From the NCBI GenBank assembly GCA_902800715.1, contig CADCFN010000004.1, positions 186,001-250,000 of the forward strand: 64,000 nt of DNA, written 5' to 3'. This document shows positions 1 to 64,000 of this stretch, piece by piece (within the stretch, counting starts at the first letter, position 1; every line of letters starts with the position of its first letter). Source of the stretch: an uncultured Bacteroidales bacterium (lineage in GTDB: Bacteria; Bacteroidota; Bacteroidia; Bacteroidales; Muribaculaceae). The notes under the pieces were generated by a model. It was given only the letters and a program-made list of their open reading frames with translations. It was not told the origin of the DNA and searched no databases. Made by a program: the position numbers and the translations under genes.

Positions 1-1074
1 GTGACCTCGATGCTGTACTACAGCCACGGCTTGGGGCAGGCCTTCGGTAGCTATGATGACTACTACAATGGCAGTCAGGACACCAATGCTATCACCTACC
101 TGACGCTTGCCAACGAACTCATCCACACCATCAATCCCCATGCCATCACCATCGCCGAGGAGATGAGCGGCATGCCTGGCTTGGCACGCAGTTTCAAGGA
201 CGGCGGTATCGGCTTTGACTACCGCATGGCGATGGGTATCCCCGACTATTGGATTAAGACCATCAAGGAACGCAAGGACGAGGACTGGCTTCCCACTTCC
301 ATCATTTGGGAACTGACCAACCGCCGCGACGACGAGAAGACGGTTTCCTATGCTGAGAGTCACGACCAGGCCCTCGTGGGCGACAAGACCATCATCTTCC
401 GCCTCATTGACAAGGAGATGTACTGGCACATGATGACCGATGACCATGACGGCACTGTGGACCGTGGCATGGCGTTGCACAAGATGATACGCCTCGTGAC
501 CGCCTCGCTCATCAACGGCGCCTACCTCAACTTCATGGGCAACGAGTGGGGACATCCCGAGTGGATTGACTTCCCCCGCGAGGGTAACGGCTGGAGTTAC
601 AAGTATGCCCGTCGCCAATGGGATCTCGTGGACCGCGAGGACCTGAAATACCAGTTCCTCAACAACTGGGACAACGACATGATTCACCTCATCGGTGGCG
701 TCAAGGGCTTCGAGGCGCTGCCCGTGCGCAAGCTGTGGGACAAGGATGATGACCAGGTACTGGCTTATATGCGTGGTGACCTTGCGTTCGTGTTCAACTT
801 CAGCCCCAACCGTTCCCACGTGGACTATCCTATCCTGGCTCCGGAGGGCGAGTATGTGAATGTGTTCGATAGCGACAATCCCCGCTATGGTGGCTATGGT
901 AACATCGACGAGGGTGTCAAGCATCTGACCGAGCATGACGGTCTCTATGCTCCCCACCACCTGGGTTGGCTCAAGCTATATCTGCCTGCCCGCAGTGCCC
1001 AGGTGCTGCGTCTCAAACCGGCTCGTAAGCCCCGCAAGCCAGTCGCCCGCAAAGCACCGGCGAAGAAGAAATAA
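1..1074 (+). CDS. glgB: 1,4-alpha-glucan branching enzyme, C-terminal part (cut by window edge)
   Basis: Branching enzyme of glycogen synthesis: it cleaves an alpha-1,4 chain and re-attaches it through an alpha-1,6 bond. The visible 357 residues are the second half of a GH13 enzyme of the eukaryote-like branching-enzyme type. The first residues VTSMLYYSHG follow directly on the usual FDG of region II, so the catalytic nucleophile Asp lies just outside the window. The acid/base Glu is in TIAEEMSGMPG and region IV is in YAESHDQALVGD. The C-terminal all-beta domain follows, and the protein ends in a Pro/Arg/Lys/Ala tail (about the last 20 residues) that is not part of the enzyme fold. The gene continues upstream of base 1, so the first codon shown is not a start. 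It is convergent with the next gene and shares a terminator with it. Confidence 0.93.
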   Translation: MTSMLYYSHGLGQAFGSYDDYYNGSQDTNAITYLTLANELIHTINPHAITIAEEMSGMPGLARSFKDGGIGFDYRMAMGIPDYWIKTIKERKDEDWLPTSIIWELTNRRDDEKTVSYAESHDQALVGDKTIIFRLIDKEMYWHMMTDDHDGTVDRGMALHKMIRLVTASLINGAYLNFMGNEWGHPEWIDFPREGNGWSYKYARRQWDLVDREDLKYQFLNNWDNDMIHLIGGVKGFEALPVRKLWDKDDDQVLAYMRGDLAFVFNFSPNRSHVDYPILAPEGEYVNVFDSDNPRYGGYGNIDEGVKHLTEHDGLYAPHHLGWLKLYLPARSAQVLRLKPARKPRKPVARKAPAKKK

Positions 1075-1100
1075 CTGTTGATACACAGTTAGTTTACAAC

Positions 1101-1143
1101 AAGAATGGTGGACTTCATTTTTCATTGAAAGTCCACCATTCTT
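1101..1143. terminator. Bidirectional hairpin terminator between glgB and the U32 gene
   Basis: A perfect 15-bp stem (1101-1115 with 1129-1143) and a 13-nt loop sit between two converging genes. The arms are A/T-rich at the outside, so either transcript could end here. Confidence 0.75.
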
Positions 1144-1158
1144 GTGTTGTAATATCTG

Positions 1159-2442
1159 CTACTCGCAGGCGTTTGTGGAGTTTTGTGCAGTGGCGTCTTT
1201 GGGGACGACAGGACTCCACAGGTAGAGTTTGTCGCTGGGGCGGATTTTCTCGGACACAGCGATGGAGAAGTGCTCGCCCTTGACGGTCTTCTCGACGGGT
1301 TTGAGGTCCACGCGGATTTCCTCGATGGTCAAGGGAATGGCGCCCGTGGTGGGACCGATAATCCACACCTCGTCGCCCACGTGCAGTTCGCCCGCCTCCA
1401 TGAGGAACTCAGCGACACCGAGTTTGCTGTAGTAGCGGATGCCCTTGGCGGCATAGACTTTTACCCTTGTCGCGCTGGAGCCGTATTTTGCCGACCATTC
1501 GCCCAGGCGCTGCCCCATGTAGTAGCCGTCCCAGAAACCGCGGTTGAAGACCTTTGCCAGCCGCTCGTTCCAGTTATTGATGCGCTCCTCGGTATAGGTG
1601 CCGTCGCAGATGGCCCGCAGTGCCTCGTCATAGCATCCGACCACCGTGCGCACATATTCCGAGCCGCGAGCCCGTCCTTCGATTTTGAACACCGTCACTC
1701 CGGCATCTACCATCTTGTTGAGGAAGTGGATGGTCTTGAGGTCCTTGGGCGACATGATGTATTTGTTCTCGATAGCGAGTTCATCGCCGTTCACCAGGTC
1801 GGTAACCAGGTAGCCGCGTCGGCAAATCTGTCGGCATGCGCCACGGTTGGCGCTGGTATTCTCCTGATGCAGGCTCATGTAGCACTTGCCGCTCACTGCC
1901 ATGCACAAGGCACCGTGGCAGAACATCTCCAGCCTGACGCGCTCGCCGTGAGGCCCGCGAACGTCATTTTCCTCGATGAAACCGGTGATTTTTTTGACCT
2001 GCTCCAGGTTGAGCTCGCGTGCGAGCACCATGACGTCGGCCCACTGGCTGTAATAGCGCACCGCCTCGCTGTTGCTCACGTTGACCTGGGTGGAGATGTG
2101 TACCTCCACGCCGATGGAGCGTGCAAACAGGATGGTCGCCATGTCGCTGGCGATGATGGCGCTCACTTGGGCGTCGCGGGCTGCGGTGACAATCTGTCGC
2201 ATGTAGTCCATATCCTCGTCATAGACGATGGTGTTGACCGTGAGGTAACTCTTCATGCCGTGTTCCTGGCACCATGCGGCGATGGTGCGCAGGTCCTCGA
2301 GTGTGAAGTTGACGCTGGAACGCGAACGCATGTTCAGCCCTTCGATGCCAAAGTAAATGGCGTCGGCACCGCCCTGATGGGCGGCATAGAGCGATTCCCA
2401 GGAGCCCACAGGGGCCATGATTTCAAAATCCTTGCGATTCAT
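1159..2442 (-). CDS. U32 family peptidase-like protein (TrhP/RlhA group)
   Basis: 427 residues. The U32 signature is clear: LEMFCHGALCMAVSGKC followed by SLHQENTSANRGACRQICRR. It supplies the conserved Cys residues that in this family bind an iron-sulfur cluster. The N-terminal part (APVGSWESLYAAHQGGADA) is the usual TIM-barrel start. Although named peptidases, characterised bacterial relatives (TrhP, RlhA) hydroxylate tRNA or rRNA from prephenate-derived chemistry. The length fits TrhP (about 450 residues) better than the longer RlhA, so a role in tRNA wobble uridine modification is an inference. The start ATG lies 15 nt from the end of an inverted-repeat element, so its leader is partly element sequence. 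Confidence 0.85.
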   Translation of the reverse strand: MNRKDFEIMAPVGSWESLYAAHQGGADAIYFGIEGLNMRSRSSVNFTLEDLRTIAAWCQEHGMKSYLTVNTIVYDEDMDYMRQIVTAARDAQVSAIIASDMATILFARSIGVEVHISTQVNVSNSEAVRYYSQWADVMVLARELNLEQVKKITGFIEENDVRGPHGERVRLEMFCHGALCMAVSGKCYMSLHQENTSANRGACRQICRRGYLVTDLVNGDELAIENKYIMSPKDLKTIHFLNKMVDAGVTVFKIEGRARGSEYVRTVVGCYDEALRAICDGTYTEERINNWNERLAKVFNRGFWDGYYMGQRLGEWSAKYGSSATRVKVYAAKGIRYYSKLGVAEFLMEAGELHVGDEVWIIGPTTGAIPLTIEEIRVDLKPVEKTVKGEHFSIAVSEKIRPSDKLYLWSPVVPKDATAQNSTNACE

Positions 2443-2457
2443 ATCTTATTTCTTGAT

Positions 2458-3008
2458 AAACTACGAATTACACAAATTTCACTAATGGCATCCGCATATT
2501 TATTTTTTCTAATTTTACTAATTGATATACACAGATATATGTTTGTCAGTTATTAAGATGCTGGTTTTTGATATTGCAGAAACGCTCTGTTTTTAAACTT
2601 GTTTCGCCAAAATTGGCAAGAATACCCAATTCATATCCTGTAGCTTTCAGGTAATTGATGACCTGGGCTTTTTCAACATCTGATAACTTACTGATGGCTT
2701 TCAATTCGACAATAATCTTGCCGTAGCACACAAAATCAGCGATATACTCTTGCTGTAGAGGAACCCCTTTATAGTATATCTTCATATTGACTTCTCTCTG
2801 GTATGGAATTCCCTCATCGATGAATTCGCGTTCTAATGCTTCCTGGTAAACTTTCTCCAAGAATCCGCACCCCAACTCACGATGAACTTTCATCATGCAA
2901 CCAATAATTTTATATGATTCATTCGGATAGATGATCATACTTATTCGTCAAAATTCGTTATAATTGAATGCGGATGCAAATTAGTTTAATTCGCGTAATT
3001 CGTAGTTT
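2458..3008. mobile_element. Inverted-repeat cassette carrying a GxxExxY gene
   Basis: The left arm (2458-2497) and right arm (2968-3008) are imperfect inverted repeats of about 40 bp. Each starts from the outside with AAACTACGAATTAC, identical for 14 bases, and closes inside with GCATCCGCAT. The only gene between them is the GxxExxY gene. The cassette almost exactly fills the space between the mutS stop codon (3014) and the U32 start codon (2442). A related element without a gene is at 37609-37736. No transposase is present and no target-site duplication is obvious, so the mode of movement is unknown. Confidence 0.7.
2546..2938 (-). CDS. GxxExxY protein
   Basis: 130 residues with the family-naming motif in GCGFLEKVYQEAL, then a block with IADFVCYGKIIVELKAI. 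The spaced D, E and K residues there resemble a PD-(D/E)XK nuclease core. The family is widespread, often in several copies per genome, and has no established function; a nuclease-like role is only inferred. It is the sole gene inside an inverted-repeat cassette, which suggests the gene moves with the repeats. The base composition is more AT-rich than in the flanking mutS and U32 genes, which is consistent with transfer. Confidence 0.88.
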   Translation of the reverse strand: MIIYPNESYKIIGCMMKVHRELGCGFLEKVYQEALEREFIDEGIPYQREVNMKIYYKGVPLQQEYIADFVCYGKIIVELKAISKLSDVEKAQVINYLKATGYELGILANFGETSLKTERFCNIKNQHLNN

Positions 3009-3013
3009 TTAAA

Positions 3014-5635
3014 CTATCGTTGTTTCTTGCCGGTGAGGATACCCTTGATGTCGTAGAGCTTGTTCAGGGCCTCCATGGGCGTGAGGTTGTTGATGTCGAT
3101 GGTGAGAATCTCGTCGCGGATTTGGCTCAGCACGGGGTCATCGAGCTGGAAGATGGACAACTGGTAGCCCGAGCGGCTGCTGGCGACATCGCCCAAATCC
3201 TTGGTGATGGCATTATCGTTGCGATTGTTGTCCTCCAACTGCTTGAGCACCTGGTTGGCGCGTTCGACAATGGTGGGGGGCATGCCGGCGAGTTTTGCGA
3301 CGTGGATACCGAAGCTGTGCTCACTGCCACCTTTGACCAGCTGACGGACAAACACCACCTTGCCATTGATTTCCTTGACGCTCACGTTGTAGTTGACGAT
3401 GCGCTTGAAGGACTTCTCCATCTCGTTCAACTCGTGGTAGTGGGTGGCGAACAGCGTCTTGGGCCGTGTGGCATGTTCATGGATGTGTTCGACAATGCTC
3501 CAGGCGATGGATATGCCGTCGTAGGTGCTCGTGCCGCGTCCCAACTCGTCGAAAAGGATGAGGCTGCGCTGGCTCATGTTGTTGAGGATGGCGGCAGCCT
3601 CGGTCATCTCGACCATAAAGGTGGACTCGCCCAGCGAGATGTTGTCGCTGGCACCCACTCGGGTGAAAATCTTGTCCACAATGCCGATGCGGGCTTGTTC
3701 GGCGGGCACAAAACTGCCCATCTGCGCCATCAGCGTGATGAGCGCCGTCTGGCGCAGCAGCGCCGATTTACCTGCCATGTTGGGGCCTGTGATAATCATG
3801 ATTTGCTGGTCATCGTTGCTTAGGCGGATGCTGTTGGGCACATAGGTCTCGCCCGGCGGCAGCTGACACTCGATGACGGGATGTCGGCCCATGGCGATGT
3901 CGATGTCGAGGCTGTCGTCAAGCACCGGGCGGTTGTAGCGGTTTTCCATCGCTACGCGCGTCAGGGCGTTGAGGCAGTCGAGTTGGGCAATGATGGCGCT
4001 ATCGTTCTGGATGGCAGGGATATACTCAGTCACCGCAGATACCAGTTCATTAAACAGGCGACCCTCGATGATGAGTATTTTCTCTTCGGCACCCAGGATT
4101 TTTTCCTCATATTCCTTGAGTTCCTGTGTCACATAGCGCTCGGCATTGACCAGCGTCTGCTTGCGAATCCACTCCTCGGGCACCTTGTCCTTGTGGGTGT
4201 TGCGCACCTCGATATAGTAGCCGAACACGTTGTTGTAGGCAATCTTCAGACTCGGGATGCCCGTCTGCTCACTCAGGGTGCGTTGCATCGCCACCAGATA
4301 GTCCTTGCCGCTACACGAGATGTCGCGCAGTTCGTCGAGCTGGGCGTCGACACCACGGCAGATGATGTTGCCACGGTTGGTCTGGTTGGGGGCATCGGGG
4401 TTGATTTCACGCTCGATACGGTCGCGGATGATGGTGCAGGGGTTCAGTTGCTCGCCCAGGCTGCGCAGCACGTCACAGGCTGCCTGTGAGCAATACTGCT
4501 TGATGGGTTCGATGGCCTGCAGGGCACTCTTGAGCTGTACCAGTTCGCGCGGGGTGATGCGTCCCACGGCAGCCTTGGACGTCAGGCGTTCCAGGTCCCC
4601 GATGAGTTCCAGACGTTCCCTGATGAGTTCGCGCCCCTCGGGGTCCCGCATGAAATGCTCTACCACGTCCAGGCGGCGGTTGATGGCCTTGACATCCTGG
4701 AGGGGGAAGAGCACCCAGCGTCTCATCATGCGTCCGCCCATCGGCGAGATGGTGCGGTCGATGACGTCGAGCAGCGACTTGCCGTCATCACTCATGGGAG
4801 CTACGAGCTCCAGGTTGCGGATGGTGAATTTGTCGAGGCGCACATACCGTTCAGCCTCGATGCGTGACAGGTGGGTGATGTGGCCCAGCTGGGTGTGCTG
4901 TGTGATGTCGAGGTAGTGCAGGATGGCACCGCTGGCGATGATGGCATTGTCCATGCTGGTGATGCCGAAGCCCTTGAGGTTGCGCGTCTCGAAGTGCTTC
5001 AACAGGCGGTCGTTGGCAGCCTCGAAGGTGAACACCCAGTCCTCGAGTTCAAACGTCAGGTAACGCGACGAGAACGTAGCGGCAAAGCGCTGGCGGTTGC
5101 TTCGCTCGATAAGTACCTCCTTGGGCGAGAAATTGACCAGCAGTTTATCGATGTACTCCTCGTTGCCCTCGGCGGTGAGGAACTCGCCCGTGCTGATGTC
5201 GAGAAACGCCACTCCCAGCATCTTCTTGCCGAAGTGGACGGCGGCCAGGAAGTTGTTCTCCTTGCGGTCGAGCATCGTGCCACCGACGACCACGCCGGGT
5301 GTCACCAGCTCGGTGATGCCGCGCTTGACGAGCTTTTTGGTGAGTTTGGGGTCTTCCAACTGGTCACAGATGGCTACGCGCTTGCCCGCCCGCACCAGTT
5401 TGGGCAGGTAGGTGTCGAGCGCATGGTGGGGGAAGCCCGCCATCTCAGTCGCCGCAGCCGCACCGTTGCTGCGTCGTGTCAGGGTGATGCCCAGTATCTC
5501 GCTGGCAGTCACAGCGTCTTCCAGATAAGTCTCATAGAAGTCTCCCACACGGAACAGCAGCACGGCGTCGGGATGCTTGGCTTTCATCTCGACGAACTGC
5601 TTCATCATTGGCGTATTCAGCGGGTCCTTTGCCAT
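3014..5635 (-). CDS. mutS: DNA mismatch repair protein MutS
   Basis: Recognises mismatches and starts repair. About 873 residues from the chosen start. The N-terminal mismatch-reading motif is [13 protein letters not shown] (Phe-Tyr-Glu). The ATPase has Walker [14 protein letters not shown], the STFMVEM segment, Walker B with [12 protein letters not shown], and ATHYHEL. The C-terminal helix-turn-helix dimerisation region is present. An in-frame ATG further upstream (5683) would add 16 residues, but it lies upstream of the -7 box at 5664-5671 and so probably of the transcript itself; [11 protein letters not shown] at 5635 is the family-typical start. The gene is divergent from tyrS and followed directly by the GxxExxY cassette. 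Confidence 0.97.
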
Positions 5636-5663
5636 CTCTATCGCTACATTATAAATTGAACTA

Positions 5664-5692
5664 CAAAGGTAATATATTTTCAAACAACCAAA
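5664..5692 (-). promoter_or_regulatory. Promoter of mutS
   Basis: On the minus strand, TTTG (5689-5692) and TACCTTTG (5664-5671) are 17 nt apart. This matches the Bacteroidetes -33/-7 pattern and puts the transcript start at about 5657. Confidence 0.6.
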
Positions 5693-5703
5693 GATATCTG
5701 CAG

Positions 5704-5727
5704 TTTGAAAAAATAATTGTATCTTTG
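5704..5727 (+). promoter_or_regulatory. Promoter of tyrS
   Basis: TTTG at 5704-5707 and TATCTTTG at 5720-5727 are a close match to the Bacteroidetes consensus, giving a 5' leader of about 38 nt. It is back to back with the mutS promoter. Confidence 0.6.
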
Positions 5728-5771
5728 TGCCTTAAAGTAGAAAATAAACCAATTAATAACGATAAAAAAAG

Positions 5772-7064
5772 ATGAATTTTGTAGAAGAACTGAAATGGCG
5801 TGGCATGATTAATGACATCATGCCTGGTACCGAGGAGCAACTCAACAAGGAAATGACCAGCGGCTATGTGGGCATCGACCCGACCGCCGACTCACTGCAT
5901 ATCGGCCACATGGTGGGCATCATGATGCTGAAGCACCTGCAGCGTGCAGGCCATCGTCCCATCGCGCTGATTGGTGGTGCGACAGGTATGATTGGCGACC
6001 CGTCCATGAAGTCGCAGGAGCGCAAGCTCATCGACGAGGAGACGCTGCGTCACAACCAGGAGTGCATCCGCAAGCAGTTGGCAAAGTTCCTGGACTTTGA
6101 CAGCGATGCTCCCAACCACGCCATCCTGGTGAACAACTATGACTGGATGAAGAACTTCACGTTCCTGAGCTTCATCCGCGACATCGGTAAGCACATCACC
6201 GTGAACTACATGATGGCCAAGGACAGCGTGAAGAAGCGTCTGTCGGCCAATGCTGACCATGGTATGTCGTTCACCGAGTTCTCCTACCAGCTGCTGCAGG
6301 GCTACGATTTCCTGCACCTGTATGAAACCGAAGGCTGCAAGCTGCAGATGGGTGGCAGTGACCAGTGGGGTAACATTACCACGGGTACCGAGCTGATTCG
6401 TCGCATGAACGGCGGCGAGGCCTTTGCTATCACCTGCCCGCTCATTACCAAGAGTGACGGCACCAAGTTTGGCAAGACCGAGGGCGGCAACGTGTGGCTC
6501 GACCCGAAGCGCACCTCTCCCTATAAGTTCTACCAGTTCTGGATCAACGTGAGTGACCTGGATGCCGAGAGATACATCAAAATCTTCACCGACCTGACCG
6601 AAGAGGAGATTGCCGCACTTGTTGCCGAGCAGGAGAAAGACCCCGGTCTGCGTCCGTTGCAGAAGCGCCTGGCCAAGGAAGTGACCACGATGGTACACAG
6701 CGCCGAGGAATATGAGATGGCTGTCGAGGCTTCGCAGATTCTGTTCTCGAACAAGGCCAAGGACATCCTGCACAAGATTGACGAGGAGACCTTGCTGAGC
6801 GTATTCGAGGGTGTGCCTCAGTTTGAAGTACCCCGCAGCGCCATCGACGAGGGCACTCCGCTGATTTCGCTGCTGACCGAGGTGGCTGCCGTTTTCCCCA
6901 GCAAGGGCGAAATGCGTAAGCTCACTCAGGGTGGCGGCGTGAGCATCAACAAGGAGAAGTTGGCTGACCCCAACATGGCTGCCAGCGCCGACCTGCTGCT
7001 CAACGACAAGTATATCCTCGCCCAAAAGGGTAAGAAGAACTATTATCTGCTCATCGTCAAGTGA
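5772..7064 (+). CDS. tyrS: Tyrosine--tRNA ligase
   Basis: Charges tRNA-Tyr with tyrosine. 430 residues, a full-length class I synthetase of the bacterial TyrRS type. The HIGH motif is HIGHM, the KMSKS equivalent is KFGKT in [12 protein letters not shown], and the tyrosine pocket lies around [12 protein letters not shown] with GGSDQWGNI. The C-terminal S4-like RNA-binding domain ends in [12 protein letters not shown]. The last 129 nt are present again, diverged, at 7971-8099. The gene has its own promoter and a clear ATG. Confidence 0.97.
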
Positions 7065-7117
7065 TGTCAGGGAATGACCCTAAGGGATGAATAATAACCA
7101 TAACTACTTTTAACTAA

Positions 7118-7939
7118 ATGGAACAGAATGATTTCAATAAACTGAAGGATGCGATTGTCGAAGCCAAACAGGAAATGAGGCAATCTCAGGCACGAATCGA
7201 CAAACTCGTCGATGAACTGATGAGCGATCAGGACACATCAATCCTGTTAGATGCGATTCTCCATGCCCAACACAGAAAAAGGGTTCATCATTGGCCGCCA
7301 CCCTGGCGTCCGTGGGTTTATGAGGACACCAAAAAGAGTGGTGGCGCTCTTGACCATCACTTGGTTGATGACTGGGGCGGACTGATCCGAAGTGGTGGCG
7401 CTCTTGACCATCACTTGGTTGATGACTGGGGCGGACTGATCCGAAGTGATGGCGGCTTCTCAAATGAAGAAATTCAAATTATCGTGAATTACGCCAAGAC
7501 GCTCAAATCAGCACTACAGTCCGACATCGACTTCCTTGACGAGGTGATTGAGCAAGTGCAGGATCCTACCAGAGCAGGACTTACGCCTGAACAGCTTGCC
7601 AGGATGGATTATATCTCTAAGCATAATTCCCGTGGCATCTTTCCTCCTTGGAAACCGCTTATAGCACCACCGGAGACGATGCGATACTACGAGAATAAAG
7701 ACGATTATAATCCCAAAGATCTAACGAACTTAGTCATCCCTCGCATGACACAAAAGGAAATTGACGACCTGCTCGCGAAACTCAAGGAACAAGGGATACT
7801 GAAAAGCGCTGATGTCAAAGTGGTGCTGGACGGTATCATCGACATGTTCAAGAACATGGAGCCCAAGAACCGTGGTCTTGTACAAGCTATAGCACACTGT
7901 GAGAAAATCAAACAGATGCTGGCAGAAGCAGGCTATTAA
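7118..7939 (+). CDS. Unrecognised helical protein with an 18-residue tandem duplication (MEQN family, copy 1)
   Basis: 273 residues, no family recognised. It begins MEQNDFNKLKDAI with a charged, probably coiled-coil helix (about residues 1-50), followed by a Trp/Pro-rich segment (HHWPPPWRPWVYED). Then come two identical copies of SGGALDHHLVDDWGGLIR, and further helical segments that open with phrases such as SNEEIQ, TPEQLARM and TQKEIDDL. A second Pro/Trp patch (RGIFPPWKPL) lies near residue 180. There is no signal peptide or membrane segment, so it is probably cytoplasmic. It starts 53 nt after tyrS and is followed by a duplicated tyrS end. Its start and segment style match the gene at 8372-9361, so the two look like relatives. 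The function is unknown. Confidence 0.7.
   Translation: MEQNDFNKLKDAIVEAKQEMRQSQARIDKLVDELMSDQDTSILLDAILHAQHRKRVHHWPPPWRPWVYEDTKKSGGALDHHLVDDWGGLIRSGGALDHHLVDDWGGLIRSDGGFSNEEIQIIVNYAKTLKSALQSDIDFLDEVIEQVQDPTRAGLTPEQLARMDYISKHNSRGIFPPWKPLIAPPETMRYYENKDDYNPKDLTNLVIPRMTQKEIDDLLAKLKEQGILKSADVKVVLDGIIDMFKNMEPKNRGLVQAIAHCEKIKQMLAEAGY
7337..7444 (+). repeat. Perfect 54-bp tandem duplication
   Basis: Units 7337-7390 and 7391-7444 are identical over 54 bp and keep the reading frame (18 residues each). The lack of any difference means the duplication is recent or kept uniform. Confidence 0.95.
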
Positions 7940-7970
7940 AGACCACTAGCAATCACGATAGCTTTACAAT

Positions 7971-8099
7971 GGCGTGGACATCAACAAGGAGAAGCTCGCT
8001 GACCCGAACATGCCCGCCAGCGCCGACCTGCTGCTCAACGGCAAGTACATCCTTGCCCAGAAGGGTAAGAAGAACTACTTCTTGCTCCTCGTGAAGTGA
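7971..8099 (+). pseudogene. Duplicated 3' end of tyrS
   Basis: These 129 nt encode 42 codons plus a stop that match the C-terminus of TyrS (6936-7064). By hand count there are 17 base differences (about 87 percent identity) and five amino-acid differences: S to D, A to P, D to G, Y to F and I to L. Most changes are synonymous or conservative, so the copy diverged under selection in some other tyrS rather than decaying here. There is no start codon or upstream part. It looks like a scar of insertion or recombination at the end of tyrS. Confidence 0.9.
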
Positions 8100-8371
8100 T
8101 GAAATGACGGTGTGTCATAATTGCAATTACAGCAAAAGAATCCGTGCTACGCACGGAGAAATTAAACAAAATTTGTATAAAAATTAAACAAGTCATTTTT
8201 TATTTTAATTTTATTTATAATTTTGTTCTATTTCTCGGCCGTTAGGCCGATTAAAAAGCCAGAGGCGAATTATGACACATCCTCTTATCTTTACTACCCT
8301 AAAAGACAAATACATAATCCAATAACCGGGATAAAACCCTCTAATATTAACCAACTAACTTATATCTTATT
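8100..8371. other. AT-rich intergenic stretch between the two repeat-protein genes
   Basis: No credible gene. It holds two short hairpins: TCCGTGC/GCACGGA near 8141-8157, and TCGGCC/GGCCGA at 8235-8250. A very A/T-rich run at 8160-8230 lies between them. These may end the upstream transcript or form part of the leader of the next gene. A weak TATCTTTA near 8285 is the best promoter candidate. Confidence 0.4.
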
Positions 8372-9361
8372 ATGGAACAGAATCGAATTACAGACAAGGA
8401 ATTGCAGATGATTCTTGACTATTTCAAGCAGTTTCAAATCAGGCTCAATGAAATGAACATCGATGACCTCATTCTGAAACTCAAGAAGAACGAGCTCACT
8501 GAGAAAGAGAAACAACAGATTATTGAGGATTTTGCCGAGATAAGGAGTACTGATAAACGGCAGTTTGTGCCCACCGAGGAAGAAATAAATGAACTCCTCG
8601 GAAACGGAAAGCATGGTGGGATAGTGAGAAAAGATACATTTGATGATAACATGGATCAATGGCCACTGTTGCATAAAAAAACTCAGAAATTCACACCTGA
8701 GCAGATTGAAGCCGTCGTCATGAAACTGAAGAACGATGACGCCATGTTCTCCAAGGAGGAGGTCAACATACTTGCCAATGCTTTAATAAATAAGATGTCT
8801 TTAAGTATCATGCACTCGGTGCGAGGAGCTAGTGAGGACATCTGGTTTTATTATATGCATGGTTGTTGGCCCAGAAACGATAAGCGGCAGTTTGTGCCCA
8901 CCGATGAAGAAATCAAAGAACTCCTCGGACACGGAAAGCATGATGGGATGGCGAGAGATGAAAAAGATACATTTGATGATAACATGGACCAGTGGCCACT
9001 GTTTCATAAACAATCTCAGAAATTAACACCCGAGCAGATTGAAGCCATCGTCATGAAACTGAAGAACGATGACGCCATGTTCACCAAGGAGGAGGTCAAC
9101 ATACTTACCAATGCTTTAATAAATAGGATGTCTTTAAGTATCATGCACTCGGTGCGAGGAGCTAGTGAGGATATCTGGTTTTATTATATGCATGGTTGTT
9201 GGCCCAGAGACCCTAAACCCAACGAATTTCTGCAGGACCATTTTTTTGATAAATGCTACCTCACACCCGAGCAGATTGACCGGGTCATCGAAGTAACGCG
9301 AGATAAGCAATGGTGGGAGATGTCAGAGCGTGAGAAGAAAGACATTCTCGGAAACCTATAA
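8372..9361 (+). CDS. Unrecognised helical repeat protein (MEQN family, copy 2)
   Basis: 329 residues, no family recognised. The start MEQNRITDKELQMIL resembles the gene at 7118. The body is two near-identical units of about 109 residues. Each runs from DKRQFVPT, through ELLG.GKH, DTFDDNMDQWPL, TPEQIEA and KLKNDDAMF, to the aromatic stretch SEDIWFYYMHGCWPR. A final segment, YLTPEQIDRVIEV, has the same helix opening. Charged helices alternate with Trp/Pro-rich turns. There is no signal peptide, membrane segment or catalytic motif. It is followed directly by the tRNA-Gln promoter. The function is unknown; a scaffold or binding role would fit the repeats but is only a guess. Confidence 0.7.
   Translation: MEQNRITDKELQMILDYFKQFQIRLNEMNIDDLILKLKKNELTEKEKQQIIEDFAEIRSTDKRQFVPTEEEINELLGNGKHGGIVRKDTFDDNMDQWPLLHKKTQKFTPEQIEAVVMKLKNDDAMFSKEEVNILANALINKMSLSIMHSVRGASEDIWFYYMHGCWPRNDKRQFVPTDEEIKELLGHGKHDGMARDEKDTFDDNMDQWPLFHKQSQKLTPEQIEAIVMKLKNDDAMFTKEEVNILTNALINRMSLSIMHSVRGASEDIWFYYMHGCWPRDPKPNEFLQDHFFDKCYLTPEQIDRVIEVTRDKQWWEMSEREKKDILGNL
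8552..9210 (+). repeat. 327-bp tandem duplication inside the second repeat-protein gene
   Basis: Unit 1 starts at 8552 and unit 2 at 8879, a period of 327 bp. The units are nearly identical, with scattered substitutions and one small in-frame length difference (the DEKDTF region of unit 2). It is older than the perfect 54-bp duplication in the neighbouring gene. Confidence 0.9.
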
Positions 9362-9387
9362 TCACAAAAAAAATCCTGCTAAAAAGA

Positions 9388-9416
9388 TTGCAATTCAAAA
9401 AAAAGCAGTAATTTTG
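9388..9416 (+). promoter_or_regulatory. Promoter of tRNA-Gln
   Basis: TTG (9388-9390) and TAATTTTG (9409-9416) are spaced by 18 nt and lie 40 nt before the tRNA. Confidence 0.55.
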
Positions 9417-9456
9417 CACCGCATTTGGAGCGGCATGCCGCTCAAGTGACATTGGA

Positions 9457-9531
9457 TTGCCTTGTAGTGTAATGGTAACACAACGGTTTTTGGTGCCGCA
9501 TTTCCTGGTTCGAGTCCGGGCAAGGCAACCA
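9457..9531 (+). tRNA. tRNA-Gln (anticodon TTG)
   Basis: A 75-nt cloverleaf with the CCA encoded. The acceptor TTGCCTT pairs with AAGGCAA, the anticodon loop TTTTGGT carries TTG, and the T-loop TTCGAGT is standard. The outermost anticodon-stem pair reads A-C. It has its own promoter and a strong terminator directly after it. Confidence 0.93.
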
Positions 9532-9577
9532 CAAGAAAAGGAGATAAACAACGTGTTTGTCTCCTTTCTTGTTTTTT
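9532..9577 (+). terminator. Rho-independent terminator of tRNA-Gln
   Basis: A long hairpin (arms CAAGAAAAGGAGA and TCTCCTTTCTTG, slightly imperfect) is followed by six T at 9572-9577. Confidence 0.85.
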
Positions 9578-9641
9578 GACCACAACATGGAATGAATCAA
9601 ACTAAAAGGGGACAGTATTAGTCCCTTAATGAAATAATTAG

Positions 9642-9649
9642 TACTTTTG
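9642..9649 (+). promoter_or_regulatory. -7 box before the secreted phosphatase/endonuclease gene
   Basis: TACTTTTG. The box overlaps an in-frame GTG at 9649, which makes that codon unusable and supports the ATG at 9676. Confidence 0.5.
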
Positions 9650-9675
9650 TGCATCTTACCAGCACTTTAACCGTT

Positions 9676-10455
9676 ATGCGACTCCGCCACATATTCTTGA
9701 TTACGGCATGGTTGATGGCCAGCGTGGCCTTTGCTCAAGGTCATAACGACACCATCAGAGTCATGACTTTTAACCTTCATGCCGGCCATGATGCCAGTCT
9801 GATGCAAATCGGACTTCTCATTAAGCAATACCAGCCCGATTTCGTTGCTTTGCAAGAAGTAGATAAGAACACCCGTCGCTCCAATTGTCCGCATCAGAAT
9901 AATCGCGATTTTATTACCGAATTAGCCTACTATAGCGGCATGGAAGGACTGTTTGGACCCACCATCAAGTTCAGCGGGGGACTCTACGGCATAGGTCTGC
10001 TCACCCGGCATCAGTTTGTTGATGTGCACAACATCAAATTGCCGCATCCCAACTCCCGTATGGAGCAGCGAGGGCTGCTTCAGGGGACCTTTATCCTGCC
10101 TGATGGCGATACCATCGTGATGGCGTGCACTCATCTTGAGGCCTTTGACAGTATAAGCCGTGTGGCACAGGCCAACTTCCTGCTTAACCATTTTGCCAGT
10201 TCAAAGCACCCCGTCATCTTAGCAGGCGACTTTAATGCCTCGCCCGCTGATGATGCAATCATGCTGTTCACGGGCCAATGGCTTGACTGCACTGCAGGCG
10301 ATTTCACCTTCAGCGTCAAGAATCCCAGCGAAAAAATTGATTACATATTTGCCCGCCCCTCACGGGCGTGGCGAACGATAGAGTCACAGGTAATACCGGT
10401 TAAACTGAGCGACCACTATCCCGTCATCGCGACATTGGTGGTCAGCCACGATTGA
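9676..10455 (+). CDS. Secreted endonuclease/exonuclease/phosphatase family protein
   Basis: About 259 residues. A Sec signal peptide (MRLRHIFLITAWLMASVAFA) is followed by a DNase I-like metal-dependent hydrolase fold. The usual motifs are in order: MTFNLHAG, FVALQEVDKN (metal-binding Glu), GLLTRH, ACTHLEAF, ILAGDFNASP (Asp/Asn) and LSDHYPVIA (the final Asp-His). The family splits phosphodiester or phosphomonoester bonds in nucleic acids, sphingolipids or inositol phosphates, and the substrate cannot be told here. The location is periplasm or outside the cell. The gene stands alone between tRNA-Gln and tRNA-Glu, with its own promoter at 9642. Confidence 0.88.
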   Translation: MRLRHIFLITAWLMASVAFAQGHNDTIRVMTFNLHAGHDASLMQIGLLIKQYQPDFVALQEVDKNTRRSNCPHQNNRDFITELAYYSGMEGLFGPTIKFSGGLYGIGLLTRHQFVDVHNIKLPHPNSRMEQRGLLQGTFILPDGDTIVMACTHLEAFDSISRVAQANFLLNHFASSKHPVILAGDFNASPADDAIMLFTGQWLDCTAGDFTFSVKNPSEKIDYIFARPSRAWRTIESQVIPVKLSDHYPVIATLVVSHD

Positions 10456-10512
10456 CTTTTCCTCCACGGTAACAGAATTGTCTTGTGTTGTTTGGTAGTG
10501 AAATAACACAAG

Positions 10513-10545
10513 GCAAAGCGTTAAACGCGAACGTTAACGCTTTGC
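10513..10545 (-). terminator. Hairpin terminator downstream of tRNA-Glu
   Basis: A perfect 12-bp stem (10513-10524 with 10534-10545) and 9-nt loop sit just past the 3' end of the tRNA. A second, weaker hairpin (10482-10489 with 10505-10512) abuts it. No strong T-run is present, so the strength is uncertain. Confidence 0.55.
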
Positions 10546-10550
10546 TGCGG

Positions 10551-10622
10551 TAGCCCATAGCAGAATCGAACTGCTCTTTCAAGAATGAAAATCTTGCGTC
10601 CTAGCCGATAGACGAATGGGCC
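10551..10622 (-). tRNA. tRNA-Glu (anticodon TTC), copy 2
   Basis: A 72-nt cloverleaf with anticodon loop TTTTCAT in the stem CAAGA/TCTTG and a GGCCCAT acceptor; the CCA is not encoded. It is identical to the copy at 10969-11040, with rpsT between them in the same direction. Confidence 0.93.
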
Positions 10623-10671
10623 ATACCTTAGCTGAACCAAGGCACCGTTGGGCACCCGGTCGCCTAATTGC

Positions 10672-10932
10672 TTAGGCCTGGTTCAGCTTGTTGATGTGCT
10701 GAGCGAGCTTTGACTTGAGGTTAGCAGCCTTGTTCTTGCTAATCACGTTCTTGCCAGCAAGCTTGTCAAGCATAGCAGTCACCCTGGGCATAGCCTCGGC
10801 GGCTTCCTTGGCGTCGGTCATCTTGCGAATGTTGCGGACAGCATTGCGCATGGTCTTGCTGTAATAACGGTTGCGAAGACGGCGGGTCTCGCTCTGACGA
10901 ATTCTCTTAATAGCTGATTTATGGTTTGCCAT
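10672..10932 (-). CDS. rpsT: 30S ribosomal protein S20
   Basis: 86 residues, full length, very basic and helical (starts [20 protein letters not shown]). It binds 16S rRNA in small-subunit assembly. It lies between two identical tRNA-Glu genes on the same strand, 36 nt after one and 49 nt before the other. One transcript from the promoter at 11072 could carry all three, with rpsT freed by tRNA processing; this is an inference from layout. Confidence 0.97.
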
Positions 10933-10968
10933 AATGTATATAAAACTTTGATATTTAGTTGTTAATAG

Positions 10969-11040
10969 TAGCCCATAGCAGAATCGAACTGCTCTTTCAA
11001 GAATGAAAATCTTGCGTCCTAGCCGATAGACGAATGGGCC
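10969..11040 (-). tRNA. tRNA-Glu (anticodon TTC), copy 1
   Basis: Same 72-nt sequence as 10551-10622, with no encoded CCA. It is the promoter-proximal member of the tRNA-Glu / rpsT / tRNA-Glu block. Confidence 0.93.
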
Positions 11041-11071
11041 GAATTGCGGGAATTTTCCGCAAAAGCGACTG

Positions 11072-11079
11072 CAAAATTA
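11072..11079 (-). promoter_or_regulatory. -7 box for the tRNA-Glu / rpsT block
   Basis: Minus-strand TAATTTTG lies 32 nt before the tRNA 5' end, with a TTG about 18 nt further upstream. Confidence 0.55.
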
Positions 11080-11186
11080 GTAACATTTTTTGAATTGACA
11101 AAATTTAACCCGCCGAAATGGCGAAAAAGTTGCGTTTTTTGCCTTTTTCTTACTCCTGAATGCCGAATAATGAGTAAATTAGCGCC

Positions 11187-11912
11187 ATGTATGAGAAGTT
11201 AAGGGGCATCGTGCTGAACACGATCCGCTACAGCGATAAGCATAATATCGTACACATCTATACAGATGGTCGAGGGCTGATGTCGTTTGCAGTGCCGTTG
11301 GGCAAGTCGCAAGCGTCGCGGATGCGTAACGCCATGCTGATGCCGTTGTCGCTGGTGGACTTGGAGGTTGGCGTTCGCCCTGGCCGTGACTTGGCATTGC
11401 TGCGCGAGGTGCGTCGCAATTATCCGTTGGCGACCATCTATAGCGACCCCATCAGGAATGCCATTGCCCTGTTCATCAGCGAACTGCTCACCCATGTCAT
11501 CCAGGAGCCCGAGGGCAATGAGTATCTGTTCCGTTACATCGAGCAGTCGGTACAGCTGCTGGAGCAGATGCCTGGTCAGATTGCCAATTTCCACATCTGC
11601 TTTCTTTTTCACTTGGGGGCACACTTGGGAATCCAGCCCAATCTGGAGAGTTATCGCAAGGGGTACTGGTTTGATATGACCGACGGCGTGTTTTTGCCTT
11701 CGGCGGTGAAGGGACATGCCCTGTTGCCGCCACAAGAGGCGCAGGTCCTCCACCTGCTGTCGCGCATGACGTTCAGCAACATGGGCGTTTTCCGCTTTAA
11801 CCGTGAGGAGCGCAACCGCATGCTCGACGTGATTATCAGTTATTACCGCCTGCACAATGCCGCCATTGGCACATTGCGCTCCCCGGATATCCTGAAACAA
11901 CTGTTCATATAA
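11187..11912 (+). CDS. recO: DNA repair protein RecO
   Basis: 241 residues. The N-terminal OB fold (GIVLNTIRYSDKHNIVHIYT) is followed by the helical RecO domain. RecO loads RecA on SSB-coated single-stranded DNA together with RecR. The length fits Bacteroidetes RecO; no zinc-binding Cys cluster is seen in the C-terminal part, as is common in this phylum. It stands alone, with a strong terminator two bases after the stop. Confidence 0.92.
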   Translation: MYEKLRGIVLNTIRYSDKHNIVHIYTDGRGLMSFAVPLGKSQASRMRNAMLMPLSLVDLEVGVRPGRDLALLREVRRNYPLATIYSDPIRNAIALFISELLTHVIQEPEGNEYLFRYIEQSVQLLEQMPGQIANFHICFLFHLGAHLGIQPNLESYRKGYWFDMTDGVFLPSAVKGHALLPPQEAQVLHLLSRMTFSNMGVFRFNREERNRMLDVIISYYRLHNAAIGTLRSPDILKQLFI

Positions 11913-11913
11913 A

Positions 11914-11948
11914 ACAAGTTCCAAAAGCCGACTGCTTTTGGAACTTGT
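11914..11948. terminator. Terminator after recO
   Basis: A perfect 15-bp stem (11914-11928 with 11934-11948) and a 5-nt loop, starting right after the recO stop. The following bases are only moderately T-rich. Confidence 0.7.
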
Positions 11949-11950
11949 GG

Positions 11951-11978
11951 TTAATGCTTAATGTTTAAAGTTTAAAGA
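11951..11978. repeat. Degenerate 7-bp-period array
   Basis: Four units read TTAATGC, TTAATGT, TTAAAGT and TTAAAGA. It is one of five intergenic arrays with the same period in this window (see 35654, 38990, 45884 and 46428). Confidence 0.6.
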
Positions 11979-12023
11979 GGGGGCATCCGCGTTCATTAAT
12001 GCTGGCGGTTCACTTTATGCTGT

Positions 12024-12824
12024 TTACCAACTGCCGCCTCCGCCGCCTCCGCCGAAGGAGCCTCCGCCGAAGCCTCCCCAGCCTCCACCGCCGAAGGAAC
12101 CGCCGCCGCCCCATGAGGAGCCGCCTCGTCCCCAGTCATGTCCGCTGGTGAAGATGATGGGACCGCCCCAGGTGCCGGTGTCACCACTGTTGCGGTTGCC
12201 TCCGTTGTGCTGATTGCCCTTGTGTGCAAGATAGAGGAAGAAGGCAAAGATGAGGATAAACATGACTAGAGCAAACAGCGCTCCGTCATCCCCTTGGTTG
12301 GCATAGTCTTCCTCGTTGTATTCGCCTATCGCCAGGTCGCGTACGACCTGCGCTCCTGCCCACACACCCCCCAGGTAGTCGTTGTCCTTGAAGTAGGGAA
12401 TCATCTCCTGGTTGACGATGCGTGTGCTGGTGGCGTCGGTGATAGCGCCCTCCAGGCCGTAGCCCGGAGCAATGAATGCCTCACCCTTGGCTTCGGCGGT
12501 CTTGGGCTTGATGAGGATGACGACGCCGTTGTTATTGCCTTTCTTGCCTACGCCCCATTGCTCACCGATGCTGTAAGCCATCATGGCCTTATCGTAGCCG
12601 CCAAAGTCGTTCATGGTGACCACGCAAATCTGGTTGCTGGTCTCCATGGCGATTTTCTCGAGCGAGTCTTCGAGCCACTGGCAGTCGCCCAGGATGCCGG
12701 CGAAGTCGTTGACCAGACGTGGCGGGTCGGGCCGTGCGGGCACTTGTGCCACGGCAGCCATTGCCGTCAGGCACAGCAACATTACTGCTGTAAAGTGCGA
12801 TATCGCTTTATTCCATGTTGCCAT
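12024..12824 (-). CDS. TPM-domain protein with Gly-rich C-terminus (YgcG type)
   Basis: About 266 residues. A signal peptide ending near AMAAVAQ is followed by a TPM domain (RLVNDFAGIL, then VVTMNDFGGYDKAMMAYSIGEQWGVG and GVVILI). A transmembrane helix (about residues 195-215, ALFALVMFILIFAFFLYLA) and a Gly/Trp/Phe-rich tail ending GGGGGGSW complete it. TPM proteins of this kind are membrane-bound with the domain in the periplasm; proposed roles include phosphatase activity and photosystem or membrane-protein quality control, none proven here. An upstream in-frame ATG (12863) would overlap the previous gene; 12824 starts right at the signal peptide. Last gene of a lemA-TPM-TPM operon. Confidence 0.85.
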   Translation of the reverse strand: MATWNKAISHFTAVMLLCLTAMAAVAQVPARPDPPRLVNDFAGILGDCQWLEDSLEKIAMETSNQICVVTMNDFGGYDKAMMAYSIGEQWGVGKKGNNNGVVILIKPKTAEAKGEAFIAPGYGLEGAITDATSTRIVNQEMIPYFKDNDYLGGVWAGAQVVRDLAIGEYNEEDYANQGDDGALFALVMFILIFAFFLYLAHKGNQHNGGNRNSGDTGTWGGPIIFTSGHDWGRGGSSWGGGGSFGGGGWGGFGGGSFGGGGGGGSW

Positions 12825-12840
12825 AGTCGTGGTCTTCAAT

Positions 12841-13299
12841 TCAATCGTCATCGTCATCGTCAAGGTCGTCGAAGGAGACCTCGTTGCTCAGTTCGTTCTC
12901 GTCGTCACGTTCACCAGGGAAGTAGTGCGACAGGCGGTCGCCGATGCGGGCGATGATGTCACACAGTCCGTCAACCGGACGGCCAGCCTTCAGATACTTG
13001 CCCAGTTCCTCGGATTCATTGTCCCAAAAGCCTTCGGGTACCGCGTCGTTGATGCCCGTATCGCCCAAGATGGCAAACTTGCGAGCTTCGTAGGCGATAA
13101 AGATGAGCACCGCATTGCGTCGCTTGGTGGTGTACAGGTGGAGTCGGTTGAAGGTCTTGACGGCACGCTTGTACACGTTGCCGCGGCAGCGGGGCGTCAC
13201 ATGGACACAGATTTCTCCTGTCGTGTGACGCTCGGCAGCGGTAATGGCATCGGCTATGCGCCGTTGGCCCTCACTGGGAATGAAATCGGCCAGTGCCAT
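12841..13299 (-). CDS. TPM-domain protein, soluble form
   Basis: 152 residues: a short TPM domain (IADAITAAERHTTGEICVHV, then RRNAVLIFIAYEARKFAILGD) without a signal peptide. It ends in a run of Asp residues (DDLDDDDDD). It is the partner usually found between lemA and the Gly-rich TPM protein in Bacteroidetes. It starts 3 nt after lemA ends, so translation is likely coupled. The biochemical role is not established. Confidence 0.85.
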   Translation of the reverse strand: MALADFIPSEGQRRIADAITAAERHTTGEICVHVTPRCRGNVYKRAVKTFNRLHLYTTKRRNAVLIFIAYEARKFAILGDTGINDAVPEGFWDNESEELGKYLKAGRPVDGLCDIIARIGDRLSHYFPGERDDENELSNEVSFDDLDDDDDD

Positions 13300-13302
13300 C
13301 GG

Positions 13303-13911
13303 TTACTTGCCCTCGCTGGTGCCAAAGTCCACCTTGGGAGCCTTGTCGGCGCCTTCTTGTGCCTGGAAGTAAGGCTTGTCACCAAAGCCGAAGATGCCGG
13401 CAATAATGTTGGTGGGGAAGGTGCGGCGCTTGGTGTTGTACTCACGAGCGGCCTCGTTGAACTTGTTGCGTTCAACGGTGATGCGGTTCTCAGTGCCTTC
13501 CAGCTGATTCTGCAACTCGAGGAAGTTCTGGTTGGCCTTCAGGTCGGGATAGGACTCGCTCACGGCAATGAGTCGGCTCAACGCATTGGTCACGTCACCC
13601 TGTGCGGCCTGATACTTCTGCAGGTCCTCGGGAGTCATGTTCTTGGGGTCGATGGTAACCTTGGTAGCGTTGGCGCGAGCCTCAATCACACCTTCGAGAG
13701 TTTCCTGCTCATGCTTGGCATAACCCTTAACGGTCTCTACCAGGTTGGGAATCAGGTCAGCACGACGCTGATACACGTTCTCCACATTACCCCATGCTTT
13801 TTCAACATTCTCTTGTTCTTTAACAAGTCCGTTGTAAATCGATATGCCCCATACAATTGCTACGATGGCGACAAAAATCAGGACAGCAAGTCCACTACAT
13901 CCTTTTTTCAT
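13303..13911 (-). CDS. lemA: LemA family protein
   Basis: About 202 residues. An N-terminal membrane anchor (SGLAVLIFVAIVAIVWGISI) is followed by the LemA helical domain: YNGLVKEQENVEKAWGNVEN, QRRADLIPNLVETVKGYA and IEARANATK. The chosen ATG (13911) gives a normal KK-initiated anchor; an ATG 14 codons upstream (13953) sits about where transcription should begin. It heads the operon lemA-TPM-TPM, a conserved Bacteroidetes arrangement of unknown exact function at the membrane. Confidence 0.92.
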   Translation of the reverse strand: MKKGCSGLAVLIFVAIVAIVWGISIYNGLVKEQENVEKAWGNVENVYQRRADLIPNLVETVKGYAKHEQETLEGVIEARANATKVTIDPKNMTPEDLQKYQAAQGDVTNALSRLIAVSESYPDLKANQNFLELQNQLEGTENRITVERNKFNEAAREYNTKRRTFPTNIIAGIFGFGDKPYFQAQEGADKAPKVDFGTSEGK

Positions 13912-13957
13912 TGTCTTTTTTATTTTATAAAAGGTGAATAATGTTTTTTCCAAATGG

Positions 13958-13965
13958 CAAATTTA
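13958..13965 (-). promoter_or_regulatory. -7 box of the lemA operon
   Basis: Minus-strand TAAATTTG, 46 nt before the chosen lemA start. Confidence 0.5.
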
Positions 13966-14019
13966 CTGTTTTCTCCTCAAACCATAGCAATAGTTGTGCC
14001 ATTTTTTTTGAAAGGACAC

Positions 14020-14052
14020 AAAAAAAGCCGGCGAAGTGATAACGCTTCGCCG
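14020..14052 (-). terminator. Rho-independent terminator of rubrerythrin
   Basis: A stem of 8 bp (14029-14036 with 14045-14052) is followed on the minus strand by a long T-run (the A-run at 14020-14026). Confidence 0.85.
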
Positions 14053-14079
14053 ACAATGTCAGTTGATAAGAACGGGAAA

Positions 14080-14622
14080 TCAATAGTTCTCGGCCTTGAT
14101 TTGGAAATAGGCCTGGGGATGGTTGCACACGGGGCACATCTCGGGAGCCTTCTTGCCAATCACCACGTGGCCGCAGTTGCTGCACTGCCAGATGGTGTCA
14201 CCGTCGCGTGAGAAGACGATGCCCTCCTTGATGTTGTTCAACAGCTTGAGGTAGCGCTCCTCGTGCAGCTTCTCGATGGCGGCAACGCCTTCCATCTGCT
14301 CGGCAATCTCGATGAAGCCTTCCTCGCGGGCCTCCTCGGCCATGCGCTTGTACATGTCGGTCCACTCAAAGTTCTCGCCGGCAGCAGCATCCTCAAGGTT
14401 CTCGATGGTGCCTTTCACGGCACCGCCCTGCAGGTGCTTGAACCACAGTTTGGCGTGTTCCTTCTCCTGGTTGGCAGTCTCCTCAAAGATGGCTGCAATC
14501 TGCACATAGCCGTCCTTCTTGGCCTTGGAGGCATAGTAGGTGTACTTGTTACGGGCCTGGGATTCGCCAGCGAAGGCTTCCATCAGGTTCTTTTCGGTCT
14601 TGGTTCCTTTTAATTCTTTCAT
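14080..14622 (-). CDS. rbr: Rubrerythrin
   Basis: 180 residues. The ferritin-like di-iron domain has [28 protein letters not shown] and IEKLHEERY, supplying the Glu/His ligands. A C-terminal rubredoxin-like iron site follows (WQCSNCGHV and [11 protein letters not shown]). It reduces hydrogen peroxide in anaerobes, in the cytoplasm. It is a single-gene unit with its own promoter (14669-14676) and terminator. Confidence 0.95.
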
Positions 14623-14668
14623 TGTGGTAGTGATAAATTAGTTGTTAATTGATGTCTTTTATTTCCTG

Positions 14669-14676
14669 CAAAGATA
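14669..14676 (-). promoter_or_regulatory. -7 box of rubrerythrin
   Basis: Minus-strand TATCTTTG, 46 nt before the start codon. The rest of the gap to pdxB (14677-14842) shows nothing else recognisable. Confidence 0.55.
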
Positions 14677-14842
14677 GTGTTTTTTTGTAGCCTATCATAC
14701 AAGAGACGCTACTTTTTAATGCCAACTCTACGAATTATTGATATCGGCACCGCATCTCTAGTAACAAGTTATCATTAAATCCATCAAGAGCACCCGATGA
14801 ATCCAGTTGCTTTTCTTTAATTGAAGGTGATGGGTTGATTCT

Positions 14843-15847
14843 TTACTGGTATTCGGGGCGGTGACGATAGTGGTTGCGTAGGGATTCAAAGGCTGTGGGT
14901 GTGGCTTTCAGGGCGGTGGTGTCGGCGAGGATGTCGTAACTGGCGGCAATACCGTCGAGGCTTACCTGTGCTGCGCCTGTGGCGGGGCTGGCAATCTCGG
15001 GAATGGGGATGTCCCAGCCGTAAAACCCATTGAGGGCGGCGAGCATCATGGCTGTGCCGCGCTGCTTGCCCTCGGCGCTGTAGCCAGCGATGTGAGGGGT
15101 GGCGACGATGCATTTGTCCAGCAGTTCACGGGAGATATTGGGCTCATTCTCCCAGCAGTCGAGTCCGACGTCACCATGCCAGCCCAGCAGGGCGGCATTG
15201 TCGGCAATGGGACCTCGGGCAGCATCGAGAATCAGGCGGCAGCGGGCCAGTCCGTCAAGAAACGCCTTGTCGCACATGTGCCATGTGGGCCACTGGCCGT
15301 CGCGGGTGAGTGGCGTGTGAAAAGTGATGATATCGCAGCGCTGCTGCAACTCGGTCAAGGGGGAGAATATTACATCAAGAGAACCGTCCCTATTTTCACG
15401 CGGGGGGTCGTTGAGGAGGACGGTGAAGCCCAATTGCCTGCCCCAGCGGGCGACGATGGAACCGATGTGGCCGACGCCGACGATGCCCAGTGTGAGGCCG
15501 TCGGGGGTAGCGATGCCACGGGCTTGCATCCAGGCATGGACGGCGCAGAATACCCATTGGGCGACGGCGGGAGCGTTACATCCAGGGGCGTTGCGCACGG
15601 TGATGCCGTGGGTGGCGCAATAATCGAGGTCGATGTGGTCGGTGCCGATGGTCGCCGAGCCGATGAAACGCACGCGGCTGCCGTCGAGCAGGGCGGCATC
15701 GCAGCGGGTGCGGGTGCGGATGATGAGTGCATCGGCGTCACGCACGGCGCTTGCAGTGATTTCGCTGGGCTCTAGATAATCGACCTGAGCGAATGGCTCA
15801 ATCAATCCACTGATGTGCGGTATATGGTTGTCAATGACGATTCTCAT
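14843..15847 (-). CDS. pdxB: 4-phosphoerythronate dehydrogenase
   Basis: About 334 residues, of the D-isomer-specific 2-hydroxyacid dehydrogenase family. It oxidises 4-phosphoerythronate with NAD in pyridoxal phosphate synthesis. The NAD fold is GIVGVGHIGSIVARWG; catalytic residues fall in the segments TFHTPLT, ILDAARGPI, DCWENEP and TPHIAGYS. The last is the His with the PdxB-like sequence around it (AGYSAEGKQRGT). The start at 15847 overlaps the stop of the upstream membrane-protein gene by 4 nt; an in-frame start 12 codons further upstream would run deep into that gene. It is shorter at the C-terminus than the E. coli enzyme. Confidence 0.88.
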   Translation of the reverse strand: MRIVIDNHIPHISGLIEPFAQVDYLEPSEITASAVRDADALIIRTRTRCDAALLDGSRVRFIGSATIGTDHIDLDYCATHGITVRNAPGCNAPAVAQWVFCAVHAWMQARGIATPDGLTLGIVGVGHIGSIVARWGRQLGFTVLLNDPPRENRDGSLDVIFSPLTELQQRCDIITFHTPLTRDGQWPTWHMCDKAFLDGLARCRLILDAARGPIADNAALLGWHGDVGLDCWENEPNISRELLDKCIVATPHIAGYSAEGKQRGTAMMLAALNGFYGWDIPIPEIASPATGAAQVSLDGIAASYDILADTTALKATPTAFESLRNHYRHRPEYQ

Positions 15848-16833
15848 GGCATGAAGTGATTGGCAATGCAGAATGCGAAGCATCCCACAATAAACAATAG
15901 CAGTAAGATGTAGCGACGAGAGTGTGAGGAGCGCAATGTGTGGGCATGGGAAATCTGTACAGCAACCATGAGGTTGAGCAAGGGCAGAAAGACAGCGATG
16001 TCGCTGAAATCAATGCACAGGGCAATGACTGCCGCTACGAGTACAAAGATGAAGAAGGCGTTATACACGCGTGTCTGCATCCTGTAGTTCATGATGGTGA
16101 GCAGATTAATCACAACCAGAACAAAGCCTAGAACAGCAGTGAGTGCCGCCAATGCCAGCACCAGATTCATGCGTGGCAGAGCAGTCATGTTCCAGATTCC
16201 GTTGATGTGTGGGGTGATGAAATCACTAGGCGAAGCGATGCCCAACCCTAATACTATCCAGAATGGGGTAATGATGCCAAAGAGCATGGCGAGCAATCCC
16301 TTGAGGTTCAACACACCCATATTGAGGAAACCCAGCAAGAAAGCTGGAATGAGTACCAGGAAGCTGTAGTGGACCATGCTGCCTGCGGCAATCAGAGCAA
16401 AAATGAGGAAAATGCTGCGTTGTGAGTGCTTGTCCTGATAGGATGAGAACAAGGGCCATGTGGCCATTGCCGTCACCAGAGCCAGCAGTGTGCCGGCATT
16501 AAATGAGACCAGTCCTGATGGATTGGCTATCTGCAACAGGAAAAATGCCGAAACGAACAGATGCGTCATTGCGCGCACAAAGGAGAACACCTTGTTCAAT
16601 GCCAGCATGATAGCACCCGTTGCCAGCATACATAGCACGTTGACCGCTGCCGACAGAGGGCTGCTGCCGATGAGAGACCCCTTGAACGAGAAAAAGAAAC
16701 CCTCGCTATTGACGGGTAAAGGCTGCACTCCGCTCGACAACGAGAGCGCTGTCGCCAAAATGAGCGCCAGTGCACACAGTATCACAAACGGCCGCCCGTT
16801 GAAATACTCGTTGATATGCTCCCTCGTCGTCAC
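15844..16833 (-). CDS. Multi-pass membrane protein (DUF6427-like)
   Basis: 329 residues with about eight to ten hydrophobic segments, starting at VILCALALILATALSL and ending at YILLLLFIVGCFAFCIA. No transport or enzyme motif was recognised; it resembles uncharacterised Bacteroidetes inner-membrane proteins of the DUF6427 type, an assignment from general pattern only. It overlaps pdxB by 4 nt, so the two are co-translated, but no link to vitamin B6 is shown. Confidence 0.7.
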   Translation of the reverse strand: MTTREHINEYFNGRPFVILCALALILATALSLSSGVQPLPVNSEGFFFSFKGSLIGSSPLSAAVNVLCMLATGAIMLALNKVFSFVRAMTHLFVSAFFLLQIANPSGLVSFNAGTLLALVTAMATWPLFSSYQDKHSQRSIFLIFALIAAGSMVHYSFLVLIPAFLLGFLNMGVLNLKGLLAMLFGIITPFWIVLGLGIASPSDFITPHINGIWNMTALPRMNLVLALAALTAVLGFVLVVINLLTIMNYRMQTRVYNAFFIFVLVAAVIALCIDFSDIAVFLPLLNLMVAVQISHAHTLRSSHSRRYILLLLFIVGCFAFCIANHFMP

Positions 16834-16853
16834 CTTTTAAATCAATCATAAAA

Positions 16854-16915
16854 ACAACTTGGACAACTCTCTAACAACTTGATTATATATTAGTTGTATG
16901 AGTTGTTCAAGTTGT
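16854..16915. repeat. Imperfect palindrome between the methyltransferase and membrane-protein genes
   Basis: The left arm (16854-16879) has ACAACTTGGACAACT and the right arm (16892-16915) is close to its reverse complement. An A/T loop lies between them. The arms contain repeated ACAACTT words. It could act as terminator of the methyltransferase transcript or be a small interspersed repeat. Confidence 0.55.
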
Positions 16916-16954
16916 CTTCAATAGCTTCGTTCTATTGTAGTAGTTGACTTCCTG

Positions 16955-18649
16955 TTATTTGTTGTCGTCGGTGTCGTTAGGCTTCTGGTCGGTGGGCTCG
17001 TCCAGTTCGCGACGTTTCCAGCTCTTGCGGCGTCCGTGAATGATGGGCACCTCCTTGTCGGCGCTGAGTGTGGGCTTGCGGTCGCGCAGGATGCGCTTGG
17101 CAAAGGTCTCGGAATGGCGGAATTCCTGGTCGAAGTCGTCATCATAGCGACCTTTCCTGTCGCGGTTATCCACCTCGGACATCAACCGGCGGTCGCGGTC
17201 GATGTTGGAACGACGGCGGCGCTCTTCCTCGCTGATGGGGACGTCATTGTGGCGGCCTTCGCCATCAAATCGGCGTTTTGGGCGGTCCTCACCTTCAAAC
17301 CGGCGATGGGGACGGTCGTCGTCACGTCGGCGTGGGCGGTCATCGTCGCGACGATGCGGACGGGCATCGCCTTCAAATCGACGTTTCGGGCGGTCATCGT
17401 CACGTCGGCGCGGACGTTCCTCGCGTCCCACCTTGTTGTAGTTGCCCTTGCTGCGCTCGCTGGCACGGAAACCCTCGTTGCGGATGTGCTCTCCGCGCTC
17501 ACGCAGGTCATCGTAAGTGCCGTCAAAAATGACGAATTGCAGCAGTTCGCAGTCCAGACCGCCGTTGTTCAAGGCATATTTCACCGACGGTTTAAGGCCG
17601 ATTTTGAAGTATTGCTCCTGGTCGTAGCAGATGAGCCAAGCGTTATAGCCCTTGAAAGTGTGTTTGAGTTTGAAGCCCAGGTCGCGGTAGAACTGCTCCA
17701 GATCCTCGACATTCAATCGTTCGCCGTAGGGCGGGTTGGAAATAAGCGTACCCTTTTCAGGCACCAGTTCGATGTCGTTGAAGTCGCGGCGTTCCAGTTC
17801 GATGTATTTGTTTAGTCCGGCGCTCTTGACGTTGGTGCGTGCGATGGCAATGGCCTTGCCCTCGATATCGCTGCCGTAGATTTTGTGTGTGAACTCACGC
17901 TCGGCGCTGTCATCGTTGTAAATCTGGTCAAACAGGTCGGCGTCGTAGTCGGGCCACTGCTGGAAGGCGTAATGGTCGCGATAGACACCTGGAGCGATGT
18001 TGGCACCAATCAATGCAGCCTCGATGAGGAAGGTGCCCGAGCCGCACATGGGGTCAATCAGGTCGGTGTCACCCTTCCAGCCGCTAAGCAGGATAATGCC
18101 AGCTGCCAGTACCTCGTTGATGGGGGCATCGGTCTGTGCCACGCGCCATCCGCGCTTGAACAGCGGGTCACCGCTGCTGTCGAGCGACAGTGTCACGTCG
18201 CGCCCCGAGATGTGGACGTCGAAACGGATTTCGGGATTGGTGAGGCGGATGCTAGGACGCTTGCCGTATTTCTCGTTGAAGAAATCGGCGATGGCATCCT
18301 TGACACGATAAGTGACAAAGCGTGAATTGTTGAAGTCCTCGCTATAGACGGTGGCATCGATGGCAAATGTGGTGTTCACTTGCATCAACTGTTCCCAATC
18401 AAAAGTTTTGAGCTGTTCATACAGGTCATCGGCACCGGTGGAGTGTAGTCTGAGGAAAGGCTTGAGCACACGCACCGCCGTACGGCAAGCGAAATTTGCG
18501 CGATAGAGCATTTCCTTGTCCCCTTTAAACGAAACCACTCGGTTCCCTTCGGTTACATCCTCGGCGCCCAGTGCGCGTAACTCGTCGGCAAGAACACCTT
18601 CCAGTCCGAGGAAGGTCTTCGCCACCATGTCAAATTTATCGTTCATCAT
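16955..18649 (-). CDS. THUMP-domain RNA methyltransferase (RlmL N-terminal type) with Arg/Asp-rich tail
   Basis: About 564 residues. The order is a THUMP RNA-binding domain (first about 170 residues, with AKTFLGLEGVLADELRALGA), then a Rossmann SAM-dependent methyltransferase domain with MCGSGTFLIEAAL and the catalytic TLISNPPYGERL. A low-complexity tail of about 170 residues follows, with repeated RPRRRDDDRPKRRFEG-like units. The closest roles are 23S rRNA m2G2445 (RlmL) or related guanine methylation. The tail (coded about 17000-17450) is not part of the enzyme and probably adds RNA contact. The 18649 start is preferred over an upstream ATG (18679) because the -7 box lies at 18677-18684. Confidence 0.9.
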   Translation of the reverse strand: MMNDKFDMVAKTFLGLEGVLADELRALGAEDVTEGNRVVSFKGDKEMLYRANFACRTAVRVLKPFLRLHSTGADDLYEQLKTFDWEQLMQVNTTFAIDATVYSEDFNNSRFVTYRVKDAIADFFNEKYGKRPSIRLTNPEIRFDVHISGRDVTLSLDSSGDPLFKRGWRVAQTDAPINEVLAAGIILLSGWKGDTDLIDPMCGSGTFLIEAALIGANIAPGVYRDHYAFQQWPDYDADLFDQIYNDDSAEREFTHKIYGSDIEGKAIAIARTNVKSAGLNKYIELERRDFNDIELVPEKGTLISNPPYGERLNVEDLEQFYRDLGFKLKHTFKGYNAWLICYDQEQYFKIGLKPSVKYALNNGGLDCELLQFVIFDGTYDDLRERGEHIRNEGFRASERSKGNYNKVGREERPRRRDDDRPKRRFEGDARPHRRDDDRPRRRDDDRPHRRFEGEDRPKRRFDGEGRHNDVPISEEERRRRSNIDRDRRLMSEVDNRDRKGRYDDDFDQEFRHSETFAKRILRDRKPTLSADKEVPIIHGRRKSWKRRELDEPTDQKPNDTDDNK

Positions 18650-18676
18650 GTTCTGCTTATAATCTCGTTGTGGGCG

Positions 18677-18684
18677 CAAAGTTA
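18677..18684 (-). promoter_or_regulatory. -7 box of the methyltransferase gene
   Basis: Minus-strand TAACTTTG, 28 nt before the chosen start. Confidence 0.5.
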
Positions 18685-18801
18685 CGTCAAAATCGGTGAA
18701 ACGGAAAGCAAAAGCCCGTTTTTCTTATCATTTCTAATTACAGGTGGGTCAGACAATCGCCAAAGTTGCGGGAAAAACCCGATATGTATCGAAAAAATAC
18801 G

Positions 18802-18809
18802 TATCTTTG
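18802..18809 (+). promoter_or_regulatory. -7 box of slyD
   Basis: TATCTTTG, 47 nt before the ATG. Confidence 0.5.
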
Positions 18810-18855
18810 CACAAAATTATTTATCAATCAAATTATTACTTACTAATAAAATTCA

Positions 18856-19434
18856 ATGGAGAAAATTCAAGCAGGAAAATACGTAGAACTCGTCTATGAA
18901 ATCTTTGTTGTGAACGGCGAAGAGCAGACTAGTGTGTTCAAGTTCAATAAGGAGCATCCCGATGCTTTTGTCTTCGGTTTGGACTTGTCGTTGATCGAGG
19001 GCTTCCAGAACCATATCATGGGCCTGGAGCAAGGCGATAAATTTGATTTTACCCTTCAGCCCCATGAGGCTTTCGGTGTAAAGAGCCCCGACCTGATTTA
19101 TGAACTTGATAAGGAGATTTTCCATGTCGATGGCAAGTTTGACGCCGAGAATATCCGTCCGGGTGCCCGGGTGCCCATGATGACTCAAGAAGGTATGCGC
19201 GTCGAGGGTCAGGTCATCAAGGTGACCGACGACAAGGTGTTCATGGATTTCAACCACCAGCTTGCTGGCGAGACCGTGCGTTACAGTGGCTATGTGCAAC
19301 TCGTGCGTGACGCTACGCCCGAGGAATTGCAACCCAAGCATCACGGCTGCGGATGTGGCTGTGAAGAGTGCGGCGGTGGCGACTGCGGTCATGACCATGG
19401 CGAGGGCTGCGACTGCGGATGCGGTGGCTGCTAA
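18856..19434 (+). CDS. slyD: FKBP-type peptidyl-prolyl isomerase, SlyD-like, with metal-binding tail
   Basis: 192 residues. The FKBP domain is split by the insert-in-flap typical of SlyD (FGLDLSLIEGFQNHIMGLEQGD and LQPHEAFG at the front, LAGETVRYSGYVQLVRDAT at the end). The last about 35 residues are a Cys/His/Gly tail (HHGCGCGCEECGGGDCGHD and so on), as in SlyD proteins that store or deliver nickel and zinc. It acts as a cytoplasmic folding helper and isomerase. Single gene with its own promoter. No nickel enzyme is visible nearby, so the metal partner is unknown. Confidence 0.92.
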   Translation: MEKIQAGKYVELVYEIFVVNGEEQTSVFKFNKEHPDAFVFGLDLSLIEGFQNHIMGLEQGDKFDFTLQPHEAFGVKSPDLIYELDKEIFHVDGKFDAENIRPGARVPMMTQEGMRVEGQVIKVTDDKVFMDFNHQLAGETVRYSGYVQLVRDATPEELQPKHHGCGCGCEECGGGDCGHDHGEGCDCGCGGC

Positions 19435-19547
19435 ACGGTCGGTGAAATATTCGATTTTTTACGAATAGTTTTATGTTAATTTGTCGATGTGCAATGCTAA
19501 AAATATATAATAAGGCATGAATTAAGGAAATTTTTCTTTAATTCGCG

Positions 19548-19577
19548 TTGCACATTATAAAATAATGCGTAATTTTG
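19548..19577 (+). promoter_or_regulatory. Promoter of pckA
   Basis: TTG (19548-19550) and TAATTTTG (19570-19577), 19 nt apart. The leader is about 45 nt. Confidence 0.55.
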
Positions 19578-19629
19578 CCGTCGATTTCAATAAGGTAATT
19601 TCTAAAACATTAATATTTAACGATTTATT

Positions 19630-21246
19630 ATGTGTAAATTTGATAAGGCTATCTTAGCAGAGAAGTACGGTATCACTGGTGTTACCGAGGTGCTCTACAA
19701 TCCCACCTATGAGGTTTTGTTCAATGAGGAGATGAGGCCCGAGCTCGAGGGTTATGACAAGGGTCAGGAGACCGAGCTGGGTGCCATCAACGTGATGACC
19801 GGTATTTACACTGGCCGTTCGCCTAAGGACAAATTTATCGTTGACGATGCCAACAGCCACGACAAGGTGTGGTGGACCACCCCCGGCTATCCCAACGACA
19901 ACAAGCCCGTGACCGAGGCCACTTGGGCTGCTCTGAAGGACCTCGCTGTAAAGCAGCTGAGCGGCAAGCGCCTGTTTGTAGTTGACGGTTTCTGTGGTGC
20001 CAACAAGGATACCCGCATGAAAGTGCGCTTCATCATGGAGGTAGCATGGCAGGCTCACTTCGTGACCAACATGTTCATCCGTCCCCAGAACGAAGAGGAA
20101 TTTGAGCAGGAGCCCGACTTCACCGTATATTGCGCCAGCAAGGCCAAGGTGGACAACTTCAAGGAACTGGGTCTGAACAGCGACACCGCCGTTGTCTTCA
20201 ACGTGACCAGCAACGAGCAGGTCATCCTCAACACCTGGTACGGTGGTGAGATGAAGAAGGGTATGTTCTCGATGATGAACTACTTCCTGCCGTTGAAGGG
20301 CATTGCTGCCATGCACTGCTCGGCCAACTGCGACATGAACGGTGAGAACACCGCCATCTTCTTCGGTCTGTCGGGAACCGGCAAGACCACGTTGAGCACC
20401 GACCCCAAGCGCAAACTCATCGGCGACGACGAGCACGGCTGGGACGACAACGGTATCTTCAACTTCGAGGGCGGTTGCTATGCCAAGGTTATCAACCTCG
20501 ACAAGGAGGCTGAGCCCGACATCTACAACGCTATCCATCGCGATGCACTGCTCGAGAACGTCACTGTTGACGAGAACGGCAAGATTGACTTCGCCGACAA
20601 GAGCGTGACCGAGAACACCCGCGTGAGCTATCCCATCTACCACATCAAGAACATCGTGCGCCCCATCAGCCACGCTCCCGCTGCCAAGCAGGTTATCTTC
20701 TTGAGTGCTGACGCATTCGGTGTACTGCCTCCCGTATCGATTCTCGACTCTGAGCAGACCAAATACTACTTCCTGAGTGGTTTCACTGCTAAGCTCGCAG
20801 GTACCGAGCGTGGCATCACCGAGCCCACCCCCACCTTCAGCGCTTGCTTCGGCCAGGCATTCCTGGAGCTGCATCCCACGAAGTATGCCGAGGAGCTCGT
20901 GAAGCGCATGGAGATGAGCGGTGCCAAGGCTTACTTGGTGAACACCGGTTGGAACGGCACTGGCAAGCGCATCTCGATTCGTGACACCCGTGGCATCATC
21001 GACGCTATCCTGAACCACAGCATCGACAATGCTCCCACCAAGGTGATTCCTTACTTCAACTTCACCGTTCCCACCCAGCTCGAGGGCGTTGACGCCGGCA
21101 TCCTCGATCCGCGCGACACCTACGCCGATGCCGCACAGTGGGAAGAGAAGGCCAAGGATCTGGCAAGCCGCTTCATCAAGAACTTCGTCAAGTATGAGGA
21201 CAACGAGGCAGGCAAGGCTCTGGTAGCCGCTGGTCCCCAGCTCTAA
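19630..21246 (+). CDS. pckA: Phosphoenolpyruvate carboxykinase (ATP)
   Basis: 538 residues, full length. It interconverts oxaloacetate and phosphoenolpyruvate with ATP/ADP; in Bacteroidales it commonly runs towards oxaloacetate in succinate and propionate formation. Motifs are [11 protein letters not shown], the phosphate loop [19 protein letters not shown], and the Arg/Lys residues in [13 protein letters not shown]. The gene is monocistronic, with a strong promoter and terminator, and its codon use suggests high expression. Confidence 0.97.
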
Positions 21247-21280
21247 ACAAGGGCAATAATAAAACAAATTCTATAGTTTT

Positions 21281-21315
21281 GAGGGCGATGTCTAAGCAGG
21301 CATCGCCCTCTTTTT
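21281..21315 (+). terminator. Rho-independent terminator of pckA
   Basis: A perfect 10-bp G/C-rich stem (21281-21290 with 21301-21310) followed by five T. Confidence 0.9.
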
Positions 21316-21392
21316 GCTTGAATATCAACTAAAAATAGATTATTTCAGAAAAAAAGTTGCATTGATGTAACTTACATACATGTAACTTTTTG

Positions 21393-21400
21393 TAATTTTG
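21393..21400 (+). promoter_or_regulatory. -7 box of the glycosyltransferase gene
   Basis: TAATTTTG ends only 8 nt before the ATG, so the transcript would have almost no leader. Confidence 0.5.
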
Positions 21401-21408
21401 ACATTGGA

Positions 21409-22656
21409 ATGCGAGTACTGATTGTCAATACGGCCGAACGGACGGGTGGGGCAGCGATTGCCGCCAACCGTCTGCTGCATGCCTTGAACCATAATGGCGT
21501 GGAGGCACGGATGCTTGTGCGTGACCGCAAGACCGATGCCCCTGAGGTGGTAAACATACCACAGTCATGGCTCTTGAAGGCCAAATTCCTTTGGGAGCGT
21601 GGCGTCATCTGGCTGAACAACGGCCTAAGCAAGCAGAACCTGTTCCAGGTCGATATTGCCAATGCAGGCACCGACATCACCAGGCTGCCCGAGTTCCAGC
21701 AGGCCGACGTCATCCATCTGCACTGGGTCAATCAGGGTTTTCTCTCACTCAAGAATCTGGAGCGCATCCTTGCCAGTGGCAAGCCGGTGGTGGTGACGAT
21801 GCATGACCAGTGGTATTTCACGGGTATCTGCCACTATTCGGGTGGCTGTGACAAGTACCAGTCGCAGTGTGAAAAGTGCCCGATGCTGAAAGGACCGGGT
21901 TTAGACCTGGCACGGCGGGTGTTTGACTGCAAGCTGGTGATGTACAAGGATAGTAACCTGACCTTTGTGGGCTGCAGCCGTTGGATTGCCGACCTTGCCC
22001 GCAAGAGCAGCCTCACGCAAGGCCATGCCGTCCTCAACACGCCTAATGCCATCGATACCAGCGTGTTTGCGCCCATGGATAAGCAGGAGGCGCGAAGGCA
22101 CCACCAACTGCCGACAGACAAAAAACTGTTGCTGTTTGGTGCCCAGCGCATTACCGATGAGCGCAAGGGCTTCTGCTATCTGGTCGAGGCCTGTGAACAC
22201 ATCAGCATGCATCATCCCACACTGCCCGGCAAACTGGGCGTTGTCGTGCTGGGTGGTGATGCCGAGAGCGTCAAGGAGGCGCTGCCGTTGCCGGTTTATC
22301 CGGTTAACTACTTGAGCAGTGAGGCCGAAATTGCCGAACTCTATAATGCCGTGGATTTGTTTGTTACCCCCTCATTGCAGGACAACCTACCCAATACCAT
22401 TGTCGAGGCAATGGCATGTGGCGTGCCCTGTGTGGGCTTTAACGTGGGTGGCATTCCCGAGATGATTAGCCATAAACAGGACGGTTATGTCGCCGATTAT
22501 TGCGACAGTCTGGACTTCGCTCAAGGCATCTCCTGGTGTCTCAATGACGAACGCCTGCCCGCCCTGAGTGCAGCAGCCCGAGCCTCCGCCCTCGCTACCT
22601 ACAGCGAGACCGCAGTAGCCCACCGCCACCAAGCCATTTACCAAGCCGCCCTCTGA
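21409..22656 (+). CDS. Family 4 glycosyltransferase
   Basis: 415 residues, GT-B fold. The N-terminal acceptor half starts MRVLIVNTAERTGGAAIAANRL. The C-terminal donor half has FGAQRITDERKGF, VVLGGDAE and the GT4 motif FVTPSLQDNLPNTIVEAMACGVPCVGFNVGG, here split by description only: the Glu pair is in VEAMACG. A Cys-rich loop (ICHYSGGCDKYQSQCEKCP) is seen in a subgroup of Bacteroidetes GT4 enzymes and may bind metal. It probably adds a sugar to a surface polysaccharide or glycolipid, but no glycan cluster surrounds it and the donor and acceptor are unknown. It is cytoplasmic, peripheral to the membrane. Confidence 0.88.
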   Translation: MRVLIVNTAERTGGAAIAANRLLHALNHNGVEARMLVRDRKTDAPEVVNIPQSWLLKAKFLWERGVIWLNNGLSKQNLFQVDIANAGTDITRLPEFQQADVIHLHWVNQGFLSLKNLERILASGKPVVVTMHDQWYFTGICHYSGGCDKYQSQCEKCPMLKGPGLDLARRVFDCKLVMYKDSNLTFVGCSRWIADLARKSSLTQGHAVLNTPNAIDTSVFAPMDKQEARRHHQLPTDKKLLLFGAQRITDERKGFCYLVEACEHISMHHPTLPGKLGVVVLGGDAESVKEALPLPVYPVNYLSSEAEIAELYNAVDLFVTPSLQDNLPNTIVEAMACGVPCVGFNVGGIPEMISHKQDGYVADYCDSLDFAQGISWCLNDERLPALSAAARASALATYSETAVAHRHQAIYQAAL

Positions 22657-22657
22657 T

Positions 22658-22704
22658 TATACTTGTCTGAAATCGCAGATTTTTTGCAATTTCAGACAAG
22701 TATA
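22658..22704. terminator. Bidirectional terminator between converging genes
   Basis: A perfect 16-bp stem (22658-22673 with 22689-22704) with a 15-nt loop, two bases after the glycosyltransferase stop. Confidence 0.8.
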
Positions 22705-22752
22705 AGACTGTTTTAAGAGGAATAACGGGCGTGTGTCCGCTTATGCCACATT

Positions 22753-24072
22753 CTATTTCACGCTCCAGTCGATGGCTGTGGCGAGTTTGCGGTCGTAGTA
22801 CTGGCGAAGGTCGGTCCAGCGGTAGTAGGGGCCTTGAACCGGCTTTACAGGCAGCAATGCCTCGTGCTCGTTGAGGAGCACCTTGACCAGGATGTCGCTC
22901 GCAGGGTTACCTGTTGTTCCCGTGGGGCGGTAGAATACCATTTGAATGTTGCAGGCCTTGGGGATGGTGTTATAGTCCTGCCAATGCTCATGCAGCGTTT
23001 CCAGGTCGTCGCAGCTGTAGTTGACGCTATCCAGTTCCATGAGGCAAGCCAAGGGCAGCACGCAGGTCTCGTGTCCGAAGCGCAGCGAGGCACCGCGTTC
23101 ACCGGTGGCAATGGCGTCGTCGGCCTTCTGAATCATGTCACGCAGCAGGGCACGCTCAATGAAGGGCATGCGGTTGCCGTTCTGGGGTGCGTTCGCCCAA
23201 TGGATGTACCAGTAGATATTCTTCAATCGCCACAGTTCAAAAATCTCGTTGCTGTTGAAGTAGTGGTACAAGTTAATCATGTCGAAGAACTGATGTCCTT
23301 GCAGCGAACCGGCGATATCAAACACGTCGCGCATCAGCTGGTTGCAGTCCAGGTTGGCGGCAGCCCATTCAGGGTCGTTCACCAGTTGGGCAATGAAGCG
23401 CTCGGAATGCAGGTGCTTGTTGTACATCTCATCTGAGATGTGATCCACGCTCTTGCGCAGGTCGTTGGCCAGGGTGTCCTCGCCATATCCCCATCCCATG
23501 TAGTACATGTCATGATAGCTGGCATCGGTAGTGATGCGCAAGTTGGGATTGAGTGAGCGTAGGCGCATCGTCTCGTTCTGCATCGAGAGGATGCAACGGA
23601 TGATGACGGTCGAGCGGGCATCAATACGGGCATCGCCCTGGAACACCTGGGGGAAGTTGTCAAACATGCGTTGGGCGATTTCCTGGTGCTGCTTTGCACC
23701 CTCGTCGCTCAGGTCACCGGCACGCTGCTTTGAGGTCTCATTGACAATCATGAGCTGGCGCAGCAACAGGTCTCCTTGCAAATTGAGCATTCCTGCCTCC
23801 TTGGCCTTGAGTAACTGCTTGTAGGGACGCTCGTAGTAACGCCCGTTGGTCAGCCAACGGCTGCCGTGACGTCCGTAGTGGTCAATGTAGAACGGCTCGT
23901 AGCCCGCAGGCGCGGCGGTGAGCGAGGGCACCTTCATGTCGGTGCCGTAGGGGTAGGCGTAGTGGTTGCTTGCCGAGCGGTCAAAGTTGTTGATGACCTG
24001 TTTGCGGGGGTTGGTGGCACTCAGTGTCAGACACGCCGTAATGGCTATAATGATAAAAGTGATGCGTTTCAT
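22753..24072 (-). CDS. Secreted histidine acid phosphatase, MINPP-like (copy 2)
   Basis: 439 residues. A signal peptide (MKRITFIIIAITACLTLSA) precedes a branch-2 histidine phosphatase domain. The catalytic loop is DHYGRHGSRW (RHGxR, phospho-His) and the proton-donor region is FGHETCVLPL. Bacteroidetes relatives (MINPP) remove phosphates from inositol hexakisphosphate; the substrate here is inferred. It overlaps its paralogue by 4 nt (ATGA), so the two are co-translated. Confidence 0.87.
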   Translation of the reverse strand: MKRITFIIIAITACLTLSATNPRKQVINNFDRSASNHYAYPYGTDMKVPSLTAAPAGYEPFYIDHYGRHGSRWLTNGRYYERPYKQLLKAKEAGMLNLQGDLLLRQLMIVNETSKQRAGDLSDEGAKQHQEIAQRMFDNFPQVFQGDARIDARSTVIIRCILSMQNETMRLRSLNPNLRITTDASYHDMYYMGWGYGEDTLANDLRKSVDHISDEMYNKHLHSERFIAQLVNDPEWAAANLDCNQLMRDVFDIAGSLQGHQFFDMINLYHYFNSNEIFELWRLKNIYWYIHWANAPQNGNRMPFIERALLRDMIQKADDAIATGERGASLRFGHETCVLPLACLMELDSVNYSCDDLETLHEHWQDYNTIPKACNIQMVFYRPTGTTGNPASDILVKVLLNEHEALLPVKPVQGPYYRWTDLRQYYDRKLATAIDWSVK

Positions 24073-25373
24073 TTGTTCAGGTCGATGACAGGTTGACGGG
24101 AAAGTTTATCGATAAAGTAGTCGCGCACGTCGCTCCAGTGATAGTAGGGGGCAACGTCGGTGGGAACGGGCAGGGTCGCCTCGTGCTCGTTCAGCAACGG
24201 CAGCATCAGGATGTCGTCGCTGCCAGCCTTGCGGAAGTAGATGAACTGGATGTTGGCAGCCATCGGGAACACTTTGTAGGTCTGCCAGTATTTGTCCAGG
24301 TTCTCGAGGTCGGTCGTGCGGTAGTCGGTACCGTTCAGACCCATCAGGCAGCAGAGCGGCAGCACCACACTCTCGTGGCCGAAGCGCAGCGATGCGCCCG
24401 GCGTGGGGTCATCGGTCGTGGTGGCGCGGTCGGCATCCTCGATGAAATTGCGCAACAGGTTGGCCTCCATATAGTCCACACGGCACTGCGTCAATGGTGT
24501 TTCAGCCGAGTGGATATACCAGTAAACATTGTTGTAACGCCACACGCTGTAGATATCCTCGTCGGTGAACAGGTCATACATGTTCACATTCTCGAAGCGA
24601 TAGTGGCTCTGCATGTTACCATTCACCTCAAACAGGTACAGCATCATCTTGCGGGCATCGTCTTCGCTGATGTTGTTCTTTACCCACTTTTGGTCATTGA
24701 AAAGCTTTTTGAGGAACTTTTGGGGCTTTACCCACTTCTTCAGGCATTGCTTTTCAGTTTCAGCCAGCTTGTTGCGCAGCGGCTTGACGACGCTGTCGCT
24801 ATAGTTCATGTAGTACATTGTCGCTTGGCTGGCGTCGGTGGTGATGTTCAGTCGCGGATTGAGTGAAGCAAGCACGTCAACCTCGTTCTGCATCGACAGG
24901 ATGCAGCGGATGACAACCGTCGAGCGTGCCACGACCGATGCTCCGTCGCGGAACACCTGCGGGAAGTTTTGGTACATGCGTCGGGCGATGCCCTGGTGCT
25001 GGTCAGCGCCCAGGTCGCTCAATTCGCCCAGTCGTCCTTTGCTGGCCTCATGGACCTCGCGCAGGATGTCAAGCACCTCTTTGCCGCGTGGCGTGAGTTT
25101 GCCGTCGTTTTGGCCTTTCTCCAGCATCTGCAGGGGGAAGGAGTATTTCCTGTCTTGGATTAGCCAGCGGCTACCATGACGGCCGTAATGGTTGATGAAA
25201 AACGGCTCATAGCCTGCAGGAGCCGGGGTAATGGCCAGCAGGTTCTTGTCAGGGTAGGCCTGGTAGTTGTTGGCGCTCAGTTTGGGGTTCGCTTTGAAAT
25301 CCTCGCGCACCCCAGCGGTGAGTGTCATGATGCCAACTAGAGCAATGGTAAAAAATGAGATAAATCGCTTCAT
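24069..25373 (-). CDS. Secreted histidine acid phosphatase, MINPP-like (copy 1)
   Basis: 434 residues with a signal peptide (MKRFISFFTIALVGIMTLTAG), catalytic loop NHYGRHGSRW and donor region FGHESVVLPL. It has the same layout as the next gene and many shared phrases (PAGYEPFF, FPQVF, ARSTVVIRCILSMQNE), so the pair arose by tandem duplication and then diverged. It heads the two-gene operon from the promoter at 25402-25409. The likely role is periplasmic or surface phosphate scavenging from phytate-like compounds. Confidence 0.87.
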   Translation of the reverse strand: MKRFISFFTIALVGIMTLTAGVREDFKANPKLSANNYQAYPDKNLLAITPAPAGYEPFFINHYGRHGSRWLIQDRKYSFPLQMLEKGQNDGKLTPRGKEVLDILREVHEASKGRLGELSDLGADQHQGIARRMYQNFPQVFRDGASVVARSTVVIRCILSMQNEVDVLASLNPRLNITTDASQATMYYMNYSDSVVKPLRNKLAETEKQCLKKWVKPQKFLKKLFNDQKWVKNNISEDDARKMMLYLFEVNGNMQSHYRFENVNMYDLFTDEDIYSVWRYNNVYWYIHSAETPLTQCRVDYMEANLLRNFIEDADRATTTDDPTPGASLRFGHESVVLPLCCLMGLNGTDYRTTDLENLDKYWQTYKVFPMAANIQFIYFRKAGSDDILMLPLLNEHEATLPVPTDVAPYYHWSDVRDYFIDKLSRQPVIDLNK

Positions 25374-25401
25374 AGCATTTCGGTTGTATCGATTAATGTT
25401 G

Positions 25402-25409
25402 CAAATTTA
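25402..25409 (-). promoter_or_regulatory. -7 box of the phosphatase pair
   Basis: Minus-strand TAAATTTG, 28 nt before the start codon. Confidence 0.5.
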
Positions 25410-25525
25410 CGCAATAAATGTCAATGATGGTCAGTTTACACCTATTTTATTGTAAGTCATCGCTATTGTATGGTTAAAAAAAGCAAAATACCATATTTCT
25501 GTCTTGATACTAAGCCAGTAAGGTG

Positions 25526-25533
25526 TATTTTTG
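25526..25533 (+). promoter_or_regulatory. -7 box before the GYF-domain gene
   Basis: TATTTTTG. The leader of about 100 nt contains short GC hairpin words (AGGC/GCCT) followed by eight T near 25595-25605. This could be a weak attenuator, but the stem is short. Confidence 0.4.
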
Positions 25534-25638
25534 CACCGGTGCATTTGGGCACACTTTTTGCAAGGAGCAAAAAGAAGGCTTTTGCCTAAGGCTTTTTTTT
25601 AGCAATAAACATTGGCTTTTTATCATTAAAGACTGATT

Positions 25639-26577
25639 ATGGAATTTCATCTGATTAGAAATGGAAAACAGGAAGGTCCGTTTTCCATCGAGGAACTGGG
25701 TCAGCAAGGGTTGACCCCTGAGAGCGAAGTGTGGGCTCCCGGTATGAGCGACTGGCAACAGGCTGGCGATGTGCCCGAGTTGACCGCTGTGCTCCAGCGT
25801 GCTGAGTTTGAGGCTTCGCAGCAGGCCGCCCGTATGGCCGAGAATCAGGTAGCAACAGGACAGCCCTATGAGCCCCCTGTGTCTCCTGCCCAGGCACCGC
25901 CCCAAGTGCCGCCCCGTTATCCCATGCAGCCCGAAACCAAGAAGAGCGGCTGCACCCCGTGGCTCATAGCCGCCCTGGTGCTTGCCATCTTGTTTGGCAC
26001 AATGGTAATGACTTGTCCTGACCGTGCCGACCACGAGGCAGCCATCCAAGAGGTGACCAAGGCTTGGGTGGGCGACAAGGTTGATGAGAACCTGAGCGGT
26101 ATCACCGGCGTGGGTGGCGTGTTTGGCGATTTAATCAACAAGGCCCTCAAGGAACTCACGGGCTTTGGCACCGACAAGGTCATCTCCAGTTACCTTGATG
26201 TCAAGAACTATGTCGTCTGCTCGGTGGGCCGCATGAGCATCGGTGACAACGAGGAGAAAATGGTTTCGCTGGGTATGTTCGGCCATGTGTTTACTTTCGG
26301 CAAGGAAGACATTGAGAAGGCATGGAGCAAAGCGATGGATGACTATGAAGCCAACCATCATATCACTCCTGCACCCGAGCCTGACCAGCAGGACGAGTAC
26401 AGTGACGAACAGGACCAGGACGAGGAAATGGTGCCTGATCCCCAAGTGCTGCCCGACAGTGTCATGGGTGTCGAGATACCCGAGGGCATGGACAGCATGG
26501 TCAACCAGATGGCCAACGAGGCTATCCGCATGGCCAAGGAATGGGCGAAGCAGCAGATTGACAATCTGGGCAAGTAA
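25639..26577 (+). CDS. GYF-domain membrane protein (DUF4359-like C-terminal part)
   Basis: 312 residues. A GYF_2 domain is at residues 1-50 (FHLIRNGKQEGPFSIEEL, VWAPGMSDWQQAGDV). It is followed by a Pro/Ala/Gln linker, one transmembrane helix (about 115-132, CTPWLIAALVLAILFGTMVM) and an outside domain starting CPDRADHEAAIQEVT, as seen in DUF4359-type proteins. The C-terminus is acidic, then helical. GYF domains bind Pro-rich peptides in other settings; the partner here is unknown. Single gene with its own terminator. Confidence 0.75.
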   Translation: MEFHLIRNGKQEGPFSIEELGQQGLTPESEVWAPGMSDWQQAGDVPELTAVLQRAEFEASQQAARMAENQVATGQPYEPPVSPAQAPPQVPPRYPMQPETKKSGCTPWLIAALVLAILFGTMVMTCPDRADHEAAIQEVTKAWVGDKVDENLSGITGVGGVFGDLINKALKELTGFGTDKVISSYLDVKNYVVCSVGRMSIGDNEEKMVSLGMFGHVFTFGKEDIEKAWSKAMDDYEANHHITPAPEPDQQDEYSDEQDQDEEMVPDPQVLPDSVMGVEIPEGMDSMVNQMANEAIRMAKEWAKQQIDNLGK

Positions 26578-26598
26578 AAAGTCCTATAAACCTAAAAA

Positions 26599-26634
26599 AC
26601 GAATCACGGACCGACAAGCCCGTGATTCGTTTTT
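26599..26634. terminator. Terminator after the GYF-domain gene
   Basis: An 11-bp stem (26599-26609 with 26620-26630) followed by T-rich sequence on the plus strand and A-run on the other side, so usable from both directions. Confidence 0.8.
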
Positions 26635-26655
26635 GTTTTGTCCTTATTAATCTCA

Positions 26656-27321
26656 TCATAGCCCGCAGGCCTTCATGAGGAACAAGAACATCATGCCGAA
26701 CAGCAACCAGGTGAAGCAGCCAAAACGGCGGGGCAGGGGTCTGCCTTGATGAGGTGTGCCGCCCTGCATGGTGTTTTGAGGCGGGATTCTGTCGTAGAGT
26801 CCGGTGTGGGGAATGAGGATTTTGCGGGGCCCGCCATTGTTGTAGGGACCGATGATGCCGCCTGCCTCGAGTTGGCGAATGAGTTCGGCAGCACGCTCAT
26901 TGCTGATGTTGAAGCGGTCGCGCAGCATCATGGGCGTGATGGATGAGCACCCGGTCAGGAACTGCACCGCGTCGTTGTACAGCGGGTCGCTGTTCGGGAT
27001 AGGCGGTGGCAATACGGTCACATCCTCGGGACCCAAGTCGATGGCTGTCGTGTTTTTTGCCGGCTCGTCAAAACTAGCGCCGCAGTTGGGACAGAAGTGT
27101 GCATTGCTGTTGGCCTCGTGTCCGCACTTGGGGCAATTGATTGTGCGGGATGGCTCGACTGTGGTGTCCAGGTCGAGCGAATCATCAGGGATATAGGCAT
27201 AGTCGCCCACAATCTGCAGTTGGCTCAGGCATTGAGGGCAGATGACCATGTAATTGCTATTGATGAGCACCTCGGTGCTCAGGTCCATTTTCTTGCCGCA
27301 TTTGGGACAGGTGTATATCAT
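26656..27321 (-). CDS. Zinc-ribbon protein with FtsK-gamma-like winged helix and C-terminal membrane anchor
   Basis: About 221 residues. The order is zinc ribbon 1 (CPKC and CPQC, residues 5-35), zinc ribbon 2 (CPKCGHEANSNAHFCPNCGA, about 60-85), a domain at about 110-165 reading DPLYNDAVQFL, MLRDRFNISNERAAELIRQ and LEAGGIIGP, and a C-terminal hydrophobic segment (FTWLLFGMMFLFLM). The middle domain closely follows the gamma domain of FtsK/SpoIIIE, which reads orienting DNA sequences, yet no motor domain is present. The ATG at 27321 is preferred to a TTG three codons upstream. The role is unknown; DNA or protein binding at the membrane is an inference. Confidence 0.75.
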   Translation of the reverse strand: MIYTCPKCGKKMDLSTEVLINSNYMVICPQCLSQLQIVGDYAYIPDDSLDLDTTVEPSRTINCPKCGHEANSNAHFCPNCGASFDEPAKNTTAIDLGPEDVTVLPPPIPNSDPLYNDAVQFLTGCSSITPMMLRDRFNISNERAAELIRQLEAGGIIGPYNNGGPRKILIPHTGLYDRIPPQNTMQGGTPHQGRPLPRRFGCFTWLLFGMMFLFLMKACGL

Positions 27322-27410
27322 AATTATCAATCGTTGAGGTTGTGTATATCGCTCTAAATGATGATTCCTGCAAAAACCGTGCCGCTTTAATAGTCAGGGG
27401 TGGGGTGGTG

Positions 27411-27444
27411 AAAAGGCAGCCCTGGAATCAATCCAAGGCTGCTG
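27411..27444 (-). terminator. Possible terminator after the DUF2795 gene
   Basis: The stem GCAGCC/GGCTGC (about 27416-27442) with inner pairing is followed on the minus strand by TTTT. Confidence 0.5.
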
Positions 27445-27478
27445 TTATTGTTTTCTCTCTACTTGTGATGATGCGGTG

Positions 27479-27703
27479 TCAATACTCATCAGGGTCAAAG
27501 AAGAAGTCGTCGTCATTGGTCGGATAGTCGGGCCAGATGTCCTCAATGGACTCATAGGTGTCGCCTTCGTCCTCTATCTCCTGCAGATTTTCGATCACTT
27601 CGAGAGGTGCGCCACTGCGCACGGCATAGTCGATGAGCTCGGCCTTGGTAGCGGGCCAGGGAGCATCCTCGAGTTTTGTTGCCAATTCAAGTGTCCAATA
27701 CAT
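27479..27703 (-). CDS. DUF2795-domain protein
   Basis: 74 residues. The phrase WPATKAELIDYAVRSGAPLEVIENL is typical of DUF2795 in its spacing; the C-terminal half is very acidic (DIWPDYPTNDDDFFFDPDEY region). It is a small soluble protein of unknown function. It has a promoter at 27761-27768, so it is transcribed apart from the adenosyltransferase upstream. Confidence 0.8.
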   Translation of the reverse strand: MYWTLELATKLEDAPWPATKAELIDYAVRSGAPLEVIENLQEIEDEGDTYESIEDIWPDYPTNDDDFFFDPDEY

Positions 27704-27760
27704 AGTCTTTTTTTGTTGTGCTAATCTTTTATGAAAATATCCTGTGTTCTAAAAATTGCG

Positions 27761-27768
27761 CAAAAGTA
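27761..27768 (-). promoter_or_regulatory. -7 box of the DUF2795 gene
   Basis: Minus-strand TACTTTTG, 57 nt before the start codon. Confidence 0.45.
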
Positions 27769-27814
27769 ATATAATTTTTTAGATACGGTTAATAATTACC
27801 GATTATTTTTTCTG

Positions 27815-28372
27815 TCAGGCGTCTTTATCCCAATAAATTTCCTCCACCTGGTTGCGGATATTGTTATATCTCGCAAAAACGAAGAAGAAATCGCTCAAGC
27901 GGTTGAGGTATTCAAGCACGAGAGGCTCGACGTGTGCCGCCACCTTGGTCAACGACACCACACGGCGCTCGGCGCGGCGGGTGACGGTGCGGCAACGGTC
28001 GGCGGTTGCCGACAGGCGTGAGCCGCCAGGCAGGATGAAGCCGCGCATGGGTGGCAGCTCCTCGCTCATCTTGTCCATCATCTGCTCCAATTCGGTGATA
28101 TCCTCTTGTTTTAGGCCATAGAGGGTGGCGTCGGCAGCGTCGTTGGCGAGGTAGGCGCCGATGTTGAACAGCTTGTTCTGGGCCTTGCGCAGCAGGGCGA
28201 TGACATCGTGTTCATCGAGCTTGGTGCTGTGCAGCAGCACGCCGATGTTGGAATTCAGCTCATCGACAGTGCCATAAGCCTCGACGCGAACGTCGTCTTT
28301 ACTCACGCGGTTGCCGCTCACGAGTGACGTGGTGCCGGCATCGCCGGTGCGGGTATAAACTTTTCCTTTCAT
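27815..28372 (-). CDS. Cob(I)yrinic acid a,c-diamide / cobalamin adenosyltransferase, PduO type
   Basis: 185 residues. It moves the 5'-deoxyadenosyl group of ATP to cob(I)alamin. PduO-type motifs are in order: KVYTRTGDAGTTSL, EAYGTVDELNSNIG, FILPGGSRLSA, CRTVTRRAERRVV and LNRLSDFFFVFAR. Cytoplasmic trimer in the family. No B12-dependent enzyme gene or cobalamin riboswitch is seen next to it, so it probably serves methylmalonyl-CoA mutase or similar enzymes elsewhere. Confidence 0.93.
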   Translation of the reverse strand: MKGKVYTRTGDAGTTSLVSGNRVSKDDVRVEAYGTVDELNSNIGVLLHSTKLDEHDVIALLRKAQNKLFNIGAYLANDAADATLYGLKQEDITELEQMMDKMSEELPPMRGFILPGGSRLSATADRCRTVTRRAERRVVSLTKVAAHVEPLVLEYLNRLSDFFFVFARYNNIRNQVEEIYWDKDA

Positions 28373-28456
28373 AGTGTTGTATTCTTGTTATCTTGTTAAT
28401 GTCGTCATATTGATAACGGACAAAGTCCGTTTATGTTATATCTTGCAGCAAGAAAC

Positions 28457-28489
28457 GTGCCATTACATCCATAACTGACGTAATGGCAC
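28457..28489. terminator. Hairpin between the beta-strand protein and adenosyltransferase genes
   Basis: A perfect 10-bp stem (28457-28466 with 28480-28489), 24 nt past the stop of the gene at 28514. A smaller hairpin ACGGAC/GTCCGT lies near 28417-28431. No long T-run. Confidence 0.5.
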
Positions 28490-28513
28490 ATAATCCTTGT
28501 GTAGAATGAGGCC

Positions 28514-29596
28514 TTAGAACTTGAAGAAGTCGCAGAAGATGATGGCCACCGCCCATTCATAGGGGCGGACATCGCAATAACCGAGGGTTTTCGAGTCCTT
28601 CATCCTGTCGATGCGTCCTCCGCCACGCACCTCGGCGACAGTGGCGGTAGAGCCTGGAACGGCAATCGAGCCGCCGCTGCTGACTGTAGCCACCTTGGTG
28701 CCGCTGCTGTTATAAATGTCACCGCTGCTGATGCGACCGATGGTGCTGCCAAAGCCGTCCTTGATGTCACCGTTGCCTTTGGGCAATTGGCCGATTTTTT
28801 TGTGCGCCCAGTTATAGACCACGCCATTGGCATCGACAAAGCCACGGTTGCCGTTCTTCTCGATGGTCCATTCCTGTACTTTCGGTGTAGATGTGTCCTT
28901 TTTGTTGGATGACTTGTTGGCGTTGGTTTGATTGCTCTTCGTCTGGTTGGCACTTGCCGTGGCTGCTGCCTTCTTCCTGGCTTCCTCGGCTTTAATTCTC
29001 TCCTGTTCGGCACGCAGCAGCTCCTCTTTGACCTTGGCCCTCACGGTGGCAATGCCCTGCTTGTCAAACAGGATGCCGAAGTAGATTAAGGCGGCCACCT
29101 GCTTGTCGATGCCTGGAGCCTTGCCTATCGCTGCGCCTTCCATGGTTACATTGCCCTGGTTGTCAATGTGTCCAATGGCCTCGCCATCCATCATCACGTT
29201 GCCATTGTCAGCCAGGATGAGATAGGGGGCAGTTCTGTGACAGTTGACCACACCTCCGTCGAGTACCTCGCCCACCTTGCGTCCGTCATCAAACGTCACA
29301 TCGCCATTTTTCTCGATGGTGTAGATGACATTCTTGCCGGTGCGGTCTCCCTCCTTGTGCAGGTCATCAAAGATAATCTGGCGTTTCTTGCTGCGGTAAA
29401 AGCCCCTGTGGTCGTTCATATAGTAGAAATCAACGTCACCGTTAGACTTCTTGATCTCTTCATCAACTTTCTCCTTGACTTCCTTAGCCTTGTTGACGAC
29501 ATTCTTTCCCTTGTTGATAAGATTGCCTAACTGTGCCTGCGCCGGCAGACAGCACATCAACGAGACAATCAGCGCGATAAATCCGGTTTTTTTCAT
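28514..29596 (-). CDS. Secreted protein of unknown function with Gly/Asp-rich beta repeats
   Basis: About 360 residues. A signal peptide (ends LPAQAQ) is followed by a charged helix (KGKNVVNKAKEVKEKVDEE). Short repeats of the type NGDVTFDDGRKVGEV, NGNVMMDGEAIGHI and QGNVTMEGAAIGK come next, then a Lys/Ala/Thr linker, then a second set (FGSTIGRISSGDIYNSSGTKVA). The repeats resemble the 5-fold beta-flower type proteins of Bacteroidetes, an uncertain match. Periplasmic or surface location is likely. The gene stands alone. Confidence 0.65.
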   Translation of the reverse strand: MKKTGFIALIVSLMCCLPAQAQLGNLINKGKNVVNKAKEVKEKVDEEIKKSNGDVDFYYMNDHRGFYRSKKRQIIFDDLHKEGDRTGKNVIYTIEKNGDVTFDDGRKVGEVLDGGVVNCHRTAPYLILADNGNVMMDGEAIGHIDNQGNVTMEGAAIGKAPGIDKQVAALIYFGILFDKQGIATVRAKVKEELLRAEQERIKAEEARKKAAATASANQTKSNQTNANKSSNKKDTSTPKVQEWTIEKNGNRGFVDANGVVYNWAHKKIGQLPKGNGDIKDGFGSTIGRISSGDIYNSSGTKVATVSSGGSIAVPGSTATVAEVRGGGRIDRMKDSKTLGYCDVRPYEWAVAIIFCDFFKF

Positions 29597-29724
29597 AATC
29601 ATGATGTTTTAGAGGTTGGTGATTGTTGTTTGCAGCAAATTTAATATAAAATTTTGGTATAATATGCTTTTTCGGTGCTTTTCTTGAGCCGTCATGCAAA
29701 TTATTTCAGTTGTGACGCCCCTGC

Positions 29725-31077
29725 TCAGAGTAACAGGGCTGCCACTAGGGCAATGAGTGCGATGGCAGTGATGCCCATGATAAGCGTCATGAGTGTCATG
29801 GTGCGGTAACCGTCACCTGCCTTGATACCACCAAATCCGCTCACTACCCAGAAGTAGCTGTCGTTGGCATGAGAAACGGTCATCGCTCCGGCACCGATGG
29901 CCATCACGACAAGTGTTGCGGCAAGGGGGGTAGTGAAACCCAGCGCGTTCATCATCGAGCCCGAATCGCTGAACATGCCCATCATGCTTGCCGTTGTGGT
30001 GATGGCAACAGTCGAGGAGCCTTGTGCTGACTTCAGGATAGCGGCGATGAGGAAGGGGAACACCACGCCCAGAACCTTGAGCGAATTGCCCGACTCCTTG
30101 ATGATATCTACAAAACCGCTAGCCACGACCACGGCACCCAGCACGCCACCGGCAGCGGTGATAAAGATGATGGGGCCTGCGGTCTTGAGCGACGATTGCG
30201 TGATATCGTAGAATTGGCCTGTCATCTTCTGTTGCATCAGTAGTGGCAGGCAGGACAATAATGCGATAATCAAGGCAATGGAGGGTTTGCCGAGGAAGGT
30301 GAAGACGGCAGCGACATCCGTCGGTATGTTCATCAGTGCCGCTACGCTGCCCAGCGCCATGAGCACGATGGGCAAGACAATGGGCAGGAACGCCAGCGTG
30401 GCGCTGCAATGGTGCTCATCTTCGGTGGCAAGGACATCGCTGGTTGGCTCGGCCGCTTGAACACGTTTGCCGATGTGCCCTGCAAAGAAATAGGCTGGAA
30501 TCAGCGACAAGAGCGAAATCACGATGCCCATGCCGATGACCAGCAGCAGGTTGTTTTCAAGTCCCACCATACCTGCTGCCGCTACGGGACCGGGTGTGGG
30601 CGGGATGAACACATGAGAGGCAAACAGGCCCGCAGCCAGAGCCAGCATCAACGGCACGGGCGACGTGCCCGACCTGTGTGCCAGCGACTTGCCGATGGGG
30701 CTCACCAGCACAAAACCGCTGTCGCAGAAGACCGGTATCGACACAATCCATCCGATAAGCATCATCGCCAGGCGTGGATGACGTTTTCCCACCACGCGCT
30801 CCACGGCACGTGCCAGCGCCACGGCGCCGTCGGTGTGCTCAAGGACACTGCCAATCAGCGTGCCCAAGATAATCACCAGGGCTATGCCACTGAACACGCC
30901 TCCAAAACCCTTGCCGATGACATCGGGAATGTCGGCATAGGGAACGCCCAGCAACACCGCCAGCAGTATCGCCGTGCCCATTATCGCCAGGAAGGGATGC
31001 ACCTTCCACCGCGCGATAGCCACAACCATCAGCACGATAGCCGCAGCAAATATCAGTAATGTGCCTATCGTTGTCAT
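29725..31077 (-). CDS. GntP family permease (gluconate or related sugar acid)
   Basis: About 450 residues with about 12 to 14 hydrophobic segments. GntP-family features include IPVFCDSGFVLVSP, HVFIPPTPGPVAAAG, KSAQGSSTVAITTTAS and the C-terminal VSHANDSYFWVVSGFGG. The family takes up gluconate, glycerate or related hydroxy acids with protons; the exact substrate cannot be read. The start at 31077 (MTTIGTLLIF) gives the standard N-terminus; a start 27 codons upstream (31158) would lie inside a palindromic repeat and upstream of the -7 box. No sugar-acid kinase is adjacent. Confidence 0.88.
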   Translation of the reverse strand: MTTIGTLLIFAAAIVLMVVAIARWKVHPFLAIMGTAILLAVLLGVPYADIPDVIGKGFGGVFSGIALVIILGTLIGSVLEHTDGAVALARAVERVVGKRHPRLAMMLIGWIVSIPVFCDSGFVLVSPIGKSLAHRSGTSPVPLMLALAAGLFASHVFIPPTPGPVAAAGMVGLENNLLLVIGMGIVISLLSLIPAYFFAGHIGKRVQAAEPTSDVLATEDEHHCSATLAFLPIVLPIVLMALGSVAALMNIPTDVAAVFTFLGKPSIALIIALLSCLPLLMQQKMTGQFYDITQSSLKTAGPIIFITAAGGVLGAVVVASGFVDIIKESGNSLKVLGVVFPFLIAAILKSAQGSSTVAITTTASMMGMFSDSGSMMNALGFTTPLAATLVVMAIGAGAMTVSHANDSYFWVVSGFGGIKAGDGYRTMTLMTLIMGITAIALIALVAALLL

Positions 31078-31082
31078 ACCCG

Positions 31083-31090
31083 CAAAGGTA
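31083..31090 (-). promoter_or_regulatory. -7 box of the GntP permease gene
   Basis: Minus-strand TACCTTTG ends 5 nt before the ATG, which implies a leaderless or nearly leaderless transcript. Confidence 0.5.
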
Positions 31091-31135
31091 CGACATAATA
31101 TCCAGAGCATCAAGCAATCTGCACCCTTTTTATAA

Positions 31136-31210
31136 CACGAATGCCCATAAATGTCCATGAATCATCATAAAATATTTATGACCATTCGTGACCATTCACG
31201 GGCATTCGTG
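31136..31210. repeat. 75-bp imperfect palindrome
   Basis: The two halves (about 31136-31172 and 31174-31210) match as reverse complements at 28 of 37 positions by hand alignment. Both outer ends read CACGAATGCCC. It is made of words like CATTCGTGACCATTC. It lies between the permease promoter and the end of the BspA-like gene and looks like a small interspersed repeat that may also end the BspA-like transcript. Confidence 0.65.
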
Positions 31211-31250
31211 TTTATTATCTTGTTTTTTTGCGTATGCCTGGGCAGATGCT

Positions 31251-33623
31251 TTAGTAGCCTGTAGTAATCAGGTGGATGATGGCATTTATATCGGCAATGG
31301 TAATCTCACCGTCACCATTCACGTCGCCAACGATTTCGCCTTCGTAAGCAGGTGCACGGGTGTGGCCTCCGTTGCCACCCATGACGACGATGTCAATCAC
31401 GCTGTTAGCATCAGCAACAGAAGTCTCGCCGTCCCCGTTCACGTCACTAGGAAGATAGTTTGAGTCGATAGGTCTAATATTGTTGAATTTATCCCAAGCG
31501 GGGGCATTTCTATATATGTTTACCACTTCAGCAGGGACGAATAATGTGGCAGTTTCATAGCACTCATTGTCAAAACAGTTCTCGTTTTCCATCACGGGCG
31601 GCGTTGTTGCCAAGCAAGTTATCTCTGTCAATGCTGTACATCCCGAGAAGGCAAATTCCTCAATTGCCTTGACGCCATTGCCGATGGTGACACTGGCCAG
31701 TGAAATGCAAGCTGGATCCTCGGTCTGACCGTAAACATCTTCGGCGGCAAATGCCCGATACTTGATGACCTCAACAGAATTGGGGATGATTATCTCCTTC
31801 AGATTAGGGCACCCCGAGAACATGTGCCGTCCTATCAACTTAACGCCCTCGTTGATGGTGACGTGAGTCAAATTGGGAACCCATCCAAGGGCACAATTGC
31901 CCATGTCCTCAACGCCGCTGCCAATGGTTATCGTCTGCAAATTGGTGCAATCGTCGAGGAAGGCATAATCGCCGATATAACGGACCGAGTTAGGGATGGT
32001 TACACTAAGGAGTCCCTCGTAGTTATCTTCAAGAGAAAAACGTTCACTACCGTAAAAGAGTCCGTCTCCCAGACTGATTGTGCCATCTGGTATGATGAAA
32101 TCAGTGCTGTCGGGGATTCTTCCCTTGTAATGATAGGCTACTGGGCCGGCATAGACAAGGCCGTTGGGCTGTTTATCATACCAATCAGTACCGCCGAAAG
32201 CACTAATACCGACGGATTGGAGTGTGTTGGGGAAATCAAAATCCTGAATACTGGAGCAACCGGCAAAAGCTTGATAACCGATAGCCGTGACCGCGTCAGA
32301 CATCTCAATGGACTCTAACCCTGTGCAGAAGTAGAAGGCACGGGTTCCGATGGCAGTGATGGAGTTGGGCATGATGACCTGTACCACCCTTGGCTGTTCA
32401 CTGAAGGCATAGTCAGCAATATACTTTGTGCCCGGCTTGATGTCAATGACGGTGTTCATGGGCATTTCACCCTTGTAGGTATAGGCGAACGGTCCAGCAT
32501 AGATGATGCCATCGGGCTGATTATTAAACCATGCTGTCCAGCGGAACACGTCCTGTCCAATGGTTGTTAATGACTGAGGAATATAGATGTCAGTCAAATT
32601 GACACAACTGCTGAAGGCTTCATTACCTATCGACTGGAGCGTTTCAGGAAATGACAGTTCAGTTAATCCAGTGCAGCCATCAAAACAGTTTTCTCCCACC
32701 GTGGTAACCGATCTGGGTATTGATAGACTTGAAAGCCCCTTGCACAAGAAGAATGCATGCGACCCGAGTGTGACAATCGAATTGGGGAGGCTGACGCTAC
32801 TGAGGTCAGAGCAGCCACTGAAGGCATAATTGCCGATGGCTGTGACGGCATAGGCCTTGCCCGACTCATCTGTGACCGCCTCGGGGATGACAATGTCGCC
32901 ACTGTATTGCGGGGTGCCATAGATGAAGACATTGCTATTGGAGTAATTGACCACAGTGGCGGTGGCGTCCTTCTTATTCAAGACATAATAGATGCCGTCA
33001 GCCTCAAGGTCAAACGCCATAGCTTCTCCCCCGGCATCGCCGTTGATATGGACGAATTTTTTCCAAACAGGTGCATTGCGATAGCTATCCACAGCACTGG
33101 CGGGAACATGCAGGGTGGCAGTTTCGTAGTGGGGACTGTCAAAGCATTCCTCATAGTACATTGCTGGTGGCGTCGTTGAGGGACAAGTGATGGTTGTCAA
33201 TGCCGAGCACATCGAGAAGGCATATTTTTCAATGACAACCGTAGAGGTAAGAAGGTTGACGCAGGCCAGGCGTGAACACAGGTAGAAAGCACATTCCTTG
33301 ATGGTGGTGATTGATTCTGGAATGGTGATGCTCGTCAAACCCTGACAGTAATTGAATGCATAATAGTCTATTGTCGTGACAGGGTAGGTCATGTCCTGAT
33401 AAGTCACGGTAGCAGGAATAATCACGTCACCATGGTAATCACTCAGGTGCATGCCACTACGATATTCTTGAAAGGTGACACAAGCTTCATTGTCCACAAT
33501 CTTATAATAGATGCCATCTACCTCAAACTCATAGTTGGTGTAGCTGTATGGGCGAAGGGCAAAGACTGAGGCTGGCAGTATGAGTGCCAGCAGCAGTGTC
33601 ATGAGTTTCTTTGTCGTGTTCAT
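31251..33623 (-). CDS. BspA-like leucine-rich-repeat surface protein with dockerin-like C-terminus
   Basis: 790 residues. A signal peptide (MNTTKKLMTLLLALILPASVFA) is followed by many BspA-type LRR_5 repeats, with phrases such as YAFSGCSDLSSVSLPNSI, AFFLCKGLSSLSIP and AFAGCSSIQDFDFPNTL. The C-terminal 60 residues have two calcium-loop repeats, DVNGDGETSVADANSVIDIV and DVNGDGEITIADINAIIHLI, of dockerin type I form. Relatives in oral and gut Bacteroidales bind host matrix proteins or other bacteria; the target here is unknown. No cohesin or scaffoldin gene is in the window. A promoter box lies at 33671-33678. Confidence 0.9.
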   Translation of the reverse strand: MNTTKKLMTLLLALILPASVFALRPYSYTNYEFEVDGIYYKIVDNEACVTFQEYRSGMHLSDYHGDVIIPATVTYQDMTYPVTTIDYYAFNYCQGLTSITIPESITTIKECAFYLCSRLACVNLLTSTVVIEKYAFSMCSALTTITCPSTTPPAMYYEECFDSPHYETATLHVPASAVDSYRNAPVWKKFVHINGDAGGEAMAFDLEADGIYYVLNKKDATATVVNYSNSNVFIYGTPQYSGDIVIPEAVTDESGKAYAVTAIGNYAFSGCSDLSSVSLPNSIVTLGSHAFFLCKGLSSLSIPRSVTTVGENCFDGCTGLTELSFPETLQSIGNEAFSSCVNLTDIYIPQSLTTIGQDVFRWTAWFNNQPDGIIYAGPFAYTYKGEMPMNTVIDIKPGTKYIADYAFSEQPRVVQVIMPNSITAIGTRAFYFCTGLESIEMSDAVTAIGYQAFAGCSSIQDFDFPNTLQSVGISAFGGTDWYDKQPNGLVYAGPVAYHYKGRIPDSTDFIIPDGTISLGDGLFYGSERFSLEDNYEGLLSVTIPNSVRYIGDYAFLDDCTNLQTITIGSGVEDMGNCALGWVPNLTHVTINEGVKLIGRHMFSGCPNLKEIIIPNSVEVIKYRAFAAEDVYGQTEDPACISLASVTIGNGVKAIEEFAFSGCTALTEITCLATTPPVMENENCFDNECYETATLFVPAEVVNIYRNAPAWDKFNNIRPIDSNYLPSDVNGDGETSVADANSVIDIVVMGGNGGHTRAPAYEGEIVGDVNGDGEITIADINAIIHLITTGY

Positions 33624-33670
33624 AATGATATGTCGTTTTTTAGTTATTAATTGCGATAGTATTTCATCTG

Positions 33671-33678
33671 CAAAGTTA
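33671..33678 (-). promoter_or_regulatory. -7 box of the BspA-like gene
   Basis: Minus-strand TAACTTTG, 47 nt before the start codon. Confidence 0.5.
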
Positions 33679-33808
33679 TAATTATTTTGTCAAAAAAACG
33701 CCTCATTCCAATCTCATTTTTACAAATGTAAACGGCTGAAAATCTTGTATCTAAATAATAAAAATCTCATTCTGCTCTCATCAGGAATTTTTATTGGCTC
33801 AAAATTGT

Positions 33809-33816
33809 TAATTTTG
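33809..33816 (+). promoter_or_regulatory. -7 box of the TPR/HTH regulator gene
   Basis: TAATTTTG. Its position rules out translation from the ATG at 33745 and supports the one at 33880. Confidence 0.5.
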
Positions 33817-33879
33817 CATCAATGTTTCACTGCTTTTAGAGTGAAATGCCTGAAGACCGAACACAAAAAACACTATCAA

Positions 33880-35604
33880 ATGATACATTTCAAGAACATT
33901 TTCAGTGCTGTTGCAGCATTCTTTTTCCTATTGTTTGGAGGATGCCACCACTATAGCGCCACCATGCAGGAACTCTCCCGCATCGACTCAATGGTCTATC
34001 ATCAGCAGGAGAAAGAGGCGTTAGCCACGCTGCAGCAGATGGATTGCGGACGATTCAGCAAAGAGGAACGGGCCTATTATGCTGTGCTTCTATCGATGGC
34101 CATGTACAAGAACTACATCCCCTGCACCAGCGACTCGGCCATTAATGAGGCTGTCGGCTATTACAAGAAGTCGGGGGATGACATGAAGTACTTGAAGGCA
34201 CTTATCGCCCAGGGATGTGTTAATGAGGACATGGGCGACCTTGAACAGGCGGTTGAGAGTTACCATCAGGCCGAACAACTGCCATTATCCGCCGACAGTT
34301 CAATGATGGCCTACGCTAAACTGAGGCTGGGCACACTTTACCAGTCACAGGTTATCGGGACAAATACCATCGCCTTGCAGAAATACAAGGAGGCGTTGCC
34401 CATCTTCAAATCTCTTGGCGACAAGCATTATGAGCTGGTGTGTCTCACAAGCATTGGCGGCATTTACCGCAATATTGATGAAAAGCATGATTCCGCTGTT
34501 TTCTATATGAAAGAAGCGATAGACTTAGCCCAAAAACTGGGTGATGATTATCATCTTTTTGCCAATCGATATCTTCTTTCGGAATACTATCTGGTGCGTG
34601 AACAAAATTACCTACTAAGCAAGGAGTATGCGCTGCAAGCGATTTCGGCTGACCCTGCCATCATTGACCATCCTCGTGCCCACTATCGTTTGGCCTCGTC
34701 TTATTTGTTCCTAGGACAGGCTGACTCTGCAGTTTTTTATTTGAATAGGGCCCCTCGTGCTGCTAGCGCGAGAGATAGTATCGTTTATTACGAACTCATG
34801 TCAGAATTGGAGCATCGCTATTGGAAACATGAAGAACAGTCAAAAAACTACATCCAGTTGGCACATGCTATGGCCGATTCAATGACCATCAATGGCTTGA
34901 ACCATCGACTATTGGAAGTGGAGAAGAAGTATGATGTCCAGTTGGCGGAGTTGAACCAGGTCAAGAATGAATCCCGCTTGAGAGGGATTTTGCTTTTGGT
35001 GGCCTTGTTGGCTTTGGCGTTGCTGGCGTTGGCTTTCCTAGTGTGGCGCTACAGGAGTCAATTAAAAAAGAGGCAGAACGAGGTCGAGATACTGCAGGCA
35101 GACCTAAACGACACGCTAACGAATCTGAAGCAGATGCAGGCACGGCTAGATGCGCGCAATCATAATCTGCATGATAATGAGGGCAATGAGCATGGAAGTG
35201 ATGAACTGCATACCATCGTTAACCAACAAATTGACACCGTACATCAGTTGATGGCATGGTCCTATCAATACGATGGTGACAAATTTGCCGCAAAGTTCAA
35301 GGAAATGATGACTTTGAACGGGCAGACCGATGACAATAACTATTGGTCCAACCTGCAGATTTTGGTCAACGAACTGCACGATAATGTGCTCGTTAAGGCA
35401 CAAGAGGTGGCTGGGGGAACGCTGAACGACAGTGAATTAAATCTGCTAGCACTGTATTGCTGCGGTTTCTCTCGCACAGTAATCATGGTGACGATGGGCT
35501 ACAAGAGCATCGGCACAGTCTATAATAAGCGACTGCAGATTGCCAAGAAACTCCATGTCGCTGACCTCGATGACTTCGTGGAACCCTACCTCAGCAAAGT
35601 GTGA
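33880..35604 (+). CDS. TPR-containing membrane-bound regulator with C-terminal HTH
   Basis: About 574 residues. The N-terminus (MIHFKNIFSAVAAFFFLLFGGC) is a lipoprotein-like signal. About seven TPR-like repeats follow (residues about 40-330), then a transmembrane helix near residue 340-360 (LLLVALLALALLALAFLV), a short coiled coil, and a C-terminal helical domain. That last domain (LNDSELNLLALYCCGFSRTVIMV, YKSIGTVYNKRLQIAKKL) has the layout of a LuxR/GerE-like helix-turn-helix. This architecture is common in Bacteroidetes: TPRs outside the inner membrane, DNA binding inside. A lipobox together with an internal membrane helix is odd, and the first hydrophobic segment may only be a signal anchor. 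Targets are unknown; the BspA-like gene is divergent from it. Confidence 0.82.
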   Translation: MIHFKNIFSAVAAFFFLLFGGCHHYSATMQELSRIDSMVYHQQEKEALATLQQMDCGRFSKEERAYYAVLLSMAMYKNYIPCTSDSAINEAVGYYKKSGDDMKYLKALIAQGCVNEDMGDLEQAVESYHQAEQLPLSADSSMMAYAKLRLGTLYQSQVIGTNTIALQKYKEALPIFKSLGDKHYELVCLTSIGGIYRNIDEKHDSAVFYMKEAIDLAQKLGDDYHLFANRYLLSEYYLVREQNYLLSKEYALQAISADPAIIDHPRAHYRLASSYLFLGQADSAVFYLNRAPRAASARDSIVYYELMSELEHRYWKHEEQSKNYIQLAHAMADSMTINGLNHRLLEVEKKYDVQLAELNQVKNESRLRGILLLVALLALALLALAFLVWRYRSQLKKRQNEVEILQADLNDTLTNLKQMQARLDARNHNLHDNEGNEHGSDELHTIVNQQIDTVHQLMAWSYQYDGDKFAAKFKEMMTLNGQTDDNNYWSNLQILVNELHDNVLVKAQEVAGGTLNDSELNLLALYCCGFSRTVIMVTMGYKSIGTVYNKRLQIAKKLHVADLDDFVEPYLSKV

Positions 35605-35653
35605 AATGGAATTGGCTACGCTAAGGCGATACCTCCTACAATGCATAAGCCTC

Positions 35654-35667
35654 TCTAAACTCTAAAC
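35654..35667. repeat. Short 7-bp-period array
   Basis: Two perfect units of TCTAAAC plus a partial, the same word as the array at 38990. Confidence 0.5.
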
Positions 35668-35692
35668 TGCGAGCGCAGCGAGCATAAAAAGC

Positions 35693-35776
35693 TTAGTGTA
35701 AGGTCAGGGTGCCGATGCCTCCGAAAGTATAGCCCACTCGGCAATCCAAATAAGGAGAAAGCCTGCTTTTTAACAT
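35693..35776 (-). pseudogene. Remnant of an outer-membrane beta-barrel C-terminus
   Basis: An 84-nt reading frame encodes 27 residues that include SRLSPYLDCRVGYTFGGIG. This has the look of the closing strands of Bacteroidetes outer-membrane barrel proteins (SPYLDxRVGY). No upstream body is present on the minus strand before the next gene end at 35838, so it is a leftover end. The match is from pattern memory only. Confidence 0.45.
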
Positions 35777-35837
35777 GTCGAGCCGTCCTAATTATCCTCG
35801 GAAAAATTTTATTAGATGAACTGTCCCTATTTTACCC

Positions 35838-36866
35838 TTATTGGGGAGGCAAGACGATGAAGTCAGTAATGGAGCAGTCGCTCAAGGGCACTTTATGCTC
35901 TTCATTACCATATACATCTTTCGACTCAATGTGTGTGCTCATGTTGATGGGCTCATTGCGCTTGTAGATTTGAGAATGTATATTCCCTGTAGTTGTGATG
36001 AGTACATACACATCATTTCCATAACCCCGCATCAACCCACGCCACCACACAAACTCGTAGTCCATATGAGGTGTAATGAGGGGATATTCAACTCCATTAA
36101 TGTACAGCAAATCCTGTTCCTCAATATCATTTTTTGCCAATATGTAAGGGATGCCATCCACAATCATCGCTTGTATCACATCGATGTCGGATGGGAGTTC
36201 ATGGAATTGTCCTTTGAATTGATACCAATGCCTATATGAATTATCACCAACGACAAATAAATCTTCAGCCCCCTCTCTTGCATAGGCTTTCAGAGTCGCC
36301 TGATAGGATGTAAGGTTACCTATGTCTAACGTAAGTTTATTGCCGTCTATCCAATAGGTGGGAGGGTTCCAAGAACCAATGCCTGCTACAAGATGTCCAT
36401 CTACCACGTCAAACGAATTATACAGGAAATTGTAGTCGTGAGCATCATATTTATAGAGCTGTTGGTCATTCTTATATATTAAGTAATAGTCGATGGACTC
36501 ACTTTCATCCAGCTGTAACGTATAGACATCGCCGTTCTCGACACACATGCTCTCGATCCAGTAGGGTGTCTGGAACTGTACCGTACCGTTTTTCAACACT
36601 TCATAGAGCACGGTATTATTATCAACATGCCTTGATCTGACGGCATACCAGTCCTTGCCTTCACTGGCCAGCTTGATGATGTAGGAGTTCCTAGGGCATT
36701 CATAGATGGTGTTCCCCTCGATGTCAAACACATGGCAATCGTTGATTGCCATGTAGATGCGAGGTGGCTTGTTGTAATCGGGCTCGTCATTGCTATCCTT
36801 GCTATCCTTGCATCCCATCAGTGCCAGCATCACCATCAGTGCCAGCATAAAAGTGATTCGTTTCAT
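35838..36866 (-). CDS. Lipoprotein of unknown function
   Basis: 342 residues. A lipoprotein signal with lipobox LMGC is followed by a Ser/Asp/Asn linker. A body rich in Tyr/Trp and beta-strand-like repeats comes next (HVFDIEGNTIYECPRN, WYAVRSRHVDNN, YLIYKNDQQLYKYDAHD), which could form a propeller. No enzyme motif was seen. It is probably attached to the outer or inner membrane facing the periplasm or surface. AT content is higher than in neighbouring housekeeping genes, suggesting an accessory gene. Promoter at 36900-36907. Confidence 0.75.
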   Translation of the reverse strand: MKRITFMLALMVMLALMGCKDSKDSNDEPDYNKPPRIYMAINDCHVFDIEGNTIYECPRNSYIIKLASEGKDWYAVRSRHVDNNTVLYEVLKNGTVQFQTPYWIESMCVENGDVYTLQLDESESIDYYLIYKNDQQLYKYDAHDYNFLYNSFDVVDGHLVAGIGSWNPPTYWIDGNKLTLDIGNLTSYQATLKAYAREGAEDLFVVGDNSYRHWYQFKGQFHELPSDIDVIQAMIVDGIPYILAKNDIEEQDLLYINGVEYPLITPHMDYEFVWWRGLMRGYGNDVYVLITTTGNIHSQIYKRNEPINMSTHIESKDVYGNEEHKVPLSDCSITDFIVLPPQ

Positions 36867-36899
36867 GAATTTACCGTATTAGAAAGTGTATTTAGATTA

Positions 36900-36907
36900 C
36901 AAAGGTA
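36900..36907 (-). promoter_or_regulatory. -7 box of the lipoprotein gene
   Basis: Minus-strand TACCTTTG, 33 nt before the start codon. Confidence 0.5.
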
Positions 36908-37050
36908 TTATTATTTCATTTAAAATCATTCGCCCCGTCATATTAACATTTCTTTAACGATTGATGGGTGCTGTTTCCTGTTTGATTTTTCCGATAGGCG
37001 TATGATTTTTTGTCAGTCAAGTCAATCATAAACCATAGCGGCTTAGCGGC

Positions 37051-37593
37051 TTAGCGTGAGGTCAGGGTGGCAAGGGTGGAGAGGAGTTCGGTTGTGGTGC
37101 GGGCGACGAGGGTGCAGGAGAGGTTCTTGCCGCGGGCGAAGGGGGTGCGTGTGAGGTCAGCAAGTTGTTGGATGGTGGCATCGTACATGCCGTCGAGGTT
37201 GGCGACGATGACGGGGCGTGTGTCGTCATTGCCGATGGTCATGACGGCGAGGGTGGACATCCACTCGTCGATGGTGCCGATGCCGCCGGGCTGGATGACG
37301 AACACGTCACCATGCTCAATCATATATTGCTTGCGGTCGCCCAGATTGGCGGTATAGACTACCTCGTCACACAAGGGGTCGATGCGGTGCCTGAACATCT
37401 CGGGAATGACGCCGATGACGTGGCCACCAGCTTCATGAACGGCAGCAGCGGTGATGTGCATCAGGCCTGCATTGGAGCCGCCATAAAGCAGCGTGTGGCC
37501 GTTCTGGCCAATCCATGTACCCAGGGCGGCGGCCAGTTGCTGGTATTTCTTCTCCAGTCCCTCCATGGAACTGCAATAAACGACAATCTTCAT
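37051..37593 (-). CDS. LOG family protein (nucleoside 5'-monophosphate phosphoribohydrolase type)
   Basis: 180 residues, Rossmann fold with the LOG signature PGGIGTIDEWMSTLAVMTIG and the early LYGGSNAGLM. Members split AMP or cytokinin riboside monophosphates to base and ribose 5-phosphate. The bacterial role is often purine salvage and is inferred here. It is transcribed after tsaE and birA on the same strand, but a 128-bp inverted-repeat element separates it from birA and ends 15 nt before its ATG. Confidence 0.9.
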   Translation of the reverse strand: MKIVVYCSSMEGLEKKYQQLAAALGTWIGQNGHTLLYGGSNAGLMHITAAAVHEAGGHVIGVIPEMFRHRIDPLCDEVVYTANLGDRKQYMIEHGDVFVIQPGGIGTIDEWMSTLAVMTIGNDDTRPVIVANLDGMYDATIQQLADLTRTPFARGKNLSCTLVARTTTELLSTLATLTSR

Positions 37594-37608
37594 ATTTTTG
37601 TTATTTAT

Positions 37609-37736
37609 AAACTACGAATTACGCTAATTATACCAATTGGTATCCACATTCTTCTTTATTGTCGGCGAATTAAACGGATTGACAGGATTAGGCATCCGTT
37701 GCGTAGCCTTTGTTTAATTCGCGTAATTCGTAGTTT
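37609..37736. mobile_element. Gene-less inverted-repeat element related to the GxxExxY cassette
   Basis: The outer ends read AAACTACGAATTACGC on the left and the matching reverse complement on the right (GCGTAATTCGTAGTTT). Inside are GAATTAAAC, GGCATCCG and GTATCCAC words like those of the arms at 2458 and 2968. It is about 128 bp long with no gene, as expected of a deleted or miniature form of the cassette. Like the full cassette it fills an intergenic gap, here between birA and the LOG gene. Confidence 0.7.
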
Positions 37737-37741
37737 TTTAT

Positions 37742-38494
37742 TTACAGGACTATTTCGTTGATGATGTGCTTGACTTCCTTGAAAAGGTAGTCGTGGGTAG
37801 TGCCGTCCTCGTGGCGCAGGGTGAGAGTGCCGTCGGGGTCGATGCCTGCCACGTTGGCATTGAAACGGTGGCCACTGGCGTCCTCATAGGGGTGCAACTC
37901 GCCGTCGTTGCGGTAGAGTGCAGCCATGTAGCGCTGGTGCAGGTCGTTGCGGGCATTGTCGTCGGCAAGTCCATCTGCCAGTTGCTCGATGCGGGAACAG
38001 ACCTTTTTCAGTAGCGCCATCAGGTCGTGCTCACGGCTCGTGATATTGATGAGTGAGACCGGGTTGGGCGCATCGCTCAAGAAGCGCTCCTGATTGACGT
38101 TGATGCCGATGCCCACAATGCTGTGGGCAATATTGCTGCCGTCGAGCGAACTCTCGATAAGCATGCCGCAGACCTTCTTGTCACGCCAATAGACGTCGTT
38201 GGGCCACTTGACCGAAAAGCCGTCGCCAGCCTCGGCGCTCAGCGCCTCGACGACAGCCAGCGCTGCCGCCTCGCTCAGGTAGAACTGGTCGCGGGCTTTG
38301 ACGGGTGGTCGCTTGAGGAGCATGGAGAATGTGAGGTTCTTGCCATCCTCGCTCTCCCAGGAATTGCCTTTCTGGCCGCGTCCTGCAGTTTGGCTGGGGG
38401 TATAAATGACCGTACCGCCTGGCAGCGTGGCTGCCAAGCGGGACAGGTAAGTGTTGGTGCTTGCCGTCTGGCTGACCTTGATGTAGTGTGGCAT
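37742..38494 (-). CDS. birA: Biotin--[acetyl-CoA-carboxylase] ligase
   Basis: 250 residues, the catalytic type without the N-terminal repressor HTH. It activates biotin with ATP and attaches it to the carboxyl carrier protein. Motifs are TASTNTYLSRL, the biotinyl-AMP loop GRGQKGNSWESEDGKNL, and VKWPNDVYWRDKKVCGMLIE. It lies 12 nt downstream of tsaE in the same direction, so the two are probably one transcript. Confidence 0.95.
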   Translation of the reverse strand: MPHYIKVSQTASTNTYLSRLAATLPGGTVIYTPSQTAGRGQKGNSWESEDGKNLTFSMLLKRPPVKARDQFYLSEAAALAVVEALSAEAGDGFSVKWPNDVYWRDKKVCGMLIESSLDGSNIAHSIVGIGINVNQERFLSDAPNPVSLINITSREHDLMALLKKVCSRIEQLADGLADDNARNDLHQRYMAALYRNDGELHPYEDASGHRFNANVAGIDPDGTLTLRHEDGTTHDYLFKEVKHIINEIVL

Positions 38495-38506
38495 GACGGC
38501 AGTGTT

Positions 38507-38956
38507 TCAGACGTTGGGGAAGGTCATCTTGAGCGTGCGGCTCTCATCGTCGTTGACGGTGATGTCCACGCGCACGGTATCGTCGGGCAGCAGACCGTCG
38601 ATGCGCTCGGGCCACTCGATGAAGCACAGGGCTCCGCTGTCGAAGTAGTCCTCGGCACCCAGGTCAACGGCCTCTTCCTCCTTCTCCAGGCGGTAGCAGT
38701 CGAAGTGGTAAATGAGTTCGGCGGTGGTGTCGCTGCGGTACTCGTTGATGATGGCAAACGAGGGAGAGTTGGTCACATCGCTCTCGACGCCCAGTTGTTT
38801 GCACAGCGCATTGATGAATGTAGTCTTGCCGGCACCCATTTCGCCGTAGAAGGCATAGACCGTCAAGTCGCCCATTTCGGTCATGAACTTGTAGGCTGCC
38901 TCTTCGAGGGCTTCCAGATTGGGAATGGCTATCTCGATAATCTTGTTTTCTTTCAT
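38507..38956 (-). CDS. tsaE: tRNA threonylcarbamoyladenosine biosynthesis protein TsaE
   Basis: 149 residues. It is the ATPase that works with TsaB/TsaD to make t6A37 in tRNAs reading ANN codons. Walker A is [15 protein letters not shown]; the family phrases [10 protein letters not shown] and YHFDCYRLE are present. First gene of the tsaE-birA pair. A 7-bp-period array lies 33 nt upstream of its start, and no clear TAnnTTTG box is seen, so it may also be read through from porX. Confidence 0.94.
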
Positions 38957-38989
38957 TATATTGTTGATTTATAGCGCATTAAAAATTTA

Positions 38990-39017
38990 TCTAAACTCTA
39001 AACCCTAAACTCTAAAC
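38990..39017. repeat. 7-bp-period array (four units)
   Basis: Units are TCTAAAC, TCTAAAC, CCTAAAC and TCTAAAC, between porX and tsaE. It has the same period and similar words as four other arrays in this window. Confidence 0.7.
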
Positions 39018-39043
39018 TTCAAGTTTCGGTCACGAAACTTGAA
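39018..39043 (-). terminator. Hairpin directly after porX
   Basis: A perfect 11-bp stem (39018-39028 with 39033-39043) with a GTCA loop touches the porX stop codon and the heptamer array. There is no T-run after it, so it may be a weak terminator or an RNA-stability hairpin. Confidence 0.55.
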
Positions 39044-40588
39044 TTACTTGGGTGAGAGCGTCACGATGGGCACGAGCATCTCTTCCATCGAAATGCCGCC
39101 GTGCTGGAACGTGTCGTTATAGTAGGATACGTAGTAGTTGTAGTTGTTGGGATAAGCAAAGAAGTCACGGTTCATCGCGAAGATGTAGGTGCTCGAGATA
39201 TTGGGAGTGGGCAGGCCTACACGCTTGGGCTGCTTAATCTCATAGACCTGCTTGCTGTTGTAGGACAGGCTCTTGCCCACCTTGTAGCGCAGGTTGGTGT
39301 TGAGGTTCTTGTCGCCGATGACGTTGATGGGACGGTCCACCTTGATGGTGCCGTGGTCGGTGGTGAGCACGATTTTGTAACCGTTCTGTGCCATGAGCTT
39401 GAAAATCTCGAGGACATTGGAATTCTTGAACCAGGACTCGGTGAGCGAGCGGTAGGCCTCGTCCGAGTTGGCAAGTTCGCGAATCATCTTGGACTCGGTG
39501 CGTGCGTGGGACAGCATATCCACAAAGTTGAACACCAGCACATTCAGTTCGTAGTTCTTGAACATGCCGAAATTCTGCATCAGCTTCTCGCCGGCAGCGC
39601 TGTCGTTCATCTTGCTGTAGGAGAAGTGAATCTTGCGGCGATAGCGGTCGAGCAGGGTCTGGATGAGCGGAGCCTCGTTCAGGTTCTTGCCCTCCTCGCT
39701 CTCCTCGTCAACCCACAGGTCGGGGAACATCTTCTCGATGTCAACAGGCATGAGTCCCGAGAAGATGGCGTTGCGGGCATACTGTGTAGCCGTGGGCAGG
39801 ATGGCGGTGTACAACTCCTCGCTCTCGACATTGTAGATATCGGCAAGCAGGGGGCTGACGGTCCGCCACTGGTCCAACCTGAAGTTGTCGATGACCACGA
39901 AGCAGACTTTCTCCTGGTTGTCGAGCAACGGCAGCACCTTGGTCTTGAAGACCTCATTGCTGCGCAGGGGATGTTCGGGTTGTGTGAGCCAGTTCTCATA
40001 GTTGCGCTTGACGAATTTGGCAAAGGCGCTGTTGGCTTCCACTTTCTGCATACGCAGCATCTCGTCCATGTTGGTGTCGGCATTGGAGAGGGTGAGTTCC
40101 CAGTGGACGAGGGTGGTGTAGAGTTCATACCAGTCCTCGATGGTCTGTGCCGAACTAATCATCTGGCTGATGCGCATGAATTCCTGCCTGTAATCGCCAG
40201 TGACTTTCTCGGTGATGAGGGCGTCGCTGTGCAGGTTCTTCTTGATGGACAGCAGAATCTGCATGGGATTGACGGGCTTAATCAGGTAGTCGGCAATCTC
40301 GCTGCCGATGGCCTGGTTCATGATATCCTCTTCCTCGCTCTTGGTAATCATGATGACGGGAACATTGGGCTGCAGGATTTTGATGCGCTGCAGGGCTTCC
40401 AGTCCGCTGATGCCCGGCATGTTCTCGTCGAGGATGATGAGGTTGAAAATCTGGGTGCCCAGTGCATCGAGTGCATCGCGGCCGTTGGTGACGGTTTCAA
40501 CTTCATATCCCTTGTTCTCAAGGAACAGGATGTGGGGTTTCAACAGATCAATCTCATCGTCGGCCCACAATATTCTTTCTTTACTCAT
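39044..40588 (-). CDS. porX: PorX, response regulator with alkaline-phosphatase-like (PglZ) domain
   Basis: 514 residues. A receiver domain is at 1-120 (acidic pocket WADDEIDLL, phospho-acceptor Asp in LIILDENMPG, Thr in MITKSEEE, Lys in YLIKPVNP). A PglZ-type metallo-phosphatase domain fills the rest (VCFVVIDNFRLDQWR, TTDHGTIKVDRP). PorX is the response regulator that controls T9SS genes in Bacteroidetes. It begins 24 nt after the porW stop, so the two are one transcript. The partner kinase PorY is not in the window. Confidence 0.95.
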   Translation of the reverse strand: MSKERILWADDEIDLLKPHILFLENKGYEVETVTNGRDALDALGTQIFNLIILDENMPGISGLEALQRIKILQPNVPVIMITKSEEEDIMNQAIGSEIADYLIKPVNPMQILLSIKKNLHSDALITEKVTGDYRQEFMRISQMISSAQTIEDWYELYTTLVHWELTLSNADTNMDEMLRMQKVEANSAFAKFVKRNYENWLTQPEHPLRSNEVFKTKVLPLLDNQEKVCFVVIDNFRLDQWRTVSPLLADIYNVESEELYTAILPTATQYARNAIFSGLMPVDIEKMFPDLWVDEESEEGKNLNEAPLIQTLLDRYRRKIHFSYSKMNDSAAGEKLMQNFGMFKNYELNVLVFNFVDMLSHARTESKMIRELANSDEAYRSLTESWFKNSNVLEIFKLMAQNGYKIVLTTDHGTIKVDRPINVIGDKNLNTNLRYKVGKSLSYNSKQVYEIKQPKRVGLPTPNISSTYIFAMNRDFFAYPNNYNYYVSYYNDTFQHGGISMEEMLVPIVTLSPK

Positions 40589-40612
40589 GCGGTTTGTTTT
40601 GCTTTTATTGTG

Positions 40613-43600
40613 TTAATCGTTTTTCTTGCTGGGTCTGACAGAACGCTGGCTGGGCTTGTCGCCCTTTGACGGCTTGTCATCGTCAGGGCTAGCCTGAGTG
40701 GCTTGGCTGGACTGGCTTGACTGGTTGGACTGGCTGGATTGACTGTCGTCATTGGCTTTGCCCTTGTCATCGGCCTTGCCTTTGTCCTTGTCGTTGTTCT
40801 TGCCTTTGTCTTCGGCCTTGCCTTTGTCCTTGTCGTTGTTCTTGCCTTTGTCTTCGGCCTTGTCCTTGTCTTTCTTTTGGTTGGCCTTTTCTTGGCGTTC
40901 TTGTTCACGGTCCTTGGCCTCTTGCTTGCGTTGCTCGGCCTTTTCCTTACGTTCTTGTTCACGCTCTTTTTGCCGTTGCTTGCGTTCCTGCTCACGGGCC
41001 TTGGCCTGTTCCTTGCGCTCTTTCTGCTTTTCTTTGCGTTCACGCTCACGCTCCTTGGCTTTCTCCTTGCGTTCACGTTCACGTTGCTTAGCGAGTTCCT
41101 TACGTTCTTTCGCCTTATCCTTGCGAGCCTGTTCCTTGGCCTTCTTGGCATCTTTCTTGGCCTGTTCGGCGGCTTTATAGGCAGCCTTTGCCGAGTCTTC
41201 ACGCCACTTGTAGCGGAAGTCACGCTCTTTTTGTTTCTCCTTCTCGGCCTGCTCGATTGAATCTTGCTCGGCGAGTTCAGCGATGCGGCTCAGTTTGCGC
41301 TGGTGCTTCTGTTCCTTCTTGATGCTGTCCTCGATTTCCTTCTGGCGCTTCTTGTTAGCCTTTTCACGGGCTTTGGCTTCGCGCTCCAGCTGCTGGAGGT
41401 GTCTTTCTTCCTCGCGTTCCTGCTCCTTGGTGAACTGGTCGGTCTGCTGGGTAGATGTAGACTTGGTTGACTTGCGGTAGTCTTCGGCCTTGATTTGCTT
41501 GCGCTCAGCCTCCTGGCGTGCCTTTTCCTCGGCCTCGATGCGAGCCTTTTCTTCGGCTTCGGCTTCGAGACGAGCCTTCTCGGCAGCTTCGGCTTCGAGG
41601 CGTGCTTTCTCCTCGGCTTCTTCTTGAGCCTTGGCTTCAGCATCCTTCTTGGCGAGTTCGGCAGCCTCACGTTCAAGCTGTTCGGCCTCGATGCGTGCTT
41701 TCTCGCGTTCGGCTGCAGCAAGTGCGTCGGCTTCGGCCTGAGCTTTCTTTTCGGCCTCGTCGAGTTCCTTCTTCTCGAGGTCGCTGTGCTCCTTGTCGTT
41801 CTTCTCCTCCAGATAGTTGAAGTAGTCTTCAAAGGTGCGGCCCTCGTTCAGCAGCAGGTTGAAGTTATCCACACTGATGATGACATAGTGAACCTGTCGC
41901 GGAATCCTGATGCTCTGGTCCTGCTCGAAGACGGAGCGGTAATTGGTGGCTTCCTTGAAGTTATCCAAGCCCTTGACCACGAGCAGTCCCAGTGAGCCGA
42001 AGTTCATCTGCTCAATGTCATAGTCCTTGACCTTGAAGGAGTTGAAGTTGTGCCTTGCCACCTCATAGAGCAGCATATTGCTGTTCACGCTGTCCGAAGG
42101 ATAGAGCAGGATGAATACCTGCGGCTTGTCGTTGTCCTCGGCAAAGGGTGTGAACGTGCGTTCCAGCGCCTGGGGCGTGGTGTCATTGCTCAGTCGTGTG
42201 GTCCACAGCATACCGCGTGCATTGCTGCCGCCACCCTCGAGTCGTCGTCCCTGGTTGAGTTGCTTGACAATCTCGGATGCCACGGGCGTGATATCGGTCT
42301 GCGGGTATCGTTGCAACATGTCCTTGAGCGTCTCCTTGAACTTATCGTGGTTCTTCTCGGTCAAGTAGCTCAGTGCGTCGATGAACATGAACTTGGGCAT
42401 AATCTTGGAGAGCGGGTACTTGCGCATCATTTCGGCGTATGCCTCGTGTACTGCGCTGTGGTTGTCCGAGAGGTAGTTGGCGTATGCGCTCTCATACATG
42501 TTCTCCTGATCGCGGGTCATGTTCTTGAGGTTCTCCAGATAATTGGGATCCTGCATCGCCATGCCGTATTTCGATTCCGGGAACAGGGTAAGGATGCTGT
42601 CGCGATAGGGCTCGGCATCGCTCACCTGTCCGTTGCGCATAAACATCATGTACATATTATAGTACACGTCCAGGCGATAGGTGTTATCGGGATAGCGTTC
42701 CAGCAACTGGTCGAACTCGTAGGCGGCTGCACTATAGTCTTCCATCTTGTCCTTGAGGATGATGCCCATGTTGTACAGTCCTTCCTGGATAATGTCGTGG
42801 GCAGACTGGATTTCCTCTTCGGTTTTGGGAATTTGCTTGAGGTAGTATTCCTCATAGTGCGGGTCTTCGGAACGTTTCACTGCCTCCAAATCCACCTTGA
42901 CGGTGTCACCGGTAACCGCATCGATGAGCACGCTGTCTTTGAGTGCCATCAATGCGCTGTCGTTCTCCTCGTCTTCAAACGAGAAAGTCGTCTTGTCGCG
43001 TCGGCGCCAGTTGTCCTCAAGCTTGCGGTTTCCCCACAGTTTTTGGAACTGGGCCTTACCGGCATTCTTGAGGGTGGTGTTATAAAAGTACCATGATTTG
43101 TCGTTGGTGAGGGGAGTGGCTTGATCGTTATTGTTAGCCAACGGATTACCTTGAGCATTCTGCTGTGCCAGGTACTTCTCGCGGGCGGCATTCTCGGCTT
43201 CCTCTTTCTCCTTTTTCTTTAGTTCCTCGATGATTTTGGCGATGATGGCCCTCTGTTCCTCGGGCGTCATTGCTGCCAATGTGAGCAATGAGTCCTGCAG
43301 GGTTACGTTCTGGGAATAGACAGCGAGTTCATCGAGCACGTCGCTGCGTTTCTTGAGCATCTTGTAGTTGGGGTAGTCCTCGTTAATCAGTGGAATGGCC
43401 TCGGCATAGCAGGGCTGTGCCTCGTCATACTGCCGTTGCTCGAAGTAGAGACCGCCCAGTGTCAACTGGCTGATGGCCTTCTCCACCCTCGACTGGTCGG
43501 TGGGACTCTTCTCGATAGAGAGCTTGTAGTTCTCAATGGCGGTGGCAGTATCGCCGTGTGAGAGGTAGAGATTGCCGATGGCATAGTAAATTTGGTCCAG

Positions 43601-44554
43601 GTATTCCTTGTTGCGGTCGTAGCGCGTCATGCGCTTCAGCGCCCTGACCTCGCTGGCGATGTTGGCACCCTCATAGACTGCGCTCTGCTTGATGCGCGCG
43701 TTGAACTTGGTGCGGTAGGTTGAACCGCTGCTGCTGCCCGCCTGCTTGTAGGCGAGGTAGGCGTTGTGCTTGTCACCCACATCCTCATAGAGCTGTCCCA
43801 GCAGAAAGCTCATGCGCACCTTGTTGTTGCCCTTGAAGCCCTTGATGGCTTTTGCAAGATAGGGTATGGCTTCTTCGGTATTCTGCGACTTGATATAGTA
43901 GTCGGCAAAAGCTGCATTGGCAAGCGCACGTACATGTTTGTTGGTGATTTCGTCCATATGGACGTGTGAAAGCACGTTGTCGGCCTCAGTGGTCCAGCCC
44001 ATGGCACAATAGCACAAAGCCTCAAACACTTCGCATTCCTGCACCAGGTCCTTCTTCCATGTGAAATGGCGGGAGATATAGCGGAAAGTAGCAGCTGCAT
44101 CCAGGAAATCGCCCTTCATGTACTGCGACTTGGCAAGCAGATACCAGGCATTGTGAATGAATGGGTTATACTCGTCACGGGCCATCCACTCGCGGGCCTT
44201 GGCATCCTTGCCGCCCTTGCGTTTGGGCTTCTTCTTGATGGAGTGCAGGGCGATAGCCTTCTCCATTTTCTCGATAGTTCTGTCAAAGCTGCCCGATGGT
44301 TGTTTGGCCTTGGGGTTGGCACGCGCTTCGGCGGGATGCATATACAGGCGCTGCGAGTAATCGTCCTCATAACCGTCCATCATTTCCTTCATCTGCTCGT
44401 CATAGTTGGTCTTGCCGTGGAAATAGACGTTGTATTTGGTTGTGAACGACTGCCAGAAACGTGACCTTGCGGTGTTGGTCTTGTTGCTGCATGCACCAAG
44501 GGTGACCATCATCGCAATAATCATCAGTGGTATGAATCGTCGTGTCCTGTTCAA
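40613..44554 (-). CDS. porW: T9SS lipoprotein PorW/SprE with very long charged C-terminal tail
   Basis: 1313 residues. Lipoprotein signal with lipobox TLGACSNK. The start of the mature part (SRFWQSFTTKYNVYFHGK) is typical of PorW/SprE. TPR repeats cover about residues 100-720, and a further folded region reaches about 900. Residues about 910-1240 are one charged stretch, first Glu/Ala/Lys-rich, then Lys/Arg/Glu-rich (KERERERKEKAKERE-like), predicted coiled coil. The end is low-complexity Lys/Asp/Asn and Ser/Gln. PorW links the T9SS motor and translocon in the periplasm. Known PorW and SprE proteins are about 600 to 870 residues, so the tail of several hundred residues is extra. It is co-transcribed with porX. 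Confidence 0.9.
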   Translation of the reverse strand: MNRTRRFIPLMIIAMMVTLGACSNKTNTARSRFWQSFTTKYNVYFHGKTNYDEQMKEMMDGYEDDYSQRLYMHPAEARANPKAKQPSGSFDRTIEKMEKAIALHSIKKKPKRKGGKDAKAREWMARDEYNPFIHNAWYLLAKSQYMKGDFLDAAATFRYISRHFTWKKDLVQECEVFEALCYCAMGWTTEADNVLSHVHMDEITNKHVRALANAAFADYYIKSQNTEEAIPYLAKAIKGFKGNNKVRMSFLLGQLYEDVGDKHNAYLAYKQAGSSSGSTYRTKFNARIKQSAVYEGANIASEVRALKRMTRYDRNKEYLDQIYYAIGNLYLSHGDTATAIENYKLSIEKSPTDQSRVEKAISQLTLGGLYFEQRQYDEAQPCYAEAIPLINEDYPNYKMLKKRSDVLDELAVYSQNVTLQDSLLTLAAMTPEEQRAIIAKIIEELKKKEKEEAENAAREKYLAQQNAQGNPLANNNDQATPLTNDKSWYFYNTTLKNAGKAQFQKLWGNRKLEDNWRRRDKTTFSFEDEENDSALMALKDSVLIDAVTGDTVKVDLEAVKRSEDPHYEEYYLKQIPKTEEEIQSAHDIIQEGLYNMGIILKDKMEDYSAAAYEFDQLLERYPDNTYRLDVYYNMYMMFMRNGQVSDAEPYRDSILTLFPESKYGMAMQDPNYLENLKNMTRDQENMYESAYANYLSDNHSAVHEAYAEMMRKYPLSKIMPKFMFIDALSYLTEKNHDKFKETLKDMLQRYPQTDITPVASEIVKQLNQGRRLEGGGSNARGMLWTTRLSNDTTPQALERTFTPFAEDNDKPQVFILLYPSDSVNSNMLLYEVARHNFNSFKVKDYDIEQMNFGSLGLLVVKGLDNFKEATNYRSVFEQDQSIRIPRQVHYVIISVDNFNLLLNEGRTFEDYFNYLEEKNDKEHSDLEKKELDEAEKKAQAEADALAAAEREKARIEAEQLEREAAELAKKDAEAKAQEEAEEKARLEAEAAEKARLEAEAEEKARIEAEEKARQEAERKQIKAEDYRKSTKSTSTQQTDQFTKEQEREEERHLQQLEREAKAREKANKKRQKEIEDSIKKEQKHQRKLSRIAELAEQDSIEQAEKEKQKERDFRYKWREDSAKAAYKAAEQAKKDAKKAKEQARKDKAKERKELAKQRERERKEKAKERERERKEKQKERKEQAKAREQERKQRQKEREQERKEKAEQRKQEAKDREQERQEKANQKKDKDKAEDKGKNNDKDKGKAEDKGKNNDKDKGKADDKGKANDDSQSSQSNQSSQSSQATQASPDDDKPSKGDKPSQRSVRPSKKND
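40771..40854 (-). repeat. 42-bp tandem repeat in the porW tail
   Basis: Two identical 42-bp units (40771-40812 and 40813-40854) and a partial third encode 14-residue Lys/Asp/Asn/Gly repeats. They show recent slippage growth of the tail. Confidence 0.9.
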
Positions 44555-44600
44555 ATTTCGATTGTTTTCACTATTTAGTATCTAATAAACGCAATCGGCG

Positions 44601-45056
44601 TCATTTTATTGCCCTGTTGCCACTATGTTCGGCTGCAAGTTGCAAAAACTCTTCACGGATTGAGGCAGGCATGACCAGGCCGCGGTGCTTGATGCTCTGT
44701 CCCCATCCCAGCAGGTCAGCCGGTTGCAGGGTGTAGAGCACGTCGCGCCATTGCTCTTCTTCGTCAGGGCTGTAATCGTTCTCGTCGCGGTTCTTGAAGG
44801 CGTCCAGCTCTTCGTCGTCATAGTAGGTGATTTCCTGCTTGCATGCCCCCTCTAGCAACTGCTCGCTGGGGCAGATGCTGCGCAGGCCGCATCCCTCGTC
44901 GGCACAACCCTGTGCCGGCGTATCGTCCTTGTCGTCGCTGGTGTCGGTTTCATCGCTGTTTTCGGACACATTCTTGTGGTAAAACAAGCGGTCGATGAGC
45001 CATACGATGGCGCCCCCCACAACCAGTATTGTCAATAAAAGAAATATCAGTTTCAT
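44601..45056 (-). CDS. Small membrane-anchored Cys-containing protein, first gene of the porW-porX transcript
   Basis: 151 residues, not recognised. An N-terminal transmembrane helix (MKLIFLLLTILVVGGAIVWLI) is followed by an acidic Ser/Asp linker. A Cys cluster follows (QGCADEGCGLRSICPSEQLLEGAC without a break in frame, five Cys counting the final one), then a helical C-terminus with LQPADLLGWGQSIKHRGL. The Cys pattern could hold disulfides or a metal. It lies 46 nt upstream of porW in the same direction with a promoter at 45081, so it probably shares the T9SS transcript. Its function is unknown. Confidence 0.75.
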   Translation of the reverse strand: MKLIFLLLTILVVGGAIVWLIDRLFYHKNVSENSDETDTSDDKDDTPAQGCADEGCGLRSICPSEQLLEGACKQEITYYDDEELDAFKNRDENDYSPDEEEQWRDVLYTLQPADLLGWGQSIKHRGLVMPASIREEFLQLAAEHSGNRAIK

Positions 45057-45080
45057 CGTGTTTTATAGCATTTCAGGCTT

Positions 45081-45088
45081 CAAAGATA
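45081..45088 (-). promoter_or_regulatory. -7 box of the small protein / porW / porX transcript
   Basis: Minus-strand TATCTTTG, 24 nt before the first start codon. Confidence 0.55.
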
Positions 45089-45199
45089 CAACTTTTTTGG
45101 CTTCTGCGCTTATTTGCAAAATTGGGTTGTGGCCACTTGATTTGATAAAAATGCGGTTATATGGTTGTTTTTATGCGTAATTGTGGGCGCTGAATGCCG

Positions 45200-45207
45200 T
45201 ATATTTG
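45200..45207 (+). promoter_or_regulatory. -7 box in front of the decayed surface-protein gene
   Basis: TATATTTG, with TTG about 16 nt upstream. The promoter looks intact although the gene is not. Confidence 0.45.
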
Positions 45208-45266
45208 CCAAAATGACACATTTCCCGTAAATCATTAACTTTTATATAACATTTAAACCTGTTACA

Positions 45267-45713
45267 ATGATAAAAAAATCTTATTATCAATGATGGCCCT
45301 GGGCTGCATGCTGGCGGCTCAACGGCAGAACGACGTAGTAACCGCCACACTGCAGCATGGCAACGAGTTGACTGTGTTCAAGATGGCCAATGCGCTTAAC
45401 GAAGCGATTAATGCGGCAGTTGACAGAGACGTCATTACCCTCTCAGAAGGCACGATCAACGCTTTTACTATCGACGGCAAGTCCCTCTCCATCTATGGCG
45501 CGGGCTTTGAGGATGACGATGTTACCGGAACGAGGGCTAGCAGAATCAATGGTGTGTCGTCATTCATGCTTCGGTGTTAGGAGTGTTCTTAACGGCTGGG
45601 AATTGAATGATGACACATACTGTTCTGTTGCGTGACGAGGACCTGGATTGCTGCGGTTTTATGTGAAATTCGTCGGCCAGAATGGTCCGATTACTGTAAA
45701 TAATGTTAAATAA
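45267..45713 (+). pseudogene. Broken gene for a secreted surface protein
   Basis: An ATG at 45267 opens a frame that stops after eight codons. One extra A in its run of seven A would restore a normal signal peptide (MIKKILLSMMALGCMLAA) fused to the open frame at 45290-45580. That frame has the style of Bacteroidetes surface-protein N-termini (ATLQHGNELTVFKMANALNEA). It then stops, and another frame with one internal stop runs to 45713, ending FYVKFVGQNGPITVNNVK like a beta-sandwich terminus. So a signal peptide, an N-terminal piece and a C-terminal piece remain, with at least two frame breaks and probably a large internal loss. A sequencing error at the A-run could explain the first break only. 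Confidence 0.65.
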
Positions 45714-45779
45714 TGTGAATAAATCTATTGTTTTGAGACGCTTTCCACATTAAATATTGCCTGAATGCAAGAAAAATAG

Positions 45780-45787
45780 TACTTTTG
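45780..45787 (+). promoter_or_regulatory. -7 box of the rimP-nusA-infB operon
   Basis: TACTTTTG, giving a leader of about 125 nt that includes the heptamer array at 45884. Confidence 0.5.
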
Positions 45788-45883
45788 CGCCAGCATTCGT
45801 GAGAGGGGGCACTCGGGCTTCCTCGTTTTTATTATAATTTGGCTTTAGAGGTTAACCAATGTCATGCATTTTAGCCTCTAAAC

Positions 45884-45918
45884 CAGAAACTAGGGACTAG
45901 AAACTAGAAACTAAAAAT
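45884..45918 (+). repeat. 7-bp-period array abutting the rimP start codon
   Basis: Five units: CAGAAAC, TAGGGAC, TAGAAAC, TAGAAAC and TAAAAAT. The last base touches the rimP ATG, so the array forms the whole ribosome-binding zone. Confidence 0.7.
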
Positions 45919-46383
45919 ATGATTGACAAGACGGCACTGGAACAAGTGATTAACGAGGCGCTGGAAGGCACCAAAATGTTTTTGGTCACCCTCAAGGTGA
46001 GCAAGGACAATGTGATTGATGTGGCTCTTGACAGTGATGAGGACATTTCGGTCGATGACTGTGTGGCTGTAAACGACGCCGTGCTCGCTGCTTTTGACCG
46101 CGATGACGAGGACTACGAGTTGACGGTGGGCTCCTATGGCATCACCTCTCCGTTGCTGTTGCCGCGCCAGTACCGCAAGAACATCGGCTATGAGGTCGAG
46201 GTACTCACCTGTGACGGCCGCAAACTCAAGGGCGTCATTGCCGATGCCGACGATGAGGGCTTCACCCTGACCATGACCGTGAAGAAGAAACTCGAGGGCA
46301 AGAAACGTCCCGAGCTGGTCGAGGAGGAAGAACGATTCAATTACAGCGATATTAAACAAACAAAAAATATCATCAAAATTTAG
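45919..46383 (+). CDS. rimP: Ribosome maturation factor RimP
   Basis: 154 residues, full length for the family. An N-terminal alpha/beta domain (FLVTLKVSKDNVIDVALDSD, ISVDDCVAVNDAV) and a C-terminal SH3-like domain (RQYRKNIGYEVEVLTCDGRKLKG) are visible. It helps mature the 30S subunit. First gene of the conserved rimP-nusA-infB order. There is no Shine-Dalgarno-like site; a 7-bp-period A-rich array runs up to the ATG. Confidence 0.93.
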   Translation: MIDKTALEQVINEALEGTKMFLVTLKVSKDNVIDVALDSDEDISVDDCVAVNDAVLAAFDRDDEDYELTVGSYGITSPLLLPRQYRKNIGYEVEVLTCDGRKLKGVIADADDEGFTLTMTVKKKLEGKKRPELVEEEERFNYSDIKQTKNIIKI

Positions 46384-46427
46384 TTGTCATTTCTCAGCCG
46401 ACAGTTGTCGGCGTCACACGCCTTCAA

Positions 46428-46462
46428 CTGAAAACTGAGAACTGAGAACTGAAAACTGAACA
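46428..46462 (+). repeat. 7-bp-period array just upstream of nusA
   Basis: Five units: CTGAAAA, CTGAGAA, CTGAGAA, CTGAAAA and CTGAACA. It ends 6 nt before the nusA ATG and covers its ribosome-binding region. Confidence 0.75.
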
Positions 46463-46468
46463 AAGATT

Positions 46469-47725
46469 ATGGCTAAAAGAGAAGAAGCGGTTAACATGAC
46501 CGCACAGTTTGCCGAGTTCAAGGAACTCAAGGACATCGACAAGACCACACTCATCAGCGTGCTCGAGGAGTCGTTCCGCAGTGTGCTCACCAAGATGTTC
46601 GGCAACGATGACAACTTTGACGTGATTGTCAACCCCGACAAGGGTGACTGCGAGATTTACCAGAAACTGGAAGTCGTTGAGGACGGACAGGTGGAGAATC
46701 CCGTCAAGCAGATTTCCTTGAGTGACGCTCAGGCCGATGATGACCCCGACTGCGAGGTGGGTGAGGAACATTTCCGCAAGATAGACTTCGCTAAGTTTGG
46801 CAGGCGTGCCATCCTGAACTTGCGCCAGACCTTAGCCAGCAAGATTCTTGACCTGCAGAAGGATGCCATCTACAACAAGTTCAAGGCCCTTGAGGGTCAG
46901 CTTGTGGCAGGTGAGGTCTATCAGGTATGGAAACGCGAGGTGCTGCTGCTCGACGACGACAAGAACGAGTTGCTGCTTCCCAAGGAAGAGCAGATTCCCA
47001 CCGACATCTACCGCAAGGGCGATGTGGTGCGTGCCGTCATCGAGAAGGTGGACAATACCAACAACAACCCCAAGATCATCGTGTCACGCACGAGCCAGAA
47101 TTTCCTGCGCCGCCTGTTTGAACAGGAGGTGCCCGAGATTCATGACGGTCTTATCGTCATCCGTGCCGTTGCACGCATCCCTGGTGAGCGCGCCAAGATT
47201 GCCGTCGAGAGCTATGACGACCGCATCGACCCCGTGGGCGCCTGTGTGGGTGTCAAGGGTGCACGCATCCATGGTATCGTGCGCGAGCTGCGCAACGAGA
47301 ATATCGACGTCATCAACTATACCAATAACCCCCAGCTGCTCATCCAGCGCGCTCTGAGCCCCGCCAAGATTTCGTCTATTCGCCTGGATAACGAGAACCT
47401 GCACGCCGAGGTCTTCCTGCGTCCTGAAGAAGTGTCCTTGGCCATCGGTAAGGGCGGCTTGAACATCAAGCTGGCAAGCATCCTGACGGGTTACAGCATC
47501 GACGTCTATCGTGATATCGAGACCGAGGGCGAGGAGGATATCTACCTCGACGAGTTCAAGGACGAAATCGACGAGTGGGTTATCGAGGCACTCAAGAATG
47601 TGGGTCTTACTACAGCCAAGTCAGTGCTTCGCATCCCCCGCGAGGAAATCATCGACCGTGCCGACCTGGAAGATACCACTGTGGACTATGTGCTTGGCGT
47701 TCTCAGGGCCGAGTTTGAAGAATAA
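46469..47725 (+). CDS. nusA: Transcription termination/antitermination protein NusA
   Basis: 418 residues. The N-terminal RNA-polymerase-binding domain is followed by S1 (GEVYQVWKREVLLLDDDK) and two KH domains (DPVGACVGVKGARIHGIVREL, and EVSLAIGKGGLNIKLA). It ends near EEIIDRADLEDTTVDYVLGVL. The E. coli-type C-terminal acidic repeats are mostly absent, as usual in this phylum. It binds RNA polymerase and controls pausing and termination. Second gene of the operon. Confidence 0.96.
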   Translation: MAKREEAVNMTAQFAEFKELKDIDKTTLISVLEESFRSVLTKMFGNDDNFDVIVNPDKGDCEIYQKLEVVEDGQVENPVKQISLSDAQADDDPDCEVGEEHFRKIDFAKFGRRAILNLRQTLASKILDLQKDAIYNKFKALEGQLVAGEVYQVWKREVLLLDDDKNELLLPKEEQIPTDIYRKGDVVRAVIEKVDNTNNNPKIIVSRTSQNFLRRLFEQEVPEIHDGLIVIRAVARIPGERAKIAVESYDDRIDPVGACVGVKGARIHGIVRELRNENIDVINYTNNPQLLIQRALSPAKISSIRLDNENLHAEVFLRPEEVSLAIGKGGLNIKLASILTGYSIDVYRDIETEGEEDIYLDEFKDEIDEWVIEALKNVGLTTAKSVLRIPREEIIDRADLEDTTVDYVLGVLRAEFEE

Positions 47726-47845
47726 CTGCTGTATTAATTATCAAGGTCACAACAGACCGTTTTATTCACTTCTCACATAGCAACACATAACAACACATAA
47801 CAGCCGAAAGCATATTGCCGAAAGCGAACCGATAAAAAACATTTT

Positions 47846-50707
47846 ATGGCGATAAAGATTAGTAAAGTCATCGCAGATTTAAACGTGGGTAGGCAAACCA
47901 TCGAAGAGTTCCTGCACAAGAAAGGCATCGAAATCGACGCCAGCATCAATGCGCGCATCCAGGATGACGTGTATGAGATGCTTGTAAAGGAATTCAAGCC
48001 CGACATGGACCTCAAGAGCAAATCTGACAAGATGGCCAATGAGCGTCAAAAGGAGAAGGCTAACAGGGACAAAGCTAAGACTGAATCCCGCGAAATCAAA
48101 ACCGTGGTTCCAGGTCAGAAGCCCAAAATCCTGGGCAAGATTGAACTGGACGCTGCCGGTAATCCCAAGCCTGCCGCCAAACCTGCTACCGAAGCCAAAG
48201 CGCCGAAGTCAGAAAAGAAGCCGGTTGAACAACCTGCCGAACCCGTCGTGAAGCCTGCCGAGGAGACAGCGCCTGTTGTTGAGCCCGAAAAGGCACCGGT
48301 TGCCCCCAAAAAGGAGGAAGCCCCAGCGCCAGTCCCCGAACAGGCACCTCAAGCCGAATCCACTGTAAAGGAGGATGTTCCCGAGGCTCCCGTAGCCAAG
48401 GAGACAGAGGCTGTCGAGCCCGCAGAGCCCGTAGCCACTGCCGAACCTGCTGAACAACAGGAAAAGGAAGACAAGGATGAAGGCTTGTACAAGCCCGTGT
48501 CACAGACCGTAGGCGGTCCGCAGCTCAAAGTTGTGGGCAAGGTGGACTTGACCTCGCTCAACCAGCAGACCCGTCCCCGCAAGAAGAGCAAGGAGGAGAA
48601 GCGCAACGAGCGTCTGGCCAAGGCTCAGGCCGAAGGTGCCGGCAAGCGCAAGCGCAAACGCATCGGCAAGGAGAAAATCGATATCGAGAGCGCTGGCAAC
48701 CAGAACGCCCAACAGCAGTCCGGCAAGGGCAAGGGCGGCAAGGATGAGCAGTCCGGCAAGCGCAACAAGGAGAAGAAGGGCAACCGCAAGCCCCTGCGTC
48801 CCGAAGTCAATGAGGTGGACGTTCAGCGCCAGATGAAGGAGACGCTGGCACGCCTCACTGCCAAGACCAGCAAGAAGGCTGCAGCACGCCGTCGCGAGAA
48901 ACGTGAGGAGTACCGCGAGGAGCAGCGCGAAGAAGCAGCACAGGCAGCAGCACAGAGCAAGATTTTGAAACTCACCGAGTTCGTGACCGCCAATGACTTG
49001 GCTAGCATGATGAACGTGCCCATCAACAAGGTTATCGCCACTTGTATGAATCTGGGCGTGATGGTGAGCATCAATCAACGCCTTGATGCCGAGACGATTA
49101 ACATCGTTGCCGATGAGTTCGGATTCAAGACCGAGTATACCAGTGCCGAGGTTGCTGAGGCTATCAGCGAAGAAGAGGATAAGCCCGAAGACCTCGTTCA
49201 GCGTCCGCCCGTGGTGACCGTCATGGGTCACGTTGACCACGGTAAGACCTCGTTGCTGGACTACATCCGCAATTCTAACGTGATTGCCGGTGAGGCTGGT
49301 GGTATCACCCAGCACATCGGTGCCTATAACGTGAAGTTGCCCAACGGACGTCGCATCACGTTCCTTGACACTCCTGGTCACGAGGCGTTCACCGCTATGC
49401 GTGCCCGTGGTGCCAAGGTCACCGATATCGTAATCGTGATTGTGGCTGCCGATGACAACGTCATGCCGCAGACTGTTGAGGCGTTGAACCATGCCTCGGC
49501 TGCAGGTGTGCCCATCATCTTTGCCATCAACAAGATTGATAAGCCTAGCGCCAATCCTGAGAAAATCAAGGAAGAGTTGGCTGGTATGAACTACCTGGTC
49601 GAGGACTGGGGTGGCAAGTATCAGAGCCAGGATATCTCGGCCAAGAAGGGTATCGGCGTGAGTGAGCTGATGGAGAAAGTGTTGCTTGAAGCCGATATGC
49701 TCGACCTCAAGGCTAACCCCAACCGCAAGGCTACGGGTTCCATTATCGAGTCCTCGCTCGACAAGGGCCGCGGTTACATCGCTACCGTGCTTATCGACAA
49801 TGGTACGCTCCATGTGGGCGACATCGTGCTTGCCGGTACTCACTTCGGTAAGGTAAAGGCCATGTTCAACGAGCGCAACCAGCGCATCACCGAGAGCGGT
49901 CCCTCGACCCCGGCATTGATTCTGGGTTTGAACGGTGCTCCCACCGCTGGTGACAAGTTCAACGTCATGGATACTGACCAGGAAGCCCGTCAGATTGCCA
50001 ACAAGCGTGAGCAGCTGCAGCGTGAGCAGAGCCGCCGCACCCAGCACCGTGTCAGCCTGGAAGACATCGGCCGTCGCCGTGCTTTGGGTGAGTTCCACGA
50101 GCTCAACTGTATCGTCAAGGGTGACGTGGACGGTTCCATCGAGGCACTGAGCGACTCGCTCATCAAGCTCTCGACTCCCGAGGTTCAGGTCAACGTCATC
50201 CACAAGGCTGTGGGTGCCATTACCGAGAGCGATGTCACTCTGGCAGCTGCCAGCGATGCCTACATCATCGGTTTCCAGGTGCGTCCGTCGGCTTCGGCCA
50301 AGCGTGCTGCAGAGCAGGAGGGTGTTGACATCCGTCTGTACTCCATCATCTATGATGCTATTGAGGAGGTGAAGAGCGCTATGGAAGGTATGCTCTCGCC
50401 CGACATCAAGGAAGAGGTTACCGGCAGCGCCGAGGTGCGCCAGGTATACCACATCAGCAAGGTGGGTACGATTGCCGGTACCATGGTGGTAGAAGGCAAG
50501 ATTAAGCGTGGTAGCAAGGTGCGCGTGATTCGCGACGGTATTGTAATCCACACTGGAGAGTTGGCTTCGCTCAAGCGCTTCAAGGATGATGCCAAGGAGG
50601 TGACCAGCGGCTACGACTGCGGTCTGAGCCTCAAGTCCTACAATGACCTGCAAGAGGGCGACATCATCGAGGCATTTGAGGAAATCGAGGTTCAGAAAAC
50701 CTTGTAA
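47846..50707 (+). CDS. infB: Translation initiation factor IF-2
   Basis: 953 residues. It brings initiator tRNA to the 30S subunit. An N-terminal IF2_N piece is at 1-60, followed by a long low-complexity linker of about 250 residues rich in Ala/Pro/Glu/Val and then Lys/Arg. A second IF2_N piece is near 375-425. The GTPase domain has G1 [22 protein letters not shown] and NKIDKPSA, and the C-terminal domains 2 and 3 follow. The 120-nt gap from nusA holds two short direct repeats (AACACATAAC twice, GCCGAAAGC twice) of unknown meaning. Confidence 0.97.
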
Positions 50708-50714
50708 TCAACTC

Positions 50715-51197
50715 ATGAATTATTACCTGAATATAGGTAGCAATATAGGTCAGCGGCGCGATAATCTCTATCGCGCCGTTGTCGCTCTTGCTGCAGGTAC
50801 GGGCGGATGTGCTGTTTCCAGCATCGTCGAGAGTGAACCCTGGGGATTTGAGAGTGAGAACCGGTTCATGAACCTAGGTGTGAGTCTCGTCAGCGACATC
50901 GAGCCCCATGAGATGCTTGACCGCATCCACGACATCGAGCATCGGTTGGGCAGCGCCTCTCATCGCGATGAGCAAGGCAATTATATCGACAGGTTGGTGG
51001 ACATCGACATCGTGGCTATCGATGACCTCGTCATCGACACGCCCACGCTGCAGGTGCCGCACCCCCATCTGGCAGAGCGCGATTTCTTTCTGCGTCCCAT
51101 GATGCAACTGGCTCCCGAGTGGCGGCATCCCGTCACGGGACTTACAGCCGCCGAGATGCTGGCTGGAGAAAGCCACCAACCAGCAGATACCGATTAA
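50715..51197 (+). CDS. folK: 2-amino-4-hydroxy-6-hydroxymethyldihydropteridine diphosphokinase
   Basis: 160 residues. It transfers diphosphate from ATP to 6-hydroxymethyldihydropterin in folate synthesis. Family features include YYLNIGSNIGQRRDNLYRAV, the signature around YIDRLVDIDIVAID, and VPHPHLAERDFFLRPM. The ATG at 50715 is 7 nt after the infB stop; a longer frame opening at 50643 overlaps infB and gives an unlikely basic N-terminus. It is translated as the last gene of the rimP operon. Confidence 0.94.
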   Translation: MNYYLNIGSNIGQRRDNLYRAVVALAAGTGGCAVSSIVESEPWGFESENRFMNLGVSLVSDIEPHEMLDRIHDIEHRLGSASHRDEQGNYIDRLVDIDIVAIDDLVIDTPTLQVPHPHLAERDFFLRPMMQLAPEWRHPVTGLTAAEMLAGESHQPADTD

Positions 51198-51280
51198 ACG
51201 TCAATAGCGTTTTAACGTCTAAGATGGCGGTTGTTAAAACAGCAAACGCCACAAAAACTGATAGAATCAGAGATTTAGAT

Positions 51281-51318
51281 TAAAAGTCATCAAAGGATTG
51301 TCCCTTTGATGACTTTTA
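51281..51318. terminator. Bidirectional terminator after folK and the AraC gene
   Basis: A perfect 16-bp stem (51281-51296 with 51303-51318) and 6-nt loop, T-rich outside on both sides. It closes two converging transcripts. Confidence 0.85.
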
Positions 51319-51320
51319 TT

Positions 51321-52217
51321 TTACTTGCCGTAGCCGTTGGCTTTGCGGTAGTGGTTGGGGGAGAGGCCGAGGTGCTTTTTTACATATTTTCCGAAGAACG
51401 AGAGGTTGATGAATCCCATTTCGTTGGCAACCTCCTTAATGCTCAAGTCGCTGTATAGCAACAGTTGCTTGATGCGGCTGATTACCGCAGTGGCGATGAG
51501 TTCGCTGGCGGTGTAGTCGCTGTGCTTGCGGCACACGCTGGTCAGGTATTTGGGCGAGACGCATAACTCGTCGGCAAACGACTTGACGCTTCGGTTCACG
51601 TTGCTGTTCTCGGCAAGCAACAGCATGAATCGGTGATAGATGCGGTCACCTTGACGCAGCATTTCGCCTTCGTTCTCGTTGTTGAGGTGCTTATTGATAT
51701 ATGAAAGGAGGTCGTAGGCAAAGCAGCGGATGATGTCGCGCACCGTTTCGCGCCCGAAGTTCAGTTCCTGGTGGTCCATCTTGAAGACAAGCAGTTCGTA
51801 GTACTTCATCATCAGGTCCACCTCGTTTTGTTCCATCTTAATGACCGGATTGTTCTGGAGGTGCATGATAGACTGCAAGAGGCTTTTGTTGAAAAACGCA
51901 AAGCCCACATCGGTACTCATTGCACAGATGATGCAGTTGAAATTCTCGGTGCGTATCACGTTATCAATGACCATGTTGCGGTCGATAAACAACGATGTGT
52001 TCCTGCTCAACTGGTAAGTGGTGCCGTTGAGGTTAAGGGAAAGCCGGCCTTCAGTCACCATGACATAGGCGATAAAATTCACTTTGAACTGTTTCATCAG
52101 TCCCGGGATGGACGTGATGTTATCGGCGAAATAGATTTCGCCGTCATTATACTTGAGGTTATGGTAAACCTGAGGCACGTCGTTCAGTTCAATCTCGGTG
52201 ATTTTAGATGGTTTCAT
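51321..52217 (-). CDS. AraC family transcriptional regulator
   Basis: About 298 residues. A cupin-like sensing domain (about 1-150, VMVTEGRLSLNLNGTTYQLS) is followed by two helix-turn-helix motifs in the last 100 residues (KSFADELCVSPKYLTSVCRKH and IKEVANEMGFINLSFFGKYVKKHLGLSPNHYRK, the latter read in pieces). The start MKPSKITEIEL at 52217 is chosen over one 30 codons upstream. Effector and targets are unknown. It is divergent from no gene; the M6 protease gene lies upstream on the same strand behind a terminator. Confidence 0.9.
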   Translation of the reverse strand: MKPSKITEIELNDVPQVYHNLKYNDGEIYFADNITSIPGLMKQFKVNFIAYVMVTEGRLSLNLNGTTYQLSRNTSLFIDRNMVIDNVIRTENFNCIICAMSTDVGFAFFNKSLLQSIMHLQNNPVIKMEQNEVDLMMKYYELLVFKMDHQELNFGRETVRDIIRCFAYDLLSYINKHLNNENEGEMLRQGDRIYHRFMLLLAENSNVNRSVKSFADELCVSPKYLTSVCRKHSDYTASELIATAVISRIKQLLLYSDLSIKEVANEMGFINLSFFGKYVKKHLGLSPNHYRKANGYGK

Positions 52218-52367
52218 GATTTCGTTTTTGATTTTGCCTGCGAAATTATCAACTTTTTCCCACAATTGCAAGAAAGGAGTGTGACAAATCACTTTCTGAA
52301 AGGTCATTATGCTTAGTCTCTATGCCACACGGACTTCAGATTACGTTGCGCTTGATAAATGCCGCAC

Positions 52368-52400
52368 AAAAAAAGGAATCGCATTTGCGATTCCTTTTTT
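52368..52400. terminator. Terminator after the M6 protease gene
   Basis: Stem GGAATCGCA/TGCGATTCC with A-run on one side (52368-52374) and T-run on the other (52395-52400), so it works for the minus-strand protease transcript. Confidence 0.85.
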
Positions 52401-52439
52401 CTGCAGTGATGCCATATCCTGGTTGTGCAGGGATAGGGC

Positions 52440-55340
52440 CTAGTTCTCGTTCATTAGCAGCATGTCGATGAGAGCGGTGGCATCGGCGATGGAAATGAGG
52501 GTGTCCCCGTTCAAATCAGAACAGATTTCGCAGATTTCAGCATCACCCAGCAGGTAGTCGATGAGGGTGGTCACGTCGGCAATAGAGATTGTGCCATCGT
52601 GGTTCACATCACCCAGTTCAAAGCCGTGGCCATTCTGGAACAGCGTCACTTCCTGTTGGTTGCTCCATTCGCTCTCGGTGCCGTCAACAAACAGGGTTTT
52701 CACCTTATAAACATAGGTGCCCTCGGCCTCAAGGCCCGTCACAGTGTAGAATCTTTCGGTAATGTCTGTGATAAGACGGTAGGCGGCATCGCCTGTTTCA
52801 TTGGCGCGAAGCTTAGCGTTGTCAGTGATGTCACCGGGATAGATATAAATGCTCTGGATAGCAATGTAGTTGGCGCGAGCCTGTACACGCACTCGGTCAC
52901 TTGATGAGCAGTTCAGTACAACGGTGATTTCCTGGAAGTCGTCTTCATCCGACGAGCCAAGCGTGTAGTCACTCTGAGCCGAGCCCGTTGAAATTCTGAC
53001 TTGGCCTACACCATAGCTGGATGGATAATAGGACTTAACCCTTGCCACTACGGTTATCTTGTTGTTGCCGGTCAGGTCAAGTGCCGGGCTAACGAGTGCG
53101 CCATAGGTGGTGCTCCACCAACTGGAGCTGGCTCCCGTGATGACAAAGCCGTTGTTGACGTAGAAAATATTCTCGGCACTCCATCCGTCGGGCAGATAAT
53201 CGGTAGCGGTGTTGGCTACGTTGGGCAGGGTACCGTTATCGTTAGTCACAGCCTCTACATCGGTCAAATCGCAAATACCGCCCTCGACAGCCACGGGACC
53301 GTCGGGTTTGGTCATCACCTCGAGGGTGTAACTTGTCACATTTTCGGCAGGAGTTTGGTCGGCCCAGTCGGCACGGAATTCAGTTAAGTTGATATATTCC
53401 TCATTTGCCGGTTGCATGACGGGAGTGTGAGCCTCGATGAGACCCTGTCCTGTCAAATTAACGATCACACTTTCGGCATTGTCGCTGGCGAGGGTCAACG
53501 AGGCGGTGTAATTCTGCACAGCCGTCGGTGAGAAAGTAACCGTCACAGTCACACCATTGGTGGCATTGCTGCTGTTGATGACTGTGGGATTAACGGTGAA
53601 CACGCCGTTGGGATCGTTGAGCGTGAGGGTGATATCGTTCGTCAGTGCCAATCCGGTCACTGAGAACGTCTTAGTTACGCTGGAGTTTACTTGCGTAGCA
53701 CCGCAGTTGACGTTTTCGGCCGAAACTTGAATAGTGGGATCGGTGATGGCGCCCTTCATGTACCAGAAGCTGGCTGTACCGTCGCCATGAATGGTCATCT
53801 CGGTCACAGGTTTACCCAGATAACCGGCATTGCCCGTAATATTACCGCTGGCGGTCATGTTGAGTTTGGCGGCAGGGGTCGAGTTGTCAGTAAACGCTGA
53901 TTTGTCATTCCTGGGCCAGGTATCGCCACTCTCGTTATTGGTCGACAAGGAGTTGTCGGCGGGCATGATGGTAATCAGCTGGATGTTCTGGTTGTTGGGC
54001 GTATTGGCCGTCCAGCGTTCGGCACTATAGGTGATGTGGTGAATCAGTAGGCCTTGGCCAGGCAGATACCTGTCCCAACCTTGCTGCCTGCGGTTCTCGA
54101 TAATGAAGTACTCGTTGCCATTGATGTCGCTCTGGATGAACAATGCCTTGTCGGTCTCTTCGTCTTTCTGGTTCCAGATGGGCAAGGTGTAATGGGTTCC
54201 AGGATGGGGCATGACGTAGTCAATCCATCCCATAAAATTCTTCTCATAGGCCGAATAGCCCACGGGAGTATAGGTGTCGTTGGCATAGCAGCCGGTGTCC
54301 ATGATGTCCCAGTAGCCCATGCCGTAGTGGCCGCCATAGTTAGTGTCATAGAAGTCGGGCAGACCTAGGCAGTGGCCGAACTCGTGGCAGAAAGTACCGA
54401 TACCATCGATAGTGGTTGTGTTATCGCTACTGCCATGAAGCTCGTTGAACACAGCAAAATTGTTCACATAGACGTTACTGCCGTTGGGACGGAAGGCACC
54501 GTTACCGCCCATGCCGTAGTAAGAGGCCGACTGGAGATTCCAGTTGCAAGGCCAGATGGCACTGGGGACAGTGTAAGAGGCCTGAGCCTCACCCACACCA
54601 GCATAGATGACGATGACCACGTCGCAATAGTTATCGCTGTTGGTATCAAAACGATTAAACGACACACCGTCGGCAGCAGCCATCTGGCAAGCCTCGGTTA
54701 CCATCGAACCCAAACCCTTGTCATCACCGCCCGAAGTGTTGCCGCCGTAGTACTGGCGGTTCTGGCTCAAAGTGTAGATACCGAAGACTTCAAAATCAGG
54801 GTCGTACTTTCCATTGGACTGGTCCTTGAAATACTGCTGAACGCTCGTGTTGCCCGTCAGCATGGCTTGGATGATTTGCTCACGGGTGTTATTGAATCTT
54901 TTGTCTTGGTATTCGACAAGAATGATGGGCACCTTGCGGGCTCCCAACGAAGGCACGTCGGCGTCGGCATTGCTGCCTCCAACTCCAAAGAACGGACGCC
55001 CCTGTATGGGCTTGAATTCCTTGTGCGTCATCGTCAGGTTGCTGTGCTGAGCAACGATAAACGCCCTCTCACTGGCAGAGCGCTGATTGGGCTCATGGGC
55101 GAGCACTTTGCTCACGCCGGTTAATGACGAGGTGTAATAATAGTCACCGTCATCGCCCAAGGCAACCATGAGGCCATCGCTCGTGAGCAGGGCATGATTA
55201 AATGCGTTACCCACAGCTTGTACCCTCAAGAAGGTGCCATCACTTTGCTTTAATGTGTGCCAACCGGGTTTAGCGGGCACTGCTACTGCTGCTAATGCGC
55301 AACTCAGCAATAGCATCAAAATCATAGAAATTCTTTTCAT
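52440..55340 (-). CDS. Secreted M6 family metalloprotease with dockerin-like C-terminus
   Basis: 966 residues. A signal peptide (ends AAVAVPA) and an N-terminal propeptide-like region precede the M6 catalytic domain. The zinc site HEFGHCLGLPD at about residues 317-327 and GYWDIMDTG after it are the M6 features. Then come an Ig-like domain of the ASPM/Hydin type (about 525-640), a jelly-roll-like domain (about 650-870) and a linker with FYTVTGLEAEGTYVYKV. Last are two dockerin-like calcium loops (DVNHDGTISIADVTTLIDYL and DLNGDTLISIADATALIDML). The family digests extracellular proteins such as mucin-type or immune substrates; the target is not known here. Promoter box at 55401-55408. Confidence 0.92.
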   Translation of the reverse strand: MKRISMILMLLLSCALAAVAVPAKPGWHTLKQSDGTFLRVQAVGNAFNHALLTSDGLMVALGDDGDYYYTSSLTGVSKVLAHEPNQRSASERAFIVAQHSNLTMTHKEFKPIQGRPFFGVGGSNADADVPSLGARKVPIILVEYQDKRFNNTREQIIQAMLTGNTSVQQYFKDQSNGKYDPDFEVFGIYTLSQNRQYYGGNTSGGDDKGLGSMVTEACQMAAADGVSFNRFDTNSDNYCDVVIVIYAGVGEAQASYTVPSAIWPCNWNLQSASYYGMGGNGAFRPNGSNVYVNNFAVFNELHGSSDNTTTIDGIGTFCHEFGHCLGLPDFYDTNYGGHYGMGYWDIMDTGCYANDTYTPVGYSAYEKNFMGWIDYVMPHPGTHYTLPIWNQKDEETDKALFIQSDINGNEYFIIENRRQQGWDRYLPGQGLLIHHITYSAERWTANTPNNQNIQLITIMPADNSLSTNNESGDTWPRNDKSAFTDNSTPAAKLNMTASGNITGNAGYLGKPVTEMTIHGDGTASFWYMKGAITDPTIQVSAENVNCGATQVNSSVTKTFSVTGLALTNDITLTLNDPNGVFTVNPTVINSSNATNGVTVTVTFSPTAVQNYTASLTLASDNAESVIVNLTGQGLIEAHTPVMQPANEEYINLTEFRADWADQTPAENVTSYTLEVMTKPDGPVAVEGGICDLTDVEAVTNDNGTLPNVANTATDYLPDGWSAENIFYVNNGFVITGASSSWWSTTYGALVSPALDLTGNNKITVVARVKSYYPSSYGVGQVRISTGSAQSDYTLGSSDEDDFQEITVVLNCSSSDRVRVQARANYIAIQSIYIYPGDITDNAKLRANETGDAAYRLITDITERFYTVTGLEAEGTYVYKVKTLFVDGTESEWSNQQEVTLFQNGHGFELGDVNHDGTISIADVTTLIDYLLGDAEICEICSDLNGDTLISIADATALIDMLLMNEN

Positions 55341-55400
55341 TTGAAACTTGAATTTTGGTTTTTGGTAGTTTAATTAGTCACTAATTATAATAAAACGATG

Positions 55401-55408
55401 CAAATATA
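55401..55408 (-). promoter_or_regulatory. -7 box of the M6 protease gene
   Basis: Minus-strand TATATTTG, 60 nt before the start codon. Confidence 0.5.
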
Positions 55409-55496
55409 GTAATAATCATAAGACTCCAATGCATTTTGAACCCTAATTCAGAAAAAAACACACCATATTCCATAAGGCAAGCAGACGGCATGGCAC

Positions 55497-55532
55497 AAAA
55501 AAGGCTAACGCGGCAACGACCGCATTAGCCTT
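55497..55532 (-). terminator. Terminator of tRNA-Pro
   Basis: Stem AAGGCTAA.GCGG with its complement (one non-matching pair), loop of 6 nt, and six T after it on the minus strand. Confidence 0.8.
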
Positions 55533-55541
55533 GTGATCGAG

Positions 55542-55615
55542 TCGGGGTGAGAAGACTCGAACTTCCGGCCTCCACGTCCCGAACGTGGCGCGCTAACCAA
55601 CTGTGCTACACCCCG
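55542..55615 (-). tRNA. tRNA-Pro (anticodon CGG)
   Basis: A 74-nt cloverleaf. The acceptor CGGGGTG pairs with CACCCCG, the anticodon loop TTCGGGA in stem CCACG/CGTGG carries CGG, and the T-loop TTCGAGT is standard. CCA is not encoded. Confidence 0.93.
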
Positions 55616-55633
55616 AAGCTCGTTTGAGCGGTG

Positions 55634-55641
55634 CAAAGGTA
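55634..55641 (-). promoter_or_regulatory. -7 box of tRNA-Pro
   Basis: Minus-strand TACCTTTG, 18 nt before the tRNA 5' end. It lies in the gap downstream of polA. Confidence 0.55.
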
Positions 55642-55682
55642 CTGCTAATTTTTTAAATAGAGCAATATTTCGGCAATTTTCT

Positions 55683-58535
55683 TTAGTGGGCGTCGAGCCA
55701 ATTGGTGGCGGTGCCGTGGCTGGCGGTGAGTTTCACTTGGCCCTTGTAAACGCCTTCCATCTCCTCAATAACGATGCGCTGCACGCGGTCAAGCTCACTG
55801 GGGATGACGTCAAAGTTGAGTTCATCATGCACTTGCAGAATCATCTTGGATTGGATGTTCTCCTGCTGGAAACGCCTGTAGATACGCACCATAGCCAGTT
55901 TGATGACGTCGGCGGCGGTGCCCTGGATGGGCGCATTGATGGCGTTGCGCTCGCTGAAGCCCCTCACCACGGCATTGCGGGAATTGATGTCGGGCAGCAT
56001 GCGTCGTCGGCCGTAGAGCGTGGTCACATAGCCTTTCTCGCGCGCTTGAGCGATGCTGCAGTCGATGTAGTCGCGCACCTGCGGGAAAGTCAGATAATAG
56101 CCGTCGATAAGCATCTTGGCCTCCTCGCGCGGTATGTTGAGGCGTTGGGCGAGCCCGAAGGCGCTGATGCCATACAGGATACCGAAGTTGGCGGTCTTGG
56201 CCTTGCGTCGTTCATCGCTGGTAACCTCTTCTAACGGTTTGTGATAGATACGCGCGGCTGTAATGGCGTGGATATCGTGGTCATGGGCAAAGGCGTCCAG
56301 CATGGTCTTGTCATGGCTCAAATCGGCGACGAGACGCAACTCAATCTGTGAATAGTCAGCGCTGAAGAACACGTTGCCGTCGGCAGGGATGAAGGCACGC
56401 CTAATTTCTTTGCCGTCATCGCTGCGAACGGGGATGTTCTGCAGGTTGGGGTTGGTCGAGGACAGGCGTCCGGTGGCGGTAACGGTCTGGTTATAGGTCG
56501 TGTGGATGCGTCCGGTGGTGGGGTTGATGAGGGCAGGCAAGGCATTGACATAGGTTGACAGCAGTTTGCGTATTCCTCTCAGCTCCAGAATCTTGTCTAC
56601 GAGCGGGTGGCGGTAGCGCAGTTTCAACAGGACGTCCTCGGTGGTACTGTATTGTCCAGTCTTGGTCTTCTTTGCCTTGGGATCGATTTTCAGATGGTCA
56701 AAGAGCACTTCTCCCACCTGGGCTGGTGATGCTGTGTTAAATGGCACGCCAGCCAGCTGGTGGCACTCCGTTTCCAGGCGGTTCATCTGTTCGGTCAGTG
56801 CGACGGAGTAGTCATTGAGCGCTTTCACATCGATTCTGGCTCCAGCGAGTTCCATGCTAGCCAGGACCTGAACCAGTGGCAGCTCGATGTCATGAAGCAG
56901 TTTCTCCAGCCCTTGCTGTTTTATCTGGTCGTTAAGCACATCGGGCAACTGCAGGGTGAGGTCGGCGGCTTCACACGCCCAGCGGGTAAGTGCCTCGGGC
57001 GACACCTGCTGCGGTTTGAGCTGGTTGCGCCCCTTGGGACCCAACAGGCTTTCGGGCGTTATTGCGGTGTAATGCAGCAGTTCATACGCCATTTCGGCTG
57101 TGGAATGTCCGCGTTCGGGTTGCAGCAGGTAGTGTGCAACTGCCGTATCATAGTAGGGAGCTGTGAATGCCACGCCATGACGGTCAAGTGCGACCATAGT
57201 GCGCTTGATGTCGCTGCTCACAATGCACGTCTCGCCAGTGAATAGTGGTGCCAATGCTTTGAGCAAATCGGACTTGCCGTTGCATTGGATAAATGTTGCC
57301 TCGTGTGCCTTTCCGCACAAGGCGATACCCAGGATGCTCAACTGCATGGCGCTGCTGCCTGTTCCCAGAAGGCTCACGGCAACACGCTCTTGACCCAGGA
57401 GGTCGCTCACGAGGGCTGCAACCTCGATGGGCGAGGTGACGAGTTGATAGTTGTGGGGCACATCGGCTAGCGTCTTGTAGCTTGGCGTTGCCGTGTCGAC
57501 CGTTGTTGCCGGCTCGGGGTTGTCAAGGTCAAAAAGCGACAATTGCTGGCGAGGGACCGACTGGGCAGGACTAGTGGACTTGACGGGACTTGCAGCCTTG
57601 TCAGGAGCCACAGGACTTGCAGGTTGGGCAGGACTGGTGCCTTCCAACCCGGCGTTGGCCTCTCCGCCGTCGATGAGGCGCTGGGTGAGCGTGCGGAATT
57701 CCAGCTCGTTGAACACCTCGCGCAGGGCATCCATATCACTCGGCTCACGCTTCAACGCATCGGCTTCGAGGGTGACGGGCACATCTGTGATGATGGTTGC
57801 CAGCCACTTGGACATGCGTATCTGCTCGGCGTTATCGACGACCTTCTGTTGCAGGGCGCCCTTGAGTTCGTCGGTGTGTTCCAGTAAGTTTTCGATGGAA
57901 CCGAACTGCTGGATGAGCTTCTCGGCGGTTTTTGGTCCCACACCGGGGCAGCCGGGAATGTTGTCGGCGGTATCGCCCATCAGACCCAGGATGTCAATGA
58001 GCTGTTTGGGGGACTGGATGCCGTACTTGGCATTGACCTCCTCGACACCCAAAACTTCGTTTTTACCAGGGTTGAAGACCTTGATATTTGGGGTCACCAG
58101 TTGGCCAAAGTCTTTGTCACCCGTGACCATATAGGTGAAAAAGCCCTGGCCCTCGGCCTGGTGGGAGAGGGTGCCGATGACATCGTCGGCCTCATAGCCC
58201 TCAATCTCAAAGATGGGGATGCGGTAAGCCTGCAGGATGCGTTTGATATAGGGCACGGCTACAAGGATGCCCTCGGGTGTCTTATCGCGGTTGGCCTTGT
58301 AGGGCTCGTAGCTCTCATGCCTGAAGGTCTTGCCTCCTGGCGGGTCAAAGCACACGGCGATGTGTGACGGCTGCTCTCGCTTGAGCAGGTCTTGCAGGGT
58401 GTTGACAAAGCCGAAAATGGCCGAAGTGTCGATACCGGTCGAGGTGATGCGCGGGCTGCGTATCATGGCGTAGAAGGCCCTGAAAATCAGCGCATAGGCA
58501 TCAAGTAGCAGCAATTTCTTTGTGGATTCCATCAT
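55683..58535 (-). CDS. polA: DNA polymerase I, proofreading site apparently lost
   Basis: 950 residues. The 5'-3' exonuclease (FEN) domain is at 1-290 (LLLLDAYALIFRAFYAM, GDKDFGQLV, MGDTADNIPGCPGVGPKTA). A Pro/Ala/Ser linker follows at about 290-345, then a 3'-5' exonuclease-like fold at about 355-545, then the polymerase at 560-950. Polymerase motifs are intact: FSADYSQIELRLVADLSHD (A), RRKAKTANFGILYGIS (B) and QVHDELNFDV (C). Where the proofreading site should read DTET-like, this protein has VAVSLLGTGSS. The later acidic positions near SSDIKRTMV and GHSTAEM also lack the expected Asp. So it probably fills gaps and removes primers without proofreading. Confidence 0.95.
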   Translation of the reverse strand: MMESTKKLLLLDAYALIFRAFYAMIRSPRITSTGIDTSAIFGFVNTLQDLLKREQPSHIAVCFDPPGGKTFRHESYEPYKANRDKTPEGILVAVPYIKRILQAYRIPIFEIEGYEADDVIGTLSHQAEGQGFFTYMVTGDKDFGQLVTPNIKVFNPGKNEVLGVEEVNAKYGIQSPKQLIDILGLMGDTADNIPGCPGVGPKTAEKLIQQFGSIENLLEHTDELKGALQQKVVDNAEQIRMSKWLATIITDVPVTLEADALKREPSDMDALREVFNELEFRTLTQRLIDGGEANAGLEGTSPAQPASPVAPDKAASPVKSTSPAQSVPRQQLSLFDLDNPEPATTVDTATPSYKTLADVPHNYQLVTSPIEVAALVSDLLGQERVAVSLLGTGSSAMQLSILGIALCGKAHEATFIQCNGKSDLLKALAPLFTGETCIVSSDIKRTMVALDRHGVAFTAPYYDTAVAHYLLQPERGHSTAEMAYELLHYTAITPESLLGPKGRNQLKPQQVSPEALTRWACEAADLTLQLPDVLNDQIKQQGLEKLLHDIELPLVQVLASMELAGARIDVKALNDYSVALTEQMNRLETECHQLAGVPFNTASPAQVGEVLFDHLKIDPKAKKTKTGQYSTTEDVLLKLRYRHPLVDKILELRGIRKLLSTYVNALPALINPTTGRIHTTYNQTVTATGRLSSTNPNLQNIPVRSDDGKEIRRAFIPADGNVFFSADYSQIELRLVADLSHDKTMLDAFAHDHDIHAITAARIYHKPLEEVTSDERRKAKTANFGILYGISAFGLAQRLNIPREEAKMLIDGYYLTFPQVRDYIDCSIAQAREKGYVTTLYGRRRMLPDINSRNAVVRGFSERNAINAPIQGTAADVIKLAMVRIYRRFQQENIQSKMILQVHDELNFDVIPSELDRVQRIVIEEMEGVYKGQVKLTASHGTATNWLDAH

Positions 58536-58710
58536 GTAGTGATTGTTTACAGGCCATAAAGATAGTGATTTTTTCTTTCACTTTGGTTTTTCGATTTCAA
58601 GTTTTCGGTCATGGGGTGTGATTTGTTGAATTCTTGTTGTTTGCTGGCTGCTTTGATTGCATTAAATCAAATTTACTCTTAAAAATGGTGATGCAATCGA
58701 GAATTATTAG

Positions 58711-58718
58711 TAATTTTG
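58711..58718 (+). promoter_or_regulatory. -7 box of the polyprenyl synthase gene
   Basis: TAATTTTG ends 6 nt before the ATG at 58725, implying a leaderless or nearly leaderless transcript. Confidence 0.5.
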
Positions 58719-58724
58719 CAAGCT

Positions 58725-59702
58725 ATGGCAACATCGTTGAAACATATCCAAGAGCAGCTGAGTCCAGAACTGGACGCCCTCAATCATATCATCGTCACCA
58801 CATTGACGAGTAACAGCGAACTCACTAACAGCATCGTGACTACCTATCTCAAGAGCAAAGGCAAGATGCTGAGGCCCATTATCACGTTGTTGAGCGCCAA
58901 ATTCTTTGGCGGCATCAATGAGAAGGCCCTGCAGGGTGCTGCCGCCCTCGAGATGCTCCACAATGCATCGCTCATCCATGACGATGTCATCGATGAAGCT
59001 ACCGAGCGCCGTGGCCTACCCACGATTAACAACGTGTGGAGCAATCATGTCGCTGTGCTTGTGGGTGACTTCTTCGTGACGGGTGCGCTGCGCTGTGGTG
59101 TGGCAACTGGTGACGGACGCATCTTGAGCGCCCTTGCCGATATGGGCAGGGACCTCTCTCTGGGCGAGATTGACCAGGTGGACATTGCCCGCAACCACAA
59201 CATCGACGAGGCAACTTACATGGATATCATCCGTGCCAAGACGGCATCGCTGTTTGAGTGCTGCGCTGTGGTGGGCGGCTACGCCAACAACGCTCCCCAG
59301 ACCGTCATCGACGAGTTGCGCCGTTATGCGCGCCTGCTGGGCATCTGCTTCCAGATCAAGGATGACACGTTCGATTACTATAACGACCCCATCATCGGCA
59401 AGCCCACGGGCAATGACCTGCGTGAAGGCAAGGTGACATTGCCACTGATTTATGCCCTGCGCCGTGAGGATATGCCCGAGCACGACCGTATGCTGTCAAT
59501 AGTGAACAAAGAAACGCTTTCCAGCGAGGACATCGACGTGCTCATCGACTATGCCAAGCGTGCTGGCGGTATCGAGTATGCCTACGAGACAATGCGTCGC
59601 TTGCGTGACGAGGCGACCACCATCCTCTCGCCTTATCAGCCCGACGAAACCATTGACCAGTTCAGGGAGATATTTGACTACGTCATCGAGCGGAGGCTTT
59701 AA
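58725..59702 (+). CDS. Polyprenyl diphosphate synthase (octaprenyl type)
   Basis: About 325 residues, all-helical trans-prenyltransferase. It extends farnesyl diphosphate with isopentenyl units to make the menaquinone side chain; the chain length is not readable with certainty. The first Asp-rich motif is [15 protein letters not shown], the second [10 protein letters not shown], and KGKMLRP binds substrate. The start at 58725 ([12 protein letters not shown]) is preferred over a TTG at 58716, which falls in the promoter box. rnhB follows 32 nt later, probably on the same transcript. Confidence 0.92.
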
Positions 59703-59734
59703 ACACTTTTTTCTTCTCTATAATTCTAATCAAA

Positions 59735-60337
59735 ATGCTGCAGGCATTTTTGATAGCAGGACGCATCGAGGCTGGCTGTGACGAGGCTGGCAGGGGATGT
59801 CTTGCGGGTCCGGTGACAGCGGCCGCCGTGATTTTGCCGCCCGATTTCCACAATGACCTGATTAACGACAGCAAGCAGCTGACCGAGCGCCAACGCGAGC
59901 AGTTGCGTCCCATCATCGAGCGCGAGGCGGTGGCATGGGCCGTTGCCATGGTTTCGCCACAGGAGATTGACCGCATCAACATCCTGCGTGCCAGCATCAC
60001 GGCGATGCACCGTGCCCTCGACCAGCTCACCGTGCGTCCTGAGGGCATCCTGGTTGACGGCAACCGCTTTTTCCCGTATCATGACATTCCCCACACCACC
60101 ATTGTCAAGGGTGACGGCAAGATGCTCAGCATCGCTGCCGCCTCGATTCTGGCCAAGACACATCGTGACGAGTTGATGTGCCGCCTGGATGCCGAATTCC
60201 CGCAGTATGGTTGGGCGCGCAATAAGGGATACCCAACACCCGACCACCGTGCTGCTATCGCCCAATATGGCGCTACGCCCTATCACCGCCACACGTTCCA
60301 GCTGCTGCCTCAACCCACGTTGTTCGACAATCTGTAA
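59735..60337 (+). CDS. rnhB: Ribonuclease HII
   Basis: 200 residues. It removes single ribonucleotides and RNA from RNA-DNA hybrids. The catalytic acids are in [19 protein letters not shown] (Asp, Glu) and ILVDGNRFF (Asp), and [17 protein letters not shown] is the family signature. It is downstream of the polyprenyl synthase and ends before a strong terminator. Confidence 0.95.
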
Positions 60338-60391
60338 CCCATCACTGCTGATTCAAGGGAAAAACATCTTGTGATGCTATAAAGACAAGAA

Positions 60392-60425
60392 AACATCCGC
60401 TCCCGGAAGGGGGCGGATGTTTTTG
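60392..60425 (+). terminator. Rho-independent terminator after rnhB
   Basis: Stem AACATCCGC / GCGGATGTT followed by T-run at 60420-60424. Confidence 0.85.
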
Positions 60426-60435
60426 TCATGTAGTG

Positions 60436-60459
60436 AGTACTGAACTTCTGTTCAGTACT
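60436..60459. terminator. Second hairpin between rnhB and the dockerin-tailed gene
   Basis: A perfect 10-bp stem (60436-60445 with 60450-60459) and 4-nt loop, 12 nt past the stop of the minus-strand gene. There is no T-run; it may act with the neighbouring terminator. Confidence 0.55.
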
Positions 60460-60471
60460 GGTCACTTGGGA

Positions 60472-62358
60472 TTACCACTGGTTGGTCAGCAGGAAGTCGA
60501 TGAGTGCAGTAACGTCACCGATACCTACCTCGTTATCGAGGTTGCAGTCAGCAGCTGCAGGCATGTCGCTTGCATTGTTGAGCATCAAGTCGATCAGTGT
60601 GGTTACGTCACCAATAGCTACATCACCGTCGCCGTCAACGTCGCCACGAATGAATTCAGTACCCTCAGCCTCGGTAACAGCGATGGGCATAATCTGTACA
60701 GCATTGTTGTAGTAGCTTACCATACCCTCAACATCATAGGTCTTACCCTCCTCGATGGTGGGATAGGTGATGTTGAACTGGTTGTAGATAGCCATACCGT
60801 CAGCGGTGTAGAGATACTTGGGATCCTCAGCAGTGGTCAGGGTCAGGCCCTTAACAATCACGCGCTCGTTGATGTTATCGGTGGTGAGCTGAGCCTCGGT
60901 GTACTCGTTAGCCTCGATGGTCTGCAGGGGCTCTTCGCTTGCAGTCACGTTGTAGGGATACTGATACTCGTGGATAGTGCCACGGAACAGATAGTGCTGT
61001 GCTTCCCATTCCTCATTGAGAACGGTACCTTCGGCGAACTCGGGAACCTGGCTGCCGTAGATCAGGCCATAGCCACTGTCGTCCTTAACCCACAGGTTGC
61101 TACCATTCTGGTAAACAACAACTACGTTGCCGTAGAATACAAAGTCGGTTTTGTTCTCCAGGTTGTTAGCCTCGGCCAGAGTAGCTACCTCAACGCGCTT
61201 GGTGTAGGTAGCAGTAGCCACTTCGCTCTGAGTGCCGTTGAGTTCAGCATAAGCCTTAACGGTAGTTGTCTCGGTCAGGGTGAAAGGAGCTTCGTAAACC
61301 TCATACTCGCCATCGTTGAGTGCGTAGTAAATGGTAGCGCCCTCGGTAGTGCAGGTGATGGCAACTTCCTGGCTGCCAACGAATGCTCTGCCACTAGGAT
61401 CGAATACGGGCTTAGCAACCTCGGTGATATCAATAATCTCACCGGTAGCCTTGTAGATATAAACAGGCTTCTGGTTGTTGGTAGCACCATAGCAAGAGAA
61501 CAGCACGGGGTTGTTTGTGCTGTTGAAACGAACGACGTTGCGTTCGTTGGTGCCCTGGAAGACGATGATAGCGCTGTCGCCATCGATGGTGATTGCAGCG
61601 TTAGCGTTGCCAAGAGTGTCAACGGGGGTTTCGAGCTTCATCTGGTTGCTAGTGCTGCTGGCTGCATAGAGGTAGCCTTGAGCAGTCTTGAGGTTCCAGT
61701 TTGCGTCAGCAGCCTCAAGGGTGATGACGTTAGCGAGATCGGTGACAATCTTGCCATCGGTAATGGTTACATCAACACCGCCAAAGTTGTTGCCACGGCT
61801 ATCGCCCATAGCGAAAGCAGCGTCATCCTTGAAGCCCACGAGGATAATCTTGTCGCCAGCGGCAAGGTCATTCACGTTGGTTACAGGAGCAAATACGTTG
61901 CTCTCGGGATCGGGATCAGGACCAGGACCAGGGGTCTCACCGTCGAAGGTAACAACCATCTTCTGGATGCGCACCTGGGCACCGGTATTGTTGGTGAAGA
62001 TGATGTTTGTGGCTTCGCCACCCCAAACACCGTCTGCATAGGTGCCGCTATTAGCACTGTTATTAACCCAACCACCCTGTGAGAAGGTGAACTCAATCGA
62101 GGTAATGTTGTTCTCGGCAGCAACAGTCATTGTGTTGTTGGCGTACAGACGCATACTTGTACCACTGGTGTAGTACTTGGGGGTAGTGCCACCATTAGCG
62201 TTGAAGGTCATCGAAACACCATTGATTGTGATGGTCTGACCATCAAAATCCTGTGCGTTGGTGTAGCCCTGAGTGCTGAAGTCAATAGTTACAGAGCTAG
62301 CGGCCCAAACCGACATGGTCAGCAGGGCAATCGTGAGGAGAGAAAATAATTTCTTCAT
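60472..62358 (-). CDS. Large secreted protein with CHB_HEX_C-like and OB-fold-like regions and dockerin-like C-terminus
   Basis: 628 residues. A signal peptide (MKKLFSLLTIALLTMSVWA) is followed by an N-terminal beta region that looks carbohydrate-binding-like (about 20-150), and a beta domain at about 160-300. A chitobiase C-terminal-type repeat lies at about 310-390 (QEVAITCTTEGATIYYALNDG, TVKAYAELNGTQSEVA). An OB-fold-like region follows at about 395-560 (FYGNVVVVYQNGSNLWVKDD, INERVIVKGLTL). The last 60 residues are dockerin-like (GDVDGDGDVAIGDVTTLIDL and CNLDNEVGIGDVTALIDFL). No catalytic domain was recognised, so it may be an adhesive or binding protein. The leader is about 100 nt long. 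Confidence 0.82.
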   Translation of the reverse strand: MKKLFSLLTIALLTMSVWAASSVTIDFSTQGYTNAQDFDGQTITINGVSMTFNANGGTTPKYYTSGTSMRLYANNTMTVAAENNITSIEFTFSQGGWVNNSANSGTYADGVWGGEATNIIFTNNTGAQVRIQKMVVTFDGETPGPGPDPDPESNVFAPVTNVNDLAAGDKIILVGFKDDAAFAMGDSRGNNFGGVDVTITDGKIVTDLANVITLEAADANWNLKTAQGYLYAASSTSNQMKLETPVDTLGNANAAITIDGDSAIIVFQGTNERNVVRFNSTNNPVLFSCYGATNNQKPVYIYKATGEIIDITEVAKPVFDPSGRAFVGSQEVAITCTTEGATIYYALNDGEYEVYEAPFTLTETTTVKAYAELNGTQSEVATATYTKRVEVATLAEANNLENKTDFVFYGNVVVVYQNGSNLWVKDDSGYGLIYGSQVPEFAEGTVLNEEWEAQHYLFRGTIHEYQYPYNVTASEEPLQTIEANEYTEAQLTTDNINERVIVKGLTLTTAEDPKYLYTADGMAIYNQFNITYPTIEEGKTYDVEGMVSYYNNAVQIMPIAVTEAEGTEFIRGDVDGDGDVAIGDVTTLIDLMLNNASDMPAAADCNLDNEVGIGDVTALIDFLLTNQW

Positions 62359-62456
62359 AAAAAACGTGAATGAATTTAGAAGTTAATGAAATATGTGAAT
62401 AAACAAAAAATGTTCATTTTGAGCGCTTTAAGTGAGCGAGGGCCATTTCATGGGGG

Positions 62457-62464
62457 CAAAGGTA
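62457..62464 (-). promoter_or_regulatory. -7 box of the 628-residue secreted protein gene
   Basis: Minus-strand TACCTTTG, 98 nt before the ATG. The rest of the 316-nt gap (62359-62674) holds this leader and the terminator at 62554; no further gene is seen. Confidence 0.5.
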
Positions 62465-62546
62465 GGAACTTTTAATTAACTGTGCAATACTTTGACTATA
62501 AATCTTGTTGGACATGAATCAGGGTGTCTTTGTCTCGCACAACACA

Positions 62547-62585
62547 TCAAAAACCAGAGGCGCGCTTCTAGCAGCGAGCCTCTGG
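62547..62585 (-). terminator. Terminator after the right-edge secreted protein
   Basis: Stem CCAGAGGC/GCCTCTGG (62554-62561 with 62578-62585), followed on the minus strand by T-run (A-run at about 62549-62553). Confidence 0.75.
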
Positions 62586-62674
62586 CTAAAAACTGTGGTT
62601 ATGAAAAATTATACTATGTTTTCAGTCGTTAGGGGCTTGAAGCACTTTAATGCTAACCCCTAGCACTTGACATT

Positions 62675-64000
62675 TTAGAACATCACCTTGCTGGTGCGGC
62701 AGCTGCCGTCACTGTAGCGGGTCACGATGATGTTCATGCCCTCGAACGGACGGTTGCTGGTCATACCCATCGGGTTGACGTAGGTCACACCAACCACCTG
62801 ACGGTCGGAATTCAGTTCCATTACCCAGGTAGAGATGCCATCACCGTCGCCCTCGCCCTCGGAGAAGGCATAGCCGTCGCCATCGCGAGTGGCGCGGGTG
62901 TAATAGGCGCGAACGACAATCCTGATGTCAGCATTCTCGGAGGGAGCACCAAAGGCATTCTCCAGCTTGGTGTTCCAGTCGTTGGGATTGTCTTCTCCTT
63001 CAGGTTCAACCCAGTCGCGTCCGATGGTGAACGTCGTTTGTCCGATTGCAGTCTGGTCAACTTCGAACGTACCTAAGCAGTGCGGCAGGTCAATCGGGTC
63101 GGTGCCCACGATGTGGCCGTTGGTGGTGTTGCGCTCAAAGTCATAGATGACATCGTCGCTGAGCAGCCATGCACGGAACATATAAGGAATGTGGGTATCA
63201 CCGTTCAAAGCCTCAGAACTAATCATGATGACGGGCGTGTAAACGCAGTAATCCACGCCGTCAGTAACCCAGCTGCCGTAGGGGCGCTGGTCGCTCTTAG
63301 AACCGCCAACGATTACCTCGAGGGTGACATTGTCAACATTCTTGGTGCGGATGGGGGCGCCGTAGGTGTTGCCCTGGGTACCTCCAGCGACAATACTGTT
63401 GGCAACGGTCACGGGAACGTAGTCATAGGCCTCTTCCTGCTGGTCGTCCATGGGGAACCACATTTCGGTCTCGTCTTGACCGAAGCTCATAGTGGTTTCG
63501 CCAGCTACGTAGGAATTGCCCTGGTGGGCTGCCGTGCCGACACTGCTCCAAGTGTTGCCGTTGGCAGGCTTGTGCTTGAGGTCGTAGCCGGTAATCTGCT
63601 CGTCACTCTTCACCAGGATGCTCACGCCATCACTGACGTCGTCATAGCTCAAGCCCATGTCAATATCGTCTTGCACATCATTCTGGCTGAAGATGTAGGG
63701 ATAACCATTAGGAGCATTGGGATTGACATCGCTCTTGTAAACAGGAATCTCAACCATGTTACTGGTCAACTTGCTGCTGACCTCGTAAGCTGAACCAGTC
63801 ACATTGACAGTGAATTCCAGGTCCTCTCCATCAGGAATAGGAATCGTCACGGTGAACGAACCGCTATATTCGCCATCGGCAGTAGGCTCGAAGGTCACGG
63901 TCAAGTTAAGCGTGCCGTGACCAGCCAGTTCGCCACTGGTGGTGGGGCTGACAGTGATGCCTTCAGGCAGGCCCGTGACATCAATCACAGGTGTGAAGGG
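62675..64000 (-). CDS. Secreted protein with T9SS-like C-terminal tail (cut by window edge)
   Basis: At least 441 residues; the frame stays open to base 64000, so the N-terminus is outside the window and the GTG near 63988 is not a real start. Visible parts are an Ig-like beta domain (TLNLTVTFEPTADGEYSGSF, TVNVTGSAYEV) and a long beta-rich region with DPIDLPHCLGTFEVDQT and IRIVVRAYYTR. The C-terminus reads VNPMGMTSNRPFEGMNII, then TRYSDGSCRTSKVMF. That tail (YxNxxG, then GMNIIVTRYSDG and a closing Lys-Val) follows the type A sorting signal of the type IX secretion system, unlike the dockerin tails of the other secreted proteins nearby. Function unknown. Confidence 0.75.
   Translation of the reverse strand, partial: PFTPVIDVTGLPEGITVSPTTSGELAGHGTLNLTVTFEPTADGEYSGSFTVTIPIPDGEDLEFTVNVTGSAYEVSSKLTSNMVEIPVYKSDVNPNAPNGYPYIFSQNDVQDDIDMGLSYDDVSDGVSILVKSDEQITGYDLKHKPANGNTWSSVGTAAHQGNSYVAGETTMSFGQDETEMWFPMDDQQEEAYDYVPVTVANSIVAGGTQGNTYGAPIRTKNVDNVTLEVIVGGSKSDQRPYGSWVTDGVDYCVYTPVIMISSEALNGDTHIPYMFRAWLLSDDVIYDFERNTTNGHIVGTDPIDLPHCLGTFEVDQTAIGQTTFTIGRDWVEPEGEDNPNDWNTKLENAFGAPSENADIRIVVRAYYTRATRDGDGYAFSEGEGDGDGISTWVMELNSDRQVVGVTYVNPMGMTSNRPFEGMNIIVTRYSDGSCRTSKVMF

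Follow-up and report, generated by a model that had tools for sequence, protein, structure and literature searches.

The cassette between mutS and a peptidase gene

Near its start, the window (the whole stretch of 64,000 nucleotides analysed here) carries a small cassette built as arm, GxxExxY gene and arm, in which each arm holds about three tandem sites of 8-10 bp and the two arrays are mutually inverted. It is not located in 23S rRNA, but sits between two protein genes, which we take to be mutS and a member of the peptidase U32 family (Table 1). The initial annotation had described imperfect inverted repeats of 40 bp around the GxxExxY gene alone, and alignment, inspection by eye and the list of open reading frames all confirm this. 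The inverted arms computed at 2453-2486 and 2980-3013 are 34 nt long and 82% complementary, the limits read by eye (those of Table 1) give 40-41 bp, and the outer and inner ends, AAACTACGAATTAC and GCATCCGCAT, match in both arms as had been claimed. The arm at 2458-2497 consists of a unit of about 9 bp present three times, ACTACGAATT-ACACAAATT-TCACTAAT, followed by GGCATCCGCAT. The GxxExxY gene is the sole ORF of at least 60 aa that lies fully between the arms, and no transposase is found there. When aligned with each other, the arms score 25, against a maximum of 13 in 408 windows of the same geometry across the rest of the 64 kb, and they are not a product of chance. Scores above those of the window controls were obtained when 35 GxxExxY loci were cross-paired (95% point 16.5, 99% point 28.6), because different loci have similar arms.

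Table 1. Features of the cassette, its neighbours and related gene-free repeats (positions in the window)
Feature	Position	Strand	Remarks
Flanking gene, presumed peptidase U32 family	1159..2442	-	start codon 15 bp from cassette
Arm downstream of GxxExxY gene	2458..2497	.	outer end at 2458
GxxExxY gene	2546..2938	-	130 aa; RecB/Cas4-like PD-(D/E)XK nuclease fold; co-directional with mutS and the U32-peptidase gene
Arm upstream of GxxExxY gene	2968..3008	.	outer end at 3008; inverted copy of 2458..2497
Flanking gene, presumed mutS	3014..5683	-	stop codon 5 bp from cassette
Gene-free hairpin	8156..8236	.	arms match GxxExxY arms of G006 and G021 (L389, L392); score 23, best of 20 shuffles 15
Gene-free hairpin	31134..31212	.	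arms match GxxExxY element of G009 (L361); score 27, best of 20 shuffles 12
Gene-free pair, window arm family	37592..37753	.	arms match GxxExxY arms in other genomes

The protein encoded in the cassette matches the GxxExxY models TIGR04256 (E 1.2e-43, 148.1 bits, curated cut-off 35) and PF13366 (E 1.1e-40, 139.1 bits, curated cut-off 22). No NCBIfam model besides TIGR04256 matched it, so it is not an S23 or four-helix-bundle ORF. Residues G25, E28, Y31, D68, E78, K80, Q92 and Y96 do not vary in an alignment of 23 sequences, which defines an invariant set of motifs, E, D, ExK and QxxxY. These are presumably the catalytic residues of a PD-(D/E)XK enzyme, and the PD-(D/E)XK-like residues pointed out at the outset are thus invariant. 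The AlphaFold model of the protein has a mean pLDDT of 91.7, and a structure search with it gave one match at E ≤0.001, SSO0001 (E 2.8e-4). Weaker matches (E >0.001) were to lambda-type exonucleases, RecB-family nucleases, the R2 endonuclease and tRNA-splicing endonucleases, the last of which cut RNA. At the window locus, dN/dS values of 0/0.061 against G036 and of 0.017/0.36 against G019 show that the gene is under purifying selection.

The accessible parts of the open-licence literature mention the GxxExxY family in passing only, and no described role was found in them. No PADLOC defence-system model matched the protein at E ≤1, on which ground identity as a defence system was rejected. A phage origin was also discarded, as phage records gave no match to the query used (L071) and PHROG matches were weak, the best being an endonuclease at E 0.0025. 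Plasmid records matched by one GxxExxY query number 8 of 72,556. With one query each, phage and plasmid records therefore indicate no known vehicle between hosts.

Arms and repeat spacing across the family

The GxxExxY family is present in 37 of 41 draft genomes of the genus (source genome included), with 138 match rows, and four drafts show no copy. After four pairs of rows were merged and five fragments dropped, 129 loci remained, which include orthologous sites and are therefore not independent; arms score above 13 in 120 of them and above 14.5 in 112, and two of the nine loci below the threshold, L092 and L440, show arms by eye. Genes for HU from the same genomes served as a control and exceeded 13 in 4 of 29 cases, with a maximum of 14.5 (one of 30 was left out for its short flank). 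A wide scan of species genomes, in which the best 80 of the matches were listed, yielded 77 loci with sufficient flank. Arms reached at least 14, the 95% point of 5852 cross-pairs, in 53 of these 77, from about ten phyla, and 24 fell below; by eye, L182 and L185, both among the 53, do not look like repeat arrays. Within these best 80 matches, loci with arms were counted in Bacteroidota (30/51), Planctomycetota (5/5), Betaproteobacteria, Acidobacteria and Desulfo-groups (3/3 each), Verrucomicrobia and Alphaproteobacteria (2/2 each), Cyanobacteria and Cloacimonadota (1/2 each), Ignavibacteria, a Rhodohalobacter and a Methanosarcinales archaeon (1/1 each), and Marinimicrobia (0/1), the groups being taken from the titles of records that are mostly MAGs, single ones of which may be misbinned. 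Both counts, in the genus and among the best matches of the wide scan, support the initial proposal that the GxxExxY gene and its arms form one unit, and do so family-wide.

Despite differing in sequence, the arms of these loci share a common design, that of inverted arrays of short direct repeats. The repeat period is mostly 9, and 8 or 10 in some subfamilies of the protein: the commonest period per protein cluster was 9 in 32/35 and 25/36, 8 in 13/22 and 10 in 9/26, and protein cluster 3 has no clear single period. Moreover, arm likeness follows protein likeness, with a rho of 0.49 for 28 loci (370 pairs, possibly orthologous pairs excluded; 0/5000 permutations) and of 0.21 for 120 loci (6892 pairs, 248 possibly orthologous pairs excluded; 0/1000 permutations), although the permutation ignores shared ancestry. 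Gene and arms may thus owe some of this correlation to having descended together, as would be expected of a joined unit in any case. Mismatches between the two arms amount to 5.4% at the phases conserved among repeats vs 28.5% at the variable phases (51 loci of period 9), and on the sense strand G.U mismatches show no excess over A.C (136 v 154, 54 v 68 and 31 v 28). Since mismatches avoid the repeat cores and carry no G.U bias, the arms look like DNA-binding arrays rather than RNA stems, and the lack of bias led us to reject the reading of the arms themselves as stems.

The gene upstream of the cassette is co-directional at 25 of 30 GxxExxY loci, a set obtained from 35 by excluding two orthologues and three loci without arms. 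Calls of the downstream gene are less secure, because the ORF caller misassigned the U32 gene in L001, where it picked an antisense ORF instead.

The initial annotation asked whether every full copy encodes a GxxExxY protein, which does not hold for this layout, as an unrelated family shares it. The four-helix-bundle (TIGR02436) genes of the genus (L098-L127) lie between inverted arms, mostly made of 7-bp repeats, which score at least 12 in 29 of 30 cases and above 13 in 27 of 30, with a co-directional upstream gene in 25 of 29. GxxExxY and four-helix-bundle genes were seen about 1 to 2.4 kb apart in three genomes (G001:C66, G008:C96 and G024:C4). An inner motif, GGCATCCGC, lies beside the arms of two GxxExxY families and of one four-helix-bundle element (window 2487-2497, L085 and L103).

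Gene-free arms and the state of orthologous sites

The source genome, a draft with a completeness of 88.9%, contains six GxxExxY copies in seven match rows, one of them frameshifted, and all six are bounded by inverted arms whose sequence differs from copy to copy. The other copies are 33-65% identical to the window protein. Divergent as they are, and each with other arms, they are therefore not recent duplicates of one element.

The arm motif of the window occurs at 53 sites of this genome with at most two mismatches, vs 1 for the reversed control. By hand count, 14 pairs of window-family arms lie less than 600 bp apart, all 14 in the order plus then minus. One of these pairs encloses the gene; the other 13 are gene-free and, with a span of 57 to 212 bp, too short to contain it, so that, contrary to the initial interpretation, most arms lie without the gene. 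The other 25 sites occur singly or as direct tandem copies; two groups in direct order, of three and four copies and not forming inverted pairs, are found at G000:C5:668-914 and C4:308413-308587. For a second arm family (CTCACGCTAAG), 84 sites were counted vs 0 in the control, and one pair of it encloses the GxxExxY copy at C4:291632. Gene-free arms are more numerous than gene-bearing ones in the source genome. Over 38 genomic arm sites, conservation drops off past about 28 bp. By eye, window-family arms at L035:1500-1720 surround a second inverted repeat, itself around a gene-free hairpin, and this innermost hairpin resembles the arms of the C8 GxxExxY copy.

The window itself has 25 inverted-repeat pairs of at least 18 nt within 900 bp, several of which are intergenic hairpins. 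Gene-free repeats with arms like those of GxxExxY elements are given in Table 1, and the inverted repeats at 1086, 22657 and 51276, which match GxxExxY arms no better than shuffles, look in our opinion like terminators. Apart from these repeats, an ORF at 7118-7939 has a tandemly repeated segment, with SGGALDHHLVDDWGGLIR present twice early in the protein.

In 17 near-clade genomes, the number of gene-free arms did not differ significantly between carriers of the cognate gene (40, 28, 6, 19, 104, 8, 38 and 34) and non-carriers (41, 25, 24, 43, 0, 1, 12, 26 and 3; Mann-Whitney p=0.16). The lack of a significant difference speaks against strict dependence in trans, and a dependence of arm number on that gene was rejected for these near relatives.

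The presence and absence at sister sites foreseen in the initial annotation was found, as orthologous gaps appear in full, deleted, one-armed and empty states, a pattern that could be the result of losses. For the mutS gap, 30 loci were read from 40 genomes with a match, and both flanks were found in 12, comprising 3 with the full cassette, 1 with an internal deletion, 1 with another insert and 7 without. The internally deleted form, in G006 (L043), retains both arms and the start of the gene. The insert in the mutS/U32 gap of G018 (L042) measures about 1.26 kb, contains an ORF that looks ATPase-like by eye, and is unrelated to the cassette. The L006 site, read in 18 of 30 fetched loci, shows the gene in 3 (broken in G025), a single arm by eye in 4, and other states in 11, the near relative G036 included. 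At the L005 site (19 of 30 fetched loci) the gene is present in 13 and absent in 6, two of these 6 being without a detected downstream neighbour, and the arm types follow the gene clade by eye. The flanking gene DNA of this site is 95% identical between G036 and G000. Between the same two genomes the GxxExxY protein reaches 65% identity, while the G036 and G021 proteins share 81%, and identity falls at the arms. In our reading, one cassette has probably been exchanged for another at this site; had the cassette merely evolved faster, the greater similarity to G021 would be left unexplained.

In the gap at 37.6 kb, the same gene-free hairpin is present in G036, and G007 and G019 hold other arrays, of period 7 by eye. 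No target-site duplication was seen by eye at the compared sites, where the surroundings of the arms differ too much, and no clean empty site with a target duplication was found, the same gaps in other species carrying other short repeats. Likewise, no movement was observed at the compared orthologous sites.

A candidate one-gene mobile element

On balance, we consider it probable that the window cassette represents a mobile element with a single gene, in its gene-bearing version, and that the encoded nuclease recognises the arms of its own unit and moves that unit. The RecB/Cas4-like PD-(D/E)XK nuclease would recognise the arrays of its own element, the subfamily setting the spacing of the sites, as their covariation suggests. 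It would cut DNA at or close to the arrays, and host repair might then place a copy between other genes, including where a related cassette is already present. Expression would come from read-through, the cassette being mostly oriented like the upstream gene, and internal deletion would yield the more numerous gene-free hairpins, possibly moved in trans. We know of no lone PD-(D/E)XK enzyme of the GxxExxY type that transposes anything. The original suggestion that the gene is the cargo or the mobility factor of a small element agrees with the gene-arm unit and with the presence and absence at sites, and needs qualification in that most arms are gene-free.

It is unlikely, in our estimate, that the cassette is instead an RNA element comparable to the intervening sequences (IVS) of rRNA, where the arms would form a transcript stem. 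Excision of this stem by RNase III or the protein itself would make insertion into an operon harmless, and movement would occur by other means. The four-helix-bundle family of 23S IVS does have the same layout here, with period 7, the cassettes mostly share the orientation of the gene upstream, and tRNA-splicing endonucleases are among the weak structure matches; however, G.U does not exceed A.C among the sense-strand arm mismatches, and these mismatches track the repeat phase. Less likely again is a separate transposase (a RAYT or other) that moves the arms, with GxxExxY as cargo. As far as the available part of PMC3733652 goes, REPtrons and TIRtrons give a precedent of transposase genes between terminal inverted repeats together with dispersed palindromes, and the source genome has two Y1_Tnp matches of 27.0 and 24.5 bits, barely above the cut-off of 23. 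However, no RAYT gene (Y1_Tnp) is next to the window cassette, both matches being on other contigs (C5 and C3), and no arm of the two families examined lies within 1.5 kb of either, which led us to reject these marginal matches as the mover. Moreover, arm sequence and period track the GxxExxY protein, which a transposase acting in trans would not require.

We see a slimmer chance still that the protein is a nuclease or regulator useful to the host, which acts at many arm sites from a cassette that is not selfish. Purifying selection and the numerous gene-free sites would suit such a role, but patchy orthologous presence, decayed copies and the apparent cassette replacement would not, nor would the different repeats of other species in the same gap and the 4 of 41 drafts that show no copy. 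Hardly credible at all is chance or passive trapping, where the gene landed in one of many intergenic palindromes. Such palindromes abound in the window, with 25 inverted-repeat pairs and several intergenic hairpins, but the explanation is already contradicted by the association of gene and arms (120/129 GxxExxY vs 4/29 HU loci), to which the recurrence of arms in other phyla among the best 80 matches of the wide scan and the arm-protein covariation are added.

The mobile element that we favour has likenesses to several known systems. According to the available part of PMC4990558, the 23S rRNA IVS has a terminal stem, with heptamers in tandem ahead of a four-helix-bundle ORF; the latter encodes the S23 protein, for which no function is known. 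The GxxExxY cassette has an IVS-like layout; however, it encodes an unrelated protein, lies between protein genes, has a period of mostly 8-10 and not 7, and its arm mismatches give no hint of selected RNA pairing. In REPtrons and TIRtrons, as described in the portion of PMC3733652 at hand, the repeats flank a gene and are also dispersed gene-free between genes, and the encoded enzyme is proposed to recognise the repeat. The cassette gene also has flanking repeats that occur gene-free in intergenic DNA, but it encodes a PD-(D/E)XK nuclease in place of a Y1 transposase, and the arms, which belong to several families, are tandem arrays in inverted orientation, unlike the one-ended GTAG-tagged palindromes of REPtrons. 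As in MITEs, there are short gene-free inverted-repeat copies related to a coding element (13 pairs, L043 and window hairpins), with L043 as a deletion derivative, although the proposed parent is not a known transposon and a target-site duplication was not found by eye. Homing and mobility nucleases of the PD-(D/E)XK class include TnsA, the I-Ssp6803I type and the R2 endonuclease. GxxExxY shares fold and catalytic residues with them and with Cas4/RecB nucleases, but its unit is a stand-alone protein of 130 aa with its own inverted arrays, and without a partner transposase, Cas1 or reverse transcriptase.

With no internal transposase, no RAYT accompanied by the tested arms and no rRNA site, the known kinds therefore fail on defining features. 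By analogy, the cassette would resemble a REPtron with its MITEs in working and an IVS in layout, with a different enzyme and spacing rule, and it suggests a type of minimal mobile element that has yet to be described. No description of such a gene-arm element was found in the open-licence literature, including the available parts of PMC8934634, PMC3733652 and PMC4990558, a description elsewhere being possible. This literature makes no mention of the arm sequence strings, and the spacing rule was not met in its accessible parts on IVS/S23, palindromes and GxxExxY. A broader proposal, which we hold with more reserve as a possibility, is a superfamily of one-gene mobile elements in many phyla, where a stand-alone PD-(D/E)XK nuclease, or a four-helix-bundle protein in a related class, reads inverted arrays and spreads both itself and gene-free hairpins through intergenic DNA, the 23S IVS being a specialised branch. 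The protein would then set the spacing, 7 for four-helix-bundle proteins and 8, 9 or 10 for GxxExxY subfamilies.

The finding ties the widespread GxxExxY family to intergenic palindromes that have no known maker, and suggests that the spacing of a repeat may identify the protein that reads it. A link may extend to the S23 protein of rRNA intervening sequences as well. If the nuclease moves DNA, it would be a mobility enzyme from a class of which, to our knowledge, no member is known to act alone.
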